Assembly: GCA_019748195.1 (NCBI GenBank)
Contig: JAIEPW010000052.1
Span: 1 to 64,000 of the forward strand
Reading direction: 5' to 3'
Origin: Bryobacteraceae bacterium
GTDB taxonomy: Bacteria > Acidobacteriota > Terriglobia > Bryobacterales > Bryobacteraceae
DNA: 64,000 bases
Made by a program: the position numbers and the translations under genes. Below, piece by piece: positions 1-64,000 of the stretch. Position 1 is the first letter of the stretch. Each line of letters starts with the position of its first letter. Below the pieces are notes generated by a model, which had not been told where the DNA came from, made no database searches, and saw only the letters and a list, made by a program, of their open reading frames with translations.

Positions 1-85
1 AACTCGGCCAGGCGGCGTGATTCAATGACTCTTACTTACCCCAACCCACCTGTCCACCCCGTCCGGACCAATACAACCTCAGGAA

Positions 86-835
86 TTGGAGAAGTTCCAG
101 AAACGAGGAGTAGAGCTATACCTACGAGCGGACCTCCACGCGAAGGTTTGTCTCCTCGGAAGACATGTGATCATAGGGTCGGCAAACCTGTCGGCTCATT
201 CTCGAGATGTTCTTGATGAGGCTGCCCTCTATACGTCGGATGAACATATCGTCAGCATCGTAAAAAAGTGGTTCGAAGATCGAATGAGCGAACCTGTATC
301 GCCTAAATGGTTGCAGCACTGCAAAAAAATTTACAAACCTCCGAAGGACTTTGTTGCGAAAAAGCCAACACGTCGCTCGCCTTCCCGTCGGGTCTGGCTG
401 CTCGGAACAGATTCCTGGGACGACTTTCCCGAAGCCGAGCTGTCGACCATTGAGTCGGGGGAGCACGTGGCCGCAAAGATGCTTGGAGATCGAAGGCGTT
501 ATGAAGTCGAAATGATACGGTGGACCGGGAAGCCACGTTTTCGAGATCTCATGATGCCAGGTGACGTAATAATCGAAGCACATGAAGGCTACGTATACCC
601 GCCCGGACGCTTTCTACACATGCGGCGGTCCAAGTCGAGCCGTGGAGGGGACGTGACGTATATCTACTATGAAGCCATTCGGAATCCTTCCCCGATCCGA
701 TGGGCACGGTTTCGAGGTGAGTGCTTAAAGATGGACCTGAAGCTGGGAAAGGATGTGGGAGCCAAAGAGATTAAACGTATGCAGCACCAGGATGCACTAC
801 TTAAGATGCTGTCGCCTGACCGCCCAACGCGCTGA
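86..835 (+). CDS. Phospholipase D-like protein, N-terminus missing
   Basis: Residues 17-40 carry one HKD-type half-site: an H-x-K followed by a GSANLS segment, as in the PLD-like domain of restriction- and defence-associated proteins. The rest (about 90-249) is an unrecognised basic C-terminal region. The frame is open only from position 29 because of a TGA at 26-28. A TTG at 86 is the first usual start, but the in-frame residues just before it (SGPIQPQELE) fit the family, so the real protein once extended further left. The usual upstream strand of the domain is absent, so this is a truncated gene or a pseudogene. Base use is less GC-rich than in most of the window. Confidence 0.6.
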   Translation: MEKFQKRGVELYLRADLHAKVCLLGRHVIIGSANLSAHSRDVLDEAALYTSDEHIVSIVKKWFEDRMSEPVSPKWLQHCKKIYKPPKDFVAKKPTRRSPSRRVWLLGTDSWDDFPEAELSTIESGEHVAAKMLGDRRRYEVEMIRWTGKPRFRDLMMPGDVIIEAHEGYVYPPGRFLHMRRSKSSRGGDVTYIYYEAIRNPSPIRWARFRGECLKMDLKLGKDVGAKEIKRMQHQDALLKMLSPDRPTR

Positions 836-940
836 GATTCGGTCACGCGAAAGGAAGGTGCGGCGAGGCTGCCATCGCCCACGTGGCGGGTATGCAGAGC
901 TTAAGCTCAACACGATGATGACTATCGAAGGAGACTCGCG

Positions 941-1228
941 ATGCCCATGAAGAACCCGCCCCATCCAGGCGACCTGATTAGGACTGAGATTCTCGAATCG
1001 CTCGGCCTCAGTGTGTCACGAGCGGCGGAAATTCTGCGCGTGCGCCGGGCCACGCTCTCGGACCTGCTGCACGGCAAGTCCGCGCTGACTCCGGAGATGG
1101 CACTGCGGATTGAGAAGGCATTCGGCCCGGCGATGGACCACCTGTTGCGCATGCAGCTCGCCTACGATGTAGCCCGAACTCGCCGGAACCGGCGCGAGAT
1201 CGAGGTGAAGCGATACGTGCCGGCTTGA
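941..1228 (+). CDS. higA: HigA-family antitoxin / XRE-type regulator, orphan
   Basis: A 95-residue helix-turn-helix protein. Residues 4-12 (KNPPHPGDL) are the classic HigA N-terminal signature, and an HTH at about 22-60 (SVSRAAEILRV...LSDLLHGKSALTPEMALRIEKAFG) matches the family closely. An AAGGAG ribosome site lies 8 bases before the ATG. HigA proteins neutralise the HigB mRNA interferase and repress their own operon. No HigB-like ORF (about 90 residues) is visible in the 105 bases upstream or directly downstream, so this is a solitary antitoxin or regulator. It lies between a truncated PLD gene and a type IV toxin-antitoxin pair. Confidence 0.85.
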   Translation: MPMKNPPHPGDLIRTEILESLGLSVSRAAEILRVRRATLSDLLHGKSALTPEMALRIEKAFGPAMDHLLRMQLAYDVARTRRNRREIEVKRYVPA

Positions 1229-1273
1229 GGGCGGGCCGCCAGCCCGCGCTCGCCGGTGCTTGTTTTTCGCTAC

Positions 1274-2098
1274 TTATCGAACTCCCAGTCGACGCAAAAG
1301 GTAATCCACTTTCTCGAACGCGTCACGATGGATGCGTGCGCGTTCCTCTTCATCTTGTACGTCATCAAAGTCGGCCACAAACCTTGGGCCGATATGATCA
1401 ACGGATGCGAACTTATCGGCGAGTTTGAGGAGGCCCTCCTGTACCAGTACGCGGCCGAGGTGCCGACGCAGTTCCTCCGCCAGGGCGTCGATTCCGCGCG
1501 GGTAGTTCGTCAGAGTGAAATAGATGTCCCAAGCGTCCTTTTCCTTCAGCCGGTCGTGCAGCGCCATTCCTTTCATTACGAGAAACGCCACGACGGATGC
1601 GACCCGGACCTGAACCTCGTCCTTGCCGCCCGTCGGGAGTTCTCCTGTAATCTGGGTTTCCACGAATAACTCAAACGCGAGGTCGCAACCGCGCGCCTTG
1701 CGAGCACGTCCTTCCTGGACGGTCTGTGTCCGGTGCTTCGTGCCGGTGCCCTCATATTCACCAGCCAAGAAATCCACCTGAACCTTGACCGGATGGTTTT
1801 TCACCGTGATTCGGCGGTGAAAGATAAAGGGCTGGCGCAAGTCCGCTTCGTAGCCACGCTCCAAAATCCGCTTTTGGATTGACGCGTAGCCTGCGGTTCG
1901 AAGGTTCTTGTGGTTTAGCGCGAGGTCTACATCGATGCTCCCCACATGGCGCATGGGCTGCTGCGGTAGGAGTAAGTGTGGAACCCAGCCGCCGACCACC
2001 ACGATGTCATCCCGGTATTCGCCGAGCAGGTGCGCGAGTTCGAGAAGGACGGACTTCGCAGCCTCCACCTGGTCAGCGGAATAGTCACGAAAGGTCAT
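1274..2098 (-). CDS. Nucleotidyltransferase toxin, AbiEii-like (type IV TA)
   Basis: A DNA polymerase beta-fold nucleotidyltransferase of AbiEii type. A GG motif at about 37-38 (VVVGGWVPHLL) is followed by SIDVDLALN with the D-x-D metal-binding pair. A later K-G-M-A-L-x-D-R-x-K-E-K-D-A-W-D-I-Y segment matches the conserved lysine/KD region of the family. The ATG at 2098 has a GGGGGGAG ribosome site 6 bases upstream; a GTG at 2101 is an alternative. It overlaps the end of the AbiEi-like gene by 14 bases, the usual antitoxin-then-toxin order. Family members transfer nucleotides or pyrimidines to targets such as tRNA; the target here is unknown. Confidence 0.82.
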   Translation of the reverse strand: MTFRDYSADQVEAAKSVLLELAHLLGEYRDDIVVVGGWVPHLLLPQQPMRHVGSIDVDLALNHKNLRTAGYASIQKRILERGYEADLRQPFIFHRRITVKNHPVKVQVDFLAGEYEGTGTKHRTQTVQEGRARKARGCDLAFELFVETQITGELPTGGKDEVQVRVASVVAFLVMKGMALHDRLKEKDAWDIYFTLTNYPRGIDALAEELRRHLGRVLVQEGLLKLADKFASVDHIGPRFVADFDDVQDEEERARIHRDAFEKVDYLLRRLGVR

Positions 2099-3215
2099 CA
2101 CTCTCCCCCCACCCGACTCCCCATAAGGGCGCGATGGCTTCTTTCAACAATGCACTTGCGGCTTCCTCGCCGCGACCCTTGAGACTAACAAGATCGAGAT
2201 AAAGTTGAACGGGCGAGACGGCAGATGCCATGACCTCCCGAGGTCGCGGGCCAAAAACTCCAGCCCCGTAGAAGACGCCTTCGTCGTACGGTTCCAAGAG
2301 AGTGACGTTGGCTCCGCTGTCGACCGGCTTCAGGTCAAGTGTTCTAGCGGCGAGGGAAATGTCCCCCTGCATGTAGGCGGTTACACGTTGATAGCGCACG
2401 ACAGGTATTCGCCGGGCTGCGCCGGAGAATCCGGTTAGCGCCACTCCCGGCCGCGAACTAAGCGCGGCTTCAATCTCAGGAATGGGCAGCATGGAATAAA
2501 AGTTCGCAGCGCGGTTCCGGGATACCCGATAGTTCGCGGCCCATTCGTTCAGCAGAGGCATCACCGCCTCTTCCCACGACCGAAGCCGGAAGCCCTGGGC
2601 ATGGCACTCGATCCATTCCCGATCGAGGAGTAATGTCTTGACATTGGCCACCTGCCCGAGGCTTACGCGCGCTTCTTGAGCCAGTTCCTGCATACGCCAG
2701 TTCCGGGGACCGGCGTTCAGCAACACGCGCACAACTCGCTCCGCCTTCGGCGAGTACAGCGATCGGAGGACCCTTTTCAGGCTCGCCGGATTCGGAAACC
2801 CCTCTTTGCGGATGAACACGCGACCAAAAGCCAATCGGCAGTTACCCGCGAAGTCCAGGAAGCCGACGTCGTACTTCTCGCAGATGGCCGCGGCGGCTGG
2901 AGTTATGTATGGCGCAATGAACACCGGGTAATCACGCTTGTTCGCGCGAAGATAGTCGGCCATATTCAGGCAAGCCTCCCGGGCGATCCGGGGCTGGCCG
3001 CTTGTCCGAACCGCGCAAACCAGGCGCCGGTTGATGAGTTTCTTGGAGTCTGTAGATCGCACGGATAGCGCGAAGCTAATCCTGGGATTGCCTCGCATCG
3101 ATTCCCGCTCCAGAGTTGCTGAAGCAAGGAAGGGCACATCACGCAAGGTCGCCGTCAGTCGTTCGGCGGCCTCAAGGTCGGTCTCGAGCTGTTTTTTCAC
3201 CGAGGTTTTCAGCAA
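2085..3215 (-). CDS. AbiEi-family antitoxin / transcriptional repressor (type IV TA)
   Basis: A 376-residue protein with a central winged-helix region (about 160-215, YSPKAERVVRVLLN...LAQEARVSLGQVANV) and a C-terminal AbiEi antitoxin domain ending in the family signature VSPVQLYLDL plus GRGEEAA. AbiEi proteins antagonise the AbiEii toxin and repress their own promoter by binding inverted repeats; two such repeats lie at the start of this gene. The open frame begins at a TTG (3215). A GTG at 3200 is an alternative, and neither has a good ribosome site. It is the first gene of the operon with the downstream nucleotidyltransferase. Confidence 0.8.
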   Translation of the reverse strand: MLKTSVKKQLETDLEAAERLTATLRDVPFLASATLERESMRGNPRISFALSVRSTDSKKLINRRLVCAVRTSGQPRIAREACLNMADYLRANKRDYPVFIAPYITPAAAAICEKYDVGFLDFAGNCRLAFGRVFIRKEGFPNPASLKRVLRSLYSPKAERVVRVLLNAGPRNWRMQELAQEARVSLGQVANVKTLLLDREWIECHAQGFRLRSWEEAVMPLLNEWAANYRVSRNRAANFYSMLPIPEIEAALSSRPGVALTGFSGAARRIPVVRYQRVTAYMQGDISLAARTLDLKPVDSGANVTLLEPYDEGVFYGAGVFGPRPREVMASAVSPVQLYLDLVSLKGRGEEAASALLKEAIAPLWGVGWGESDDLS

Positions 3216-3239
3216 ACGCTGAAAACCATTGTTACAATG
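3204..3239 (-). promoter_or_regulatory. Two inverted repeats, probable AbiEi operators
   Basis: Repeat 1 is a perfect 10-bp inverted repeat with a 4-base centre: GGTTTTCAGC-AAAC-GCTGAAAACC (3204-3227). Repeat 2 is a perfect 6-bp repeat with a 1-base centre, CATTGT-T-ACAATG (3227-3239). They abut each other and lie over the probable transcription and translation start of the AbiEi-like gene. AbiEi proteins are known to autoregulate through paired inverted repeats, so these are likely operators; the two repeats differ in sequence, which is unusual. Confidence 0.65.
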
Positions 3240-3256
3240 AAATTGCTGATCGTCAA
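3228..3256 (-). promoter_or_regulatory. Probable promoter of the type IV TA operon
   Basis: Reading leftwards, a -35-like TTGACG (3256-3251) is followed after about 15-17 bases by a weak -10 region around TGTAACAAT, which lies inside the second inverted repeat. This places the start of transcription near 3220-3225, just before the AbiEi start codon, so repressor bound to the repeats would block polymerase. The -10 match is only partial. Confidence 0.45.
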
Positions 3257-3259
3257 CAG

Positions 3260-3727
3260 CTACGCCGCAGGGTCGGGATTCATTAAGCTATCCCAGAAGT
3301 ACGTGAACGTGACCTCGTCCGCTTCTTCCGGCGGCTGGGCGCCGGTGAGCGAGTAGAGCCGCGTGGCGGCGGTATTCGACCGATTGGTCTGAACCCACAT
3401 CTTGGCTACGCCGTGCGCGCGGCAGATGGACTTGAGCTCCGCGATCATCTTGGTCCCGACGCCGCGGCGGCGGTGGGATTCGGCAACGGAGATTTCGTAG
3501 AACAGCACCATGCCGCGGCTGCCGGCGACGCGGTCGAGCAGATAGGCGACGACGTACCCCACGGGGATGCCGCCATCGCCGGCGGCAATGAGGATGTTGG
3601 CGGGGCGGGACAGGAAGTGGCGGAGGTGATCCTCAGAGGGAATCGGGTATCCATCCGGCGACTTGAGCGCGCGGATCACTTCCACCGCGAAGAGGTGGTC
3701 TGAGGGTGCGAGGCGTTTCACTTCCAT
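3260..3727 (-). CDS. GNAT-family N-acetyltransferase
   Basis: A single GNAT domain of 155 residues with the acetyl-CoA binding motif RRRGVGTKMIAELK at mid-length and the C-terminal motif NTAATRLYSLTGA. The pattern resembles AAC(3)-I-like aminoglycoside acetyltransferases, but the substrate cannot be read from sequence. The start is placed at the internal ATG (MEVKRL) because family homology begins there; the frame is open to 3751. It lies 44 bases from the TA operon start and is transcribed in the same direction. Confidence 0.8.
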   Translation of the reverse strand: MEVKRLAPSDHLFAVEVIRALKSPDGYPIPSEDHLRHFLSRPANILIAAGDGGIPVGYVVAYLLDRVAGSRGMVLFYEISVAESHRRRGVGTKMIAELKSICRAHGVAKMWVQTNRSNTAATRLYSLTGAQPPEEADEVTFTYFWDSLMNPDPAA

Positions 3728-4089
3728 CGATGTACCCCAGATGATAGACACACTTCGGCCCCGGAAGGCGGGCTCCGGCGGATCGCCGAAGCCCTTTCGG
3801 CTTCCGGTTCAGACAAATTTGTTGCGGGATCGATCCCGGCTTAAGAAGCAGGCTGGCCAGCCCGTCGCGCTTCGGTCCTTTTGTAGCAGCCGAGGTGTTG
3901 GGCTCAGGGGTACCGTGGGGCGAAGGTATTGAAAGGGAAGCGAATATAGTTACGCGCGCGCTGTGACCGCGGGGCAGCGTGCCCCGCGGCTCCGGTGTAG
4001 AACACGATTCCCCACCCCTGTTTTATTCACAGAGGATGCACAAGCTCGCAATTGTAACTCGCTGATTTCAAGCGAGAAAAACATTGAGG
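3728..4089. other. Non-coding stretch with hairpins
   Basis: No convincing ORF on either strand. It contains several short inverted repeats: a GAAGCC/GGCTTC pair near 3795-3812, the long hairpin listed separately at 3967-3989, and CTCGC/GCGAG near 4058-4076 just before a terminator. A small plus-strand RNA ending at that terminator is possible, but no clear promoter was found for it. Confidence 0.5.
3967..3989. repeat. Perfect 10-bp inverted repeat with 3-base loop
   Basis: CCGCGGGGCA-GCG-TGCCCCGCGG forms an uninterrupted 10-bp GC hairpin. No T-tract follows on either side, so it is not a standard intrinsic terminator. It resembles the compact palindromic units of dispersed extragenic repeats, but only one copy was noticed in this window. 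Confidence 0.7.
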
Positions 4090-4116
4090 AAAAGGGCGCT
4101 GTGACGCCCTTTTTTT
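4090..4116 (+). terminator. Rho-independent terminator, orphan
   Basis: A 9-bp stem AAAAGGGCG/CGCCCTTTT with loop CTGTGA is followed directly by a run of seven T on the plus strand. It is a near-ideal intrinsic terminator for rightward transcription, yet no plus-strand gene lies upstream within the window's intergenic stretch. It therefore either ends a small RNA or insulates the structured RNA that begins about 36 bases later. Confidence 0.8.
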
Positions 4117-4117
4117 A

Positions 4118-4146
4118 TTGACTCCCTTCGCGGCTAGTGGCATTCT
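4118..4146 (+). promoter_or_regulatory. Sigma70-like promoter for the structured RNA
   Basis: TTGACT (4118-4123), a 17-base spacer, then CATTCT (4141-4146). The -35 box is one base from consensus and the spacing is ideal; the -10 box is weak (3 of 6). The predicted start (about 4152-4154) coincides with the first base of the long-range helix P1 of the downstream RNA. Confidence 0.55.
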
Positions 4147-4151
4147 AGCGT

Positions 4152-4657
4152 TGGTTCCAAGAGGTTCAAGGAACAGCGAGCCGAAGCAGATCGAAGCGGA
4201 CCCGGAACGATGATCCCGAGGTGGCGATAAAAAGACGCCGGAGGGGAGCGAGGGGAGATCGGGCGGTCGGTGGAGGAAAGCCTTCGGGATTGGAGGCCCG
4301 CTAAGCGCAGCGATCCGGACGGATGGCGACATCCGGAAGGGGAGCGGTGGCGGGATGGCTAGTCCAGGAGTCCCGAGTTCCGGCAACGGAGGTCGGGTAG
4401 CGGAAGGGATCAGGCCGGGAGTGACGATCCTGCCGTGGACGCAGCCGCGAGGCGGCGGTCACTGGAGGGGAACGAAAGGCCGGTTCCGGAAGCGGGCAGG
4501 TTCGCGACCTGCGGCAGGTAGCACGAGTGGATCGCCGGCAACGGCGAATCATGAGGCGGCTTGCAAGCGGACGCGATACCGGATGCGGAGCAAAGGGGTC
4601 AAACCCGGCGGGAAGCAGCGCTGTTCAACTGGGTCACTTGGAACCATTTTCTTTTTT
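4152..4657 (+). ncRNA. Large structured RNA candidate, about 500 nt
   Basis: The two ends pair over about 480 nt. TGGTTCCAAG (4152-4161) is the exact complement of CTTGGAACCA (4637-4646), and GAACAGCG (4171-4178) of CGCTGTTC (4619-4626). Three hairpins inside carry GNRA tetraloops on the plus strand: a 6-bp stem with GCGA (4320-4335), a two-part 5+4 bp stem with GCAA (4372-4397) and a 6-bp stem with GCAA (4532-4547). Other stems are AGTGAC/GTCACT (4420-4463) enclosing GCCGC/GCGGC, GCAGGT/ACCTGC (4496-4512), GGAAC/GTTCC (about 4469-4486) and CGGGC/GCCCG (about 4260-4300). A promoter precedes it, and after P1 comes a T-rich tract (4647-4657) suited to termination. It does not match RNase P, tmRNA or a group II intron domain V by eye, and no family could be assigned. 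Confidence 0.68.
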
Positions 4658-4662
4658 GTACC

Positions 4663-4764
4663 GTGCGAAAACGCAAGCGTCCTACATTCGCGCGGAGCCT
4701 GGCAGTGCTCACGTTGGCGGCGATCTTTGTGGCGTTCTGGCTTTGGATGTGGTTCCGGCTGTGA
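4663..4764 (+). CDS. Possible 33-residue single-pass membrane peptide
   Basis: A GTG-initiated frame encodes a very basic N-terminus (RKRKRPTFAR) followed by about 20 hydrophobic residues rich in tryptophan (LAVLTLAAIFVAFWLWMWF), an ideal N-in transmembrane helix. It starts 6 bases after the T-rich tract that ends the structured RNA. No ribosome site is visible, and the same frame is open further upstream to 4561. Composition is the only support, so it is offered as a candidate small protein. Confidence 0.35.
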   Translation: MRKRKRPTFARSLAVLTLAAIFVAFWLWMWFRL

Positions 4765-4776
4765 GTTGGAATCCCG

Positions 4777-7242
4777 CTAGCGCACGAAGCTCCCGCTAAG
4801 CGGGTTGCTCTCCTCTCCGGCCGAGTTCGATATCACGAACGTGAACGTGTAGCGCCGCCCCACGATAAGATTCAGCAGCGGAATTCCCGCCGTGACGCGC
4901 ATGCGTCCTGAAGTCTGGCCGGCGGTCACGCCCTCGGCCGAGTAAGTGCCGAACCCGCCCAGCAAGCCATCGAGGTTAGAAGTCAGCCGCAGGGAGCCGG
5001 TGGAGGCGGTTCCGGAGGGGTCCTCGAAGTCGAACTCCAACGGGATGCGGGTGGTCTGGTTCTGGAATACGACCGTGCCGATGGTCAGGTTCGAAATCCG
5101 GAAGCGCGGCAGCGGGGGAGGCGAGGGCTGCGTGAACTGCAGCAGTTCCTGGGTGAACAGGATTTGATTATTGGGATCCCGCATGACGGCACGGATGATA
5201 CCCACGTACGGCGCGAGCTTCAGTTCGGTGCGATAAGTTCCGTTGAAGCCGGACGTGGAATCGCCGGTGAGCACGATCTCGGTGGTGATGACCCCGGTGA
5301 ACGTGCCGGCGGGAACCATCAGCGTTTCCGGACGGATCACGCCGTCGGTCAGCGCCGAGCTGGACGGACGGGACAAGGGCCGCGACAATCGCAAGCCCGG
5401 CCCCGCCTGGTGAACCAGTTCGAGTTGGACGTCGCCGCCGATGGGGCGGCGGCGGATCTGGATGGGTCCGGCGGTGGGAAAGTAAAACGCGCCGCCGCGA
5501 TCGCTGACGGTGGCGTTCCACAGTTCCGTGCCGTTGGCGCTGCTGACCAAGTCGTTCGCCGATACCTTGAATTCGATTTGCCCGGCATTCCAGGTTTGCA
5601 GCCCGCAGAAGACGTTGGAGCACAGCAGGCCGGCGGGCTCTTCGACTACCGGCTTGTGAGGAATGCGGACGTTCTGGGGGAAAGTGACCCGGTAAGTCCA
5701 TTCCAGGCCTGGCGCGGCCGGCTGGTACACACGACCGGTGGGTACCGGGGGCAATTGTCCGGCCGGGGGCGGGGGCGGGGGCGCCGCTCCTCCGAGATGG
5801 ATTGTAAAGGTGTTGGACGCCTGTCCATCCACCGTAATGACGACATCCACGACGCCCCTGCCGGCCATGTCGCGCGTGAGCCGGAGATTCGCCTGATCCA
5901 GGCCGGGATACTGGCCTTGCGGCACGGCATCGGAGATTTCGGCGGTGCGCCCGCCGACGGTCGCGCGCACCGCGGAAGCGGCCGACCGGCCTCGCAGCCC
6001 GGTGCCGTAGAGCAGGATAAAACTCTGCTCGGCCGCGGCGGGGTCCACGGGCACAGGGGTGCAGTTGCCCGCGGAGGCGCACTGGAAGATGACGTCCAGC
6101 GACTGTGTTCCGTCCGCCGCGATCCGGAACACTTGAGCGGCGGCAACGCCCCTGCCGCTGTTATTCGCGGTGAAGATCGCGGGGGCCACGGGCTGCACGC
6201 GCAGGGTTCCTTCCGCCACCACCGTGGCGCCGCGCCGTACGCGAACGGTGGCGTCGCCGGTGGCGGTCCGCGAGTTGAGGAGGAAATTGATCTGTCCGGG
6301 AGAAACGAAGTAGAGCTTGCATTGGTGCTCCACGCCGGTTGCGTCGGTGACGGCCAGCGTGGTGTCGCCGAGACGGTCCGGCAGGTCCGCGGTAGAGGCG
6401 GCTTCCACGGCGGAGGCGAGCCCGGCGCCGAAGGAGGATACGATCGCGTCCGGCGCGACGGCCGTCGCCAGGCTGGCGGCGGAGACGCTGGTCAGCCGTG
6501 TGGGCGGGGTGCGATTGACCTGCAGCCGCACGGGTATCTGCACCGGAGTCACGTCCGGGGCGGTGATCCGCAGCGTGCCATTGTAAGTTCCCGTGGCGAG
6601 GCCGGCGACGTTGGCCAACACCGTAATCGTCAAGTTCTGGCCGGTGGAGGTTGCGCGCGCGGGAGAGGCGCTGAGCCAGGACTCGGCGGCCGAGATTTCG
6701 AAGTTCAGGGTCCCGCCGCCGCTGTTGCGTACGGTGAAGGTCCGGGGAGACGGGTTGCGTCCCTCGGTGGTGGTGAAGTCCAGGCTGTTGACGGAGGTAG
6801 AGATGCCGGGCGGGTCGGGTGGCGGCCCCAGCGTCACTGTCGCCGTCATGGTGCCGGTCTGCGCCGTGGGATTGGTGGCCACGACAATCCCGATGTAGTA
6901 GGATCCGGCCCGCAGCGGCGGGTTGGAGGCCGGAAGAATGGTGAGATTCCGGGTGCCGATGGTAACCGGGTAATCCGCGATCAGCGGCGCCGGGCTGGGC
7001 TGCTGGCCAAAACGAACCGCAAGCGCGATTTGCGCGGCGGTGCTGACATTGGAGACGCGAATTTCCAAGCGATTCGCGCCGGCTGGAACGTCGATACGGA
7101 AACAACACTGCAGCGCGGCGCTGGCGCGTACGGGCAGGGGAAACTGCTCCGGCACGCCGGAACTCAGGATGATATCGGTGAACGGCTGGGCGGAGGCGAA
7201 AAATGCCGCGATCGCCAGTAAAAGGGCTGAACGAAGGATCAT
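4777..7242 (-). CDS. Secreted BACON-like / TIGR03437 domain protein
   Basis: An 821-residue exported protein. A signal peptide (MILRSALLLAIAAFFASA) is followed by a pre-peptidase-like beta domain (about 20-130), a BACON/Ig-like repeat (about 140-230, with WLSASPARATS), and then a TIGR03437 domain, the C-terminal type expanded in Solibacter (about 235-465, ending VDGQASNTFTI). A proline-rich linker leads to a further beta-rich region of unknown function. The frame is open to 7293, but the ATG at 7242 begins the signal peptide. Such proteins are secreted or surface beta-sandwich proteins; no catalytic residues were recognised. Confidence 0.82.
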   Translation of the reverse strand: MILRSALLLAIAAFFASAQPFTDIILSSGVPEQFPLPVRASAALQCCFRIDVPAGANRLEIRVSNVSTAAQIALAVRFGQQPSPAPLIADYPVTIGTRNLTILPASNPPLRAGSYYIGIVVATNPTAQTGTMTATVTLGPPPDPPGISTSVNSLDFTTTEGRNPSPRTFTVRNSGGGTLNFEISAAESWLSASPARATSTGQNLTITVLANVAGLATGTYNGTLRITAPDVTPVQIPVRLQVNRTPPTRLTSVSAASLATAVAPDAIVSSFGAGLASAVEAASTADLPDRLGDTTLAVTDATGVEHQCKLYFVSPGQINFLLNSRTATGDATVRVRRGATVVAEGTLRVQPVAPAIFTANNSGRGVAAAQVFRIAADGTQSLDVIFQCASAGNCTPVPVDPAAAEQSFILLYGTGLRGRSAASAVRATVGGRTAEISDAVPQGQYPGLDQANLRLTRDMAGRGVVDVVITVDGQASNTFTIHLGGAAPPPPPPAGQLPPVPTGRVYQPAAPGLEWTYRVTFPQNVRIPHKPVVEEPAGLLCSNVFCGLQTWNAGQIEFKVSANDLVSSANGTELWNATVSDRGGAFYFPTAGPIQIRRRPIGGDVQLELVHQAGPGLRLSRPLSRPSSSALTDGVIRPETLMVPAGTFTGVITTEIVLTGDSTSGFNGTYRTELKLAPYVGIIRAVMRDPNNQILFTQELLQFTQPSPPPLPRFRISNLTIGTVVFQNQTTRIPLEFDFEDPSGTASTGSLRLTSNLDGLLGGFGTYSAEGVTAGQTSGRMRVTAGIPLLNLIVGRRYTFTFVISNSAGEESNPLSGSFVR

Positions 7243-7395
7243 GGCGCGCTCAGTATGCGGTTGGCGGTATGGTCCCGCACAGCGGCAAAGCACGACAGGA
7301 GGGAATCTGGCGCATCTTGCCGTGGAATGGGGCGCAAATTCCCTGCTGATCCGCGGAATGTGTTAAGTTCTGCAACAGGAAAGGCCGAGCATTAT

Positions 7396-9387
7396 ATGTC
7401 CGATATGCCGTCCGGCGCGCCCCGCACGAGGGACGGCCGGCTGGAGACCTGGAAAGAAATCGCGGCGTACCTGAAGCGGGATGTTCGAACCGTGCAGCGC
7501 TGGGAAAAGACCGAGAGCCTCCCGGTGCACCGGCACCAGCACGCGCGGGGCTCGACCGTATACGCCATTCCCCACGAGTTGAATGCCTGGTGGGAAGGCC
7601 GCCGTCCGGGGTTCGAGCAGCCTGGCGAACCGGGACGCCGCAAGTGGGCCGTTCCGGTGGCGGCCGGCTGTTGCCTGGCCGCGCTTGCTGCCTTGATCCT
7701 GGTTTGGCGACCGTTCCAAATCGCGCCGGAGCCCGAGCTTCGGCGGCTGTGGACCGGGCCGGACGTGGACCATTTCGGCGCGGTTTCCCGCGACGGCCGG
7801 TATCTGAGTTACGCCTCCAAGGAGAGTGCCGACCTGATGTTGCGGGATCTCGCCAGCGGGCGCGAGCGCCGGCTGACGCACAAGCCGGCGAAAGCTCAGG
7901 TGGGTGGAGCGGGCGCGATGTCGTTCTCGCCGGACGGGCGCAGCATCGCTTTTGTATGGGACGAAGGGACACTCACGTCGCTCCGCACCATCCAGGTCAA
8001 CGGCGCGGAGGACCGCACGCTGGCACGGTTCGATGCGGTGGGAAGGGCGGCCCTGAGCTGGTCGCCCGCCGGGACGATACTGGCGGCATTCCGGCGCCCG
8101 GGAGGCACCACGCGAGTCCTGTCAGTGGATCCGCGGACCGGGTCGCAAGAGGAGGTGCTGGACACGCGGGGCAGGGAAGCATGGCGGCTCGAACACTCTC
8201 CGGATGGCGGATACTTCGCTTACGACGAACTGCGGCCGATCCACGGCGTTCACCGGCGCCAGATCTATGTGGCGCCGGCGTCGGGCGGAGAAGCGATCCG
8301 GCTTGTGGACCATGGCGACAACGACTCGCTGCTTGGCTGGACCCAAGACGGAATCCTGTTCGCGTGCGCGCGCACGGGCGAAATCGACGCCTGGCTTGCG
8401 CCCGTGAGCGCGGGCAAGCTGGCGGGGGAGCCGCGGCTGGTGCTGAAGGGGCTGGGCGAGGTAACGCCGGTGGGCGTCAGCGCCAGCGGCGATTTTCATT
8501 TCGTCCGCCGGACCGCCATGATGGACGTGTACACCGCTTCGCTCCATTGGGATTCCGGCGGGTTGCTCCAGGCCCCGGAGCGCGCGGGCATGCGCTACGG
8601 GGGATCACATGTTTCGCCGGATTGGTCGCATGACGGCTCGTCGCTGGCCTATGTTCCGATCCGCCGTCCGCCGGGGTCGTGGCCATTCGCCAAGCTCATG
8701 ATCCGAAGCTATCCGGGCGGGGTGGAACGGGAGCTGGAGGTTCCACTGGAAGTCCTGGAAATGGTTCGCTGGTGTCCGGACGGCCGGACCTTGATAGGCG
8801 TGGGATTCGCGGCGCGGAACCGCCTGGTGCGCATCGATGCGGGGTCGGGCGCGATGCAAACGCTGCTGGAGTCACCCGGCGCACATAGCTTTCACGAGCC
8901 CATCTGCACGGCCTCCGAAGTGCTGTACAAGCGCCGCGACGGTTTCAAGGAGCCGGGGGCCCTGCGCTCCCTGGATTTGGCGAGCGGCGCGGACCGCGAA
9001 ATTCTGCCGTCGGTCTATCGTGTGGCGCTGTCGCCGGACCGGCGGATGATCGCCTACAGCACTTTCGATGAGCACCGGGAGTATGTGCGCACGCTGCACC
9101 TGGACGGCCGCTCGCGCCCGCGGGATCTGTTCGGGGAGCCGCGCGCGGGACGGATTGTTTCGGTGGCGTTCGACCCCTCGGGAAAGAGCGTTTTGTTCGC
9201 GAAGGGCGATCGGTTATGGAAGGTCAGCCTGTCCGGAGGCGAGCCGCAGCCGTGGCCACTCACCGCGGAGGCTCTCCGCGACGTCCGGGTACACCCAGGT
9301 GGAAAGCTGGTTGCGTTCACATCGGGGAGTTCGGCGAAGGGTGAGTTATGGGTATGGAGGAATGCGCTGCCTAAGTCAGGGGTGTAG
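7396..9387 (+). CDS. HTH-transmembrane-beta propeller (PD40/TolB-like) fusion
   Basis: Residues about 12-75 form an excisionase/MerR-like winged helix (RLETWKEIAAYLKRDVRTVQRWE) with the VHRHQHARGSTVYA wing. A single membrane helix follows (about 85-105, VPVAAGCCLAALAALILVW), then a long series of WD40/PD40 blades (SFSPDGRSIAF, HSPDGGYFAY, LSPDRRMIAY, and others) to the end. The likely layout is a cytoplasmic DNA-binding head and a periplasmic sensor propeller, a one-component transmembrane regulator common in acidobacteria. Start chosen at the ATG at 7396, where homology begins. It is divergent from the TIGR03437 gene across 153 bases, so that gene is a possible target. Confidence 0.8.
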   Translation: MSDMPSGAPRTRDGRLETWKEIAAYLKRDVRTVQRWEKTESLPVHRHQHARGSTVYAIPHELNAWWEGRRPGFEQPGEPGRRKWAVPVAAGCCLAALAALILVWRPFQIAPEPELRRLWTGPDVDHFGAVSRDGRYLSYASKESADLMLRDLASGRERRLTHKPAKAQVGGAGAMSFSPDGRSIAFVWDEGTLTSLRTIQVNGAEDRTLARFDAVGRAALSWSPAGTILAAFRRPGGTTRVLSVDPRTGSQEEVLDTRGREAWRLEHSPDGGYFAYDELRPIHGVHRRQIYVAPASGGEAIRLVDHGDNDSLLGWTQDGILFACARTGEIDAWLAPVSAGKLAGEPRLVLKGLGEVTPVGVSASGDFHFVRRTAMMDVYTASLHWDSGGLLQAPERAGMRYGGSHVSPDWSHDGSSLAYVPIRRPPGSWPFAKLMIRSYPGGVERELEVPLEVLEMVRWCPDGRTLIGVGFAARNRLVRIDAGSGAMQTLLESPGAHSFHEPICTASEVLYKRRDGFKEPGALRSLDLASGADREILPSVYRVALSPDRRMIAYSTFDEHREYVRTLHLDGRSRPRDLFGEPRAGRIVSVAFDPSGKSVLFAKGDRLWKVSLSGGEPQPWPLTAEALRDVRVHPGGKLVAFTSGSSAKGELWVWRNALPKSGV

Positions 9388-9398
9388 GGAGGGCAGGC

Positions 9399-9875
9399 TC
9401 AGGCGACGGTGGCCGAGTCCGGCTGCCGCTCGACGTCGGAAGGGCGGGGGACGCCGATCTCGCGCCACTTGCGGCCGGTTGCCTGCTTGCGCAGGCGGAA
9501 GCTGACGAAGTTGAAGCGGCAAGGCTCGCAGCGCAGGCGTTTGGCGCCGATGCGGATCAGGAAGCGCATGGCCTTGGGCGCGATGTAATATTCCTCGGAC
9601 CAGTTGCCGAGTTCCATCTTGTAGCAGCGGGGGCAGCGGGCGTAGCACCAGGTGGCGACTTCCCACAGGCTCTTGTGAAACCGGGTATCGCAGTCCTTGC
9701 AGCGGACCGGGATCAGACCGAAATACCTTCCAATTTTCTCGAGGAAGCCGCGGGAGCGGGAGGAGCGGACGCGGTAGGAATTGCACGCCGGACATTTGAT
9801 CTGCATACCCCGGCGCTGGCGGGGGGCATCCGGATATCCGTCCGTGGGGCGTGCGTAACTTGGTTTTCTACCCAT
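9399..9875 (-). CDS. Zinc-ribbon protein of unknown function
   Basis: A 158-residue basic protein with four Cys pairs: CPAC, CKDC, CPRC and CEPC. These are enough for two zinc ribbons, the first pair lying in IKCPACNSYRVRSSRSRG. Homology to ribbon proteins starts at the internal Met (MQIKCPAC, 9806), so that start is equally possible; no ribosome site distinguishes them. It is convergent with the propeller fusion gene. Function not recognised. Confidence 0.65.
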   Translation of the reverse strand: MGRKPSYARPTDGYPDAPRQRRGMQIKCPACNSYRVRSSRSRGFLEKIGRYFGLIPVRCKDCDTRFHKSLWEVATWCYARCPRCYKMELGNWSEEYYIAPKAMRFLIRIGAKRLRCEPCRFNFVSFRLRKQATGRKWREIGVPRPSDVERQPDSATVA

Positions 9876-9997
9876 TCGTATCGGCGATTACACTACAGCG
9901 GTGGCGCTCGCAGCGTCCATACGACTCTCCTCAATCATGCGCCGTGAGCCGGTTTTCGTCAAGTGTTTCACCGTCTTAGGCTCCTAGAGCAAACCTC

Positions 9998-10417
9998 TTA
10001 GATCGCCTCATCCGTCCCGGCGCGGGAGAGTTTTTCGGCGAAGGCCTCCGGCAAGGGATGCGCTTTCCCGTTCCGTACGCACACCACCGTAATTCTGCCC
10101 TTAGACACGCCGGCGCCGGCAATCGTTACATCGAAGGCGAGCGTAAACGACGTCCGGCCGACTCGTTCGACGGATACGGCGATGTCCATGAGGTCGTCGT
10201 AGTAGGGCGGGGAGAGGTAGTCGCAATCGACGTGGACGCGCGGCCAATCCAGGCCCAGGGGCTTCAGGTCGCGGTAGTGGAAGCCGAGGCTGCGGAGGAA
10301 CTCGCTCTCGGCGGCCTCGAAGTGCTTGAGCATGGCGGTGTAGTGGATTCGCTGCGAGGCGTCGGTATCGACAAAGGCCACGCGCGATTGCCAGACGAAG
10401 GGTTGCGGCACGGCCAT
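9998..10417 (-). CDS. 4HBT-family acyl-CoA thioesterase
   Basis: A single hot-dog domain of 139 residues of the YbgC/FadM type. The motif AFVDTDASQRIHYTAMLKHF contains the catalytic Asp and the following helix. It is predicted to hydrolyse acyl-CoA thioesters in the cytoplasm. It is divergently transcribed, with only 51 bases between starts, from the indolepyruvate ferredoxin oxidoreductase, whose products are aryl-acyl-CoAs. The shared promoter region suggests, but does not prove, a linked role. Confidence 0.85.
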   Translation of the reverse strand: MAVPQPFVWQSRVAFVDTDASQRIHYTAMLKHFEAAESEFLRSLGFHYRDLKPLGLDWPRVHVDCDYLSPPYYDDLMDIAVSVERVGRTSFTLAFDVTIAGAGVSKGRITVVCVRNGKAHPLPEAFAEKLSRAGTDEAI

Positions 10418-10468
10418 TATCGTAGCGTTTCCGGGCGGGCCTGCGTGTTACGATACGAGCCAACTCCC

Positions 10469-13400
10469 ATGCGTCTCAGCGACAAATTCACCGTCGAAAA
10501 AGGATCGGTATACCTGACCGGGATTCAGGCGCTGGTGCGGCTGCCGATGGATCAAATGCGGCGCGACCGGCGTGCGGGATGGAAGACGGGGGCCTTCATT
10601 TCCGGCTACGAGGGATCGCCTCTGGGCGGTTATGATCTGGCCCTGGGGCGGCAGCGCAAGATGCTGGAGGAATTGAACATCCACTTCCGTCCGGGGGTGA
10701 ATGAGGACCTGGCGGCTACGTCCGTGTTCGGCTCGCAGATACTGGACGTGCTGCCGGAGAAGAATGTCGAGGGCGTGCTCGGGATGTGGTATGGCAAGGG
10801 TCCGGGCGTGGACCGGTCGGGCGACATCTTCCGTCATGCCAACCTGGCGGGGAGCGTGGGGAAATACTCGGCGGCGCTGGTGCTGGCGGGTGACGACCAT
10901 GCGTGCAAGAGCTCGACGATCCCGCATCAGTCCGATTTCAGCCTGATGAACGTCGGGATTCCATTCTTCTATCCGGGAAACACGCAGGAGATTCTGGACT
11001 ACGGGCTGCTGGCGGTAGCGCTGTCGCGATACTCGGGCGCCTGGGTTGGGATGAAGCTGGTGACCGACATCTGCGATGGCGGAGGGACGGTCTCGGTGGA
11101 TCCGGAGCGGCCGGGGATCGCGATTCCGGGGGGCTATCAGAAGACGGTGGACGCGCGTATCGTGCCCCCGATCACGCTGCAGTTGGAATACGAGGTGAAC
11201 GCGCGGCGGCTGCAGGCGGCGATCGAGTTCGCGCGGCTGAACGGGGTGAACCGGCAGCATGGGGCGCGCGACGGCTGGCTGGGGATCGCCAGCGCGGGGA
11301 AATCGTACTTCGACGTGGCGCAGGCGCTGCGGGACTTGGGGCTGGACGAGCGCGGGCTGGAGCAGATGGGCGTCCGCGTGGCGAAGTTCGGGATGACGTT
11401 CCCCGTGGATGCGCAGTTTGCGCGGGAGTTCGCGCGGGGGTTGCGGACCATCCTGGTGGTGGAGGAGAAGCGCAGCTTTTTGGAGATGCTGCTGCGCGAT
11501 GCGCTGTACGGGACGGCGGATGCGCCCGCCATCGTGGGGAAGACGGATGCGAAGGGCGCGCCGCTGCTGCCGCCGGCAGGTGAGCTGAATCCGGACGTAA
11601 TCGCCAGGGCGCTGGGCAGCCTGATTCTGGAGCAGGGGCCGTATGAGGCGGTGGCGGCGAGGTTGGATGGGCTGGAGCGGGCGGCGGCCAAGCCCAAGGA
11701 ACTGGTGACGCCGCGCCCGCCCAATTTCTGTTCCGGTTGTCCGCACAACCGCTCCACGATTCTGCTGGACGGGCAGGTGGCGGGCGGCGGGATCGGGTGC
11801 CACACGATGGCGATGCGGCTGCAAGATTCGAATCGCCAGTTTTCGTTTCTGACGCACATGGGAGGCGAGGGCGCGCCGTGGATCGGGATGACGCCGTTCA
11901 CGTCGCGCAAACACGTGTTTCAGAATATCGGCGATGGGACCTTGTTTCATTCCGGCTTTCTGGCGATCGAGGCGTGCCGCGCCGCGGGCGTGAACATCAC
12001 GTACAAGATTTTGTACAACGGCCACGTGGCGATGACCGGCGGCCAGGACGCGGTGGGCGCGCTGCCGGTTCCGGCGCTGACGCGCAAGCTGGAAGCCGAG
12101 GGTGTGCGGAAAACCGTTGTGCTGACGGAGGACCTGGAGGCCTACACGGGCGTGTCGCTGGCGGCAAACGCGGAATTGCGGGACCGCTCGGCGCTGCTGG
12201 AGACGCTGGCGGAGCTGGAGAAGATCGAAGGGGTGACCGCGCTGATTTACGACCAGGAGTGCGCGGCGGAGAAGCGGCGCAAGCGGTCGCGCGGGATTTT
12301 GGCCGAGCCGTCGACGCGGCTGGTGATCCACGAGCAGGTTTGCGAGGGCTGCGGGGATTGCGTGAAGCAATCCAACTGCATGAGCCTGATTCCGGTGAAG
12401 ACGGAGTTCGGGCAGAAGATGCGGATTCACCAGTCTTCCTGCAATAAGGATTATTCGTGCGCGCTGGGCGAGTGTCCTTCCTTCCTCACGGTGAAGATTG
12501 AGGAAGGGACGGGGTTGCGCAAGCGAAAGCTGGCGGAACTGCCGGCGCCTGAGGTGGGGGCGCCGGCGGAGATGGTTGCCGCGGGCGCGGGGTACCGGAT
12601 CCTGTGTCCGGGTATCGGAGGCACGGGAGTGGTGACGGTGAACGCGCTGCTGGCGGCCGCGGCATGGATGGAAGGCAAGCACGCGATCACGCTGGATCAG
12701 ACGGGAACGGCGCAGAAGGGCGGCGCGGTGGTGTCGCACATCCTGATCAGCGACGGACCCCTGGAAGCGCCCGCGCGGACCAACGCCCTGAACGCGGACC
12801 TGGTGCTGGGCTTCGACCTGTTGGGCGCGGCGGCGGCGGACAACCTGAAGTGCTATTCGCCGGAGCGGACGGTGGCGGTGTTGAACACCCACCTGATGCC
12901 CACGATCGATGTGATCCGCAGCCGCGCGCCGCTGGCCGGGCCGGAGAAGATGCTGGAGAACGTTCACACCGTCACGCGCAAGGGACGCAACGTGGTGGTG
13001 GACGCGAACCGGGTCGCGGAGGGCTTGTTCGGGTCCCATATGGCCGTGAACCTGTTTCTGGTGGGCGTGGCGTGGCAGGCGGGACTGATTCCGCTGCAGC
13101 TTGCGTCCATCGAGAAGGCGATCGAGTGGAACGGCGTGGACGCGGAGCGGAACAAAAACGTGTTCCTGTGGGGGCGCAAGTATTATCAGGACGCGGCGTG
13201 GGTGGAGAATCTGCTGAAGCCCAGGCAGGAAGCGGCGGTGGAAGACGCGGTGGCGTCGCGGGTTCGGGAACTGACCGAGTATCAGAACGCCGCGTATGCG
13301 CGCGAGTACCTCGAGTTTCTGGCCAAGGTGGAAGCGAGAGCGCCGGAGCTGAAGGACACGGTGGCCGTGAACCTGTACAAGCTGATGGCGGTGAAGGACG

Positions 13401-13855
13401 AGTATGAAGTCGCGCGGCTGCTGACGAAGGCGGAGGTCGAGCGGCAGGTGCTGGAGATGTGGGAAGCGCCGAGGTCGATCTCCTACAACCTGCATCCTCC
13501 GTTCTTGCGGCGGTTCGGGGTCAGGCGAAAGCTGAAGCTGGGGCCGTGGTTCCGGACGCCGCTGCGGGTGATGGCGGCGATGAAGGTGCTGCGAGGCACG
13601 CCCTTCGATGTGTTCGGGATGATGGCGCACCGGCGGATGGAGCGGTCCCTGATCGGCTGGTATCGCGAATTGGTGGAACAGGTGATGGAGCGGTTGTCGC
13701 CGGAGAACATCGGGCTAGCGAAGGAGATCGCGGCCTTGCCGGATCAGATTCGAGGGTACGAGCACGTGAAGGAAGCGAACGTGGACAAAGTGCGGAAGCT
13801 CGCGATGGAGAAGCTGGAAGGGCTGCGCAAGCGGGATTCGGTGGCGGCGCGATGA
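10469..13855 (+). CDS. Indolepyruvate ferredoxin oxidoreductase, fused form
   Basis: A 1128-residue single-chain 2-oxoacid:ferredoxin oxidoreductase that oxidatively decarboxylates aryl pyruvates to aryl-acyl-CoA. The order is pyrimidine-binding domain (about 20-230), TPP-binding domain with CSGCPHNR, GGGIGCHTMA and the GDGTLFHSG metal/TPP motif, a ferredoxin-like region with CEGCGDC and later CNKDYSCALGEC, a gamma domain with GIGGTGVVTVNALLA, and the long C-terminal extension typical of the fused bacterial enzyme. The ATG at 10469 is the first residue of homology. Its stop overlaps the ATG of the next gene. Confidence 0.92.
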   Translation: MRLSDKFTVEKGSVYLTGIQALVRLPMDQMRRDRRAGWKTGAFISGYEGSPLGGYDLALGRQRKMLEELNIHFRPGVNEDLAATSVFGSQILDVLPEKNVEGVLGMWYGKGPGVDRSGDIFRHANLAGSVGKYSAALVLAGDDHACKSSTIPHQSDFSLMNVGIPFFYPGNTQEILDYGLLAVALSRYSGAWVGMKLVTDICDGGGTVSVDPERPGIAIPGGYQKTVDARIVPPITLQLEYEVNARRLQAAIEFARLNGVNRQHGARDGWLGIASAGKSYFDVAQALRDLGLDERGLEQMGVRVAKFGMTFPVDAQFAREFARGLRTILVVEEKRSFLEMLLRDALYGTADAPAIVGKTDAKGAPLLPPAGELNPDVIARALGSLILEQGPYEAVAARLDGLERAAAKPKELVTPRPPNFCSGCPHNRSTILLDGQVAGGGIGCHTMAMRLQDSNRQFSFLTHMGGEGAPWIGMTPFTSRKHVFQNIGDGTLFHSGFLAIEACRAAGVNITYKILYNGHVAMTGGQDAVGALPVPALTRKLEAEGVRKTVVLTEDLEAYTGVSLAANAELRDRSALLETLAELEKIEGVTALIYDQECAAEKRRKRSRGILAEPSTRLVIHEQVCEGCGDCVKQSNCMSLIPVKTEFGQKMRIHQSSCNKDYSCALGECPSFLTVKIEEGTGLRKRKLAELPAPEVGAPAEMVAAGAGYRILCPGIGGTGVVTVNALLAAAAWMEGKHAITLDQTGTAQKGGAVVSHILISDGPLEAPARTNALNADLVLGFDLLGAAAADNLKCYSPERTVAVLNTHLMPTIDVIRSRAPLAGPEKMLENVHTVTRKGRNVVVDANRVAEGLFGSHMAVNLFLVGVAWQAGLIPLQLASIEKAIEWNGVDAERNKNVFLWGRKYYQDAAWVENLLKPRQEAAVEDAVASRVRELTEYQNAAYAREYLEFLAKVEARAPELKDTVAVNLYKLMAVKDEYEVARLLTKAEVERQVLEMWEAPRSISYNLHPPFLRRFGVRRKLKLGPWFRTPLRVMAAMKVLRGTPFDVFGMMAHRRMERSLIGWYRELVEQVMERLSPENIGLAKEIAALPDQIRGYEHVKEANVDKVRKLAMEKLEGLRKRDSVAAR

Positions 13856-15045
13856 TGACGCGGCGCGCGGCGTTATCCCTGATGGCGGCGGCCCCGCTGG
13901 CGCGGGGCTCGGATTGGGCCATGGACGGGGACCGGCTGTACGCGGACGTGGTGCAGTACTGGGAACTGGGCGAGCATCGCACGGCGACGCAGGGAGATCT
14001 GATTACGTCGGAGTGGCTGCGGGGCGGGTTGCGGATCGCCGGGCTGAAGGTGGAACTGCAGCCGTTCGCGGTAGACCAGTGGTTCCCGAGCCGCACGCAG
14101 ATCGTGGGCGAGTCGTATCGGGCGGAAGGATTTCCGCTGTGGCCGGCGAAGGCGGCGCGGGTGCAGGGCAAGCTGGGAGCGGAGATCGAGGTGGCGCGGC
14201 TGCCGTATTCGATCGGCGCGGTGAGCCCGGATTCGCCGGTGGTAACGATGGTGCAAGGCGCGGCTGAGAGAGGCGCGAAGGCGATCGTGATCGTCACCGA
14301 GGGTCCCACGGGCGAGGTGATCGCGCTGAACTATGAACATGGGCTGAAGGAGTGGCCGATCCCGGCGATGCTGATGGGCCCGCGGGAGGCGGCATCGCTG
14401 AGCCCCGGCGGAGATGCCGTGTTTGTCATGGAGGGCGAGGCTCGTAAGAACGCGACGGCGACCAACGTCGTCGGACGTTTAAGGCGCGGCAAGCGGCTGG
14501 TGGTGGTATCGACGCCCAAGAGCGGGTGGTTCCGGTGCGCGGGGGAGCGGGGTCCGGGAATCGCGCTGTGGCTGGCGCTGGCGCGGATGGCCAAGACGCG
14601 GAGCACCGACACCAGTTTTCTGTTCACGGCGAACAGCGGACACGAGCTGCACGATCAGGGGATGAAGGAGTTCCGGGCCTCGCTGGCGCCGGCGGCATCC
14701 GAGGTCGCCTGTTGGATTCACCTGGGGGCGGGGATCGCGACCTGGGCGTGGCAGGACGGGAAGAAGCAGAACTTTGCGGAATCGCGGCGGCTGCTGCAAT
14801 GTACGCCCGACCTGGCTCCGGTGCTGGCGGAGACGTTCGGCGGGTTGGAGGGATTGCAGCCGCAGCCGAACCGGTTTGTGGGAGAGCTGCGCCATCTGGA
14901 TGGCTACCGGCGGTTCGGGATCGCGGCGTCGCACCGGGGGCATCATACGCCGGTGGACGGTCCGGAGACGACAGGGCCGGCGATCCTGGAGCCGGTGGGG
15001 CGGGCGTTGCTGAAGACGCTGGACTGGATCGAGGCGAAGCTGTGA
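13852..15045 (+). CDS. Tat-exported M28-like protein, metal ligands degenerate
   Basis: A twin-arginine type leader (MMTRRAALSLMAAAPLARG) precedes a PA-like insert and an M28 aminopeptidase fold (NVVGRLRRGKRLVVVSTPKSGW, then IALWLALARMAK and FTANSGHELHDQG). In active M28 enzymes the first block reads about GAHYDS and the later one contains EE; here the His-x-Asp pair is replaced by T-P-K and the EE by GHE, so zinc binding is doubtful. A late His-rich segment (HRGHHTP) remains. The start ATG overlaps the stop of the oxidoreductase (ATGATGA), implying translational coupling. Confidence 0.6.
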   Translation: MMTRRAALSLMAAAPLARGSDWAMDGDRLYADVVQYWELGEHRTATQGDLITSEWLRGGLRIAGLKVELQPFAVDQWFPSRTQIVGESYRAEGFPLWPAKAARVQGKLGAEIEVARLPYSIGAVSPDSPVVTMVQGAAERGAKAIVIVTEGPTGEVIALNYEHGLKEWPIPAMLMGPREAASLSPGGDAVFVMEGEARKNATATNVVGRLRRGKRLVVVSTPKSGWFRCAGERGPGIALWLALARMAKTRSTDTSFLFTANSGHELHDQGMKEFRASLAPAASEVACWIHLGAGIATWAWQDGKKQNFAESRRLLQCTPDLAPVLAETFGGLEGLQPQPNRFVGELRHLDGYRRFGIAASHRGHHTPVDGPETTGPAILEPVGRALLKTLDWIEAKL

Positions 15046-15049
15046 TGGG

Positions 15050-15799
15050 GTGAGGATTCGTGTTGTGTGCGTGGGGGTGTTGGTAGCCGGTTTGTTGCTT
15101 TCCCAAAGCAAGGCCGGTCCACAGACGCCTCTTATCTTGAGCCGGGTTCCGTTTGTCGGGTGTCCGTCCGACGGCCAGGTTGGGCCGCGGCCGGCTCCGA
15201 AGGGCAGGTGGCGACTGGTTCAGGCTAATAGGACAGAAGCTACTCAGATCGCGTCCTATTCGTCGGTGGATCACGATGTGCTGGCTCCGCGGGGCTGGCA
15301 TTGCTTCGGGTTTTACGGCTCCAGCGGGCACAAACTCCTTGTAAGCCCTGAACCGATCGCCCGAAGGCGAGTTTTTCCCAGGGACAATCTTGCCGGACCA
15401 GGGATTCAAGTGACTCTCAAGTACGGAGGGACTTCGGGGAGGTTCGAAGTAGCCCAGGTGATCGCTCGAGTATTTCCGAAGCACAGAGCTTTCATTGATC
15501 ACGTGATTAAGTTGTTCCCCGATTTCGCGAGCAGTATTCCATCCGGTCCCTATCCCGCGGACGTTCTGAAATACCAGAGCCCGGCGGTGGTCGAGTTCAC
15601 GACGCCGGCGAACGAGACGGGGTTGGGAACGCAGTTCGAAGTTCGGCCGCATAACCGTCCTATACACGGTGTGGCGATGCTGGTGGGCGATACTCCGGAC
15701 CTGCTGATGCTCACGGTTCGCTTACCAGAAGATCTTGCGCATCTGACGCCGGTGATCACCGCTCAGTTTTTGGGCGTGGAGTTGGGGCGGAAGCGGTAG
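15050..15799 (+). CDS. Conserved secreted protein of unknown function
   Basis: A 249-residue protein with a signal peptide (RIRVVCVGVLVAGLLLSQS) and the motifs FVGCPSDGQVGP and VLAPRGWHCFGFYGSSG. I associate these with an uncharacterised secreted family in several phyla; the two cysteines may pair. GTG start at 15050, four bases after the M28-like gene stop. Codon use is somewhat less GC-rich than in its neighbours. No function can be assigned. Confidence 0.7.
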   Translation: MRIRVVCVGVLVAGLLLSQSKAGPQTPLILSRVPFVGCPSDGQVGPRPAPKGRWRLVQANRTEATQIASYSSVDHDVLAPRGWHCFGFYGSSGHKLLVSPEPIARRRVFPRDNLAGPGIQVTLKYGGTSGRFEVAQVIARVFPKHRAFIDHVIKLFPDFASSIPSGPYPADVLKYQSPAVVEFTTPANETGLGTQFEVRPHNRPIHGVAMLVGDTPDLLMLTVRLPEDLAHLTPVITAQFLGVELGRKR

Positions 15800-15806
15800 G
15801 CCGGAA

Positions 15807-16349
15807 TCAGTTTCCGGACCAGGGCGGCGTGACGCCGCTCATGCGCGCGTAGGCGATCGCCTGGCCCATGTGCTCGTGGTTGTGCACGAGGATGCGCAGC
15901 AGGACGTTGGATGCGGGGACTTCCAGGCCGAGAAACTGAACTTTGCGGGTCCCGTCCACGGTGGCGTGGCCGGCGCGCACGGCCGCGAGCGAGTCTTTCA
16001 GCCATTTCACAACGTCCGGCTTGGCGGTGATCTCCTTTTCCGCCTTCGCGGGGATGCTGGGAGGCCAGTGTTCGCCGCCGGGCTTAACGCCGGCGTAGGC
16101 CAGCAGGCGGTAGTTGCCGACTGCGACGTGCATGTAGAGTTCGCTGGTGGAGCGGACGCCGGGGGCAGGGCGAAAGGAGAACTTGTCCGCGGGCGTAGCC
16201 TCGGCCAGGGCGATCAACTGGCGTGCGGCGAGCTCGAACTCGCCGGTCCAGCCGCGCCCGATGCCTTCGGGCGGCTTGAATTGGCCCCAAAGGAGGCTGC
16301 CAGCCGTTTCGGTGATCAGAAGGGCGAGGGTGAGGCGGGCGAGGGTCAT
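15807..16349 (-). CDS. Exported DinB-family protein
   Basis: A signal peptide (about 1-22) is followed by a DinB four-helix bundle. The three metal-ligand histidines typical of the family appear to be in YMHVAVG and HNHEHMGQA; the end AYARMSGVTPPWS is the usual family tail. DinB-like proteins bind Zn or Ni and many act as thiol transferases, but the exported acidobacterial group is uncharacterised. It is convergent with the preceding secreted protein, 7 bases apart. Confidence 0.82.
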   Translation of the reverse strand: MTLARLTLALLITETAGSLLWGQFKPPEGIGRGWTGEFELAARQLIALAEATPADKFSFRPAPGVRSTSELYMHVAVGNYRLLAYAGVKPGGEHWPPSIPAKAEKEITAKPDVVKWLKDSLAAVRAGHATVDGTRKVQFLGLEVPASNVLLRILVHNHEHMGQAIAYARMSGVTPPWSGN

Positions 16350-16403
16350 GGAAGTCAGTGTAGCTTCACTTGGAAGCGCAGGGCAGCGGCAGGGTTTGAG
16401 GGC

Positions 16404-16428
16404 AAACGCTTAAATAAATAAAGCGTTT
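16404..16428. repeat. 8-bp inverted repeat with A/T loop
   Basis: AAACGCTT and AAGCGTTT flank a 9-base A/T-only centre. It lies upstream of the DinB gene and downstream of the polysaccharide deacetylase. It could be an operator for the DinB gene or a hairpin ending the deacetylase transcript; no T-tract follows. Confidence 0.5.
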
Positions 16429-16540
16429 AGAATCATAGTCTTGAGTCTCGATGGGGCCGGTCGCGAGGGCCCAGGCTTTTCTAAGCCCAGAATGGCAGGT
16501 AGCGAGCGAACTCCGTCGTTGCGTTGAATTCCAGACGTGG

Positions 16541-17440
16541 TTACAGCTTCAACCGGTCCATTTCCGCGCGGATGTATTCGCCGTCCTCGGCGGGATAGCG
16601 GATCTCGCCGATCAGGTTCTTCTCCTTGGCGACGGCCCAGGCGAGGCTTTCGCCCGCGGGCAGGATCGCGGGCTGGGAGCGGAACGCGGGGTCGGAGAAA
16701 GCTTCGCGCGGGTCGATCCAGGTCCAGCCGCAGGCCTGGAAATGCCGCAGCACATCGCCCAGAAAGTAAGCGTTCAGCACGTTGTAGTGGATCAGCAGGG
16801 TGTGCGGAATGGGGCGTCCGAAGACCTTGAGAGCCAACTGGTCGTAGTAGGAAGCGCGATCCCAGAGGTGCTGGAGGTAATAGTCGCGATAGGCGTTCTT
16901 GTCGAAGGGCTGGCCGGTCTGGAGGCGGGCGGCGAAGCGGCCGGCGATGTACCAGTCAGCATTGTCGATGGTGACGTGCGCGTTGCGGTAGCCATGGCGG
17001 GCGAGCAGCTCGCGCATGGCGTCGCGTTTGGCTGCGGTTTCGCCCTCGCGGAGCATGGGGAAGCGGAACCACTTCTCAAAGCGCGGAAACGGGGCGAGGG
17101 TTCGGTCGGCTTCCAGGAAGTCGGCGGAGAACTGCTCGAAGGTGGAGAGGTGGTAGGGCCGGTGGGTGTGGGTATGGTTGCCGATGCAGTGTCCGGCGCG
17201 GCCCCAGGCTCGGATGAGGTCGCGGCCTTCAGGCGGCACGGCGTTCCGGCCGATCACAAACGCGGCCGCCTTCCTCTTGTAATCGTCAAGTGTAGCCAGA
17301 AGAGCGGTTTGCCAGGAATCGCCGAGGGCGCGGCGGAGCGGTTCCCAGGAGAAATCGTCGATGGTCAGCGAGATCCGGCGGGCTCCGCCGGCTGCGCCGG
17401 CAGAGCCGGCGAGGACTCCGAGCGCCTGGCGTCGCGTCAC
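16541..17440 (-). CDS. Polysaccharide deacetylase (NodB-like, CE4)
   Basis: A Tat-like leader (MTRRQALGVLAGSAG) precedes a NodB domain. The metal/catalytic motif TIDD lies near residue 26, the NHTHTH metal triad near 90 and the FRFP motif near 125. Members remove N- or O-acetyl groups from cell-wall or capsular glycans. All main metal-site motifs are present, so it is probably an active exported enzyme. About 190 bases separate it from the DinB gene in the same orientation. Confidence 0.87.
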   Translation of the reverse strand: MTRRQALGVLAGSAGAAGGARRISLTIDDFSWEPLRRALGDSWQTALLATLDDYKRKAAAFVIGRNAVPPEGRDLIRAWGRAGHCIGNHTHTHRPYHLSTFEQFSADFLEADRTLAPFPRFEKWFRFPMLREGETAAKRDAMRELLARHGYRNAHVTIDNADWYIAGRFAARLQTGQPFDKNAYRDYYLQHLWDRASYYDQLALKVFGRPIPHTLLIHYNVLNAYFLGDVLRHFQACGWTWIDPREAFSDPAFRSQPAILPAGESLAWAVAKEKNLIGEIRYPAEDGEYIRAEMDRLKL

Positions 17441-17531
17441 GCCTCAGGCTATCACGCGGGGAAGAAGTGTTAGGGGTTTTCTCCTACTACCGCTCAGGGC
17501 TGTATGCGCCGATACAACATTAGGTTCAGAA

Positions 17532-18536
17532 ATGCCGGACAGACCCGAAGAGGCGCAGGCGAACGGAGCAGGGCTGCAAGTCGCGATGGACAGCTATCTA
17601 TCGGCGCTGATGGCGTTAGCCAGGATGATGGGCGAGGTCTGCCCGCAAGTGGGCGGTCCGTACGAGGACCGGATGCTGCGGCTGCGGCGAAGGCTGGCGT
17701 TCGACGCGACTCCGGAGAACATGGAGGAGACGCGGGAAGCGCTGGAAGCGGATCTGAAGGATTTCAGCGGCAAGGCGAGTTCCTACTACCGCAACATCTG
17801 GGGCGAGGCTCACGAGATGCTGGCGGTGGCCAAGGAGAACGCGGAGACGCTTTCGGGGCGGCACGCGTTTTATACCGCGCGTCTGAAGCAGTTCGCGCAG
17901 GACATGGAAGCGGCGGTGCTGCGGGATGACCCCGAGGAACTGCAGGCCGCGTTCGCGCTGCAGGCGGCGGGACTGCGGGAGTGCGTCGATTCGATGCACA
18001 AGGAAGTGGAAGGGCTGCTGGCGCGTTTCACGGCTCGCGTGGTGGGGCTGGAGCGGGGGTTTTCCTACATGCACGCGGGCGAGGATCCGCGCGCGGAGTT
18101 CCTGGACCGCAGCGACGTGGAGCGTCTTCTGGGCGACGGTCCGGTGCAGGGATTCGCGCTGGTAGTGTTCGAACTGCAGGGGCTGGCGCAGGTCCGGCGG
18201 CAGCACGGACATCCGGCGGCGGAAGGCATCCTGCGCGAATTCGGACAGCGGCTGCTGGATCGCATCCGGGCGACCGACCGTGTGGCGCAGTGGGACGACA
18301 CGCGATTTCTGGCAATCATTCGGGGCAGCATCCAGGACGCGGTGGCGCGGACCTCGAAGATCCATTTCTGGCTGGAAGGGAGGTACCCGATCGCGTCGCC
18401 CTATGGGGCCACCTACGCGGAGATCAACGTCGGGGTGCGGTACCTGGAACCTCTGCCGGGCGAAACGCAGGGCGCGTTTCTGGCGCGGGTGGACCTGCCG
18501 GAACCTCAAGCGGCGGCCGACGCGGGCGCTGCCTGA
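17532..18536 (+). CDS. Helical sensor with degenerate GGDEF domain
   Basis: The N-terminal half (about 1-180) is helical and charged with no recognised sensor family. Residues about 190-320 have the GGDEF diguanylate-cyclase fold (FALVVFELQGLAQVRRQHGHPAAEGILREFGQRL, where the usual D-FK-N-G-G-LL pattern is recognisable). The signature R-x-GGDEF is replaced by Q-WDDTRF, so cyclase activity is unlikely. Such domains may bind GTP or serve as protein contacts. The ATG at 17532 is chosen because homologous composition starts there; the frame is open to 17361. Confidence 0.65.
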   Translation: MPDRPEEAQANGAGLQVAMDSYLSALMALARMMGEVCPQVGGPYEDRMLRLRRRLAFDATPENMEETREALEADLKDFSGKASSYYRNIWGEAHEMLAVAKENAETLSGRHAFYTARLKQFAQDMEAAVLRDDPEELQAAFALQAAGLRECVDSMHKEVEGLLARFTARVVGLERGFSYMHAGEDPRAEFLDRSDVERLLGDGPVQGFALVVFELQGLAQVRRQHGHPAAEGILREFGQRLLDRIRATDRVAQWDDTRFLAIIRGSIQDAVARTSKIHFWLEGRYPIASPYGATYAEINVGVRYLEPLPGETQGAFLARVDLPEPQAAADAGAA

Positions 18537-18602
18537 GCGGCCGCAACTCACTCCAGCCGGCTGAAACTTGTACTACCCTCAGGGAGGGAGCGTACCGGAT
18601 CA

Positions 18603-19445
18603 TTGCTTTCATTTCGCAACAAGGGCGTGCTGGTGACGGGCGCGGGCCGCGGCGTCGGCAAGCGGCTGGCCATCGGTTTCGCGGCGGCGGGTGCGCGGGT
18701 CGGATTGCTGGCGCGGAGCAAAGCCGAATTGGATCTGTGCGATCTGGAGATCGAGCACGGCGGGGGAACCGCGCTGCGCATCAGGGCTGACGTTACCGAC
18801 TACGAGCAGATGTGCGCCGCGGCGGAGCGGATGAAGGTGACGTACGGCGGGCTGCATGTGCTGATCTGCGCGGCGGGCGTGATGGGTCCGGTGGGTCCGC
18901 TGGCCGACAACTCTCCCCGGCAGTGGTGGGACGCGATGCAGACCAACACCCTGGGCGTGGTGCATAGCGTGAAGGCCGTTCTGCCGTGGATGATCGAGAA
19001 CCGGACGGGGAAGATCGTGGTGCTGCTGGGGGCGGGCGCGGCGGGGCCTCGCGCGAACCTGTCGGCTTACGCGTGCTCGAAAGCGGCGCTGGCGCGGCTG
19101 GTGGAGACGCTGGCCGAGGAAGTGCTGGATCACAACATACAGGTGAACGGGCTCGATCCGGGCGAGACCTACACGCATCAGACCGACGAACTGCTGCGGG
19201 CGGGGGAGCGGGCCGGCTGGCGCGAGATGGAAGAAGCGCAGCGCGTGCGGGCGTCGGGCGGGATCTCGGCCCAAAAACAGATTGACCTGGCCATGTTCCT
19301 GGCGTCCGAGCAATCGAATCACGTCACCGGGCGGTTCATCTCGGTGGAAGACGACTGGCGGCGGCTGCGGACGGCGACGATCGACCGCGATCTGTACACG
19401 CTGCGGAGGATGCAGCGGGCGCCCCGGCCGGTTCCGGCCCGCTAG
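18603..19445 (+). CDS. Short-chain dehydrogenase/reductase
   Basis: A Rossmann-fold SDR of 280 residues. TGAGRGVG is the NAD(P)-binding motif, CAAG replaces the usual NNAG, and YACSK carries the catalytic Tyr and Lys. The position of the catalytic Ser, 13 residues before the Tyr, is Gly (region LLGAGAAGP), so catalysis may be impaired or use another residue. TTG start with AGGGAGGG about 13 bases upstream. The substrate is unknown. Confidence 0.8.
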   Translation: MLSFRNKGVLVTGAGRGVGKRLAIGFAAAGARVGLLARSKAELDLCDLEIEHGGGTALRIRADVTDYEQMCAAAERMKVTYGGLHVLICAAGVMGPVGPLADNSPRQWWDAMQTNTLGVVHSVKAVLPWMIENRTGKIVVLLGAGAAGPRANLSAYACSKAALARLVETLAEEVLDHNIQVNGLDPGETYTHQTDELLRAGERAGWREMEEAQRVRASGGISAQKQIDLAMFLASEQSNHVTGRFISVEDDWRRLRTATIDRDLYTLRRMQRAPRPVPAR

Positions 19446-19519
19446 CCCCACCGCTGGCGCGGACCGCGCCCGACATTCGATAATCAAAGCTTCAAGTTCA
19501 CGGCACGTCAGGAGCCCGA

Positions 19520-20974
19520 TTGTCCCTAGAAGACGATTTGTTGAAGCAGAGGCTGGAGCGCACGCGCGAGATCGAAGCGTTGGGCTTCCAGCCGTACGGG
19601 AGACGCTTCGATTACAGCATCACGATTCCGGAGATCCTGGAGCGGTACTCGGCGAAGACGGGCGAGGAACTGGAGGCGGAGCGCGTTCCGCTGCGCATCG
19701 CCGGGCGGATCGCAACCGTGCGGCGCATGGGGAAGGCCGGTTTCGCGCACCTGCTGCAGAACGGCGCGAAGGTCCAGGTGTACATCCGCAAGGACGCGGT
19801 TCCGGCGCGGGACTATCAGTTGTACGAGTATCTCGACCTGGGCGATATCATCGGCGTGGAAGGCTACCTGTTCCGCACCCGCACCGGCGAGTTGAGCGTG
19901 CACGCCGAGAAGCTGGAGTTCCTGTCGAAGACGCTGCTGAGCATGCCCGAGAAGTGGCACGGGCTGGAGGACATCGAGATCCGCTACCGGCAGCGGTATC
20001 TGGACCTGATCTCGAGTCCGGAATCGCGGGAAGTATTCGTGAAGCGTGCGAAGCTGATCGGATCGCTGCGGCGGCAACTGGAGGCGCGGGGCTATATCGA
20101 GGTGGAGACGCCGATGCTGCAGCGGATCTACGGCGGGGCGGCGGCGCGGCCGTTCGTGACGCATCACAACACGCTGGATATCCCGCTGTACCTGCGGATC
20201 GCGCCGGAGTTGAACCTGAAGCGGCTGGTGGTGGGTGGCCTGGAGCGAGTCTACGAAATCAACCGCAACTTCCGGAACGAAGGCATCTCCTTCAAGCACA
20301 ATCCGGAGTTCACGATGCTGGAGTTTTACCAGGCGTACGCGGACTTCGAGGTGATGATGGACCTGTCGTGCGAGCTGCTGAAGCAGGCGGCGATCGACGT
20401 GACGGGCTCGGCGGTGGTGGAGTATCAGGGCGAGGCGCTCGATTTCGGCAACATCGAACGGCTGACGATGCAGCAGGCCGTGAAACGGCACGCGCCGGGC
20501 GAGAACTGGCAGGCGGCGGGCATGGATCTGGTGCATCTGTTCGAGCATCACGTGGAAGAGAAGCTGATCCAGCCGGTGATCATCTACGATTTCCCGGTGG
20601 AGATCTCGCCGCTGGCGATGCGCAAGCCCTCCGACCCGCGGTTTACGGACCGGTTTGAGATTTTCGCGTACCGGATGGAGATCGGCAACGCGTTCACGGA
20701 ACTCAACGATCCGCAGGAGCAGCGGCGGCGCTTCGATATGCAACTGGAGATGCGCGAGAAGGGCGACGAAGAAGCGCATCAAATGGACGAGGATTACATC
20801 CGGGCGTTGAGCTACGGGATGCCGCCGGCGGGCGGAGAGGGCATCGGGGTGGACCGGCTGACGATGCTGCTGACGAACCAGAGGTCGATCCGGGATGTGA
20901 TTCTGTTCCCGCAACTGCGGCCGGAGGGCGAGATCGGGATCGCCGCGAAGCTGCGCGAGCTCGACCCCACATGA
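19520..20974 (+). CDS. lysS: Lysyl-tRNA synthetase (class II)
   Basis: A 484-residue class II LysRS. The OB-fold anticodon-binding domain (about 55-150) is followed by a catalytic core with motif 2 ([13 protein letters not shown] then HNPEFTMLE) and motif 3 ([12 protein letters not shown]). TTG start with a GGAG ribosome site about 6 bases upstream. It charges tRNA-Lys in the cytoplasm. It is first in an overlapping operon: its TGA overlaps the ATG of the ABC permease by four bases. Confidence 0.95.
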
Positions 20975-22206
20975 GGGAGTTTGAGCGCTTTGTCGCGGGG
21001 CGCTACCTGCGCGCGCGGCGGAAGCAGCGCGTCATCTCCGTGATCACGGTGATTTCGATCGTCGGGGTGGCGGCGGGGGTAATGGCGCTGGTGATCGCGC
21101 TGGCGATCAACAACGGGTTTCGCAGCACGCTGCAGCGCAACCTGCTGGGCGCGACGGCGCACGTTTCGATTCTGGAGAAGGAGCCGGGTTTCGGCATCAA
21201 CGACTGGCGCGAGACCGCGGCGCGGCTGCGGTCGATCCCCGGGGTGGTGAACGCGTCCCCGGGGCTGTATGGCAGCGTATTTCTCAGCGGGCCGCTGCAA
21301 AGCTCGGGCATGATCCTGAAGGGGATTCCGGTGGGCGAGGGCGCGCCTCCGGTGGACGCGCTGGTACACCTGAAGGAAGGCTCGCTTGACCGGCTGCGGG
21401 GCGCGCAGCGGGGGTATCCGGGGATCATCCTGGGAGCGCGGCTGGCGCAGGCCACGGGCATGACGCTGGAATCCGTGGCGCAGGTTCTGAATCCGCAGGG
21501 GGAGCTGACTCCCTTCGGTCCGCGTCCGGTGATGCACCGCTTCCGCGTGGTGGGCATCTTCGAGTCCGGATTCTTCGACCTGGATTCGGCCTGGGCGTTC
21601 ACGTCGATCGAGTCGGCGCAGAAAGCGCTGTCGCTGCCGGACGTGGTGAACTCGATCGAGTTGCGGCTGTCGGATCTTGACCGGGCGGATGAGGCGGCGC
21701 GGGCGGCGGGGCCGCTGATCGGCGGCAAGCTGGCCGCGACCACGTGGGGCGAGCAGAACCGGCAGATCTGGAACGCGCTGCGCATGGAGCGCAACGTGAC
21801 GGTGATCACGGTGGGGCTGATTCAACTGGTGGCGGCGCTGAACATCCTGATCACGCTGGTGATGATCGTGATGGAGAAGCACCGCGACATCGCGCTGCTG
21901 ATGGCGATGGGCGCGCGGGAGAGGCAGATCCGGCGAATCTTCGTGATGCAGGGGCTGTTCATCGGGGCGATCGGAACGGCCATCGGGCTCGCCGCGGGGT
22001 ACACGATCTGCTATTTCGCGGATCGCTACCAATGGCTGTCGCTGGACCAGCAGGTTTATGCGCTGAGCTATGTGCCTTTCGATCCGCGGTGGATGGACGC
22101 GATCTGGATCACCGGCGCGGCGATGGGCATCAGTTTCGCGGCGTCGATTTACCCGGCGCGCAACGCGTCGCGAATCGTCCCGGTGGAGATGCTGCGGTAC
22201 GAATGA
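20971..22206 (+). CDS. LolC/LolE-type ABC transporter permease
   Basis: A membrane helix near residues 22-50, a large periplasmic MacB-like domain (about 50-270) and three C-terminal helices with the FtsX-type core ([23 protein letters not shown]). This is the topology of the lipoprotein-releasing permease that passes outer-membrane lipoproteins to LolA. No LolD ATPase gene lies next to it; the partner must be encoded elsewhere. It overlaps lysS upstream and the glycosyltransferase downstream by four bases each. Confidence 0.87.
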
Positions 22207-23273
22207 TGCGCATCGTCGTGGACGCGAGTTCGGTTCTGCTGCGCAGCGCGGGGGTCAAGAATTATGTCTGGCACTGGGTGAATGCGATGCGCGGGATCGC
22301 CGGGAGGGACGCGATCCGGGCGTTTCCGTTCCTGGGGGACCTGGGAGCGCTGAATCACCAGGGGTCGCCCTATCCGGCGCTGCCGACGCTGGCACGGCTG
22401 GCGCTAGTTTACGGAGCGAACGTGCCCGGTCCCTGGCTGGACCTGCTGCATCGCGGCTGCGAGGTGTTTCATGCGTCCAACCAGACGCGGATCGCGCCCC
22501 GGCGCATGAAGCTGACGGCGACGATCCACGATCTGACCTGCTTTCTGATGCCCGAGCTGCATACGCGGGGGAACGTGGGCGCGGATCGAGACTTCGCGCG
22601 CGGGATCCTGGCGCGCGCGGACCGGCTGATCGCGGTGAGCGAGAATACGCGCCGGGATGCGATCGAAGTGTTGAAGCTGGACCCCGGCCGCGTGGAGACG
22701 ATCTACTCCGGCGTTCCGGATTCGTTTTTCGTCGCGAAGCCGGCGGCGCGATCGAGGCCGTACGTGCTGTTCGTGGGAACCATCGAGCCCCGCAAGAACC
22801 TCGGCGCGCTGCTGGACGCGTGGAAGCAGGTGAAGGCGCGGGAGCGATTCGACCTGATCATCGCCGGGCCGGCTGGTTGGAGTTCGGAACGGACCCTGCA
22901 GCGGATTCGGGCGGAGTCAGTGTATCGCGGTTATGTGCCGGAAGCGGAGATGCCCGGCCTGACGGCGGGCGCCACGGCGTTCGTGTATCCGTCGCTGTAC
23001 GAGGGATTCGGATTTCCGGTGGCGCAAGCGATGGCGGCCGGGGTTCCGGTGGTGACCTCGAACACGTCGTGCCTTCCGGAGGTGGCGGCGGAGGCGGCGC
23101 TGTATGCGGACCCGCGCAGCGCGACGGAGATCGCGGCGCAGTTGGATCGCGTGCTGGAATCCGAATCGTTGCGAACGCGCATGGCGGCGGCGGGGCGGGA
23201 GCGGGCTCGCGCCTACCGCTGGGACAATTGCGCGCGCGCGTCGCTGCGTTTCTTTGAGCGCGTCGCGGGTTAG
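22203..23273 (+). CDS. Glycosyltransferase family 4 (GT-B fold)
   Basis: A 356-residue GT-B enzyme. The acceptor domain is N-terminal. The C-terminal donor domain has FVGTIEPRKNL, then the E-x7-E-like nucleotide-sugar motif in SLYEGFGFPVAQAMAAG with VVTSNTSCLPEV. It is predicted to transfer a sugar from a nucleotide donor in envelope polysaccharide or glycolipid synthesis. Its ATG overlaps the permease stop (ATGATGC), and its end overlaps the convergent RNase R gene by four bases. Confidence 0.9.
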   Translation: MMRIVVDASSVLLRSAGVKNYVWHWVNAMRGIAGRDAIRAFPFLGDLGALNHQGSPYPALPTLARLALVYGANVPGPWLDLLHRGCEVFHASNQTRIAPRRMKLTATIHDLTCFLMPELHTRGNVGADRDFARGILARADRLIAVSENTRRDAIEVLKLDPGRVETIYSGVPDSFFVAKPAARSRPYVLFVGTIEPRKNLGALLDAWKQVKARERFDLIIAGPAGWSSERTLQRIRAESVYRGYVPEAEMPGLTAGATAFVYPSLYEGFGFPVAQAMAAGVPVVTSNTSCLPEVAAEAALYADPRSATEIAAQLDRVLESESLRTRMAAAGRERARAYRWDNCARASLRFFERVAG

Positions 23274-25576
23274 CCCCGGCGCTTCTTGCCTTTCGGGCGA
23301 TCCTCCACCACCGAGAACTGAAGCTTCTTTTCCACCGCGTCCACGCGGTCCAGCCGGACGCGGACAGCGTCGCCGATGGAGTACTTGCGGCGGGAGCGTT
23401 CGCCGATGATCTGGCGGGAGTTCTCCTGGTAGGCGAAACGCTCGCCCGGCAGCGTATCGATGGGCACCAGGCCCTCCACGTACAGGTGTTCGAGTTCCAC
23501 GAAGAAGCCGAAGCGAGTGGTGGAGATGATCAGCCCCGGAAACTCCTCGCCCACGCGATCGATCATGAATTTGGCTTTCTTCCATTCCACGAGCTCGCGT
23601 TCCGCCTCGGCGGCGCGGCGCTCGCTGAAGGACGTATCGCCGGCGATCTCGCGGAGCTGATCGAGGGAGTAGCGGGGCGGTTGCGCATCGAGCCACGCGC
23701 CCAGCACGCGATGCACGATCAGGTCCGGGTAACGGCGGATGGGCGAGGTGAAGTGCGTATAGTGCCCGGCGGCGAGGGCGAAGTGGCCGAGGTTCTTTTC
23801 GCTGTAACGAGCCTGCTTCAGACTCCGCAGCATCAGGTAACTGAGAATGCGCTCCTCCGGCTTGCCTTCGATCCTCGCTACCAGGCGCTGGTAGTGCCGT
23901 GAACTGATGGCGACCTCGCGCGGCGTTTCGATGTCACGCCGGGACTTGCGGCCATCGCGGTGGTGGTGCACGTTGCGATGCTTCTGGATGGGGATCGCGC
24001 CGACGCCGAGCGAGTAGCCGAAGTGCGCCGCCACCTGCTCGAAGTCCAGGACGCGTTTGGGATCGGGCAGTTCGTGGACGCGGTGCAGGGAGGGCAGCTC
24101 GAGGTTCTCCAGGTGGGAGGCGACGGCCTCGTTGGCCGCCAGCATGAACTCCTCGATAATGCGGTGGGCGATGTTGCGGGGCGCGCGCAGCACGCCGGTC
24201 ATCTCGCCGAACTCGTTGAACTCGATCAGCGGCTCCGGCAGGTCGAAGTCGATGGAGCCGCGGCGGACGCGCTTGCGGTTCAGAACGACTTCGAGTTCGC
24301 GCATCAGCTCGAAACGGCGGATCAGCGGAGCGTAGCGCTCGCGCATGCCGGCGTCGCCTTCCAGCAGGGCGTGGACGCTGGTATAGGTCATGCGTTCGGC
24401 GCTGCGGATCACGCCGCGGCAAAACTCCTGACGGACGACATCCCCCTGATGATCGATTTCGAGCAGCGCACTCATCACCAGGCGATCCTGGCGGGGACGG
24501 AGGGAACAGATATCGGTGGAAAGCTCCATCGGAAGCATGGGCACGGCGCGATCCGGGAAGTAGACGCTGGTGCCGCGCATCGCGGCTTCCAGATCGATGG
24601 GGGAGCCGGGCCGCACGTAGTGGCTGACGTCGGCGATGTGAACCTGGAGAGCGAAGTTGCCCCCGGGCAGTTTCTCCACCCACACAGCGTCGTCGAAATC
24701 GCGGGCGGTTTCGCCGTCGATGGTGACGATGTCGAGGTCGCGAAAATCGCGGCGGCCGCGCAGGTCGTCCTCGGTGACCTGCGCGGGAACGCGCCGGGCG
24801 GCGGCCAGCACCGGATCCGGAAACCGGTGCGGGATGTGGTGCTTGCGGATCATGATCTCGACGTCGACGCCGAAATCATCAGGCCGTCCCAGGACTTCCA
24901 CCACGCGTCCCGAGTATTCGCCGCCGTCCTCGCCGAAGTCCAGGACTTCGACGTTGACCACCATGCCTTCCAGGTCCTCCACTTCGCGGATGTCGAGGGG
25001 TTGGACGCCCACTCGATCCACGGGCGGTTGAGCGTCCGGGATTTCCATGCCGGGAACGATGCGGATCCACTGCTGGATGCGATCGTCGTGGGGCGCGACG
25101 AAGTTGCCGCGCTTGCGGATCTTGAATTCGCCGACCACGGTAGCGTGGGCGCGGCGGAGCACGCGGACGATTTCGCCGTCGGCGCGGCCGCCCGGCTTGA
25201 TGAAGGCGACGCGGGCCAGCACGCTGTCGCCGTGCATCGCCTTTTCCGCGGAATCGCGCGGGATGTAGAGATCGCCCTCGATACCGGGCACGGGCTTGTC
25301 CGGAATCACAAAGCCGTAGCCGTCGCGGTGCATGTTCAGGCGGCCGACAACGAACTCATGAGTGGCGCCCGGCAGCACGAAATGGCCGGACTTCATCTCG
25401 ATCAGGTCGCCCTTCGCGGCCAGCCGCTCCAGCGTGGCTTCCAGCTCCTGGCGCGCCTCGCCCTTCAATCCCAGCTCGCGCACCAACTGTTTGAAACTGG
25501 TTCGCCCCTTGGGAAGGTCGCCGATGTGTGCCAACAGTTCGCGGTCGGTCAATCTCCTTTGATTATATTGGTCCAC
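23270..25576 (-). CDS. rnr: Ribonuclease R
   Basis: A 768-residue 3'-5' exoribonuclease of the RNase II/R family. It has an N-terminal winged helix (FKQLVRELGLKG), cold-shock domains, the RNB catalytic domain with the aspartate cluster TIDGETARDFDDAVW, HFTSPIRRYPDL, and a C-terminal S1 domain ending in a basic tail (KGKKRRG). It degrades structured RNA. The GTG at 25576 is the upstream limit set by homology; starts further inside are possible, as an AAAGGAG lies about 15-20 bases downstream of that GTG. Confidence 0.93.
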   Translation of the reverse strand: MDQYNQRRLTDRELLAHIGDLPKGRTSFKQLVRELGLKGEARQELEATLERLAAKGDLIEMKSGHFVLPGATHEFVVGRLNMHRDGYGFVIPDKPVPGIEGDLYIPRDSAEKAMHGDSVLARVAFIKPGGRADGEIVRVLRRAHATVVGEFKIRKRGNFVAPHDDRIQQWIRIVPGMEIPDAQPPVDRVGVQPLDIREVEDLEGMVVNVEVLDFGEDGGEYSGRVVEVLGRPDDFGVDVEIMIRKHHIPHRFPDPVLAAARRVPAQVTEDDLRGRRDFRDLDIVTIDGETARDFDDAVWVEKLPGGNFALQVHIADVSHYVRPGSPIDLEAAMRGTSVYFPDRAVPMLPMELSTDICSLRPRQDRLVMSALLEIDHQGDVVRQEFCRGVIRSAERMTYTSVHALLEGDAGMRERYAPLIRRFELMRELEVVLNRKRVRRGSIDFDLPEPLIEFNEFGEMTGVLRAPRNIAHRIIEEFMLAANEAVASHLENLELPSLHRVHELPDPKRVLDFEQVAAHFGYSLGVGAIPIQKHRNVHHHRDGRKSRRDIETPREVAISSRHYQRLVARIEGKPEERILSYLMLRSLKQARYSEKNLGHFALAAGHYTHFTSPIRRYPDLIVHRVLGAWLDAQPPRYSLDQLREIAGDTSFSERRAAEAERELVEWKKAKFMIDRVGEEFPGLIISTTRFGFFVELEHLYVEGLVPIDTLPGERFAYQENSRQIIGERSRRKYSIGDAVRVRLDRVDAVEKKLQFSVVEDRPKGKKRRG

Positions 25577-26059
25577 ATGGAACTGCACGTTGTCTCTCTT
25601 GAGACCCCGGAGAACGGGAACCTGATTCTGGGACAGAGCCACTTCATCAAGACCGTGGAGGACCTCTACGAAGCGATCGTGAACACGACCGCGGCGATGA
25701 AGTTCGGAGTGGCGTTCAACGAAGCGTCGGGGGCGTGCCTGACGAGGGTGGACGGCAACGATGAAGATCTGCAGGCGCTGGCGGCGCGAAACGCGATGGC
25801 CGTGGGCGCGGGTCACCTGTTTGTGATTGCCCTGCGCGACGGCTATCCGATCAACATACTGGGGAGGATTCGGGATGTTCCGGAGGTGGCGAGCATCTTC
25901 TGCGCCACGGCGAATCCGCTGCAGGTGATCGTCGCGGAGACGGAGCAGGGCAGGGGTGTTCTCGGCGTGGTGGATGGGAGCTCGCCCAAGGGGTTGGAGG
26001 ACAGCGAGGGAGTGCAGTGGCGCAAGGATCTGCTGCGGAAGATCGGGTACAAGCGGTAG
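25577..26059 (+). CDS. Adenosine-specific kinase (PF04008 type)
   Basis: A 160-residue single-domain protein. Blocks such as GQSHFIKTVEDLYEAIV, KFGVAFNEASG and FCATANPLQVIVAE match the small adenosine-specific kinase family known structurally from archaea. It is predicted to bind adenosine or its nucleotides; the physiological role is unclear. The ATG directly abuts the furthest RNase R start on the other strand. A TATATT (25564-25569) lies 7 bases upstream, so the mRNA may be leaderless. Confidence 0.83.
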   Translation: MELHVVSLETPENGNLILGQSHFIKTVEDLYEAIVNTTAAMKFGVAFNEASGACLTRVDGNDEDLQALAARNAMAVGAGHLFVIALRDGYPINILGRIRDVPEVASIFCATANPLQVIVAETEQGRGVLGVVDGSSPKGLEDSEGVQWRKDLLRKIGYKR

Positions 26060-26484
26060 CCACAACCACCACCGACAACCGTTTGTCCAGGGCGCGGAAG
26101 GCAGCTTCCACCGTTTCGATCGGAGTGGGAACGCCGATATCCAGGATCGATTCGAGTTCGGCGGCTCCGACTCCAAGCTTGCGAGCTAACACCAGGCGAC
26201 GCATGCCAGAGCGCCGGAGGGCCTGACGCAGCCGCAACTTGGCCTGAGTCAGAAGCGGCAACACTACCCAGCGCGCCCGAGGGCTTCCGCGGTTCTTAGG
26301 CCGGGGCAAGGCGACTCCGCGGTCTATACAGTCCTCAATGAGACAGGTCAGCAGGTCCTGAGCCATGTCAATCGATGGGAGTCGCCTTGAGTGACGCCGT
26401 AAGTGAATCGGGAAGATGAACGACATAGCCGCCATCGGATTCCCGGCGAAACGTGGCGGCGTAACGGAACCCTGAGTTGTTCAT
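26060..26484 (-). pseudogene. hicB: hicB antitoxin relic with two frameshifts
   Basis: Read leftwards from the ATG at 26484, the frame gives MNNSGFRYAATF then GGYVVHLPDSLT, the HicB N-terminus. It is interrupted within a few codons: GVTQGDS, the HicB GDT-type motif, follows in a second frame, and DMAQDLL with GVALPRPK in a third. The C-terminal HTH-like part (LVLARKLGVGAAELESIL ... AFRALDKRLSV) stays open and runs, with no stop of its own, into the opposite-strand kinase gene (stop at 25851). At least two indels have broken the gene. Its ATG overlaps the hicA-like stop, the usual hicAB arrangement. Confidence 0.72.
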
Positions 26485-26660
26485 TTCTTCAATCCGAGCT
26501 GCTTCGGAATGGAAGGCAAGGCGCCAGGCTTCACCTCAGCCGAAGAATGCCGCGGGATCACGGTTCTAAGTGGTCCCTGATTAAAAGCGTGTGCTTGCAG
26601 CGTTTCCTCATACTGGCAGCCGTGCCGTTTCAGGAAACGCAGAAGTTCCGCAAAGGTCAT
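26481..26660 (-). CDS. hicA: HicA-like toxin, short and diverged
   Basis: A 59-residue frame (MTFAELLRFLKRHG ... VIPRHSSAEVKPGALPSIPKQLGL) matches the HicA mRNA-interferase layout: N-terminal helix, then P-x-H and KPGTLRSI-like C-terminal motif. The GSHH catalytic segment is changed (QAHAF keeps one His), so activity is uncertain. Its ATG overlaps the stop codon of the upstream AidB-like gene (ATGA), and its own stop overlaps the ATG of the decayed hicB. If active it would lack an intact local antitoxin, so it is more likely inactive. Confidence 0.6.
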   Translation of the reverse strand: MTFAELLRFLKRHGCQYEETLQAHAFNQGPLRTVIPRHSSAEVKPGALPSIPKQLGLKK

Positions 26661-28270
26661 CCCATCAGTGCGTTGGCCGTGGCATTCCTCTCCGCTCTCC
26701 TTAGAATTCCGCCGGAATCCCCCGGCAAGGTGCCGAACACCCGGCCGCCTTGCTGTTCCACGCGAGTGCGGACGAACGCGTCGGCCACCGGTTCGGGCGA
26801 GAAGCGAGTCAGCAGTGACGCTTGGAGCGCGATCGCCAGCCGCTCTCCCAGCAGCCGTGCGTCCTCTTCCTGGAGGCCCCGCATGACCATCGCGTCGATG
26901 TCATCCGCCAGCCCGAGCACCCGCCGGTCGTGCGAGGCGCGGATCTCCGCGCGCAGGGCGTCAAAGCTCTCCGGCTCGCGCTTCAGCGCCCGCAGGATGT
27001 CGAGCGCAATCACGTTGCCCGAGCCTTCCCAGATGGACAGCAGCGGCGATTCGCGAAACAGGCGCGGCATGCCGGAGTCCTCGACGTAGCCGTTGCCGCC
27101 GAGGCATTCGAGCGCTTCGCCGACGGCCGCGGGACAGCGCTTGCCGAGCCAAAACTTGGAAACCGCCGCCGCGGTGCGGCCAAAGGGCTCGCCGTGGTCG
27201 AAGGCGCGGGCCAGACGCATGGCCATGACGGTTGCGGCTTCGCATTCGATGGAGAGATCGGCCAGCACGTTGCGCATCAGGGGTTGTTCGGCCAGCAGCC
27301 TGCCGAACGCGCGGCGATGCGCCGCGTGGTGCAGGACCAGCGTCAAGGCCTGCCGCATCAGGCCGGCCGCGCCCACGACACAATCGAGACGCGTGTGGTT
27401 CACCATCTCAATGATGGTGGCGACGCCGCGTCCCTCCTCGCCGATTCTCCAAGCCCAGGCGTTGTCGAACTCGACTTCGCTCGAGGCATTGGAGCGGTTG
27501 CCCAGCTTGTTCTTCAGCCGCTGCAGGTGGAAGCGGTTGCGCGAGCCGTCGGGTTGCCAGCGCGGCATCAGGAAGCAGGCGAGGCCGCCGGGCGCCTGCG
27601 CGAGCACCAGGAAGGCGTCGCACATGGGCGCGGAGCAGAACCACTTGTGCCCGGTGACGCGATAGCCCGCGCCCTCCGCCTCCGCGCGCGTCGAGTTGGC
27701 GCGCACGTCGGAGCCGCCCTGCTTTTCGGTCATGGCCATGCCGATGGTGACGCCGCTTTTCAGCGGAGCGGGGCGGAAGGACGGATCATAGGAGCGCCGC
27801 AGCATCATCGGCTCCCATTGGGCGGCGGCGGAAGGCTCGCGCCGCAGCGCCGGGATCGCGGCGTAGGTCATCGAGACGGGGCAGGTATGTCCGGCGTCCG
27901 CCTGCGTGGCCAGATACAGCAACGCCGCGCGAGCCACGTGAGCCCCCCTCCTTTCGTTTTCCCACGGAAGGCTGTGAATGCCGGCTTCGATCGAAAGACG
28001 CATCAGGTGGTGATAGGCGGGATGAAACTCCACCTCGTCGCGGCGGTTGCCGTAGCGATCGTGCGTATGGAGCACCGGTGGATTCTCGTTTGCCTGGAAG
28101 CCCCAGCGGATGACTTCCTCGCTGCCGCAACGCCCTCCGAAGTCCGATAGAAGCGGCAAGGCCCATCCCGCGCCCTCGCGCTCCACCGCTTCGCGCAGCG
28201 GCGCGTCGGTGTCGAACACGTTGTAGCCAACCAGCGGCGGAGCCTGATTCTGAACTTCGTGGGTCGCCAT
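26657..28270 (-). CDS. aidB: AidB-like acyl-CoA dehydrogenase
   Basis: A 537-residue flavoprotein of the acyl-CoA dehydrogenase superfamily with the long N-terminal extension of AidB. Recognisable parts are MTEKQGGSDVRAN, HKWFCSAPMCDAFLVLAQ, the QPLMRNVLADL helix, and ECLGGNGYVEDSGMPRLFRESPLLSIWEGSGNV, which includes the R-x-P-x(4)-I-x-E-G-x-x-x-V segment. AidB binds FAD and DNA and belongs to the adaptive alkylation response in E. coli; a fatty-acid role is also possible. The hicAB remnant directly overlaps its stop. Confidence 0.88.
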   Translation of the reverse strand: MATHEVQNQAPPLVGYNVFDTDAPLREAVEREGAGWALPLLSDFGGRCGSEEVIRWGFQANENPPVLHTHDRYGNRRDEVEFHPAYHHLMRLSIEAGIHSLPWENERRGAHVARAALLYLATQADAGHTCPVSMTYAAIPALRREPSAAAQWEPMMLRRSYDPSFRPAPLKSGVTIGMAMTEKQGGSDVRANSTRAEAEGAGYRVTGHKWFCSAPMCDAFLVLAQAPGGLACFLMPRWQPDGSRNRFHLQRLKNKLGNRSNASSEVEFDNAWAWRIGEEGRGVATIIEMVNHTRLDCVVGAAGLMRQALTLVLHHAAHRRAFGRLLAEQPLMRNVLADLSIECEAATVMAMRLARAFDHGEPFGRTAAAVSKFWLGKRCPAAVGEALECLGGNGYVEDSGMPRLFRESPLLSIWEGSGNVIALDILRALKREPESFDALRAEIRASHDRRVLGLADDIDAMVMRGLQEEDARLLGERLAIALQASLLTRFSPEPVADAFVRTRVEQQGGRVFGTLPGDSGGILRRAERNATANALMG

Positions 28271-28284
28271 GCCGGTATTCTACA

Positions 28285-29775
28285 ATGGCGTCTCATATGC
28301 AACTTCCGTTCTTGTTCCTGCTGGCCGCGGCCGCGATCGCGCAGAGCCTGGATCCGGGGAAGGTGGATGCAGCGGTAGAGCAGTCGATGAAGTCCTGGGG
28401 CGTGCCCGGCGCGGCGATCGCCATCCTGCGGGATGACCGCGTGGTGATCGCCAAGGGCTACGGCGTCAAGGATGGGAAGACCAAGCAGCCGGTGACCGCG
28501 AACACGCTGTTTGCCATCGGCTCCACCACCAAGGCGTTCACCACGGCGGCGATGGCCATCCTCGCCGACGAGGGCAAGATGAACTGGGATGACCGCGTGC
28601 AGCAGCATATTCCGTTCTTCCGCCTGTCGGACCCGATCGCCAACCAACTGGTGACGATGCGGGACCTGGTGACCCACCGGACCGGGCTGGTGCGCAATGA
28701 TCTGCTGTGGTACAACTCGCCCTGGAGCAGCGAGGAAATCCTGCGCAAGGCGGGTCACCTGCCGCTGGCCTTCCCGATCCGGCAGACGTGGTCGTACCAG
28801 AACATCATGTACCTGGCGGCCGGTTACGCGGTCGGATTGGCCTCGGGGTCCACCTGGGAGGACTTCACGCGGAAGCGCATCCTCGATCCCCTGGGCATGA
28901 AAACGTCGAATTTCTCGTCCATCGCCGCGGAGAAGGCGGCGGATCACGCGACGCCGCATGACCGCAAGGAGGACGGAAGCGTGGACGTGATTCCGTGGCG
29001 CAACCTGGACAACGTGGGTCCCGCCGGGTCCATCAACTCTTCGGCCTCGGAGTTGACCCGCTGGGTCCGCCTGCACTTGAACCACGGTGTCCTGGAAGGT
29101 AAGCGCCTGATCTCGGAGAAGAACATGCGGGAGATGCACACGCCGCAGATGGTGATGCCCCAAGGCCCGTCGTCGGGCCGGTTCTACGTTCCGGGGATGG
29201 ATCAGATCACCTATGGGCTGGGCTGGGCCGTGCATGATTACCGGGGCCACCTGGTGGTGACGCATGGCGGCGCGATCGACGGCTTTCGGGCGCAGATCGC
29301 GATGATCCCGGCGCGCCGCCTGGGCGTGGTGGTGCTCTCCAACCTGGGAGAGCGCAACATGCCGGAGGCGTTGCGTCTCACCCTGCTCGATCTCGCCTTG
29401 AATCAGCAACCAAAGGATTGGGACGCCGTCTATATCGGGATGGAAACGGAGCAGCGCAAGGCGGCGGATGCAGCGCGGGCCGAGCGGGAACGCAAGCGCC
29501 CAAAGTCCACCCGGCCCTCGCTGGACCTGGCGTCTTACGAAGGCGATTACGTGAACCCGGCGTACGGGACCGCGAAGATCGCCGTGAAGGACGGCAAGCT
29601 GAGCGTGGAGTGGAGCCGGTTTTCGGTTCCGCTGCAGCACGATAACTTCGACACGTTTCGCGCGCAGGGTGGGCGGCTGAACGACACCGCGGTCAGCTTC
29701 CGACTGAATGCCTCTGGGGACGCCGCCTCGCTTTCCATGCTCGATCAGGAATTCCGGAAGGTGAATCAGAAATGA
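28285..29775 (+). CDS. Exported serine hydrolase, beta-lactamase class C fold
   Basis: A signal peptide is followed by a class C beta-lactamase/DD-peptidase domain with the S-x-x-K motif in IGSTTKAF, the Y-x-N motif in WSYQN and HGG in VVTHGGAIDG. A C-terminal beta domain (about 410-496) is of the DUF3471 type. All catalytic motifs are present. Esterase, peptidase or lactamase activity cannot be separated by sequence. The frame has two possible ATG starts (28285 and 28297). It overlaps the next gene by four bases (ATGA). Confidence 0.87.
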   Translation: MASHMQLPFLFLLAAAAIAQSLDPGKVDAAVEQSMKSWGVPGAAIAILRDDRVVIAKGYGVKDGKTKQPVTANTLFAIGSTTKAFTTAAMAILADEGKMNWDDRVQQHIPFFRLSDPIANQLVTMRDLVTHRTGLVRNDLLWYNSPWSSEEILRKAGHLPLAFPIRQTWSYQNIMYLAAGYAVGLASGSTWEDFTRKRILDPLGMKTSNFSSIAAEKAADHATPHDRKEDGSVDVIPWRNLDNVGPAGSINSSASELTRWVRLHLNHGVLEGKRLISEKNMREMHTPQMVMPQGPSSGRFYVPGMDQITYGLGWAVHDYRGHLVVTHGGAIDGFRAQIAMIPARRLGVVVLSNLGERNMPEALRLTLLDLALNQQPKDWDAVYIGMETEQRKAADAARAERERKRPKSTRPSLDLASYEGDYVNPAYGTAKIAVKDGKLSVEWSRFSVPLQHDNFDTFRAQGGRLNDTAVSFRLNASGDAASLSMLDQEFRKVNQK

Positions 29776-31805
29776 AAATGTTCTTTTTGCTGGCCGCGGC
29801 GGCGTTGTGTTTCGCGGGCGACCTGTCGCGCCTGGAACGCGAGATCCGCAATATCGAGCCGCTCTCCGGCGGACTTCTGGGTATAACGGCGATTCACCTG
29901 GAAACAGGAGAACAGTTTTCCTACCGCGGCGGCGAGCGCTTCCCCATGGCGAGCACGTTTAAAATCCCCATCGCCGTGGCGCTGTTCGACAAGATCGATC
30001 GCGGCGAGGTGAAGCTCGACCAGATGTACGAGATCCGCCCGTCGGACCTGCATCCCGGCTCGGGCACGCTCAGCGAACTGTTCGTGCAGCCGGGCGTGGC
30101 GTTGAGCGTGCGCAACCTGCTGGAGCTGATGCTGCTGATCAGCGATAATTCGGCCACGGACATACTGTTGCGGATGGCGGGCGGGGCTCGCGGTGTCACC
30201 GGGAAGATGAAGAGCCTGGGCTATGACGGCATCCGGGTGGACCGCTCCACCGCGGAACTGATCGCGGGCTGGATCGGCGCGCCGCTGACCTCGGAGTCGG
30301 CGTGGTCGCCGGAATACTTCCGCGGCGCCTTCGCGGCGGTCACGCCGGAGCAGCGGAAGGCGGCTGCCGAGCGGTTCCGCGAGGATCCCAGCGACACCGC
30401 GATGCCCGATCAGATGTCGGCGCTGCTGGCGCGCATCCACAAGAAGGAGTTGCACCAGCCCGGGTCGGCGGAGTTACTGCTGGATATCCTGCGGCGCTGC
30501 AAGACTGGCGATGGCCGCATTCGCGGCATGCTGCCCCCGGGTCTGACACTCGCGCATAAGACCGGGACCATCGGCGGCACCACGAACGATGTCGGCATCC
30601 TGACCCTGCCCGACAACCTGGGTCATGTGGCGCTTTCCGTGTTCGTCCGCAACTCGACGCGAACCACGGAGCAGGCGGAGAAGGCGATCGCGCATGCTTC
30701 GCGCGCGGTCTACGACTACTTTGTTTTCACCGCGCCGGGCCCGAAGACGGGGGAGCTGGATTACGAGAAGCTGGCCGACAAGATCGTCTCCGCGCTGAAG
30801 CCCACCAAGGGCGAGCGCGTGATCGTCCGCCGCGACCCCGGCCACTTTGCCTGGATCACCGGACACATCGAGGAGAGGTTGAAGTCGGCCGGCGCCGTGC
30901 CGCTGAGGCTCGAATATCGCTCGCAAGGCGAACCGGACGAAGGCCGGCTGGCCAAGGAGCTGGAAACCGCGACCGCATATCTGTGGATGCCCTTGCGCGA
31001 GGGCTCCGTATGGATTTCCCCGGAGGAGCGCAAAGCGCTGCAGGAATGGGTGGACAAGGGCGGAGCGCGGCGGCAGATTCACTTCCACTGGCAGGACGGC
31101 AGCGTCCTGCCGGACGGGCTGCCGACGGCGCATCCGGCCGGATATGACGCCTTGTATCAGGATGCGGTGTTGAACACCGATTACAAGGCGCTGTCTGAGA
31201 AGCAGGATGCGATTATCGCCGGGCTGCGGCAGGGAACGGGCCGCATCCGGACGCCGGCAGGCACCAACCTGATGTTCCGCATCAACAACCGTCCGGTGAA
31301 CAAGCAGGATGGCGATGCTTCCGTCGAGCGGATGAAGGCGGCGAAGGTGCGCGTGGATCGCGACGTAGAGCTGCCCGCCGGAGTGGTGCGCGTCGCCCCG
31401 GAAGAGAACGTGGTGCAGGGAACGCTGGTGATCCCGGAGGCCCGGCTGGGGGCCAAGATCGCGCGCAACATCCGCATGGAGTTCCAGCAGGGCCGCATGG
31501 TAAGCTACACGGCCGGCGAAGGCAAGGAAGCCCTGGACGAATTTCTGAAGGCGGGCGGTCCTGCCGCGCTGCGCTTTCGCGAGATCGGCATCGGTGTGAA
31601 TCCGAAGCTCCGGCCGCGTCCGGGCGAGAAAGTTCTGCCGTACTACGGATACGGCGACGGCGTGGTTCGCATCTCGCTTGGCGACAATGAAGAACTGGGT
31701 GGCGCCGTGCGCGGCGGCTTCGTGCGCTGGTTCTTCCTGACTGACGCGAGCATCGATTACTACGGCGAGTTTCTGGTGAAGGATGGCAAGGTGGTGGTGG
31801 AGTGA
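29772..31805 (+). CDS. Class A beta-lactamase-fold / M29 peptidase-fold fusion
   Basis: A signal peptide (1-15) precedes a class A serine beta-lactamase fold (about 17-310) with S61-T-F-K64, S124-D-N126 and K263-T-G265. The omega-loop Glu166-x-x-x-Asn170 of true lactamases reads T160...I164 after R158, so the deacylation Glu is missing. Residues about 320-677 resemble M29 (AmpS-type) aminopeptidases: a Rossmann-like start, GTNLMFRINNRPV, VAPEENVVQGTLVI and FREIGIGVNPKLRP. Two Glu ligands are kept, but the later His and His-x-Asp ligands appear as Arg, Arg and Phe. Both halves may be altered or non-classical enzymes. Overlaps both neighbours. Confidence 0.75.
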   Translation: MKMFFLLAAAALCFAGDLSRLEREIRNIEPLSGGLLGITAIHLETGEQFSYRGGERFPMASTFKIPIAVALFDKIDRGEVKLDQMYEIRPSDLHPGSGTLSELFVQPGVALSVRNLLELMLLISDNSATDILLRMAGGARGVTGKMKSLGYDGIRVDRSTAELIAGWIGAPLTSESAWSPEYFRGAFAAVTPEQRKAAAERFREDPSDTAMPDQMSALLARIHKKELHQPGSAELLLDILRRCKTGDGRIRGMLPPGLTLAHKTGTIGGTTNDVGILTLPDNLGHVALSVFVRNSTRTTEQAEKAIAHASRAVYDYFVFTAPGPKTGELDYEKLADKIVSALKPTKGERVIVRRDPGHFAWITGHIEERLKSAGAVPLRLEYRSQGEPDEGRLAKELETATAYLWMPLREGSVWISPEERKALQEWVDKGGARRQIHFHWQDGSVLPDGLPTAHPAGYDALYQDAVLNTDYKALSEKQDAIIAGLRQGTGRIRTPAGTNLMFRINNRPVNKQDGDASVERMKAAKVRVDRDVELPAGVVRVAPEENVVQGTLVIPEARLGAKIARNIRMEFQQGRMVSYTAGEGKEALDEFLKAGGPAALRFREIGIGVNPKLRPRPGEKVLPYYGYGDGVVRISLGDNEELGGAVRGGFVRWFFLTDASIDYYGEFLVKDGKVVVE

Positions 31806-32227
31806 GCGACTCAACCTTGAATCTGCGGGCGCGGCTCCAGATTGTCTGGGGCGTCACCATCTATTCCACCCCCTGTTGGTACGTCCTGGCGCTGCTGTTC
31901 GGACCCGATGATAAGAGGGAGAACTCCACCACGGCCGTGATTCTCCTGTGTCTGGTGACCGCCGCATCGGCCCTCGGGGTCTGGATTCGCCTCTGGCTTC
32001 GCAAGCGCGCTCTCGACCAGCACGATCCCGCGAAGCTTCGCGAAGGTTATATCTATGCGATCGTGCTGAGCCAGCTCCCGGCCGTAACCGGTTTCGGCGT
32101 TTGCTTGCTTACGGGATGGGTGCATTACTGGATGTTCTTCGTTATCTCAATTGTTTCCTTTGCGGTAAACTTCCCTACACGGGCAGCGGTGGCAACTGAT
32201 TTGGATTCGAGGCGGTTACGAACATAG
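31802..32227 (+). CDS. Four-helix membrane protein, copy 1
   Basis: A 141-residue protein with about four hydrophobic helices. GTG start overlapping the stop of the lactamase/M29 fusion (GTGA), so it is translationally coupled. It ends in a segment (GWVHYWMFFVISIVSFAVNFPTR) that is also present in the next gene. No known family recognised; the second cytoplasmic loop (DPAKLREGYIYA) is shared by both copies. Confidence 0.7.
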   Translation: MSDSTLNLRARLQIVWGVTIYSTPCWYVLALLFGPDDKRENSTTAVILLCLVTAASALGVWIRLWLRKRALDQHDPAKLREGYIYAIVLSQLPAVTGFGVCLLTGWVHYWMFFVISIVSFAVNFPTRAAVATDLDSRRLRT

Positions 32228-32264
32228 ACCATAACGGTAGGCGTGGGCGGAAGGGGGGCGAGTC

Positions 32265-32687
32265 ATGCTAAGCGCGGGGGCTGCACAACTCGTACGTGCC
32301 TTGACCATCCTGTGGGCGGCGATGGCCGGTTCCGTGTTCCTTTATTACCTGATTGGCAGGCTGGTCCCGCCGGGCGAAGCCTCCGATCCCTCCCTGCTCG
32401 CGGCGCCGTTGCTCGGCGTGGCCGGCGGGTCCGCGGCGATCAGTTTCTTCCTCCGATCCGTGTTTACGCGCCGCGCTGTCGAGCGAAAGGACCCCGCTCT
32501 GCTCCGCACCGCGTATGTCATCGCATTCGTGTTCGCGGAGACTCCGGCAATCCTGGGCCTGGTGACACACTTCGCGACCGGCTGGCAGTACTCCTGGGTC
32601 TTCTTCTTCATTTCGCTCGGCACTTTTGCGCTTCACTTCCCTTCGCAAGGAAAGATCTCGGACGCGATGGACGCCATGGGGAAGTGA
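32265..32687 (+). CDS. Four-helix membrane protein, copy 2 (paralogue)
   Basis: A 140-residue protein with the same helix pattern as the preceding gene and clear similarity over the second half: DPALLRTAYVIAFVFAETPAI and GWQYSWVFFFISL versus the corresponding blocks of copy 1. This is an old tandem duplication. ATG start with a GGAAGGGG site nearby. It is followed after one base by a GH5 glycosidase in the same direction. Function unknown. Confidence 0.7.
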   Translation: MLSAGAAQLVRALTILWAAMAGSVFLYYLIGRLVPPGEASDPSLLAAPLLGVAGGSAAISFFLRSVFTRRAVERKDPALLRTAYVIAFVFAETPAILGLVTHFATGWQYSWVFFFISLGTFALHFPSQGKISDAMDAMGK

Positions 32688-32688
32688 G

Positions 32689-33687
32689 ATGCCCCGACTT
32701 TCGCACGACCTGCCCTGGCTGAACACTCGAGGGAACCGCATTCGCATCGCCGCGCTCGATCAACCGGTCCTGCTCCGCGGGGTGAACCGCTCCGGGCTGG
32801 AGTACTCGGAACCGCTCGAGGAAGGCTTCTGCGCCGCGGCGGGGATCTCGGAGGAAGAAATCGCGCACCTGGTGAACGAATGGAATTGCGACATCCTGCG
32901 CATTCCCTTCAATCAGGACTGGGCGCTCCGCGGGCGCCGAGGCCATTCCGCGGAGGCGTACCTCAAGGACCTGGACCGCGTCATCGCGTGGGCGGCGTCG
33001 CAAGGCGCCTATACGCTGCTCGATCTGCAATGGCTGCAGGCCGATGAGCCATACGGCGGAAATCGCAACTACGTCGCGCCGCTGCCCGACCTTCTCACCA
33101 TCCCGCTGTGGGAGTTGCTCGCCGAGCGGTATCGCGAGGAGCCGGCGGTGCTCTTCGATCTGTTCAACGAGCCGCACGACCCGCTGCCCGACGATCTGCA
33201 CCCGCTGCTGCGCCCGGACGGCGTCCTCTATCCGCCAGGGCATCGCACGGTGACAATGGCCGACTGGCAGCCGTGGGCCGATCGGCTGATCGCCGCGATC
33301 CGGGGCCGCGGCGCGCGCAATCTGATCTTTGTCTCCGGCATCAACTGGGGCTTTGATCTGCGGGGGCTCGCGCTCGACCGCTACAACGTTGTTTACTCGA
33401 CCCACGTGTATCGCAACAAGGGCTGGGACTGGGACGAGGCGTTCGGACACCTGACACAAGACGTGCCAGTGTTCGCCGCCGAATGGGGCGGCACGCGATA
33501 CGACCTGGCTTGGGGACGGTCGCTGGCGAGCTACTTCGATCGCTTCTCGCTGGGATGGACCGCCTGGAGTTGGAGCGACTTCCCGCATCTGCGGGACGCC
33601 GCCCTTGGTCCAACCGCGTTCGGAGCGCTGGTGCGGGAGCGACTGCTCGGAGGTCCGCCCGAGGCGCCCGGCGCGGGAATCGCCTGA
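32689..33687 (+). CDS. Glycoside hydrolase family 5 (cellulase-like)
   Basis: A 332-residue TIM barrel. The acid/base Glu lies in FDLFNEPHD (about residue 163) and the nucleophile Glu in VFAAEWGG (about 265); ILRIPFNQ is the conserved Arg strand. No signal peptide was seen at the chosen ATG (32689), so it may act inside the cell or follow an unrecognised export route. Substrate is probably a beta-glucan or beta-mannan, which cannot be read from sequence. Confidence 0.85.
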   Translation: MPRLSHDLPWLNTRGNRIRIAALDQPVLLRGVNRSGLEYSEPLEEGFCAAAGISEEEIAHLVNEWNCDILRIPFNQDWALRGRRGHSAEAYLKDLDRVIAWAASQGAYTLLDLQWLQADEPYGGNRNYVAPLPDLLTIPLWELLAERYREEPAVLFDLFNEPHDPLPDDLHPLLRPDGVLYPPGHRTVTMADWQPWADRLIAAIRGRGARNLIFVSGINWGFDLRGLALDRYNVVYSTHVYRNKGWDWDEAFGHLTQDVPVFAAEWGGTRYDLAWGRSLASYFDRFSLGWTAWSWSDFPHLRDAALGPTAFGALVRERLLGGPPEAPGAGIA

Positions 33688-33727
33688 GACTGGAACGTTT
33701 CTCCCCGGCGTCCGGTCTACGTGAAGT

Positions 33728-35050
33728 ATGCGTGTCTTTTCCAGCCTGACGGACGCTGCCCGAATTCTGATTGTGGTTCTTCTCTTGTTGCCGCTGGCCG
33801 CCGTGTTCCTGCTGCCCAGCGGGAGCTATGCCGGTCTGTTCTGGTTTTGGACCTTTGGACTGCTGTTGATGCTGCTGTTGCTGTTCACCGTGGGCGCGCC
33901 GCGGGAATCGGCGGTAGGCGGCGGCTCATCGGCGGCGCCCTCCGAGCCTCCGCCTGCTCCGGTTGAGCAGGTGTTGGAGATCCAACAGGTTGCCGCGGCG
34001 CCGGCCGGTGTGCGCCTGTACACGGGACGGCTGCGGGCGCAGGCGGAAACCGCGTTTCATCAACTGCGGCGATCGCTGCCCTCGGGTGTAATTCCCCTGA
34101 TGACGGATCAGGGCAGGGGACTGACGACCATCGCCCTGCTGCCCCGTCCCGTGGAGGAAGCAGCCCTGGAGAAGCCCGTACGCCCCTGGCTGCATTGGCT
34201 GTTGTTCGGTCTCACTTTCCTCACCACCACCTACGCCGGCGCGGCTCATCAGGGGGTGAATCTGTTTCGGAATCCCGCGGCATTTGCCGTGGGGTTGCCT
34301 TACTCGGTAGCCCTGCTGGCGATCCTCGGATTCCATGAAATGGGCCATTACTTCATGGCCCGGCGGCACGGCATGCGGGTGACGCCGCCGTACTTCATTC
34401 CCGTCCCGTTTGCGCTGGGGACCTTCGGCGCCTTCATTCAGATGCGATCGCCGTCGGAGAACCGGCGCAATCTGTTTGACGTAGCCGTGGCCGGTCCGCT
34501 GGCGGGGCTGGTGATCGCCATTCCGGCCCTGTATTTCGGCCTGAAGACCTCGGAGATCGTCCCGGTGAGCGCCATCACGCCGGAGCTGGGCGCGGCCATG
34601 AGCCGGTCCTCCATCCTGATGTCGCTCGTAATCGACTGGTCGCTCGGCGGCGTGATCCAGCCGGGCGACAGTCTACGCCTGAGTCCCATGGCCTTCGCGG
34701 GCTGGCTGGGCCTGTTGGTGACCGCGTTGAACCTGGTCCCGGTGGGGCAGTTGGACGGCGGGCACATTGCACGGGCGATGTTCGGCACGCGCGTGGGCGG
34801 CGTGATCAGCAGCCTCGCGATGTTCTCACTTCTGTTGCTGGCGATCTTCGTTTGGCCGGGGTTGCTGATGTGGGCGTTTATCGTTTTCTTCATCGCGGGG
34901 CGGGGAACGCCGCCCTTGAATGACGTGAGCCGCATCGGACCCTCGCGTCTCCTTTTGGGAGCGTTCGCGTTTCTGATCCTTGCGCTGATTCTGATCCCGA
35001 TGCCGGAGAACCTGCCGCGCATGGGCAGCTTGCGCTGCCCATACCTGTGA
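33728..35050 (+). CDS. Membrane zinc metalloprotease, M50 (site-2 protease)
   Basis: A 440-residue polytopic protein. Two N-terminal helices lead to a soluble region, then the M50 core with HEMGH (GFHEMGHYFMARRHG, about residue 203) and the third ligand in LNLVPVGQLDGGH (about 340). The PYFIPVPFALGTFGA strand is typical of the EGY1/plant-like M50 group. It is predicted to cleave within or near the membrane. It stands alone, 40 bases after the GH5 gene. Confidence 0.88.
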   Translation: MRVFSSLTDAARILIVVLLLLPLAAVFLLPSGSYAGLFWFWTFGLLLMLLLLFTVGAPRESAVGGGSSAAPSEPPPAPVEQVLEIQQVAAAPAGVRLYTGRLRAQAETAFHQLRRSLPSGVIPLMTDQGRGLTTIALLPRPVEEAALEKPVRPWLHWLLFGLTFLTTTYAGAAHQGVNLFRNPAAFAVGLPYSVALLAILGFHEMGHYFMARRHGMRVTPPYFIPVPFALGTFGAFIQMRSPSENRRNLFDVAVAGPLAGLVIAIPALYFGLKTSEIVPVSAITPELGAAMSRSSILMSLVIDWSLGGVIQPGDSLRLSPMAFAGWLGLLVTALNLVPVGQLDGGHIARAMFGTRVGGVISSLAMFSLLLLAIFVWPGLLMWAFIVFFIAGRGTPPLNDVSRIGPSRLLLGAFAFLILALILIPMPENLPRMGSLRCPYL

Positions 35051-35090
35051 TTTCGGATCCGCGGCCATTGCGGGCATCCGAAAGCGTTCG

Positions 35091-35287
35091 ATGCCCGGAC
35101 TCGCCGAAGTGGAAGCCGTTTGCCGCCGGCTGCGACGGGATGTGCGCGCGAATGGTACCGCCCCCGGCGCGCCCCGGAATGCTTTCGGAAAGCCGGGAAT
35201 TTTCCGTTGGCGGTCTGCGGCCGCGGGGACTATTGCCCGCGCTGCCAGCCTGAATCGAAGCCGCCCGCCACCGCCCTGCTATCCTGA
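35091..35287 (+). pseudogene. Relic of a formamidopyrimidine-DNA glycosylase gene
   Basis: The frame at 35091 opens with MPGLAEVEAVCRRLRRD, close to the Fpg/Nei start (MPELPEVE...RxL), but the catalytic Glu after the initial Pro is Gly. About 120 bases later, in another frame, GRGDYCPRCQ (about 35222-35248) matches the end of the Fpg zinc finger. The whole middle of the gene (about 250 codons) is missing. The first frame happens to run on into ribBA. Both ends are short, so the call rests on the pair of motifs together. Confidence 0.5.
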
Positions 35288-35300
35288 AATCACATCCCTT

Positions 35301-36368
35301 ATGCCGTTTGCTCCCATTCCCGAGGCCTTGGAAGACCTGCGCCTTGGCCGCATGCTCGTGGTGGTGGATGATGAAGACCGCGAGAACGAAGGCGATCTCA
35401 CGATCGCCGCGCAATTTGTCACTCCCGAAGTGATCAACTTCATGGCCAAGCACGGGCGTGGTCTGATCTGCCTCGCTCTCACGCCGGATTGCTGCGACCG
35501 CCTGGGGTTGCCGCTGATGTCCCGCCGGAACACGTCGCGTTTCTCTACTGCGTTCTGCGAGGCCATCGACGCCGCCGAAGGAGTCAGCACGGGGATCTCG
35601 GCCGCGGATCGCGCGCTCACGATTCAGGTCGCCATCCATCCGGCGTCCAAGCCGGAAGACTTGGCGCGTCCGGGTCACGTGTTCCCCCTCCGGGCGCGGG
35701 AAGGTGGCGTCCTGGTCCGCCCGGGTCAGACGGAAGCCTCGGTGGACCTGGCGCGCATGGCGGGATTGAACCCGTCCGGCGTGATCTGCGAAATCATGAA
35801 CGAGGATGGGACCATGGCGCGGGTCCCGCAGCTTCAGGAATTCTGCCGCGCCCACGACATGAAAATGATCTCGGTGGCGGACCTGATCCGCTACCGCCTG
35901 CGGCATGAGCGTTTCGTGCACCGCGTTGGGGAGGGATGCGTGGAGACGGAGTTCGGCGCGTTTCGCACCCTCACCTATTCGACGACGGTGGAGCCCGAGC
36001 GCCACCTGGCGCTGGTGTACGGCGACATCGCGGAGCGGGGGAGCGTTCTGGTGCGGATGCACTCGCATTGCGTCCTCGGCGATGTGTTCGGGTCCACAAG
36101 CTGCGAATGCGGACATTTGATCCGCGGGTCGATGCGCAAGATTGCGGCGGAGGGCGCGGGCGTGCTGGTCTATTTGCACCAAACCGGGCCTGGCGCCTGC
36201 CGGTATTCTCCCGAAGGGACCACCCGGCCGCTTCACGAGGTTGGAATTGGCGCGCAAATCCTTCGCGATCTTGGGCTTACGGACATCCGCCTGCTGACCA
36301 ACCGGCCCCGTAAAGTGGCCGGGCTGGAAGGTTATGGAATTCAGATCTCCGATCAGGTGCCGGTGTAA
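35301..36368 (+). CDS. ribBA: RibBA: DHBP synthase with degenerate GTP cyclohydrolase II half
   Basis: Residues 1-200 form 3,4-dihydroxy-2-butanone-4-phosphate synthase, complete with DDEDRENEGDL and HVFPLRA. It makes the four-carbon unit of riboflavin. Residues 205-355 are GTP cyclohydrolase II-like: the zinc Cys cluster is present (HSHCVLGDVFGSTSCECG) and so is the end (LLTNRPRKVAGLEGYGI). The central EGRGIGL...NK...DTxEAN...D-R-x-Y block is replaced by a short QTGPGACRYSPEG stretch, so this half should be inactive. ATG at 35301 is the homology start. Confidence 0.87.
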   Translation: MPFAPIPEALEDLRLGRMLVVVDDEDRENEGDLTIAAQFVTPEVINFMAKHGRGLICLALTPDCCDRLGLPLMSRRNTSRFSTAFCEAIDAAEGVSTGISAADRALTIQVAIHPASKPEDLARPGHVFPLRAREGGVLVRPGQTEASVDLARMAGLNPSGVICEIMNEDGTMARVPQLQEFCRAHDMKMISVADLIRYRLRHERFVHRVGEGCVETEFGAFRTLTYSTTVEPERHLALVYGDIAERGSVLVRMHSHCVLGDVFGSTSCECGHLIRGSMRKIAAEGAGVLVYLHQTGPGACRYSPEGTTRPLHEVGIGAQILRDLGLTDIRLLTNRPRKVAGLEGYGIQISDQVPV

Positions 36369-36451
36369 TAAATTCCCGCGCCCGGCGTCTTCCAGGCAGA
36401 AACAGAAACCCGAGCGGCCCAGGAGCCGTAAGAAGGGGAGTGAGGAAAACA

Positions 36452-37378
36452 ATGAAGATGATTCGCAACCTGATGGCCGGCGTCACCCTGGCGGCGGTGA
36501 GCGCGTTCGCCGTGGACGCCACGCTGCTGAACATGATTCAGCCGGACGCCCGCGTAGTCAGCGGCGTGATGGTGGACCAGAGCAAGGCTTCCAGCTTTGG
36601 ACAATACGTCCTGGGCCAGATCCAGGTGAACGATGCCTTTACCAGGTTTGTCAGCGAAACCGGGTTCGACCCGCGCCGCGACCTGAGCGAAATTGTCGCC
36701 GCCACTTCGGGCCAGGACAATAAGGGCGTCCTGGTGATCGGCAAGGGGATCTTCAATCCGGCGCGGATCATGAACACCATTCGCGCGCATGGCGGCGTTA
36801 TCACCAACCACAGGGGAATCGAGGTTGCCACCGGCGGTTCCGGCAGCGAGCAGGCGGCGATCGCCTTCCTCGACTCGCAAACGGCGCTGATGGGCCAGGC
36901 GGCGCAGGTCAACGCGGCGATCGACCGCAAGCTGGCCGGCGCGAAACTGGACTCCGGCCTGGCGGCCAAAGCCACCGCCGCTTCACTGAATCACGATGCC
37001 TGGTTCGTAACGCTGGCCCCGCTGAGCGATTTCTTCGCGGGCCACACATCGAGCACGCAACTGCAGAACGCCAACCTGTTCCAGGCAGTGGTGGAAGCGC
37101 GAGGCGGCGTGAAGTTCCTGAAGGCCGCCATCGAACTGAACGGCGAGGCGGTTGCCAAGACCGATCGCGATGCCCAGGCGCTGGCGGACGTCCTTCGTTT
37201 CTTCGGCTCCATGGCCCTGCAGAAGGATTCCTCGGGCCAGGCGGCGCAGTTGCTGCAGAACTTCCTGGTGACGCAGGATCAGAACATCACGCGCATGAAA
37301 CTGACGATCCCCGAGGAGATGCTGCAGAAACTGTTCGTGCCCAAGGCGGCTCGTGTGGCTGCTCGGGCAGCTCGCTAA
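36452..37378 (+). CDS. Secreted protein of unknown function
   Basis: A 308-residue protein with a signal peptide (MKMIRNLMAGVTLAAVSAFA). The body is alpha/beta and free of cysteine (IMNTIRAHGGVITNHRGIEV). The ATG at 36452 has a GAGG site 7 bases upstream, so it is preferred over the GTG at 36440. I do not recognise the family. It lies alone between ribBA and the convergent SDR-clpS operon. Confidence 0.7.
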   Translation: MKMIRNLMAGVTLAAVSAFAVDATLLNMIQPDARVVSGVMVDQSKASSFGQYVLGQIQVNDAFTRFVSETGFDPRRDLSEIVAATSGQDNKGVLVIGKGIFNPARIMNTIRAHGGVITNHRGIEVATGGSGSEQAAIAFLDSQTALMGQAAQVNAAIDRKLAGAKLDSGLAAKATAASLNHDAWFVTLAPLSDFFAGHTSSTQLQNANLFQAVVEARGGVKFLKAAIELNGEAVAKTDRDAQALADVLRFFGSMALQKDSSGQAAQLLQNFLVTQDQNITRMKLTIPEEMLQKLFVPKAARVAARAAR

Positions 37379-37437
37379 CATCTCACTCGCACGCAGTGCA
37401 TTGCAAAGCCGCACCCTTCACCGGGCGCGGCTTTTGC

Positions 37438-38205
37438 TTATCCGGCGTGGCTGATGTATTCCTTGCGTCCGCCGTCCACGGTCAGCGTCTGCGCGGTGAT
37501 GAAACCCGAGTCCTCGGATGCGAGGAATGCGGCCGCGTTGGCGATGTCCTCCACCCGGCCCGGTCGCTGGAGGATGCAGCGCGCCTGAATCGCTTCCACC
37601 ATGCGCGCCAACTCCTCGGGCGACCGCCCTTGCGCTACCAGGTCGGTCACGAAAAAGCCTGGCGCGATTGCATTCACCGTAATCCCGTACTGCCCCAGTT
37701 CCAGGGCAAAGCGCTTGGTCAGCAGCAGGACTTCCGCCTTGGTGGCCGCGTAGAACGTCGTGCCGGACATCGTGGTGCCGTGCGCGGCAACCGACGAGAT
37801 GTTGACCACCCGTCCCGCGGGGCTGCGCGTGAGATATGGCAGCGCGGCGCGCGTGACCGCAACCAGCCCGTCCACGTTCACGCGGCGCATGCGGTCGTAA
37901 TCGGACTGCTGGAAGTTCTCCAGATCTCCGCGCAGCAGGATGCCGGCATTGTTCACCAGGATGTCGAGCCCGCCCAGGCGGTCCGCCGCTTCCGGGACCA
38001 TGCGGTTCACCTGCTCGGGGTCCGCGACATCGCCTTGCACCGCGATGGCCCTGCCGCCGGAACTGCTGATCTCCTGCACGGCGGACTGGCCGGCAACACC
38101 GTCGCTTACATAGTTGATTGCCACCGCGACCCCATCGGCGGCGAGTCGGAGCGCGATCGCGCGCCCCAACCCGCGGCTGCCGCCCGTCACCAGCGCGGTT
38201 CTCAT
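37438..38205 (-). CDS. FabG-like short-chain dehydrogenase
   Basis: A 255-residue classical SDR with TGGSRGLG (cofactor site), NNAG, the catalytic Ser in VNISSVA, YAATK (Tyr/Lys) and PGFFVTDL. All catalytic residues are intact. It is close to 3-oxoacyl-ACP reductases but could act on other 3-oxo or alcohol substrates. Its ATG overlaps the clpS stop by four bases, so the two genes are cotranscribed. Confidence 0.88.
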   Translation of the reverse strand: MRTALVTGGSRGLGRAIALRLAADGVAVAINYVSDGVAGQSAVQEISSSGGRAIAVQGDVADPEQVNRMVPEAADRLGGLDILVNNAGILLRGDLENFQQSDYDRMRRVNVDGLVAVTRAALPYLTRSPAGRVVNISSVAAHGTTMSGTTFYAATKAEVLLLTKRFALELGQYGITVNAIAPGFFVTDLVAQGRSPEELARMVEAIQARCILQRPGRVEDIANAAAFLASEDSGFITAQTLTVDGGRKEYISHAG

Positions 38206-38534
38206 GCGGACGGTCCGGCGGGTTCGAGGATGGCGGTCATGGAGCCCTTCGATTTCGGCATCCGCCAGTCCGCGCCGTATCCGTGGATCTGATCGCGCGC
38301 GAAGGATGCTGCCGCGTAGTCGCAGGTCATCACAATGGTCCGGCCGGTGGTGTCGACCTCCACCGCATGGTGGTAAGCCTCCGCCGTGGTTTTCAGGAAC
38401 AGGTTCTGCAGCATCTCGATGACGTAGTCGTAGGTGTGGTCGTCGTCATCCAGAAGAACGACGTTGTAAAGAGGCGTGAGCTCCTCTTCGTTGCCGGTCT
38501 CGATTTCAGGGGTGGGAAGAACCGGGCTAGGCAT
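38202..38534 (-). CDS. clpS: ClpS adaptor of the Clp protease
   Basis: A 110-residue protein with YNVVLLDDDDHTYDYVIEML, the N-degron binding signature of ClpS, then AVEVDTTGRTIV. ClpS delivers N-end-rule substrates to ClpAP or ClpCP. Its length is usual, with an N-terminal disordered extension. It is first gene of a two-gene operon with the SDR; clpA is not adjacent here. Confidence 0.9.
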   Translation of the reverse strand: MPSPVLPTPEIETGNEEELTPLYNVVLLDDDDHTYDYVIEMLQNLFLKTTAEAYHHAVEVDTTGRTIVMTCDYAAASFARDQIHGYGADWRMPKSKGSMTAILEPAGPSA

Positions 38535-38584
38535 CGACAGGGTTCTCCAGCAATGCTAGCACGGCTCCCCCGCATCGTTCCCCG

Positions 38585-39307
38585 CTACTTGGCCGCGGCC
38601 AGCCGCGCCTTCGTGGGCTCAAGCCGCCCTTCGTCGTGGCAGTTCTTGCACAGCAGGTTGGTCTTGGCGACCAGCTCCGGACGCTCTTTCCAGGTCTTGG
38701 CCATGGGCAGGTAGGGCGAGTCCTTGAGCACCGAAATCATCTTGTCCAGGTGCTTCTCGTACTCCTCCTGGCGTCCGGTGCGCTGCGCCGCCATGGTCAG
38801 CCCGGCAAGCAGTTCGCCTTGCAGGTGCGACGGGAGCTTGTCCACGATGGGCAACTGCTGCGCCGCCATCTTCTGGTAGGCGTCATAAGCCTTGCTCCAT
38901 TCGCCCTGGCGCTTGTCGGCGGGCAGGCGATCGGCGAACAGGGCGCGGCTGGCGGCGGATACGGCGAGCACGCCCCCGTCATTGGGCGAGAGCTTGGACG
39001 CGGCCTCAAAACGCTCCTGCGCCAGCGCGTAGTAACGATCGCCGTCCGCCACCTTGCCTTCCTGGTAGGCCAGCAGCGCCCGGTACAGCGTGGAACTCGC
39101 CTGCCACACCACCACGTGATGACGCTGATTCGGGCGTTCGTTGAAAAGCTCGTCCAGCATCTTTTCGCCCCTCTCGAAGCGAGCCATATCCTTCTGCAGG
39201 TAGCCGGCGAAGATGTCCTCGCGCACGATGGTGTGGACGGTTAGGCGAGGGTCGCTGTCGGCCTGGACGGCAAGCACCAAGAACAACGGAAGGGCTAATC
39301 TTTTCAT
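38585..39307 (-). CDS. Exported helical protein with C-terminal CxxCH motif
   Basis: A signal peptide precedes a mostly helical, TPR-like body (ASSTLYRALLAYQEGKVADGDRYYALAQERFEAA). Near the end lies LLCKNCHDEGR, a C-x-x-C-H haem c attachment motif. A single CxxCH at the end of an exported protein suggests a monohaem c-type cytochrome or a cytochrome-like tail, although no distal Met ligand is obvious. Family not recognised. Confidence 0.65.
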   Translation of the reverse strand: MKRLALPLFLVLAVQADSDPRLTVHTIVREDIFAGYLQKDMARFERGEKMLDELFNERPNQRHHVVVWQASSTLYRALLAYQEGKVADGDRYYALAQERFEAASKLSPNDGGVLAVSAASRALFADRLPADKRQGEWSKAYDAYQKMAAQQLPIVDKLPSHLQGELLAGLTMAAQRTGRQEEYEKHLDKMISVLKDSPYLPMAKTWKERPELVAKTNLLCKNCHDEGRLEPTKARLAAAK

Positions 39308-39397
39308 GTGCTTCAGTTTACACGGATTCTCCGCCTGGGGGAACGGTTTTGTGGCGTCTCCCGCCGTTCGACGCGCCCGCGCGGACCAGCCGGTCGC

Positions 39398-39997
39398 TTA
39401 GCTTCGCCGCTTGCGCCACACCGCCGGACCGTCGGCTTCCCACATCTCCTCGCGATAGTAGATCGGCTCCTCGCAGACCAGGTCCGGCCGCAGAAAGCTG
39501 AGCTCGCTTGCCAGCCAGTCCAGTTGCGCGAAATCCGTTCGCCCGGAGCGCACGAACGTATCCAAAACGCGGAACAGCGTTTCAGCCCGCTGCATACGAA
39601 TGGCTTCATAAGGCCGCAGACCATGGGTGAAGCGGTCCAATCCCTGTTCGCCCGGATCGTCGGAGCGTTGGCGCGGGCCTTCCACGATGTTCCAGGGCGG
39701 CCACACCACGCGCTGCTCGATCTGGTGGCATTCCACGACATCGAGCGACGCGTCGCGGACCCCCGCGTGATAGTGATTCAGATTGCCGAGCGTCCGCGAG
39801 GCGACCAGCGCCAGGAACTGCCGCGCCGCCCGGTGCGGCTCCGGCGCCTGCGCTTGATGCGCGCACCGGGCCACCAGGTTCCAACTGTCGCGAAGCAGGT
39901 GGAAAGGGATCACGTGGTGCAGAATCAGGGTCATGGGGGCGGTGGAACGCCGCCACGACCGGGGATCGTCGGGCCTGCTTTCGATAATCGGCAACAT
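39398..39997 (-). CDS. Hypothetical protein with HNH-like HHVIP motif
   Basis: A 199-residue protein. Near the N-terminus LILHHVIPFHLLRDSWN resembles the H-H-x-I-P/N start of HNH/AHH nuclease-like domains; a later LGNLNHYH could supply another ligand. The rest is unrecognised. The frame is open to 40081, but the ATG at 39997 fits better because upstream residues are low-complexity. Nuclease activity is only a possibility. Confidence 0.5.
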   Translation of the reverse strand: MLPIIESRPDDPRSWRRSTAPMTLILHHVIPFHLLRDSWNLVARCAHQAQAPEPHRAARQFLALVASRTLGNLNHYHAGVRDASLDVVECHQIEQRVVWPPWNIVEGPRQRSDDPGEQGLDRFTHGLRPYEAIRMQRAETLFRVLDTFVRSGRTDFAQLDWLASELSFLRPDLVCEEPIYYREEMWEADGPAVWRKRRS

Positions 39998-40092
39998 CTT
40001 GCTATTATCCGCGCCATTCCCCCAAAACCGGCTCACCCCATTAAGGCCGAAACCGGAAGCTCGGCCCCGGCGTCCTGACATCGGGGACTCAT

Positions 40093-41409
40093 ATGCGCGC
40101 TTGCTGTTTCTTCGTCCTGCTGCTCCCGGCGGCTTTCGCCCAGCAGCCCCCCGCTCCGGAACCGCCCCAGGAAACCGATATCGTTTTCCGCAGCGACGTG
40201 TCGCTGATCCGCGTGGACGCTCAAGTCCTGCGCCGTAATGGAGATCCGGTTCTGCACCTGCAGCGCGAGGACTTCCTGCTCCGCGACAATGGCAAGGTCC
40301 AGGAGATCCGGAACTTCGTCACCGAGGATCTGCCGGTGGACGTGCTCCTTCTGCTGGACGTCAGCGGCAGCATGCGTACCCACGTGGAGAGTATCGCCGC
40401 GGCGTCCCGCGAGGCCATGGCGGTGTTGGGACAGGACGACCGGGTGGCGATCATGGTCTTCGACCGCGCCACGCGCGTCCGCCTGCCATTCCGCGCCGGC
40501 CGGCAGGACGTGTACCGCGAGTTCGAGCGGCTGCTGAATCAGGAATCTTTCAACGGCGGCACGGACATCACCCGGGCGCTCCTCGACGCCGCGCGGTTCA
40601 TGGAGCGGTCCGCGCGCAAGGAGGCGCGGCGGGCGATTGTCATCCTGACCGATGACCAGACGGAATTCGATCGTGACGATTTCCAGGTGGGCCGGGCGCT
40701 GGAGCGCGCCGATACGGTGCTGAGCGCGATCCTGGCGCCGAACTTCATGCAGCCGCGCACGTGGTTTCAGCGTCCGCGGGGCGGGCAATGGCCCGGCGGA
40801 TGGCAGATCCCGCTGCCCATTCCCGGCGGCGGAGGGCGCTGGCCGGGCGGCAACGGCCCGGTGATCCTGGGGCCGCGCGGTTCCCGCACCCGTTCGGCGG
40901 GCACGGCGGAGATCGCTATCGCCTCCGGCGGGGACAGCATGAACATCAGCGACGCCTCCGCCTTCGAAACCACGCTGGCGCGCATCCGGCAGCGATACGC
41001 CTTGTACTACCAGCTCCCCGCGGGAGCCCGCGCGGGCGAGCCCCGCAGTGTCTCCATCCAACTGGCCGCGCACACGCGGCGCCGGTTGCCGGACGCCGAG
41101 GTCCGCTACCGGCGCAGCTATAACGCCCCGGCCGACGCGGCGCCATCCACGGAGGCGGTGGAGGAAACCACCGTCACGCCGGCCGGGGAGCAGCCCAAGG
41201 CCTCCGAACCCGCTCCCGAGGAGACGGCCCCTTCGCCGCGGCGGCGTCCCGCGGTGAGCGAACCCGGCGCGGCGCGCGGCCCCATCACGCCGGGCGCGGC
41301 GCAATCTGGCGGCTGGCCCCGAATGGAGGAACAGAGCGGCGGGTGGCGCCGTGTCACCGACGCCCCCAAGGCGGAAGCCCCGAAGCCGGAGCCGGCCAAG
41401 AAAAACTAA
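40093..41409 (+). CDS. Secreted VWA-domain protein (TIGR03436 type)
   Basis: A signal peptide (1-16) is followed by a VWFA-related domain. [22 protein letters not shown] and [17 protein letters not shown] form the N-terminal module of the acidobacterial VWFA-related family, then the MIDAS motif DVSGSM, with GGTDITRAL and ILTDDQTE. The C-terminal third is a Pro/Gly/Ala-rich disordered tail. Probably a surface or periplasmic adhesion or scaffold protein binding a divalent ion. Its end overlaps the convergent copper ATPase by four bases. Confidence 0.85.
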
Positions 41410-43700
41410 AGCTCGGCCTTGCGCAGCCGCAGCGCGTTGGCGATCACCGAAACGGAACTGAACGTCATCGCCGCGGCCGCGATCATCGGGCTCAGCAGAA
41501 GCCCGAATGCCGGATACAGAACCCCCGCGGCCACCGGCACGCCCAGCGCGTTGTAGACGAACGCGAAGAACAGGTTTTGGCGGATGTTGCGCATCGTGGC
41601 GCGGCTCAGCCGGATGGCGCGCGCCACGCCGCGCAGGTCGCCGTGAACCAGCGTAATGCCCGCGCTCTGAATGGCGACGTCGGTGCCTGTGCCCATCGCG
41701 ATCCCCGCCCGGGCCTGAGCCAGCGCGGGCGCGTCGTTGACGCCGTCGCCCGCCATCGCCACTTTACGCCCCGTATCCTCGAACGCCTGGATGATCTGCG
41801 CTTTCTGATGCGGCAACACTTCCGCGCGCACCTCGGCGATCTCCAGGGACCGCGCCACCGCTTCGGCGGTCTCGCGGGTGTCCCCGGTGAGCATCACGGT
41901 CTTCAGCTTCTCCCGGCGCAGGATGTCCAGAGCCTCCCTGGTGGAACTCTTCACCGTGTCCGCGATGCTCAGCACGCCGGCGACACGCCCATCGATCGCG
42001 ACGAACACGGAGGTCTGGCCCTTGTGGCGCATCGACTCGGCGGTGGCGGCGAACTCGGTGGGCGGAATCGCGAGCTGCTCCAGTAGCGTGGCATTGCCCA
42101 AGGCCACCTGCCGGCCTTCCACGATGCCGGTAAGCCCCCGTCCGGTGTGATACTCGAATCGCTCCGCGTGGGGAACGTCGATGCCCCGCTCGTCGGCGGC
42201 CGCCAGAATCGCCGCGGCCAGCGGATGCTCGCTCGATCGCTCCAGCGCCGCCGCGTAGCGCAGCACGCTCTCATCGCCCGCCACCCGCGTCACCCGCGGC
42301 CTGCCTTCGGTCAGCGTTCCGGTCTTGTCGAAAACCACCGTGTCCACCTTTTCCAGCGCCTCCAGCGCTTCCGCGCTGCGGATCAGGATGCCCTCGCGAG
42401 CGCCGCGCCCCACGCCCACCATGATCGACATCGGCGTCGCCAGCCCCAGCGCGCAGGGGCAGGCGATGATCAGCACCGCTACCGCGTTCACCAGCGCGTA
42501 CACCAGTTTCGGTTCGGGTCCGAACAAGGCCCAAACGGCAAAGGTAACGGCCGAGATCGCTACCACCAGCGGCACGAACCATGCCGATACCCGATCGGCG
42601 ACCCGCTGGATCGGAGCGCGCGTGCGTTGGGCTTCCGCCACCAGTTTCACGATTTGCGCCAGCAGCGTGTCTCCGCCCACCCGCTGCGCGGTCATCAGAA
42701 ACGATCCCTGGCCGTTCAGCGTGCCCCCGGTAACCCGATCGCCGCCTGTCTTTTCCACCGGAAGCGACTCGCCCGTGATCATGGACTCGTCGATGGCGGA
42801 ACTGCCCTCCACCACCGCGCCGTCCACCGGCACTTTCTCGCCGGGACGCACGCGCAACGTGTCGCCCGCGCGAACCAGTTCGACATCGATATCCTGCTCG
42901 CGGGCCTGAACCACCAGGCGAGCCTTCTTTGGAGCGAACGACAGCAGCGCCTTCATCGCGCTCGAAGTCTGTGCCCGCGCGCGGATTTCCAGCACCTGTC
43001 CCAGCAGCACCAGCGTCACGATCACCGCCGCGGCCTCGAAGTATACCGGCACTTCGCCATGGCCGCCGCGGAACTCGGCGGGAAGCACGCCGGGGAAGAG
43101 GACCGCGAAGATGCTGAACCCGAACGCGACCCCGGTCCCGATGGCGATCAGCGTGAACATGTTCGGGCTCCGGTTCACCACCGAGTGCCAGCCTCGCTCG
43201 AAGAACGGCCACCCACACCACAGCACCACCGGCGCCGCCAGCGCCATCTCCGCCCATGGCTTCCACCCCGGAGCGTGCGCGAGCCAGCCCAGCATCGGCC
43301 CCATCGCCAGGAGCAGCAGCGGGACGGTAAGCACCGCGGCCACCCGGAAGCGGCGCGTCATGTCTTCCAGTTCCACGTTCTTTTCCTCCGCCGCCACAGC
43401 CGCTCCCATTGGCTCCAGCGCCATCCCGCACTTCGGGCACGCGCCCGGACGGTCTGAGATGACCTCGGGGTCCATCGGACACGTATACCGCGAGGCCTGC
43501 GCCTCGGGCTCGCGCCACGTTTCCGGGTGCAGATACTTCTCCGGAGTGGCGCGGAAGCGTGCAAAACAACCCAGACTGCAGAAGAAGTACGCGGCGCCGG
43601 AGTACTCGTAGGACGCGGCGCTCTTAGCCGCATCCACCATCATGCCGCACACCGGATCCTTCACTTGCGGTTTGTTGAGAATAGCGAACGGGTTGCCCAT
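41406..43700 (-). CDS. copA: Copper-translocating P1B-type ATPase
   Basis: A 764-residue heavy-metal ATPase. A YHS domain ([11 protein letters not shown] ... [11 protein letters not shown]) and a heavy-metal-binding domain ([24 protein letters not shown]) occupy the N-terminus in place of an HMA domain. These are followed by eight membrane helices with the CPC motif ([13 protein letters not shown]), DKTGTLTEG phosphorylation site, [17 protein letters not shown] and [19 protein letters not shown] and the M-x(2)-SS helix point to Cu+ (P1B-1). It exports copper to the periplasm. Confidence 0.93.
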
Positions 43701-43746
43701 AATTGCCGGACTGCCTTGTATAGATGCGGAATCCTGGAAAAGGTCG

Positions 43747-44238
43747 CTACGGCCGGCGGTCCAGGCGATAGCAGATCAGGCTGCCCGAGTCTTCCACGCG
43801 CGCCATCCCCAACCGCTCCATCACGCCGAACGACTTGCCGTTGGGGGCGTCGGCGCGCGCCGTTACTGAATCCAGCAGCCGGTTGTCGAACGCGTATGCG
43901 ATCACCGCCGCGGCGGCTTCGGTCGCCAGCCCTTGTCCCCAATACTCCGGCAGCAAGCCGTAGAGAACTTCCCAGCAATCCGAATAAAAAAACCCGGCGA
44001 ACCCCGCCAGCGCTCCTGTCCCGGCGGCGTGGACGCACCACAGTCCCAGATGGTGCCGCGACTCGTTCTGGAGCGAATCGCCGACAATCTCTCGCGCGCG
44101 CTCCAAGGTGCAGATCACGTCGTCGAAGAGATAGCGCCGGACGTCCGCGTTCGACCACAGTTCGCGCAACCGGTCCGTGTCTCCGGCGCGCACGGGGATC
44201 AGAATCAGGCGATCCGTCCTCAGTTCGGGCAGCGGCAT
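43747..44238 (-). CDS. GNAT acetyltransferase (RimJ/RimL-like)
   Basis: A 163-residue GNAT protein of the Acetyltransf_3 type. [15 protein letters not shown] is the usual start, [22 protein letters not shown] the acetyl-CoA loop, and [13 protein letters not shown] the C-terminal motif. Members acetylate ribosomal protein N-termini or small molecules; the substrate is unknown. It follows the histidine kinase gene by 9 bases and probably shares its transcript. Confidence 0.87.
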
Positions 44239-44247
44239 GAACGAAGC

Positions 44248-46485
44248 TCAGTCCGGGATGGTGAAGCAGAATCGCGAACCGCCGCCGTCCGCCTCCTCGG
44301 CCCAGATCTCTCCACCGTAGCGCTCCACGATCTTCTTGCACAAGGCCAGCCCGATGCCGGTCCCGCCGAAGCGGTCGCGCGGGTGAAGACGCTTAAACAG
44401 CCCGAAAATCTGCTCCCGGTGGGCGGGATCGATGCCGATGCCGTTGTCGCTCACCTCGATCCGCCACGCCCGCCCCTGGCGTGCCGCGCTGACGCGGATT
44501 CGCGGTGGCGCCGGCTCCCGGCGGTACTTGATCGCGTTCCCGATCAGGTTCTGCAGCAGTTGATCCATGTGACTGGCGCGCATCCGCACCCACGGCAGCC
44601 CGCCCGCCTCGATCGTGCCTCCCGCTTCCAGCAGGCCGCTTCCCAGCGCGTCGCGAGCGCGACCCAGCGCGTCGGCGCAGGAGGTCTGCTCCTCCGGAAA
44701 CAGCGGCTCGTCCGAAGCCCTGGTATAGGCCAGGAGGTCGCGCACCAGCTCCGCCATGCGGATCGAGTTGGTTTCGATGGTGCTCAGGAACATGGCCGCT
44801 TCGGACGAAAGCTCCCGCGGCAGGCTGGCGCGTAGCAGCTCGCTGTAGATGCTGATCGTGCGGAGCGGTTCGCGCAGGTCGTGGCTCACCGAAAAAGCGA
44901 ACTGCTCCAAGTCCTGGTTGGCTGCCCGCAGCCGCAGTTCGCTTTCCCGCAGGGCCTCCTCCGCCCGTTTCCGCTCGGTGATGTCGTAGGTGATCGCCAG
45001 CACCTGCGCCACCGCTCCCGACGCGTCGACGTGAGGCACGTAGGTCACAATCAGCGTCAGGCCTCGAAACTCGCGCGGCAGCGTCCATTCGAAAGTTTGA
45101 GTCGTCCGGGTCTCGATGGCTCGCTTGAGGAACGGCACATAAGCGCTGGTCAGCGCCTCGGGATGGATATCTTCATCGCGCTTGCCGGCAACCTCCGCCG
45201 GCGTCCTGCCGATGGTCTCCTGCGCCCAGCGGTTCAGGTAGACGAAGCGGCGATCGGAATCATAGAGAACGAATCCATGCGGAAAGCTCTCCACGGCGGC
45301 GCGAAACCGCTCCTCGGATTCCCGGAGCGCCTCCTCCGCGCGCATGCGATCCGTAATGTCGATGTTGATCCCCGTCAGACGCACCGCGCGTCCGTCGCCG
45401 TCGCGGTACACCCGGCCGCGAGCCTCGATCCAGCGAATCTGGCCCTGGCGATAGAAGCGGTACCGGTAGGATCTCTCCTCCGCGCCGGACTCCAGCCAGG
45501 CGCGCACTAAAGCCTCCGTGGCGGGCAGATCTTCCGGATGCACAAATCTCTTCCAGGCGTCGGGATTGCCGTCAAACGAGCCGGGAAGCAGCCCGTAGAT
45601 GCCCTCCATCTCCGCGTTCCAGTGGGCTGTTCCCGCCCTCAGGTCCCAATCGAAGACCCCCACGTTGGCCGCCCGCTGCGCCAGCGCGAGCCGCTCCTCG
45701 CTCTCCCGCAGGCGGCGCAGCGTCCGGTTCTGCGCCGTCACGTCCTGGATCGCCCCGATCACGCGGATGGCGCGTCCGTTCTCGTCGCGAACGATAAAGG
45801 AGCGGTCCAGCACCTCGGCGTAATCGCCGGAGGCGGTCCGCACTCGATACTCCGCTGCCCAGGTCTCCGCGCTGGCGATCTTATCCCTCGGAATCCGGAT
45901 CACGCGAGGAAGATCCTCCGGATGAATTCGCTCCAGCATCCAGTGGTCGTCAGTCACCTCGGCTGCCTCGTCGCCGAACAAGGTAACCGCCTCCGGGCTC
46001 CATTCGATGCGGTGGGCCGCCACGTCCCAATCCCAGATGATCTCGCGCGTGGCGCGCAGCACGTAACGGTACCGCGATTCGCGATCGCGAATCGCCTGTT
46101 CCACCGCCCGCCGCGCGTCCGCTCCTTCCAGCGCCGCCACCGCGAGTACCGCGCGCGGCGGATGCGGATCGCGAAACGCAACCGGCCCGCTGATGCGCAG
46201 CGCGCGGCCCGCGCGAAGCCGGACCTTCAAGTGAATCTGGGGATTGGCCGGCGTAGCGGCGGAGATCGCTTGCCGAAGCTGTTCGCAATCGGCGGGCTCC
46301 AGACAGTCCAGCCACAGGTCCAACGGTCCCGCATGCGGCAGCGCCGTGAAGCCGAACAATGGGGAAGCCGCGCTGCAACTGGAGGCCTGACCGGTGGCGG
46401 TGTCGATTTCCCAGACTCCGAATCCAGCCGGACCGTTACCGTACTCCGGGTCGCCCGCTCGTCCGGTGCTTGGGGAGATCGTCAT
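44248..46485 (-). CDS. Soluble multi-PAS sensor histidine kinase
   Basis: About 745 residues with no membrane helix. Four PAS/PAC units can be traced: about 15-120, 130-255 (ending QDVTAQ), 260-385 (GINIDITDR) and 390-505 (AITYDITERK). They are followed by HisKA with the phospho-accepting His in FAFSVSHDLREPLRTIS, and HATPase with NLIGNAIKY, DNGIGIDP and GTGIGLALCKKI. It is a cytoplasmic input kinase with no receiver domain, and no response regulator gene is adjacent. Start placed at the ATG at 46485; a GTG at 46503 is an alternative. Confidence 0.88.
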   Translation of the reverse strand: MTISPSTGRAGDPEYGNGPAGFGVWEIDTATGQASSCSAASPLFGFTALPHAGPLDLWLDCLEPADCEQLRQAISAATPANPQIHLKVRLRAGRALRISGPVAFRDPHPPRAVLAVAALEGADARRAVEQAIRDRESRYRYVLRATREIIWDWDVAAHRIEWSPEAVTLFGDEAAEVTDDHWMLERIHPEDLPRVIRIPRDKIASAETWAAEYRVRTASGDYAEVLDRSFIVRDENGRAIRVIGAIQDVTAQNRTLRRLRESEERLALAQRAANVGVFDWDLRAGTAHWNAEMEGIYGLLPGSFDGNPDAWKRFVHPEDLPATEALVRAWLESGAEERSYRYRFYRQGQIRWIEARGRVYRDGDGRAVRLTGINIDITDRMRAEEALRESEERFRAAVESFPHGFVLYDSDRRFVYLNRWAQETIGRTPAEVAGKRDEDIHPEALTSAYVPFLKRAIETRTTQTFEWTLPREFRGLTLIVTYVPHVDASGAVAQVLAITYDITERKRAEEALRESELRLRAANQDLEQFAFSVSHDLREPLRTISIYSELLRASLPRELSSEAAMFLSTIETNSIRMAELVRDLLAYTRASDEPLFPEEQTSCADALGRARDALGSGLLEAGGTIEAGGLPWVRMRASHMDQLLQNLIGNAIKYRREPAPPRIRVSAARQGRAWRIEVSDNGIGIDPAHREQIFGLFKRLHPRDRFGGTGIGLALCKKIVERYGGEIWAEEADGGGSRFCFTIPD

Positions 46486-46573
46486 GCCCGCGGCCCGCAA
46501 CACGTCAGCGCTTGCTGAGACTATAGCGGCTTATCAGACCGGGGGCAAGATTCGCCAGTGCGAATCGACACAC

Positions 46574-46921
46574 TTAGCGCGCTGGACCCCGCCAGGCCTG
46601 CCCAATGGCCGCTCCGGAGGGCTTTCGGTATGGCTTTCGCTTCAAGGCCGCTTCCGCCAGGGCGGCGGACCGGCGGTTCACGTAGGCCTGCATCTGCTCC
46701 TCGGAGAAAACGATTGCCGCCTCGGAGGCTTCCGCGGCCCGCTCTTCCAGAAACCGGCGGCACAGCAGCGGCAATTCCTGCACCGCGATCTTGTACTTCC
46801 GGAGGAGTTGCATATCGGCCCCCACGCTCACCCGCGAGCGGGACCGATCCGCCTGGACACATTCGAAGGCATACACGCGAACATCTTTTTCTTGCCGGAA
46901 ACCCGTGAAAACGTAGTCCAA
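46574..46921 (-). CDS. Small hypothetical protein
   Basis: A 115-residue basic protein with a C-terminal helical half rich in Ala/Glu/Lys. TTG start at 46921 is favoured because an AAAGGA ribosome site lies 6 bases upstream; the frame is open to a GTG at 46951. No known domain. One conserved-looking stretch is VRVYAFECVQADRSRSRV near the N-terminus, which could be a small beta fold. Confidence 0.5.
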   Translation of the reverse strand: MDYVFTGFRQEKDVRVYAFECVQADRSRSRVSVGADMQLLRKYKIAVQELPLLCRRFLEERAAEASEAAIVFSEEQMQAYVNRRSAALAEAALKRKPYRKPSGAAIGQAWRGPAR

Positions 46922-47112
46922 GTTAGTTCCTTTGCCGGAAAAATCGGGCACTCGCGGGCTAGACTGGGAGAATCTGTTCCGGATGGTGCAGGACTCCTTT
47001 AAGATACCACGCCAGACACGTGGTGATCCGTGCTACACTGAAGTCTGGAAGTTAGCCTTCGCCTGCCTATAACCGGCCAGTTCCTCGATTCCTCTCTTCC
47101 TCATAATACTGA

Positions 47113-48234
47113 ATGAAACTGTTTTCCGAATTTGAACTTTCGTCTGTCTTGAAGACGAATCTGGCCGCAAACGGCTTTGTCGAGACCACCCCCATCCAGG
47201 CTCAGGCGATTACCCCCGCCCTCAGCGGCCGCGACCTGATCGCGACGGCGCAAACCGGCACGGGCAAGACCCTCGCGTTCTTGGTCCCATTGATCGAGCG
47301 GTTAATGCGGGAGCCGAAGCCGGGCATCCGCGCCGTGGTCCTCAGCCCCACCCGCGAACTCGCCATGCAGATCCACGAGACCTTCCAGAAGATCGCTCCC
47401 GGCAGCGGACTGCGCGCGGCGGTGGTGGTGGGCGGCGTCCCCGAAAAGATCCAGTTGCATGCCCTGCGCAAGGGCGCCAGCGTCGTGATTGCGACTCCCG
47501 GCCGCCTGGTGGACTTCATGGATCGCAAGCTGGCCCGCCTGGGTACGGCCGAAATCGTGGTTCTAGACGAATCCGACCGCATGCTGGACATGGGCTTCCT
47601 GCCCACCATCCGGCGCATTCTGGGCGAAACGCCCATCATCCGCCAGACACTGCTGTTCTCCGCCACCCTGGAGAACTCCGTTCGCCCGCTGATCCAGAAG
47701 TACCTCACCGACCCGGTTCGCATCGAGATGGGCCCGGTGACCAAGGTCGCTGAGAACGTGGATCTTCGTTTCTACGAAGTCGAGCCCAACGAGAAAATGG
47801 CCTTGCTGGAGACGCTGCTGAAGCAGGAGCCGGGATCCACGCTCGTGTTCGCCCGCACCAAGCACGGCACCGAACGGCTGGCCAAGCACCTGAACCGCGC
47901 GGGTTACAACGCCGGCCGCATCCATGGCGATCGCACCCAGGGCCAGCGCAACGCCGCGCTGAAAAGCTTCCAGCACGGTGAGTTCCGCATCCTGGTGGCC
48001 ACCGATGTCGCCTCCCGCGGCATTCACGTGGACGGCATCGCCCACGTGGTGAACTACGATCTGCCCCAGGTGGCCGAGGACTTCGTCCATCGCGTCGGCC
48101 GCACGGCCCGAGCGGGCGCGAAAGGCACCGCCAGCACCTTCGGCTCGCGTTCCGAACGCGGTAAGGTGCGGGAAATCGAAAAGACCCTCAGCATCCGCCT
48201 GCCTCGTACCGAACGGGTCGCCGCGGCGCGCTGA
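47113..48234 (+). CDS. DEAD-box ATP-dependent RNA helicase
   Basis: A 373-residue helicase core: AQTGTGKT (motif I), PTRELAMQ (Ia), LDESDRMLD (motif II, DESD rather than DEAD), SATL (III), VFARTKHGTERLAK (IV), ATDVASRGIHVDGI (V) and HRVGRTARAG (VI). It has no long C-terminal extension, so it is a compact RhlE-like protein. Role in RNA unwinding or ribosome assembly is likely. A CATAAT lies 6-11 bases before the ATG, so the transcript may be leaderless. Confidence 0.92.
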   Translation: MKLFSEFELSSVLKTNLAANGFVETTPIQAQAITPALSGRDLIATAQTGTGKTLAFLVPLIERLMREPKPGIRAVVLSPTRELAMQIHETFQKIAPGSGLRAAVVVGGVPEKIQLHALRKGASVVIATPGRLVDFMDRKLARLGTAEIVVLDESDRMLDMGFLPTIRRILGETPIIRQTLLFSATLENSVRPLIQKYLTDPVRIEMGPVTKVAENVDLRFYEVEPNEKMALLETLLKQEPGSTLVFARTKHGTERLAKHLNRAGYNAGRIHGDRTQGQRNAALKSFQHGEFRILVATDVASRGIHVDGIAHVVNYDLPQVAEDFVHRVGRTARAGAKGTASTFGSRSERGKVREIEKTLSIRLPRTERVAAAR

Positions 48235-48258
48235 TTCGATCCCGCCACTGGATAGCGG

Positions 48259-49167
48259 CTATGCCGCCTCGAACAGCGACGGCTGATACGACCCCTTCCG
48301 CGAGCATCCCGCCAGAGCCGCCGGATACCGCCGGATCAACTCCCCCGGCGCCTGGCAGTGAGGACGCCCGAACAGCCCCTCCAGCTCCAGGGCGTTTACC
48401 ACGGACTTCGCCGCCGCGTCATTGTTGAAGATCACGAAGGTCGCGTCCGCGAAGCGATGTACCCGGTCAATCCGCTGCTTCCACGCAGCCAGCTCTTCGA
48501 GCGGATACAGGTAGTCATGCTGCCGCCCGCGTGCGGCTCCCGGCTCGAAGTTCCCGAGGGAGTTGAGCGGGTTCCGGCCGTGAAGCCGCACGTAGCCAAT
48601 CCGCGATGTCAGATACGACGTGGGCGGCGTCGCCCGTGTCCAGGCGGGCTGATCCATATTGCAGAACCCCACGTGATAGTCGAGAAACGTCCCGATCGCT
48701 TCCTCCGAAATCCAGCTATCGTGACGCATCTCCGCTACCAGCGGAAACTCATGGAACGCCCGCCGCAACTCGATAAAAAACTCGCGATTCTCTTTCGTGA
48801 ATCGAAACGACCACGGAAACTGCATCAACACCGCACCCAGGCTTCGCGCCTTTAACATCGGCAGCAGGCCCTGCTTGAACACCGCGATGTCGCCGGGTTC
48901 CAGCCGCCGCTGATGCGTGAATTGCTGGTGCATCTTCGCCGTGAAGCGAAAGGCGGGGTTCGCTTCCACTTTTCGCATCCACAGCCGGGTGACCTCGGCC
49001 TTCAACGGCTGGTAAAACGAGGTGTTCACCTCCACAACATCTACCATTCGCGAGATCTGCTCCAGCGCGTGCGTTCCCTTGCCTTGGCCGCGCTCGTACA
49101 CCAGACCTTCCCAGTGCGGGTAGGACCAACCCGCGACGCCAATATGGAGACCCTTGGGCATGGACAC
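48259..49167 (-). CDS. DUF72 family protein (YecE-like)
   Basis: A TIM-barrel protein of about 302 residues of the DUF72 family. Typical blocks are HIGVAGWSYPHWEG, VEVNTSFYQ, FTAKMHQQFTH, LMQFPWSFRF and YVRLHGRN. The biochemical function of the family is unknown. A GTG at 49167 has GGAG 9 bases upstream; the ATG two codons later is the alternative. It is convergent with the helicase gene. Confidence 0.87.
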   Translation of the reverse strand: MSMPKGLHIGVAGWSYPHWEGLVYERGQGKGTHALEQISRMVDVVEVNTSFYQPLKAEVTRLWMRKVEANPAFRFTAKMHQQFTHQRRLEPGDIAVFKQGLLPMLKARSLGAVLMQFPWSFRFTKENREFFIELRRAFHEFPLVAEMRHDSWISEEAIGTFLDYHVGFCNMDQPAWTRATPPTSYLTSRIGYVRLHGRNPLNSLGNFEPGAARGRQHDYLYPLEELAAWKQRIDRVHRFADATFVIFNNDAAAKSVVNALELEGLFGRPHCQAPGELIRRYPAALAGCSRKGSYQPSLFEAA

Positions 49168-49251
49168 GAATCCGTTCTCCTTTTCTTTGCCTTTAGAATA
49201 GGCGAACAAAGAGAGAAGATCAACCCCAAGATATAGCTCTACCGGTAGGGT

Positions 49252-50169
49252 CTACATCGTCCGCGGGGGGCGGACGTTCAGTTTCAACTGCTTCAGCGCG
49301 CTTTCCCCGCCCGGTCCGTTGAATTCCCAGTATTTCATCCGGGTGCTGGCCAGCAGTTGCCCTTTCTCGCCATCCGAAGTCTCCCATTGCACCATCCGGA
49401 ACGGAGGGCCTCGCTCCACCAGGAATGTCCGCTTCAATCCACCCGCCTCCACCGTGAACGTCTCTACCTCAAAGTTGCCCGCCGGCACGGTGATGTTCCG
49501 GGAAACCGCGGAACGGGTGAATGTCGCGGGCGACCATGCGGCCGGCTGGCGCCGGTCCCGGACCCGCTGCAGCGATCCCAAAAGCGGCGCGCGAACCGTC
49601 GCGCCTGGAGCCAGCCTCGGCTCCGCCATCCCCCGAGCCCAGAACCACAACGCGTCCTCCGCAACCCCCGGATCGGGGTAGGGCAGCGTGCCGCTCTGGT
49701 CGCCTTCCCCGTCGAAATAGCTGAAGCGCCAGAAGCGGATCGAGGTGGGATCGAAGAGCAATTGATGGAAGATGTTGCCGCACCATTCCTGGCTGGAATA
49801 GGAGACCTTGGTCAGCGAGCCCGCCGGCCGCCCGTTCACCGCCGCCAAGGCCAGGAAACTGGACGTCTGGTCATTGTAGTCGTAGACTCCGGTGCGAAAA
49901 TCCTTGATCAGGTTCAGCTTGATCACGGGGAATTCATCCTGTTTCGAATGCTTGCCCGGATCGGCCTTCACGCGTAGTGAGTTGGAAAACGTCTCGGTGA
50001 CAAAAATCGCCACCGCGGTACCCGCGCGGGGCGTCCCGTAGTGCGTCTTTACCAGATCGTAGGAAGACAGCTCCGCGTAGCCGTCTCCCCAGATCTTCCA
50101 GAAGGCGGCGTCGGGCACTGCGGCGGACAGGAGAAAGCACGCGGCGAAGGAAAGGCAGGCTGCACGCAT
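49252..50169 (-). CDS. Secreted protein, unknown acidobacterial-type family
   Basis: A 305-residue exported protein: signal peptide, then FWKIWGDGYAELSSYDL, TGVYDYNDQTSSF and VSYSSQEWCGNIFHQLL. I associate these with a family in acidobacteria often left as hypothetical. It contains no enzyme motif that I recognise. It follows the metzincin cassette by 27 bases in the same direction and may be cotranscribed with it. Confidence 0.7.
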   Translation of the reverse strand: MRAACLSFAACFLLSAAVPDAAFWKIWGDGYAELSSYDLVKTHYGTPRAGTAVAIFVTETFSNSLRVKADPGKHSKQDEFPVIKLNLIKDFRTGVYDYNDQTSSFLALAAVNGRPAGSLTKVSYSSQEWCGNIFHQLLFDPTSIRFWRFSYFDGEGDQSGTLPYPDPGVAEDALWFWARGMAEPRLAPGATVRAPLLGSLQRVRDRRQPAAWSPATFTRSAVSRNITVPAGNFEVETFTVEAGGLKRTFLVERGPPFRMVQWETSDGEKGQLLASTRMKYWEFNGPGGESALKQLKLNVRPPRTM

Positions 50170-50196
50170 GGCTGTCTTTATCGTAGTAGAAGCGCG

Positions 50197-51438
50197 TCAG
50201 GGCCGCCGCGCCAGATCCCGGACCGCTGTCCGGAAACGCCCCACCGCCGCCTCATTGTTCAGATCCGCCGCGGACATCGCCCGGTGCAGCCGGGAGGCGA
50301 CCAGTCGCGCTTCCGCGACTCCGTTGTCGACCAGCGGCCCGTGCCCCCGCGAGCAGATCGGAATCAGTGACCCCGACGCCGTGGTGTTGTGCATCAGCAG
50401 TTGCTCGGCCGCAGGGCTGACCCGGCGCGGCGCGGGATCGTAGGGATGGTACAACCCCAGATAGTGGCCGATCTCGTGCGCCAGCGTTTGTCCGAAGTGC
50501 TGCTCCGCGGTCCGGCTGACCCTGCCGCCGCCCGCGAGCCGCGCGTCGAACTGCGTCCACAGTGACGTCCCCGCCGTCGAGTTCGCCCGGTTCGGCACAA
50601 TGATCGACGGTTGCGGGCTCGCCGTGTCTCCCACCCGATGCGTATACGCGGCGTGAGCCGCGTCGAACGTTTCGTCGTGATCCACCAGGTATACGTTGAT
50701 CGCCCCGGCGGTGATCCCTTGCTGGAACATGTCCCGGCAATCCGCGCCATACGAAAACTGGCCCGACACCCGGCCGCTTCGTTGCAGCCGGATCTCCGAC
50801 AACGGATCCATCGTGAACTGGATTCCGGCCTGTGCCCACACCGCGTTCACCACGCGCAGCGCCTCCGCCGTCACAACTTGCCCGAACGGCATCGAAGGAT
50901 GGGTTCCGAACCCCGAAACGAAGACGAGCCGCGGCACGATGCGCAGCCGGATCGGCTCAAAGGCGAACACATCCAGCGTCTTGATTACAAAGTCGCGCCA
51001 GCGTACCGATACGCGCGAGTATTGGTAGGCCAGCGGATCCGGTGCTACGTCCCGCAGCCGCCCGCTTCCCACATTCAGCACCTGCTCGGGCCGAGGCGCC
51101 AGCGGAGCGCGAAGGCGAAGTTCGATGCTGTCGCCGTCTGGAACCGTCCACACGCCCGAGGGCCGCTGCGCCAGACCTTCCGGCTCAAGCGAGCCCGAGA
51201 CCGCCAGCGTCAGCGGCGCCGTTTCGTCAATGTTCATGCGCTGCAGGAGCACCCGCACCTCCGCCCCCTGCGTCATGGTAAGGATCGGGCCGCCCTGCCA
51301 GAAGGCGTACCCGCGCTTGTCCAGCGGCGGCTGGTCGGCGCGCGGGACGCTCCCATGGGCCGTCAGCGGCGCAAAGTCTACCAGCAGGATGCGGCGCGTG
51401 TTCACTCGCCCGTGGCTCGGAACGGATAAGATCTTCAC
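50197..51438 (-). CDS. Metzincin-like zinc metalloprotease
   Basis: A 413-residue protein. The zinc site LAHEIGHYLGLYHPYD (about 330-345) has the full HExxHxxGxxH consensus, followed by a Met (LLMHNTT) that could be the Met-turn. The N-terminal 200 residues are beta-rich without a signal peptide. Its lack of a leader and its position last in a cassette with LysM/peptidoglycan-binding proteins suggest a cytoplasmically made protease exported by a specialised route; that is inference. Confidence 0.78.
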   Translation of the reverse strand: MKILSVPSHGRVNTRRILLVDFAPLTAHGSVPRADQPPLDKRGYAFWQGGPILTMTQGAEVRVLLQRMNIDETAPLTLAVSGSLEPEGLAQRPSGVWTVPDGDSIELRLRAPLAPRPEQVLNVGSGRLRDVAPDPLAYQYSRVSVRWRDFVIKTLDVFAFEPIRLRIVPRLVFVSGFGTHPSMPFGQVVTAEALRVVNAVWAQAGIQFTMDPLSEIRLQRSGRVSGQFSYGADCRDMFQQGITAGAINVYLVDHDETFDAAHAAYTHRVGDTASPQPSIIVPNRANSTAGTSLWTQFDARLAGGGRVSRTAEQHFGQTLAHEIGHYLGLYHPYDPAPRRVSPAAEQLLMHNTTASGSLIPICSRGHGPLVDNGVAEARLVASRLHRAMSAADLNNEAAVGRFRTAVRDLARRP

Positions 51439-51440
51439 GC

Positions 51441-51917
51441 CTATTCTCCGTAGCGGGCTCGCAGTGCCGCCCGCACTTCTTCATCCGCGTCGTGCTCGAT
51501 ACGGCCGAAGGGCATGCGCGCCTCATCGTCCTCGAACGCGCACACTTGGCCGCTGGCGGAATCCATGAGATCCCCGTAGCCGAGGCCCCGCACCCGGCCC
51601 AGCGCGCCCTCCGGCGGCGCGGGGCTCAAGGCGCCCTCGGGAAGCACCTGGTATTCGGTGTCGAACATCATCAGCCGCGTCGATCCGTCCGGCGCGGCGT
51701 GAATCTCGATGCTGCCGTCCGCATTGGTGTGGCCCTGGCTCTCCGGACGCCCCCCGCCGTACGTCGCGCGGAAGGGAACGTTGCCGATGGCGCGTACGGC
51801 GTCGCCGCCCGCCACGCCTGGGTACTTCTGGAAGATCAGGCGCACCGGCGGCGGCGCCACCAGCGTGGCCCGGTTCGGATGTTGCGGCGTGGAACGATGA
51901 ACTCGATGCCGGCTCAC
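51441..51917 (-). CDS. Effector-cassette protein, paralogue of the LysM-PGB protein
   Basis: A 158-residue protein. Its beta region (VRLIFQ ... HTNADGSIEIHAAPDGSTRL) follows the same plan as the middle of the next gene product (VELRLRLEDFEG ... GVTDSNGQLEEQIPA). Its C-terminus (GALGRVRGLGYGD ... AFEDDEARMPFGRIEHDADEEVRAAL) looks like a worn version of that protein's peptidoglycan-binding domain. The LysM part is absent. It lies 2 bases from both neighbours, so the three genes form one unit. Confidence 0.6.
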   Translation of the reverse strand: MSRHRVHRSTPQHPNRATLVAPPPVRLIFQKYPGVAGGDAVRAIGNVPFRATYGGGRPESQGHTNADGSIEIHAAPDGSTRLMMFDTEYQVLPEGALSPAPPEGALGRVRGLGYGDLMDSASGQVCAFEDDEARMPFGRIEHDADEEVRAALRARYGE

Positions 51918-51919
51918 GC

Positions 51920-52570
51920 TTACCTCCGGTCGTGAACGCCGGCGAGGCGCTGTCGCGTAGCTTCGTCCGCCTCGCCCGTTTCGGGTAGTCCGTGTTTGCG
52001 CTGGAACAGCCGCAGCGCCTTGCGCGTCGCCTCATCCCAGCTTCCCGAAACGCCGCACGGGAAGCCCAGATTCTGCAGGCGAGCCTGCACGCCCGCCATC
52101 TCCGTCTCCGGATCCAGGTGCCCCAACGCCAGGGGAAAGAACAGCAGGGCTTCGCCATCCCGGGACGCGTGAACCTTCAGCAGCCCGCCGGTCGCTCGCG
52201 CCGGGATCTGCTCCTCCAACTGCCCGTTGGAGTCCGTGACTCCGCGATACCGGCGATGTCCGATTTCCAACTCGTATTCGCGCCGCGCCAGCGTCCGACC
52301 CTCGAAGTCCTCCAGGCGCAGGCGCAACTCGACGGGCGGCTCGCGGAGCACGAACTGGTGCCGTCGTTCCGACGCGCAGGATGTCTCTCCGGCCTCGCGA
52401 TCCGGAATGAGGATTTCGTCGCCCGGATTTAGAATGTGCGGATTGGGACGCCGGCGGCGCAGATCCGCGTTCCCCGGGTGGAAATAGATGGCTTGCCAGT
52501 CCGGAAAGCCGTGTTCGGCGGCCAGGCTCGCCAGGCATTCGCCGGCGCGCACGGAGTGGATGACGGGCAT
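51920..52570 (-). CDS. LysM plus peptidoglycan-binding domain protein
   Basis: A 216-residue protein with no signal peptide. The N-terminal LysM-like domain (about 3-55: HSVRAGECLASLAAEHGF ... LNPGDEILIP) is followed by a beta domain of the G-x-TD-x-G type seen in proteins encoded near VgrG/PAAR effectors (about 75-135) and a PG_binding_1 domain (about 145-212: GVQARLQNLGF ... ALRLFQRKHGLPETGEADEATRQRL). It probably targets or loads the neighbouring protease toward peptidoglycan. First gene of the three-gene cassette. Confidence 0.82.
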   Translation of the reverse strand: MPVIHSVRAGECLASLAAEHGFPDWQAIYFHPGNADLRRRRPNPHILNPGDEILIPDREAGETSCASERRHQFVLREPPVELRLRLEDFEGRTLARREYELEIGHRRYRGVTDSNGQLEEQIPARATGGLLKVHASRDGEALLFFPLALGHLDPETEMAGVQARLQNLGFPCGVSGSWDEATRKALRLFQRKHGLPETGEADEATRQRLAGVHDRR

Positions 52571-52636
52571 CGTGGGACCTCTCGATCGCTCGTCAGTTTC
52601 CGCGCGGAACCGGCGGCCCCGGGCTCATAATGGACG

Positions 52637-52966
52637 TTACTCGATGGTGACCTTCACCGGCTGCTCCAGCAGCATGCCGTCCTTGGTTTGAATCATCACG
52701 GCCCACCGCCCGGCCTTTACCGCGCCCGGAATCTTGAATCTCAGGGCGCTCGCCGTCTGCTCCACCACTTCCACTTTCAGGTCCTTGCTGCCGTCGGTGA
52801 GGAACACCGCGGTCACCAGCGTGTTGGCGAGCCCCTCGCCCGAGGCCTTCACCACTTCCCCGGCTTTCGCGCTCGCCGGTTCTACACCGGACACCCGCGA
52901 TGTTTCGGCCATCGCGAAGCCCGCCGCCACAAGAGCGGCCACCAGCAGGAGTCTAAAGGAACGCAT
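52637..52966 (-). CDS. Secreted IPT/TIG-like domain protein, copy 1
   Basis: A signal peptide (about 1-20) precedes a single beta-sandwich of the IPT/TIG type (VSGVEPASAKAGEVVKASGEGL ... VKAGRWAVMIQTKDGMLLEQPVKVTIE). It has no enzyme residues. It has the same plan as the next gene upstream (53024-53398). Likely periplasmic or surface, with unknown ligand. Confidence 0.72.
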   Translation of the reverse strand: MRSFRLLLVAALVAAGFAMAETSRVSGVEPASAKAGEVVKASGEGLANTLVTAVFLTDGSKDLKVEVVEQTASALRFKIPGAVKAGRWAVMIQTKDGMLLEQPVKVTIE

Positions 52967-53023
52967 CTTGCACCCCTTTCCAGAGATACGAGAATACGCC
53001 CAGCGGCCAAAGGATGCAAGGCC

Positions 53024-53398
53024 TCAGTCCTGCTTCAGCGCTCCCACCTCTTCTTCCTTGCTCTCCACCAGTACGTACAGCGGCTGTTCCAGCAGCTTGG
53101 GTTGCTTGCCGCCCATCAGGACCATCAACTGCATCCGCCCCGGTTTAACGAACGGAGGAACCCGGATTACCAGAGTCTTGTCTTTTTGCTCCAGAACCTT
53201 CACCTTCAGATCGAACTTGTGATCCGTCAGGTAGACTTCTTCCACAAGCTCCGGTCCCAGATGAACTCCCGTCACCGATAACACTGTGCCGGGCTTGGCA
53301 GTCTTCGGTTCTACGGTCACCATCTGCGGCACTTGTGCCGAGACAGCCGCCGCGCCCAGACTGATCGCGCCGAAGAGTAGGACCTTTCGCATGCCCAA
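53024..53398 (-). CDS. Secreted IPT/TIG-like domain protein, copy 2
   Basis: A 124-residue exported protein with one IPT/TIG-like domain (MVTVEPKTAKPGTVLSVTGVHLG ... VLEQKDKTLVIRVPPFVKPGRMQLMVLMGGKQPKLLEQPLYVLVE). The order of elements, the LTD...LKVKVLEQ strand and the LLEQP end match the neighbouring copy, so they arose by duplication. A short acidic tail is unique to this copy. Two Met starts lie two codons apart. Confidence 0.72.
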   Translation of the reverse strand: MGMRKVLLFGAISLGAAAVSAQVPQMVTVEPKTAKPGTVLSVTGVHLGPELVEEVYLTDHKFDLKVKVLEQKDKTLVIRVPPFVKPGRMQLMVLMGGKQPKLLEQPLYVLVESKEEEVGALKQD

Positions 53399-53712
53399 TA
53401 CCTCCGTTTTCCACCCTAAAGGTTCGGGCTTCGGCCATCAATAGAGCGTTGGTTACACGGGAAAGCGGGAAAAGCCCTGAGAAAGGGCACCAGTGCACAC
53501 CTTATGACGGACTCAGGTGAAACCCTCGGCGGCGGCCGATTCCGCCCCGACCGCCCCGTCCAAGGCCTGTACCGCTAACTCCACCAGCACGGGTAGAATA
53601 ACGCCTCTCCCCGTTTCCGGCCATAGCCTAAAGGTGCCCGTACGTTTGGACTTCCTCCTGAGATCCCGCCGGAAAAACACCGCGGCGGCGCGTTGGTATA
53701 CTCAGCGTTCGG
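53399..53712. other. Intergenic region between divergent genes, with promoter
   Basis: No ORF of note. Near the right end TATACT (53697-53702) is a good -10 box for the lipoprotein gene; no clear -35 was found, and the predicted start lies only a few bases before the ATG at 53713. The left part must contain the promoter of the IPT/TIG pair but no strong boxes stand out. Confidence 0.45.
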
Positions 53713-54237
53713 ATGCTGCGGCGGCTTCTTCCTACCCTGATTCTGGCGGCGATCGCGGGATGCCAGCGCATGCCGGAGCCGTATGCGCCGCCCGCGCAAA
53801 GGCAGCCTGTCGAACAGCCCAGGCCGCCCCGCGCCGCGCGCGTGCTGTCCATGTCCGAGGCCGGCGTGGAAGCGTCCTTCGTTTCCGGAATCGGCGCGCT
53901 CGAGGGCTCCTGGCGCTGGACCGGGCGCACCCCCGGCGTCCGCGTTTATGTCTCGAAACCCGAGAACCTCCGCTTCGTGGCCGAATTCGCCCTTTCCGAA
54001 GTCACTTTCCGGGATACCGGACCGGTCACCATCACCTTCCTGGTGAACGGCAAGGCCGTGGATCGGGTGCGATACGAAAAGCCCGGGCAGCAGGTCTTCG
54101 AAAAACCCGTGCCCGCCGGTTGGATGCCGCCGGGCGAGGAGTCCGTCGTCTCCCTGGAACTCGATAAGGCGTGGGTTTCGAAGAAAGACGGCGCGGAACT
54201 GGGTGTGATTCTGAGCCGCCTGGGGCTGCAGCCCTGA
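53713..54237 (+). CDS. Putative lipoprotein of unknown function
   Basis: A lipobox (LAAIAGCQR, Cys at about residue 17) follows a short hydrophobic leader, so the mature protein should be lipid-anchored. A Pro-rich linker leads to a beta-rich domain (about 50-174). Its TGA overlaps the ATG of the GT-C membrane protein by one base, placing it in the same operon. It may work with that glycosyltransferase, but nothing in the sequence shows how. Confidence 0.7.
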   Translation: MLRRLLPTLILAAIAGCQRMPEPYAPPAQRQPVEQPRPPRAARVLSMSEAGVEASFVSGIGALEGSWRWTGRTPGVRVYVSKPENLRFVAEFALSEVTFRDTGPVTITFLVNGKAVDRVRYEKPGQQVFEKPVPAGWMPPGEESVVSLELDKAWVSKKDGAELGVILSRLGLQP

Positions 54238-56495
54238 TGCCGGGACAGCAAGCGTTCCTCGCGCTGGCGGGCGCGATGTTCACCGTTGCCGCGTGCATGG
54301 CGGCGGGACGGCTGCTGCTGCAAACGCTGCGTATCAAGCTGGCGCGAAGCGAAACACTGCCCATCGCCCTGATCGCCGGCGCCCCGCCGGTAAGCCTGTT
54401 TGTGTTCGCCACGCTGGCGGCCGGCGTCTGCCACCCGCCCCTCTTGTGGGCCGCGGGGATCGCCGTCTGCGCGGCCGCCTGGCTCCGAACCCGCGGCATG
54501 GGAAGCGCGGAGGCGCTGCCCGCCACCCCGCTGCCCGCCCGGATCGTCTTCCTGGCTGGGTACGCCGCCTTCACCGCGTGTTACTTCTTCAACGCGCTGG
54601 CCCCGGAGATCGGTCCCGACGGCATCACCTATCACATGGGCCTGGTCGGGCGCTACCTGCGCGCGCATTCCTTCGACAACATCCGCACCAGCATCTACGC
54701 CAACCTGAGCCAGGGAATGGAGATGCTCTGGGTTCCGGCGTATTCCATCGGACGCCAGTCGGCCGCCGCGCTGGTTCACTTCGCCTTCCTCGCCGCGCTC
54801 CCGTGGCTGGTCTGGAACGCCGCCCGCCGCGCCGGGCATCCCCTTGCCGGCGCGGCGGCCGCCCTCATCGTCTACGCCAGCCCGGTCTTCGGCGTCACCG
54901 GCGTCAGCGCCTACAACGACGCCGCGATCGCCGCCGTGGTGTTCGCGCTCTTCGCGCTCCTGCAGATCTGGGAGCGGCAGCCCCACACTCGCGGACTGCT
55001 GATCCTGCTGGGTCTGCTCGCGGGCTTCGCTTACGCGCTGAAGTACACCGCGTTTCTCGCCGTGCCGTTCGCGATGGGCTTCGTCTTCTGGAAAACACGG
55101 CGTCTTCGCCCCTTGCTTCCGGTGGCGCTGGCCGCCGCCCTGCTGATCACGCCCTGGGTGGTGAAGAACTGGATCGTGGTCGGCAATCCGTTTTCGCCGC
55201 TTCTCAACCGCTACTTCCCCAATCCGTACGTGAGCATTCACTTTGAGGAAGACTACCGCTTTCTGATGGCCACTTACGGGTTGACCAGCAAGCTGGAGAT
55301 CCCGTGGGAGGCGACGGTCCGGGGTGTCCAGCTCGGAGGTTCCCTGGGTTGGATCTTCCTGGGCGCGCCGCTCGGCCTGCTGGCGTTGCGCGACCCGTTC
55401 GGCCGGCGTCTGCTGATCGCCGCCGCGGTATTCCTGTTGCCGTATCCGGCCAACATCGGCACGCGCTTCCTGATGACCCCCGCCGTGTTCCTCGCCTTGG
55501 CCATGATGCTGGCCTTGCAACGGATTCCAGTGCTGCCGCTGGCGCTCTCCGGCATCTTCGCCGTCACCTGCTGGCCGTCCCTGCTGCCGCGATTCGCCAA
55601 TCGCTATTCATGGCGGATCAGCGAGATTCCCGTAAAAGCGGCGCTGCGGATCGAGCCGGAAGACGCCTTCCTGCGGCGCCGCACCGAAAGCTACGCGGCC
55701 GGACGCCTCCTGGAAGAGAAGACCGAGCCCGGCGCCCGCATTCTCGCCTTCAACGGCACCGGCGACTCCTTCACCACGCGCGATGTCCCGGTGAGCTTCC
55801 AGTCCACCTATGGCGCGCTGGCCAGCGATATCTTCTACTGCGGCGCATTTCCCGAACTGCTGCCCGAACGCCACCTGACGCTGCGGGCGCCGCTCAAGGC
55901 CCGGCGCGTCCGCGTCTACCAGACGGCCGCGGGTTCGCGGCACGAAGTGTGGGGCGTGGCCGAACTCCGCGTGTTCCGCGGCCAGGCTGAATTGCCCCGT
56001 CTGCCCGCGTGGCGCATCACATCCAACGTCAACCCCTGGCACGTGCCGCTTGCCTTCGACAATGACCCCATCACCCGCTGGCGCGCCATGCAGCCCCTCG
56101 AGCCCGGCCAATTCCTGGAGATCGACTTCGGCTCGGAGCAGGAATTCGACGCGGTGCGAGTGGAGGTCAGCCACGACCAGCCGACCATCAGGCTGGAACT
56201 GCGCGTGGAGCGCGGCGCGGGTTGGGAAACCGTTGTCGTCCAGGCCGCCGCCGAGACCGTGCCCGCGCCCCCCGGAATGCAGGCGGCCGCCTCGCGCGCC
56301 CTGAAAGACTACGGGATCGATTATCTCTTGTTGCTGGCCGAGGATTTCGGCGCCAAGCAGGTCCGCGCCGACCCCGAAGCCTGGCAACTGAAGCTGGTGG
56401 GCCAGGCGGGGCGCTCCCAGCTTTACCGCATCGTGGCGAAACCCTCGCCCGACCCCATCGTCAACGCGAGCCGACCGGAAATCAAAAAACCATGA
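54237..56495 (+). CDS. GT-C type membrane glycosyltransferase with F5/8-like C-terminus
   Basis: A 752-residue protein with about 10 membrane helices (1-460). The first periplasmic loop has PEIGPDGITYHMGLVGRYL, with acidic residues in the place used by GT39/GT83 enzymes, and there is a long soluble tail. The tail includes a beta-sandwich near 600-690 (WHVPLAFDNDPITRWRAMQPLEPGQFLEIDFGSEQEFDAVRVEVS) of discoidin/F5-8 type C pattern, a carbohydrate-binding fold. Likely uses a polyprenyl-phosphate sugar donor. Overlaps the lipoprotein upstream and the kinase downstream (ATGA). Confidence 0.78.
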   Translation: MPGQQAFLALAGAMFTVAACMAAGRLLLQTLRIKLARSETLPIALIAGAPPVSLFVFATLAAGVCHPPLLWAAGIAVCAAAWLRTRGMGSAEALPATPLPARIVFLAGYAAFTACYFFNALAPEIGPDGITYHMGLVGRYLRAHSFDNIRTSIYANLSQGMEMLWVPAYSIGRQSAAALVHFAFLAALPWLVWNAARRAGHPLAGAAAALIVYASPVFGVTGVSAYNDAAIAAVVFALFALLQIWERQPHTRGLLILLGLLAGFAYALKYTAFLAVPFAMGFVFWKTRRLRPLLPVALAAALLITPWVVKNWIVVGNPFSPLLNRYFPNPYVSIHFEEDYRFLMATYGLTSKLEIPWEATVRGVQLGGSLGWIFLGAPLGLLALRDPFGRRLLIAAAVFLLPYPANIGTRFLMTPAVFLALAMMLALQRIPVLPLALSGIFAVTCWPSLLPRFANRYSWRISEIPVKAALRIEPEDAFLRRRTESYAAGRLLEEKTEPGARILAFNGTGDSFTTRDVPVSFQSTYGALASDIFYCGAFPELLPERHLTLRAPLKARRVRVYQTAAGSRHEVWGVAELRVFRGQAELPRLPAWRITSNVNPWHVPLAFDNDPITRWRAMQPLEPGQFLEIDFGSEQEFDAVRVEVSHDQPTIRLELRVERGAGWETVVVQAAAETVPAPPGMQAAASRALKDYGIDYLLLLAEDFGAKQVRADPEAWQLKLVGQAGRSQLYRIVAKPSPDPIVNASRPEIKKP

Positions 56496-57433
56496 AACTG
56501 TTTCTTGGAGTGGACGGCGGACAATCCAGCACCACGGCCTTGATCGGAGACGAAACCGGGCGCGTGGTGGGACACGGCCGTTCGGGTCCCTGTAACCACG
56601 TGGGCGCCGCCGAGGGCCGGGCCAAGTTCCTGTCCGCCGTGGGAGTCTCCCTGCGCCAGGCCATGGACCAGGCGGGCGCCGCGGAAGCACGCTTTGAGGG
56701 GGCCTGCCTCGGTTTCTCCGGAGGCCCGGCCGACAAGGAGGCGCTGGTGGATGAACTGCTCAGCGCCGCGCACCTCATCGTCACCCACGACGCCCGCATC
56801 GCCCTGGCGGGCGCCACCGCCGGCGAGCCCGGAATCATCGTGATCGCCGGAACCGGCTCCATCGCCTTCGGCCGCAACGCGAGAATGGAGATGGGCCGCG
56901 CCGGAGGCTGGGGTTATCTGTTCGGCGATGAAGGCGGCGGGTTCGACATCACCCGCAAGGCCCTGCGCGCCATCCTGAAGCATGAGGAAGGTTGGGGCGG
57001 CGCCACCAGCCTGCGCGAAGTGTTCCTTCAGGAAGCCGGCGCGCGCAACGCCAATGATCTGATGCACCGCTTCTATACTTCCGAATGGCCCAGGCCGCGC
57101 ATCGCCGCGCTGGCGAAGCGCGTGGATGAGGCCGCCATCGCCGGCGATTCCGTGGCGCACCAGGTGCTGCACCAGGCCGCTCTCGATCTCGCCGAAATCG
57201 CCGGAGCGGTGCGCGCCAAGCTCTTCGCCCCGGCCGAAATCGCACACATCGCGCCCGTGGGCAGCGTGTTCCGTAGCGCGATCCTGCAGCAGCACTTCAA
57301 GCGGCAGGTCGACCGCAATCCGGCGAACTGGTTCACCCAGCCCAAGCATGGTCCTGCCGCCGGCGCCCTGCTTGAGGCTTATCACGCGGCCGGACTGCGC
57401 GTGCGCCTCACGGACCTGCCCTCCGAGAAATAA
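56492..57433 (+). CDS. N-acetylglucosamine kinase-like (BadF/BcrA ATPase family)
   Basis: A 313-residue ASKHA-fold kinase. LGVDGGQSSTTALI is the phosphate-1 motif, VIAGTGSIAFG the phosphate-2 region, and GGWGYLFGDEGGGFDITRKAL the conserved glucosamine-kinase block. It is predicted to phosphorylate an amino sugar in the cytoplasm, consistent with recycling of cell-wall sugars beside a glycosyltransferase. ATG at 56492 overlaps the previous stop. Confidence 0.87.
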   Translation: MKLFLGVDGGQSSTTALIGDETGRVVGHGRSGPCNHVGAAEGRAKFLSAVGVSLRQAMDQAGAAEARFEGACLGFSGGPADKEALVDELLSAAHLIVTHDARIALAGATAGEPGIIVIAGTGSIAFGRNARMEMGRAGGWGYLFGDEGGGFDITRKALRAILKHEEGWGGATSLREVFLQEAGARNANDLMHRFYTSEWPRPRIAALAKRVDEAAIAGDSVAHQVLHQAALDLAEIAGAVRAKLFAPAEIAHIAPVGSVFRSAILQQHFKRQVDRNPANWFTQPKHGPAAGALLEAYHAAGLRVRLTDLPSEK

Positions 57434-57462
57434 CCCGCCGCTTCGATACACTGGTGGCTCGC

Positions 57463-58776
57463 ATGAAGTTCTTCACCTTGTTTCTGCTCGCTTCGGTCTC
57501 TGCTTACGCCGAACCGGACTGGCCGGCGATCGAGACCCGCGCGCTGGACCTGCTGCAGCGCTACATCCGCATCAAGAGCATCAACCCTCCCGCCGATTCC
57601 CGGGAAGCCGCGGCGCTGTTCAAAGCCGAACTGGAGAAGGCGGGGCTCGAGCCCAGGCTGTACGCCAGCGGACCCGGCGGGCAGACCAATCTGCTGGTAA
57701 GGCTGAAGGGCCGCGACTCCAGCAAGAAACCGCTGCTGCTGCTGAATCACTTCGATGTGGTCCCGGTGGATCCGCAACGCTGGCCCGTCGATCCGTTCGG
57801 CGGCGTGATCAAGGACGGCTGGATCTGGGGACGCGGCACGTTGGACATGAAGGGCGTCGGCGTCGCGCACCTCACCGCGCTGGTCACGCTGAAACGGGAA
57901 GGCATCGTGCCGGCGCGCGACATCGTCATGCTCTCCACTCCCGACGAGGAAACCGGCGGTGAGCGGGGCGTTCAGTGGATGCTCGCCAACCACTGGTCCG
58001 AGCTGAATCCGGAGTATGTGCTGGACGAAGGCGGCATGGGCGCCCGCGACGTGCTGGCGCCCGGCAAGCTGGTGTTCGGCATTGCAGTGGGCGAGAAGCA
58101 GATGTTGTGGCTGAAGCTGACCGCTACCGGCGCCGCCGGCCACGGCTCGCAGCCGATCCCGGACAACGCCAACAACATTCTGATGGACGCGCTGCGCAAG
58201 GCTCTGGATCAGCCCGCCACCGGCAAGCGGAACCCCGTCGTGGCGGAGATGTCGGCGACTCTGGGCGAATTCTCCGCCAACAAGTTCACCGCGGCGATCC
58301 AGCGGAATACGATCTCGCTCACCACCCTTCGCTCCGGCGTCGGCGATCCCCCGAAAGCCAACGTGATTCCCAGCATTGCCGAGGCGACACTCGACTGCCG
58401 CCTGCTACCCGGCGCGAACGCCGACGAGTTCGTCAGCGAATTGAAGGCCCGCATCAACGATTCCCGGGTAAAAGTGGAGCGGCTCAGCTCGCCCACCGAC
58501 GCGGGCGAATCGAGCTCGCGGACGCCGCTGTTTGAAACCATCCGCCGCGTGATCGCGCAACACCATCCGGGAGCGGTGGTAACGCCCATGCTGGCGCCCT
58601 ACGGAACCGATTCGGTTCACTTGCGAAAGCGCGGGATTCCGGCGTACGGCTTTATTCCCATGCTGCTGAATCTGGAAACAATCTCCACCATGCACTCGGA
58701 CGCGGAGCGCATCCCCGTGGATCAGTTCCACAAGGCGATCCGCATCTTTTACGACGTGTTGCGATCCGAATACTAA
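57463..58776 (+). CDS. Exported M20 family peptidase
   Basis: A signal peptide (MKFFTLFLLASVSAYA) precedes a full M20 fold of about 420 residues: LLNHFDVVPVD (first metal His), WGRGTLDMKG (bridging Asp), TPDEETGGERG (catalytic and metal Glu), VLDEGG, and a late APYGTDSVHL and THSD-like MHSDAER pair for the last His. All metal ligands appear present. It probably acts as a carboxypeptidase or dipeptidase in the periplasm. Ends overlap the convergent next gene by four bases. Confidence 0.88.
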   Translation: MKFFTLFLLASVSAYAEPDWPAIETRALDLLQRYIRIKSINPPADSREAAALFKAELEKAGLEPRLYASGPGGQTNLLVRLKGRDSSKKPLLLLNHFDVVPVDPQRWPVDPFGGVIKDGWIWGRGTLDMKGVGVAHLTALVTLKREGIVPARDIVMLSTPDEETGGERGVQWMLANHWSELNPEYVLDEGGMGARDVLAPGKLVFGIAVGEKQMLWLKLTATGAAGHGSQPIPDNANNILMDALRKALDQPATGKRNPVVAEMSATLGEFSANKFTAAIQRNTISLTTLRSGVGDPPKANVIPSIAEATLDCRLLPGANADEFVSELKARINDSRVKVERLSSPTDAGESSSRTPLFETIRRVIAQHHPGAVVTPMLAPYGTDSVHLRKRGIPAYGFIPMLLNLETISTMHSDAERIPVDQFHKAIRIFYDVLRSEY

Positions 58777-59150
58777 GCTACGGCGGTGGCGACGTTCACC
58801 TTGGCGAGGAAGACATACAGGCCGAACATCGGCGACGGGTCGCCGCGGCCCCAGCGTTTCATCTTCCAGCGCGCCTGCAGGTAGCGGATGTTCGTGTTCT
58901 TCGACAGATCGAGCACCATGGAGTAGGTCCCGCAGTAAAACTTCTGCGGGAAAGTGATTAGAGGCTGAAGCCCCCAATTCTCTCCATCCGCCGATCCCCA
59001 GATGCTCAAGTCGAGACTTTCCTGTTCGAGAACGCGGATGATGCCCAGGGTTGCAAGCAGGGTCTTGCCAGCGCCATCGCCCAGCGGGATCGCCGGACCC
59101 AGGCCGTCCTGGCGGGATACGGTTTCAGGCAGAAGAAAGGCAGGCAGCAT
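58773..59150 (-). CDS. Conserved hypothetical protein
   Basis: A 125-residue protein, mostly beta with a central LSIWGSADGENWG and a C-terminal RYLQARWKMKRWGRGDP segment. I associate the latter with a small acidobacterial family of unknown role. No signal peptide. It precedes the aminotransferase in the same direction but lies 19 bases beyond that gene's stop, so it would be transcribed after it. Confidence 0.6.
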   Translation of the reverse strand: MLPAFLLPETVSRQDGLGPAIPLGDGAGKTLLATLGIIRVLEQESLDLSIWGSADGENWGLQPLITFPQKFYCGTYSMVLDLSKNTNIRYLQARWKMKRWGRGDPSPMFGLYVFLAKVNVATAVA

Positions 59151-59169
59151 ATCTTCCTCCTACTGCTTC

Positions 59170-60345
59170 TCAGATTTTCTGAAGTCGCTCCTCGGCCGCT
59201 TTCAGCGTCTCATATTTTTTGCAGAAACAAAAGCGGACCAACTGCGATCCGCCGGACGTCTCCTCGAAGAACGACGAACCGGGAACCACGGCGACCCCCA
59301 CCGTCTCCACCAGGTGCCGGGCGAACTCCCGGTCGCCGGAAAAGCCGAAACCCGAGATGTCGGCCATGACGTAGTAGGCGCCCGAGGGCCGGAACGGGCG
59401 GAAGCCGGTGCGTTCGAGCATTCCCAGGATGTGATCGCGCTTGGCGGCGTATGTCGCCGCCAGCTCCTCGTAGTAGGAATCGGGCATCGACAGCGCGACC
59501 ACGCCTGCGTGCTGCAGCGGCGCCGCCGCGCCCACGGTCAGAAAGTCATGCACCTTGCGGATCGAATCCGTCAAGTCCGGGCTGGCGAGCACCCAGCCCA
59601 CCCGCCACCCGGTAACCGAATACGTCTTGCTCATGCTGTTCACGACGATGGTGCGGTTTCGCATCCCTTCCAGCTCGATCATCGACACGTGGCGCATCCC
59701 GTCGAAAATGATGTGCTCGTAAATCTCATCAGTGATGGCCAGGACATCGAACTCGCGGCACAGCGCGGCGATGACTTCGAGTTCCTCCCGGGAGAACACC
59801 CGGCCCGTGGGATTGTTGGGCGAATTGAGGATGATCGCCTTCGTTCGCGAAGTGAAGGCGCGGCGCAGCTCCTCCGGGTCGAAGGTCCAGTCCGGTGCGT
59901 GCAGCGGCACCAGCCGGCGCTCCGCCCCGCACAGCAGGGCGTCCGGCTGGTAGTTCTCGTAATACGGCTCGAACACGACGATCTCTTCGCCGGGGTTGGT
60001 CACGGCCAGCAGGGAGGCGATCATGCCTTCGGTGGAGCCGCAGCACACCGTGATCTCGCGCTCGGGATCGAACTCCAGCCCGTAAGTCCGCCGGTATTTG
60101 GCGGCAATGGCGTCTCGGAACGGCTTCGCGCCCCAGGTGATCGCGTACTGGTTGAACTCGGCGTCGATGGCGTCCTTGGCGGCCTGCTTCAGAATGTCCG
60201 GGGCAGCAAAATCGGGGAAACCCTGGGCCAGGTTGACCGCTCCGTGCCGCACCGCCAGGCGTGTCATTTCCCGAATCACGGACTCGGTGAAGCCGGCCGT
60301 GCGCCTGCTGCGGAAGCGATCTCTCGCCGCGATGGGAGTAGCCAT
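59170..60345 (-). CDS. PLP-dependent aminotransferase, class I
   Basis: A 391-residue fold-type I aminotransferase close to kynurenine/glutamine transaminase-like enzymes. AQGFPDF is the N-terminal motif, NSPNNPTG the cofactor loop, TDEIYEH supplies the Asp, and the PLP Lys lies in NSMSKTYSVTGWRVGW. FCKKYETL closes the protein. ATG at 60345 is the start of homology. It is likely involved in amino-acid or aryl-keto acid metabolism; the keto product could feed 2-oxoacid oxidoreductases such as the one at 10.5 kb, which is speculative. Confidence 0.9.
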   Translation of the reverse strand: MATPIAARDRFRSRRTAGFTESVIREMTRLAVRHGAVNLAQGFPDFAAPDILKQAAKDAIDAEFNQYAITWGAKPFRDAIAAKYRRTYGLEFDPEREITVCCGSTEGMIASLLAVTNPGEEIVVFEPYYENYQPDALLCGAERRLVPLHAPDWTFDPEELRRAFTSRTKAIILNSPNNPTGRVFSREELEVIAALCREFDVLAITDEIYEHIIFDGMRHVSMIELEGMRNRTIVVNSMSKTYSVTGWRVGWVLASPDLTDSIRKVHDFLTVGAAAPLQHAGVVALSMPDSYYEELAATYAAKRDHILGMLERTGFRPFRPSGAYYVMADISGFGFSGDREFARHLVETVGVAVVPGSSFFEETSGGSQLVRFCFCKKYETLKAAEERLQKI

Positions 60346-60359
60346 GAAAACTACTTTAG

Positions 60360-60776
60360 CTACTTCGGCGCGAGCTCCGTGGCCGGCCAGCGGACGCGAT
60401 ACGCCGGCTCGCCCTGCTCGGGAAGCAGGTCGTAGACGCCTCCCAGGCTGGGCCGGCCGCTCTGCCCGCCCAGGAATTCGACGGTGCGCGCCGAGACGCG
60501 GCCTTCCTGGCGCTTGCCGCCGCGCGTCCAGACCCAGGTTCCGGATTCCAGGCGCGTGGGGACGCCCGTCCGGAAGCGGAGTGTCAGCGCGAGCTCCCCG
60601 TCGGCGCCGGTGAACTCCGCCGCCGCATGCACCACTTCTCCATCGCGCACGCCGCTGAGTTGTTTCAGCGAATACCCCGGCGCCGGCGGAGATCCGCCAA
60701 GCTGCTCGATGCTCATTTCCGGGCCGCGGGAGCAGCCCGCCGCCAGCAGGCAAAACCAAACCGGATATCGGGTCAC
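60360..60776 (-). CDS. Putative lipoprotein
   Basis: A short leader with lipobox (CLLAAGCSRG, Cys near 15) followed by about 120 residues of beta structure (ELALTLRFRTGVPTRLESGTW). No known family. It is 14 bases upstream of the aminotransferase start and shares its direction. Its start faces the divergent small coiled-coil gene across 22 bases. Confidence 0.65.
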   Translation of the reverse strand: MTRYPVWFCLLAAGCSRGPEMSIEQLGGSPPAPGYSLKQLSGVRDGEVVHAAAEFTGADGELALTLRFRTGVPTRLESGTWVWTRGGKRQEGRVSARTVEFLGGQSGRPSLGGVYDLLPEQGEPAYRVRWPATELAPK

Positions 60777-60798
60777 TCGAACATCCTATAATCAGGGC

Positions 60799-61059
60799 AT
60801 GGCCCGAGGTTGGGAAAGCAAATCCGTCGAGAACCAGCAGGAGCTGCGTGAAGCCGCGCGGGAGGAAGCCGCGGCGGCCAAACTGCAGACCCGCGAGGAC
60901 TCCGACCGGCAGCGCAAGCGGGAGAGCCTGGAATCGAGCCGCAAACGAGTGCTTCACGACATCGAAAACGCGAAGAATCCCCGATATAAGCTGGTTCTGG
61001 ATGCGGCCCTGGCGCATCTGGATCAGCAGTTATCGGAGTTGAATGCCGGAAGCTCTTGA
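60799..61059 (+). CDS. Small charged coiled-coil protein
   Basis: An 86-residue protein, nearly all helix and rich in Arg, Glu, Lys and Ala (MARGWESKSVENQQELREA...). A second helix (DIENAKNPRYKLVLDAALAHL) is more regular. ATG at 60799; the frame is open far upstream but composition changes there. It overlaps the start of the DedA-rhodanese gene by 17 bases, so the two are cotranscribed. Function unknown. Confidence 0.65.
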   Translation: MARGWESKSVENQQELREAAREEAAAAKLQTREDSDRQRKRESLESSRKRVLHDIENAKNPRYKLVLDAALAHLDQQLSELNAGSS

Positions 61060-61978
61060 TTTCCTGGTGCGCCACGGCTACACCTGGCTGTTCGTCGTGA
61101 TTTTCGCCGAGCAGCTTGGGTTGCCGCTGCCCGCCGCGCCCGTTTTGTTGGGCATCGGCGCCCTCCTGGGACAAGGCAACCTCACTTTTGCCGGCGCGCT
61201 GCTGATCGCCGCCGCCGCCGCCGGCCTCGCCGATCATGCCTGGTTCCAGTTGGGACGCCGCAAGGGCGGCGCCGCCCTGCGCCTGCTCTGCCGAGTGTCC
61301 CTGGAGCCGGATTCCTGCGTTTCCAACTCGCGCGCCTGGTTTCAAAGGCTGGGGCCCGCCGCGCTTCTGATCGCCAAGTTCATCCCCGGCCTGAACGCGG
61401 TGGCGGTCCCCGTGGCCGGAACCAGCCACATGCCGCTGCCGCGCTTCGCCGCATATCAGGCGGCGGGCACCCTGATCTGGGCCTCCACGCTGATCGGCCT
61501 CGGATACACGTTTCGCCGGCAGTTGAGCCGCCTGGCGGAGCTGGCCTTCCAGGTCTCGAGCTCCGTCGCCGTCGTCGTCGGCGTCCCGCTGGCCGCCTAC
61601 CTTCTGGTGAAGTATCTGCAACGGCGGCGTTTTCTGGCGCGCCTTCGCGGATCGCGGATCCTGCCGGAGGACCTGAAGGCCGGAATGGACGCGGGCGAAA
61701 TGTACTTCATTCTCGACCTTCGCCAGGAACATGAGGTGCGCGACTCTGGCTTCCGGCTGCCCGGCGCGGTGTGGTTCCCCCGCCGCGACATCGAAACCAA
61801 GCCCCACTTGATTCCCAGGGACCGCGACATCGTGGTCTACTGTGCTTGACCCAACGAAGCCACCAGCGCCCGTGCGGCGCTGATTCTGCAGCGATCCGGG
61901 ATCGCCCGCGCGCGTCCGCTCGAAGGCGGCATCGACACCTGGCGCGACCTCGGCTACCCCCTCGAACCCGTGGCCTGA
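61043..61978 (+). CDS. DedA-rhodanese fusion, probable selenoprotein (UGA at codon 269)
   Basis: A DedA/SNARE-associated membrane protein (about 1-200, with FIPGLNAVAVPVAG) fused to a rhodanese domain (about 220-311). The standard frame stops at TGA (61847-61849), but coding continues in the same frame for 42 more codons: PNEATSARAALILQRSG, then RPLEGGIDTWRDLGYPLEP, the full rhodanese C-terminus. The UGA codon is preceded by VVYCA, and the spacing to the following Gly (17 residues) matches catalytic Cys to Gly in ordinary rhodaneses, so it replaces the active-site Cys. A stem-loop fit for a bacterial SECIS follows. If UGA is not decoded, the product is a 268-residue DedA with a broken rhodanese. 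The second TGA is at 61976. Confidence 0.75.
61864..61882 (+). promoter_or_regulatory. Candidate bacterial SECIS stem-loop
   Basis: CAGCGCC and GGCGCTG form a perfect 7-bp stem around loop CGTGC. The loop starts 21 bases after the UGA, within the 16-37 base window described for bacterial SECIS elements, and a G is the second loop base, as expected for SelB binding. It lies inside the coding sequence, where bacterial SECIS elements are found. Confidence 0.6.
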
Positions 61979-61981
61979 GCC

Positions 61982-63565
61982 TTACGGCCGCACGCCCTCG
62001 ATGTTCAGCCTCATGCGGTACAACGCGCCGCGGGCGCACAGATACAGCGTCCGGCCGTCGTCCCCCCAGGCGAAATTGTGCGGATGCTTGGGCGGAATGA
62101 TGGTCCCCAGGTGCTTGCCCTGGGGCGACAGGATCCACAATCCGCCTGGTCCGGAAACGTACACGTGGCCGCGCTGGTCCACCTTCACGCCGTCGATCGC
62201 GTCTTCGCCCGGAGCGGACGTCATGTCGAAGAACCGCTTGCCGTCGCGGACCGAGCCGTCGGCCAGCACTTCATAGCGCATCACCACCTTCTTCTTCTCG
62301 TCCCAGTTGCCCACGTAGAGATACTTCTCGTCCGGGGATAATGCGATCCCGTTGGGCCCGGCGAACTCAGTGGACAGCAGCTTCAGTGCTCCGTTTCGCG
62401 CCGCGTACACGCCGCTGAAGGCGAGCTGCTTGCGCGGATCGTCGCCGAACTTCGGCAGCCCGAACGGCGGGTCGGTGAAGAACAGCGTGCCGTCGCTCCG
62501 GTACACCAGATCGTTGGGGCTGTTCAATCGCTTGCCTTCGTATGCCGCGGCCAGCTCGGTGACGCTGCCGTCTTTTTCCAGGCGCGCCACGCGCCGGTTG
62601 CCGTGCTCATTGATGGTCAGGCGGCCCTGGGGATCGAGCGTGAGCCCGTTCGAGCCCGGCTGCTTGTACTCGGCGATGTCCGCCCCCGCGTAGCCGCCCG
62701 GCTTGCGGAACACGCTCAACTCGCCCGCGCCCTCTTTCGGGAGAAACTTATAAATGGTGTTCGCGTTAGGATCGCTGAACAGCAGATAGCCCCCGTCGCG
62801 AACCCATACCGGACCCTCGGTGAACTGGAAGCCTTCGGCCAGCTTGTAGATCTTGGGATTCGCGGGCACGATGGCATCCAATGCGGGATCCACCCGCCGA
62901 ACTTCGACGTTCACTTCCGCCGCCGGGATGGCCACCGGACCCGGCGGCTCCTCAATAAACTCCAGCTTCGCCGAGCGCATGAAAATGTAGTTGGTCGGCG
63001 GGTTCGACACCGGCCCGTTGATGCCGAAGATCGCCAGTTGAATGGTCTGACCCGGCTGAACTGCGCGGCCGATCACCAGGCGGTTCACCGCGTTCCAACC
63101 GGCGATCACGCTGCCGCCGGATTGGCCGGAAGCTCGCGTCAGCTCTCCGTCCACCCAAATCTCCGCGTAATCGTCGAGCGAGGTTTCAAACACCGCGGTC
63201 CGCCCGCGCAGGTCCACTCCGGCGACGCGCTCCGGCACGGTGAGCCGGATGCGATACCAGTTGAAGCTCAGCCGGCCCGCGCCGCGCCGCGCGCTGAGCG
63301 ATTCCGGCGCGATCGCCGGCCAGGCGGAATCGTCGAACGCCGCTCCGCCCGCGTGCGGCTCAAAGTCGTAGGTCTTGTTGGGCGCGCCGGTCGGCTGGCC
63401 GTCAGGCCCGGCCAAGCGAAAGCCGGTCTCGACGATGCGGGTGTCGCTGTAGCGCCATTGCGCCTGCATCAGCTTGACGCCGCCGGCGGTGGCCAGGTCC
63501 ACCACCGCGCGAGGCAATTCCGCGAATACAGGCGCGGCAATCAGGAACAGCAGAACGTGTTTCAT
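61982..63565 (-). CDS. Exported SMP-30/gluconolactonase-like protein
   Basis: A 527-residue protein: signal peptide, then a galactose-binding-like jelly roll (about 70-210, with VFETSLDDYAEIWVDGEL), and then a six-bladed SMP-30 propeller (about 245-527) with FTEGPVWVRDGGYLLFSD, LNSPNDLVYRSDG, FAGPNGIALSPDE and DAIDGVKVDQRGHVYV supplying the Glu, Asn and Asp metal ligands. It probably hydrolyses a sugar lactone in the periplasm. ATG overlaps the stop of the cupin gene by four bases. Confidence 0.87.
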   Translation of the reverse strand: MKHVLLFLIAAPVFAELPRAVVDLATAGGVKLMQAQWRYSDTRIVETGFRLAGPDGQPTGAPNKTYDFEPHAGGAAFDDSAWPAIAPESLSARRGAGRLSFNWYRIRLTVPERVAGVDLRGRTAVFETSLDDYAEIWVDGELTRASGQSGGSVIAGWNAVNRLVIGRAVQPGQTIQLAIFGINGPVSNPPTNYIFMRSAKLEFIEEPPGPVAIPAAEVNVEVRRVDPALDAIVPANPKIYKLAEGFQFTEGPVWVRDGGYLLFSDPNANTIYKFLPKEGAGELSVFRKPGGYAGADIAEYKQPGSNGLTLDPQGRLTINEHGNRRVARLEKDGSVTELAAAYEGKRLNSPNDLVYRSDGTLFFTDPPFGLPKFGDDPRKQLAFSGVYAARNGALKLLSTEFAGPNGIALSPDEKYLYVGNWDEKKKVVMRYEVLADGSVRDGKRFFDMTSAPGEDAIDGVKVDQRGHVYVSGPGGLWILSPQGKHLGTIIPPKHPHNFAWGDDGRTLYLCARGALYRMRLNIEGVRP

Positions 63566-64000
63566 CGCGCCTTCACCACGTAGTACAGAAACGGATTGGT
63601 CACCTTCTGGAACCAGTGGGGGACGCCCGCGGGAATCACCACCACGTCGCCCTTGCGGATCCCGCGGGATTCGCCGCCGCGGATGGAAGCGCCGCGCAGC
63701 TCGCCGGGGGCGGTCTGCTTCGCGTCCACCGCCGTGCCGCCGGTCACCAGGGTCGCTTCGCCCTCCAGCACGTACAGGATGTCGGCGTCCTGCTCGTGGA
63801 TCTCGGCCACGCCCGCGGCCTCGCGGCGGCTGGCGTGAACCATGTACTTTTCGCCGGCGTCGAACAGCACCCCGCCTTTTTGGAACGCGCCCTCCACCTG
63901 GCCCTTTTCGAAGTAAGTCACTTGCGCCGGGCCATTGCCGATGGCGGCCGCGCCGGCCATGGCCAGTTCCTCGTCCTGCTGCGCGCTGTTGGCGCCGCTG
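63562..64000 (-). CDS. Cupin-fold protein, cut by the window edge
   Basis: A small cupin (LYVLEGEATLVTGG, GDVVVIPAGVPHWF). Conserved metal ligands appear partly present: HEQDADILYVLEGE offers one His and Glu, and VPHWF another His. The reading frame runs through the ATG at 63960 to the window end as SGANSAQQDEELAMA, which looks like the region after a signal peptide, so the true start lies beyond 64000. It is cotranscribed with the SMP-30 gene. Confidence 0.75.
   Translation of the reverse strand, partial: SGANSAQQDEELAMAGAAAIGNGPAQVTYFEKGQVEGAFQKGGVLFDAGEKYMVHASRREAAGVAEIHEQDADILYVLEGEATLVTGGTAVDAKQTAPGELRGASIRGGESRGIRKGDVVVIPAGVPHWFQKVTNPFLYYVVKAR

Follow-up and report, generated by a model that had tools for sequence, protein, structure and literature searches.

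The window analysed here, a stretch of 64,000 nucleotides from contig JAIEPW010000052.1 of a Bryobacteraceae bacterium (assembly GCA_019748195.1), carries on its forward strand, at positions 61043–61978, a gene for a predicted DedA(VTT)-rhodanese selenoprotein of 311 amino acids, including selenocysteine (Sec) at residue 269. As read from the sequence, GGAG at 61035–61038 on the same strand is the likely ribosome site. The frame that starts with the ATG at 61043 runs for 268 codons to a TGA at 61847–61849 (codon 269), beyond which a further 42 codons are open up to the terminal TGA at 61976–61978. The read-through 311-aa protein has two Pfam matches, both above the curated cut-offs: a VTT/DedA membrane domain at residues 30–155 (61130–61507, + strand; PF09335, 49.7 bits), for which AlphaFold2 predicts helices, and a rhodanese domain at residues 208–301 (61664–61945, + strand; PF00581, 40.8 bits). 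With both domains in a single chain, the protein is a DedA-rhodanese fusion, and since the Rhodanese match spans residue 269, the rhodanese domain continues across the TGA. Coordinates and Pfam thus agree with the initial annotation, according to which the frame stays open for 42 codons beyond the TGA and through the rhodanese C-terminus. The AlphaFold2 model of the 311-aa protein, for which the input was 92 aligned family members (alignment A1) with Sec replaced by Cys, has a mean pLDDT of 92.8 and a pTM of 0.82, with pLDDT values of 91 to 93 in the blocks surrounding residue 269. The 50 listed of 269 matches to solved structures are rhodanese-like or rhodanese-domain-containing proteins, as judged from their titles and lengths (a few of these assignments are our own reading).

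Upstream, an ORF at 60484–61059 (+ strand) overlaps the start of the DedA-rhodanese gene by 17 bases, and its last 86 codons, counted from an internal ATG, look protein-like. A tblastn search (E 0.01) with this 86-aa frame gave no match in the other 187 homologous loci kept for the comparisons described below, whose flanks are often short, and for these reasons no operon partner is claimed.

Our homologue set comprised 188 full-length DedA-rhodanese genes, of which 108 come from the window's phylum (88 genomes) and 80 are loci of named genome records, all with alignments extending from residue 60 or earlier to residue 290 or later. Matches without this span were dropped before counting, and so was L121, which is another copy of the window gene. 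At column 269, a Cys codon is found in 136 genes, TGA in 45 and other codons in seven (5 Ser, 1 Gly, 1 Arg); it is this exchange between Cys and TGA that underlies the reading of codon 269 (61847–61849, + strand) as selenocysteine, and it answers the question raised in the initial annotation, whether the UGA column is Cys in other members of the family. The aligned codons contain no other in-frame stops, either in the 45 TGA genes or in the 136 Cys genes, so that the random stops in relatives against which the initial annotation had cautioned are missing from the UGA-bearing genes. The protein remains conserved downstream of the UGA: mean pairwise identity among the 45 TGA genes is 57% at residues 270–306 versus 39% at residues 206–268, and the corresponding values for the first 60 Cys genes are 66% and 43%. 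The window protein is only 30 to 51% identical to the products of the other 44 TGA genes, so Sec at this position is an old trait. A FastTree tree, built after masking the trait columns, requires at least 12 changes between Sec and non-Sec to account for the distribution. A second phylum was represented by 398 genomes centred on G066 (the genome of locus L045, titled Proteobacteria). There, DedA-rhodanese was found in 21 of the 398 genomes, with 26 matches; none of the 26 has an in-frame stop, and column 269 is Cys in 25 and Arg in one.

A bacterial SECIS is a hairpin just downstream of the UGA with a G in its loop. The 7-bp stem with a five-base, G-containing loop that the initial annotation considered to fit SECIS spacing was found as described, at 61864–61882 on the + strand: arms 61864–61870 and 61876–61882 enclose the loop CGUGC (61871–61875), 21 bases separate the UGA from the loop, and the loop starts 22 bases past the A of the UGA. 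A 35-base stretch containing this SECIS-like hairpin has an energy of −13.6 kcal/mol (z −2.08). Single-sequence folding is nevertheless weak evidence, because the 54-base stretch starting at the UGA has a z of only −0.92 and is not clearly better than shuffles; unlike this, the occurrence of TGA at exactly codon 269 in 45 of the 188 homologues is not a matter of chance. When energies were compared with synonymous shuffles, the difference was mild, with a mean z of −0.60 in the TGA genes versus −0.16 in the Cys genes (p 0.03). As the folding-energy tests are weak, the case for the hairpin was built on column conservation and the choice of silent sites.

With the U of the UGA numbered 1, all 45 TGA genes have positions 22–24 paired with 30–32 and a G at position 26, and the same three inner pairs and loop G occur in 11 of the 136 Cys genes (Fisher 1.8e-32, relatedness ignored); a conserved downstream hairpin of the SECIS type thus characterizes the TGA genes. 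The pair 21–33 is formed in 43 of the 45, including cases in which U-A or G-C replaces the usual C-G, and the outer pairs 20–34 and 19–35 are formed in 82% and only 56%, respectively. Silent sites follow the same pattern. Ala276 is encoded by GCC in 44 of 44 TGA genes (mean expectation from their own codon use, ∼0.41) and has the lowest codon entropy of 95 conserved columns in these genes, whereas in the Cys genes it is not unusual. Arg277 is encoded by CGT, CGG or AGG in 43 of 43 TGA genes (expected, 0.37); CGC makes up 53% of the upstream Arg codons in these genes yet is used in none of the 43, and it is found in 15 of the 30 Cys genes with Arg at this position. The codon entropy of Ala279 is far below that of other Ala columns in the TGA genes and ordinary in the Cys genes. 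Silent sites frozen within the hairpin point to a constraint on the RNA rather than on the protein. An Rfam scan of 61700–62000 returned only matches below the gathering scores.

The genome of the window encodes all four of the components, selA, selB, selC and selD, for which the initial annotation had proposed a search and which are expected of a bacterium with selenoproteins. It has a match to the SelA N-domain (33.8 bits, cut-off 22), a tRNA-Sec scoring 72.8 bits (next best match, 45.4), a match to the SelB C-terminal domain ∼2 kb from the tRNA-Sec, and a SelD (369 bits) that itself contains an in-frame TGA within AAG-U-ASK (L142:518–520, contig C106), the established site of Sec in SelD proteins. 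Within the window's phylum, 41 of the 43 genomes that carry the UGA form have SelB, versus 8 of the 45 that do not carry it (Fisher 1.4e-14); in an even draw of the phylum together with the window's genome, these numbers are 29 of 30 versus 3 of 39. The two UGA-form genomes without SelB, G018 and G164, carry strong tRNA-Sec matches (76.8 and 61.2 bits), so that SelB has probably been lost to assembly gaps. In eight SelB-less Cys-form genomes used as a control, the best tRNA-Sec matches scored 41.8 to 51.3 bits, and since four of the eight pass the gathering score of 47 (47.8 to 51.3 bits), that score by itself is no proof of selC. Nor does SelB alone force Sec, as it is present in 12 of the 49 genomes (holding 50 of 80 such loci) with named Cys loci. 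Genome G037, which holds the TGA fragment L132 and is 81% complete in ∼1030 contigs, has neither SelB nor tRNA-Sec over the cut-off. A tree-aware test of the association between SelB and Sec had three pairs on supported branches and was not significant.

Canonical rhodaneses have a six-residue active-site loop that begins with the catalytic Cys. In the window protein, the classical active-site Cys is Cys267 (61841–61843, + strand), matched in the 3tp9 alignment by the Cys of VYC; Cys267, part of a YC, is Cys in 188 of 188 homologues. The active-site loop reads C267-A-U269-P-N-E, keeping the Cys and exceeding the loops of the ordinary rhodaneses aligned by about two residues, and the UGA, at +2 from C267, replaces the second Cys of a CxC. 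With C267 invariant and Sec two residues further on, the motif is CxU, and the classical catalytic Cys is not the residue that Sec replaces. The initial annotation, which had placed the UGA at the catalytic Cys, was therefore right in that the UGA aligns with a Cys of the active site in most homologues (136 of 188) and wrong as to which Cys this is.

Comparison of sequences across homologues and genomes brings out the apparent Sec/Cys exchange, the conserved hairpin and the Sec machinery, and these three support the initial reading of the gene as a selenoprotein. We consider it very probable, at about 0.88, that the gene encodes a selenoprotein with Sec in a CxU motif. That the TGA is instead a real stop, whether because the sequence is wrong there, because a nonsense mutation arose recently or because the gene is decaying, is extremely improbable: the standard code does end the frame at TGA 61847, the window comes from one draft genome, and the TAG at column 186 of L188 (one of the seven genes with other codons at column 269) indicates that broken copies exist in the DedA-rhodanese family, but the recurrence of TGA at the same codon in 45 of 188 genes, the lack of further stops across the aligned part of either TGA or Cys genes, and the conservation of the downstream protein and of silent sites in the TGA genes all speak against it, and on this comparison all three possibilities were rejected for the window gene.

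The DedA part of the protein contains a CX8C pair formed by Cys83 (61289–61291, + strand; C in 187 of 188 homologues) and Cys92 (61316–61318, + strand; C in 183 of 188), which is found in none of the nine ordinary DedA loci L031–L039. In the set of 188, all 181 genes with Cys or Sec at residue 269 have both C83 and C92, versus two of the other seven (Fisher 1.1e-8), an association that amounts to just two independent contrasts on the tree. In the second phylum, both cysteines are present in 21 of the 26 matches, CxC occurs without the pair in four, and the gene with Arg269 also lacks the pair. Five partial loci that aligned to the DedA part only (L030, L131, L189, L190 and L191) have both Cys83 and Cys92, so that fusions may not be the only proteins with the CX8C pair. 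Ser is found at column 269 in the DedA-rhodanese genes L188, L221, L223, L224 and L133, four of which are also without Cys92. L192 (G373:C4), a DedA relative with no rhodanese match, has His at both the Cys83 and the Cys92 columns, possibly a metal site. Both the C83/C92 segment and the start of the rhodanese are strongly positive (mean net +4.5 and +5.2), which suggests that the two lie on the same side of the membrane, probably the cytoplasmic one.

A working scheme can be drawn from these features. The SelB–tRNA(Sec) system would read the UGA at 61847 as Sec, directed by the hairpin at 61864–61882. The product, 311 residues long, would sit in the inner membrane, with DedA/VTT at its N-terminus and the rhodanese at its C-terminus, probably in the cytoplasm. 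C267 would take a sulfane sulfur or attack a disulfide or persulfide substrate, Sec269 would resolve the C267 intermediate by forming a selenenylsulfide, and re-reduction of the CxU site would fall to the C83/C92 dithiol of the DedA domain or to a thioredoxin. We rate these three catalytic steps as plausible, though at somewhat less than even odds. A protein working in this way would be no undecaprenyl-phosphate flippase but a reductase or relay for thiols and persulfides, anchored in the membrane. The CxU/CxC pair, together with the Cys pair of the membrane domain, suggests thiol/persulfide redox chemistry more than transferase activity. An ordinary rhodanese transfer of sulfur (or selenium) by C267, with Sec269 merely tuning or protecting the persulfide, is a serious contender that we still hold to be the lesser chance. 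It would suit the clear rhodanese fold, seen both in Pfam and in the structure matches, and the invariance of C267, and the sulfur or selenium transferase activity proposed in the initial annotation is possible; it fits less well with the extended active-site loop and with the fact that C/U269 is mostly kept together with the distant CX8C, in 181 of 181 genes of the 188 set and in 21 of 25 of the second phylum.

Four residues, E39, D51, R130 and R136, are named as essential in E. coli DedA proteins in PMC7818093, and R130 and R136 also in PMC10127716; E. coli YghB itself has all four at those numbers. In the window family, the equivalent of E39 is E23 (E in 147 of 188) and that of R130 is K112 (Lys in 186 of 188), whereas the column of D51 holds an acidic residue in 2 of 188 genes and that of R136 holds Arg in none of the 188, leaving the four-residue set of UptA incomplete. 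The window family thus has the VTT fold in common with UptA and with E. coli YghB and YqjA, and mostly keeps two of their four residues (R130 as Lys), but lacks the equivalents of D51 and R136 and has an added CX8C pair and rhodanese. Scores against the curated UptA models stay below the cut-offs (62.5 of 250 bits for NF052604 and 41.7 of 300 bits). It is unlikely, in our view, that the DedA part is still a lipid (undecaprenyl-phosphate) flippase on which the rhodanese acts as a redox or sulfur-sensing switch: the VTT fold, the residual similarity to the UptA model, the retention of E23 and K112, and the placement of rhodanese fusions in COG0586, a putative flippase group according to PMC10127716, would favour such a role, and the near-complete loss of the essential D51 and R136 counts against it. 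The same paper considers it unclear how rhodanese and UndP are connected. Taken together, the CX8C pair and the loss of two of the four flippase residues suggest a membrane thiol/selenol redox enzyme, not a flippase or a plain sulfurtransferase.

The CxU rhodanese is also found on a different membrane protein. L137:172–1881 (G008:C1), from the window's family, joins a Na+/H+ exchanger (PF00999, 150.5 bits) to a rhodanese that contains CAUPNEATSAR, with a SECIS core nearly the same as that of the window gene; judged by its sequence, it is another membrane carrier to which the CxU rhodanese module is attached. More speculatively, and with considerable doubt, the flippase-residue-depleted DedA with CX8C and the CxU rhodanese might together form an undescribed membrane redox system, an inner-membrane selenol-thiol relay whose CxU module also occurs on the exchanger of L137. 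Several simpler loci were met as well. L136:883–1176 (G031) is a stand-alone 98-aa rhodanese with YCNU and, after the UGA, AGCGCCAGGCTGGCGC, a stretch that folds alone no better than shuffles. L138, L139 and L140 are single-domain rhodaneses with an in-frame TGA at the apparent position of the classical catalytic Cys, in the contexts TA-U-N.G.RA and AY-U-RRGGRA, and in each a CGTGC stretch follows further on.

Rhodaneses with a Sec-containing CxU and fusions of DedA with rhodanese have each been published already. NCBIfam NF041203 (rhodanese_LYCAU) appears as 'rhodanese-like form 3, CxU' in a table of PMC13188914, and a CxU rhodanese selenoprotein is also tabulated as COG0607 form 2 in PMC9312934. 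NF041203, with a CxU as in the window protein (C267-A-U269), is the best NCBIfam match of the latter (73.3 bits) and is matched by all 92 members of alignment A1 at E ≤ 0.001. Its model of 126 positions has no membrane domain, unlike the window protein, which falls below the NF041203 cut-off of 115 bits and is related by domain, not counted as a member. Fusions in COG0586, such as P. aeruginosa PA1209 (PMC10127716, PMC12893004, both in excerpt), have the same domain order, as do the 136 Cys genes of the present set, with CxC at the Sec site; unlike for the window gene, the excerpts of these two papers make no mention of Sec. TsoB (NF045694), in the table of PMC13188914 a rhodanese/DsbD fusion-like double selenoprotein, likewise combines, by its name, a rhodanese selenoprotein with a second redox-type part, but has the motif UxxxxU and a different partner, and its model matches just 6 of the 92 A1 members. 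The same table gives rhodanese selenoproteins of form 1 (UxxS) and forms 2 and 4 (UxxG), which are Sec-rhodaneses too, whereas the window protein has CxU with C267; on our reading of the motifs, it is the catalytic Cys that U replaces in forms 1, 2 and 4. Among the papers searched, none joins selenoprotein, rhodanese and DedA, the titles and abstracts listed by related searches describe no such protein, and DedA is absent from the body text of two selenoprotein reviews and the deep-Sep paper; a 2025 paper on novel selenoprotein neighbourhoods may mention one. What is new here is the near-invariant CX8C pair in the DedA part and the loss of two of the four flippase residues.

The window gene adds a membrane-bound architecture to the predicted selenoproteins, one that standard gene prediction would cut short, and many related bacteria share it. 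The 45 Sec and 136 Cys genes constitute a natural Sec/Cys series of a fusion whose rhodanese part is without a known role, and the conserved CX8C pair offers a directly testable idea of what the DedA-rhodanese proteins may do.
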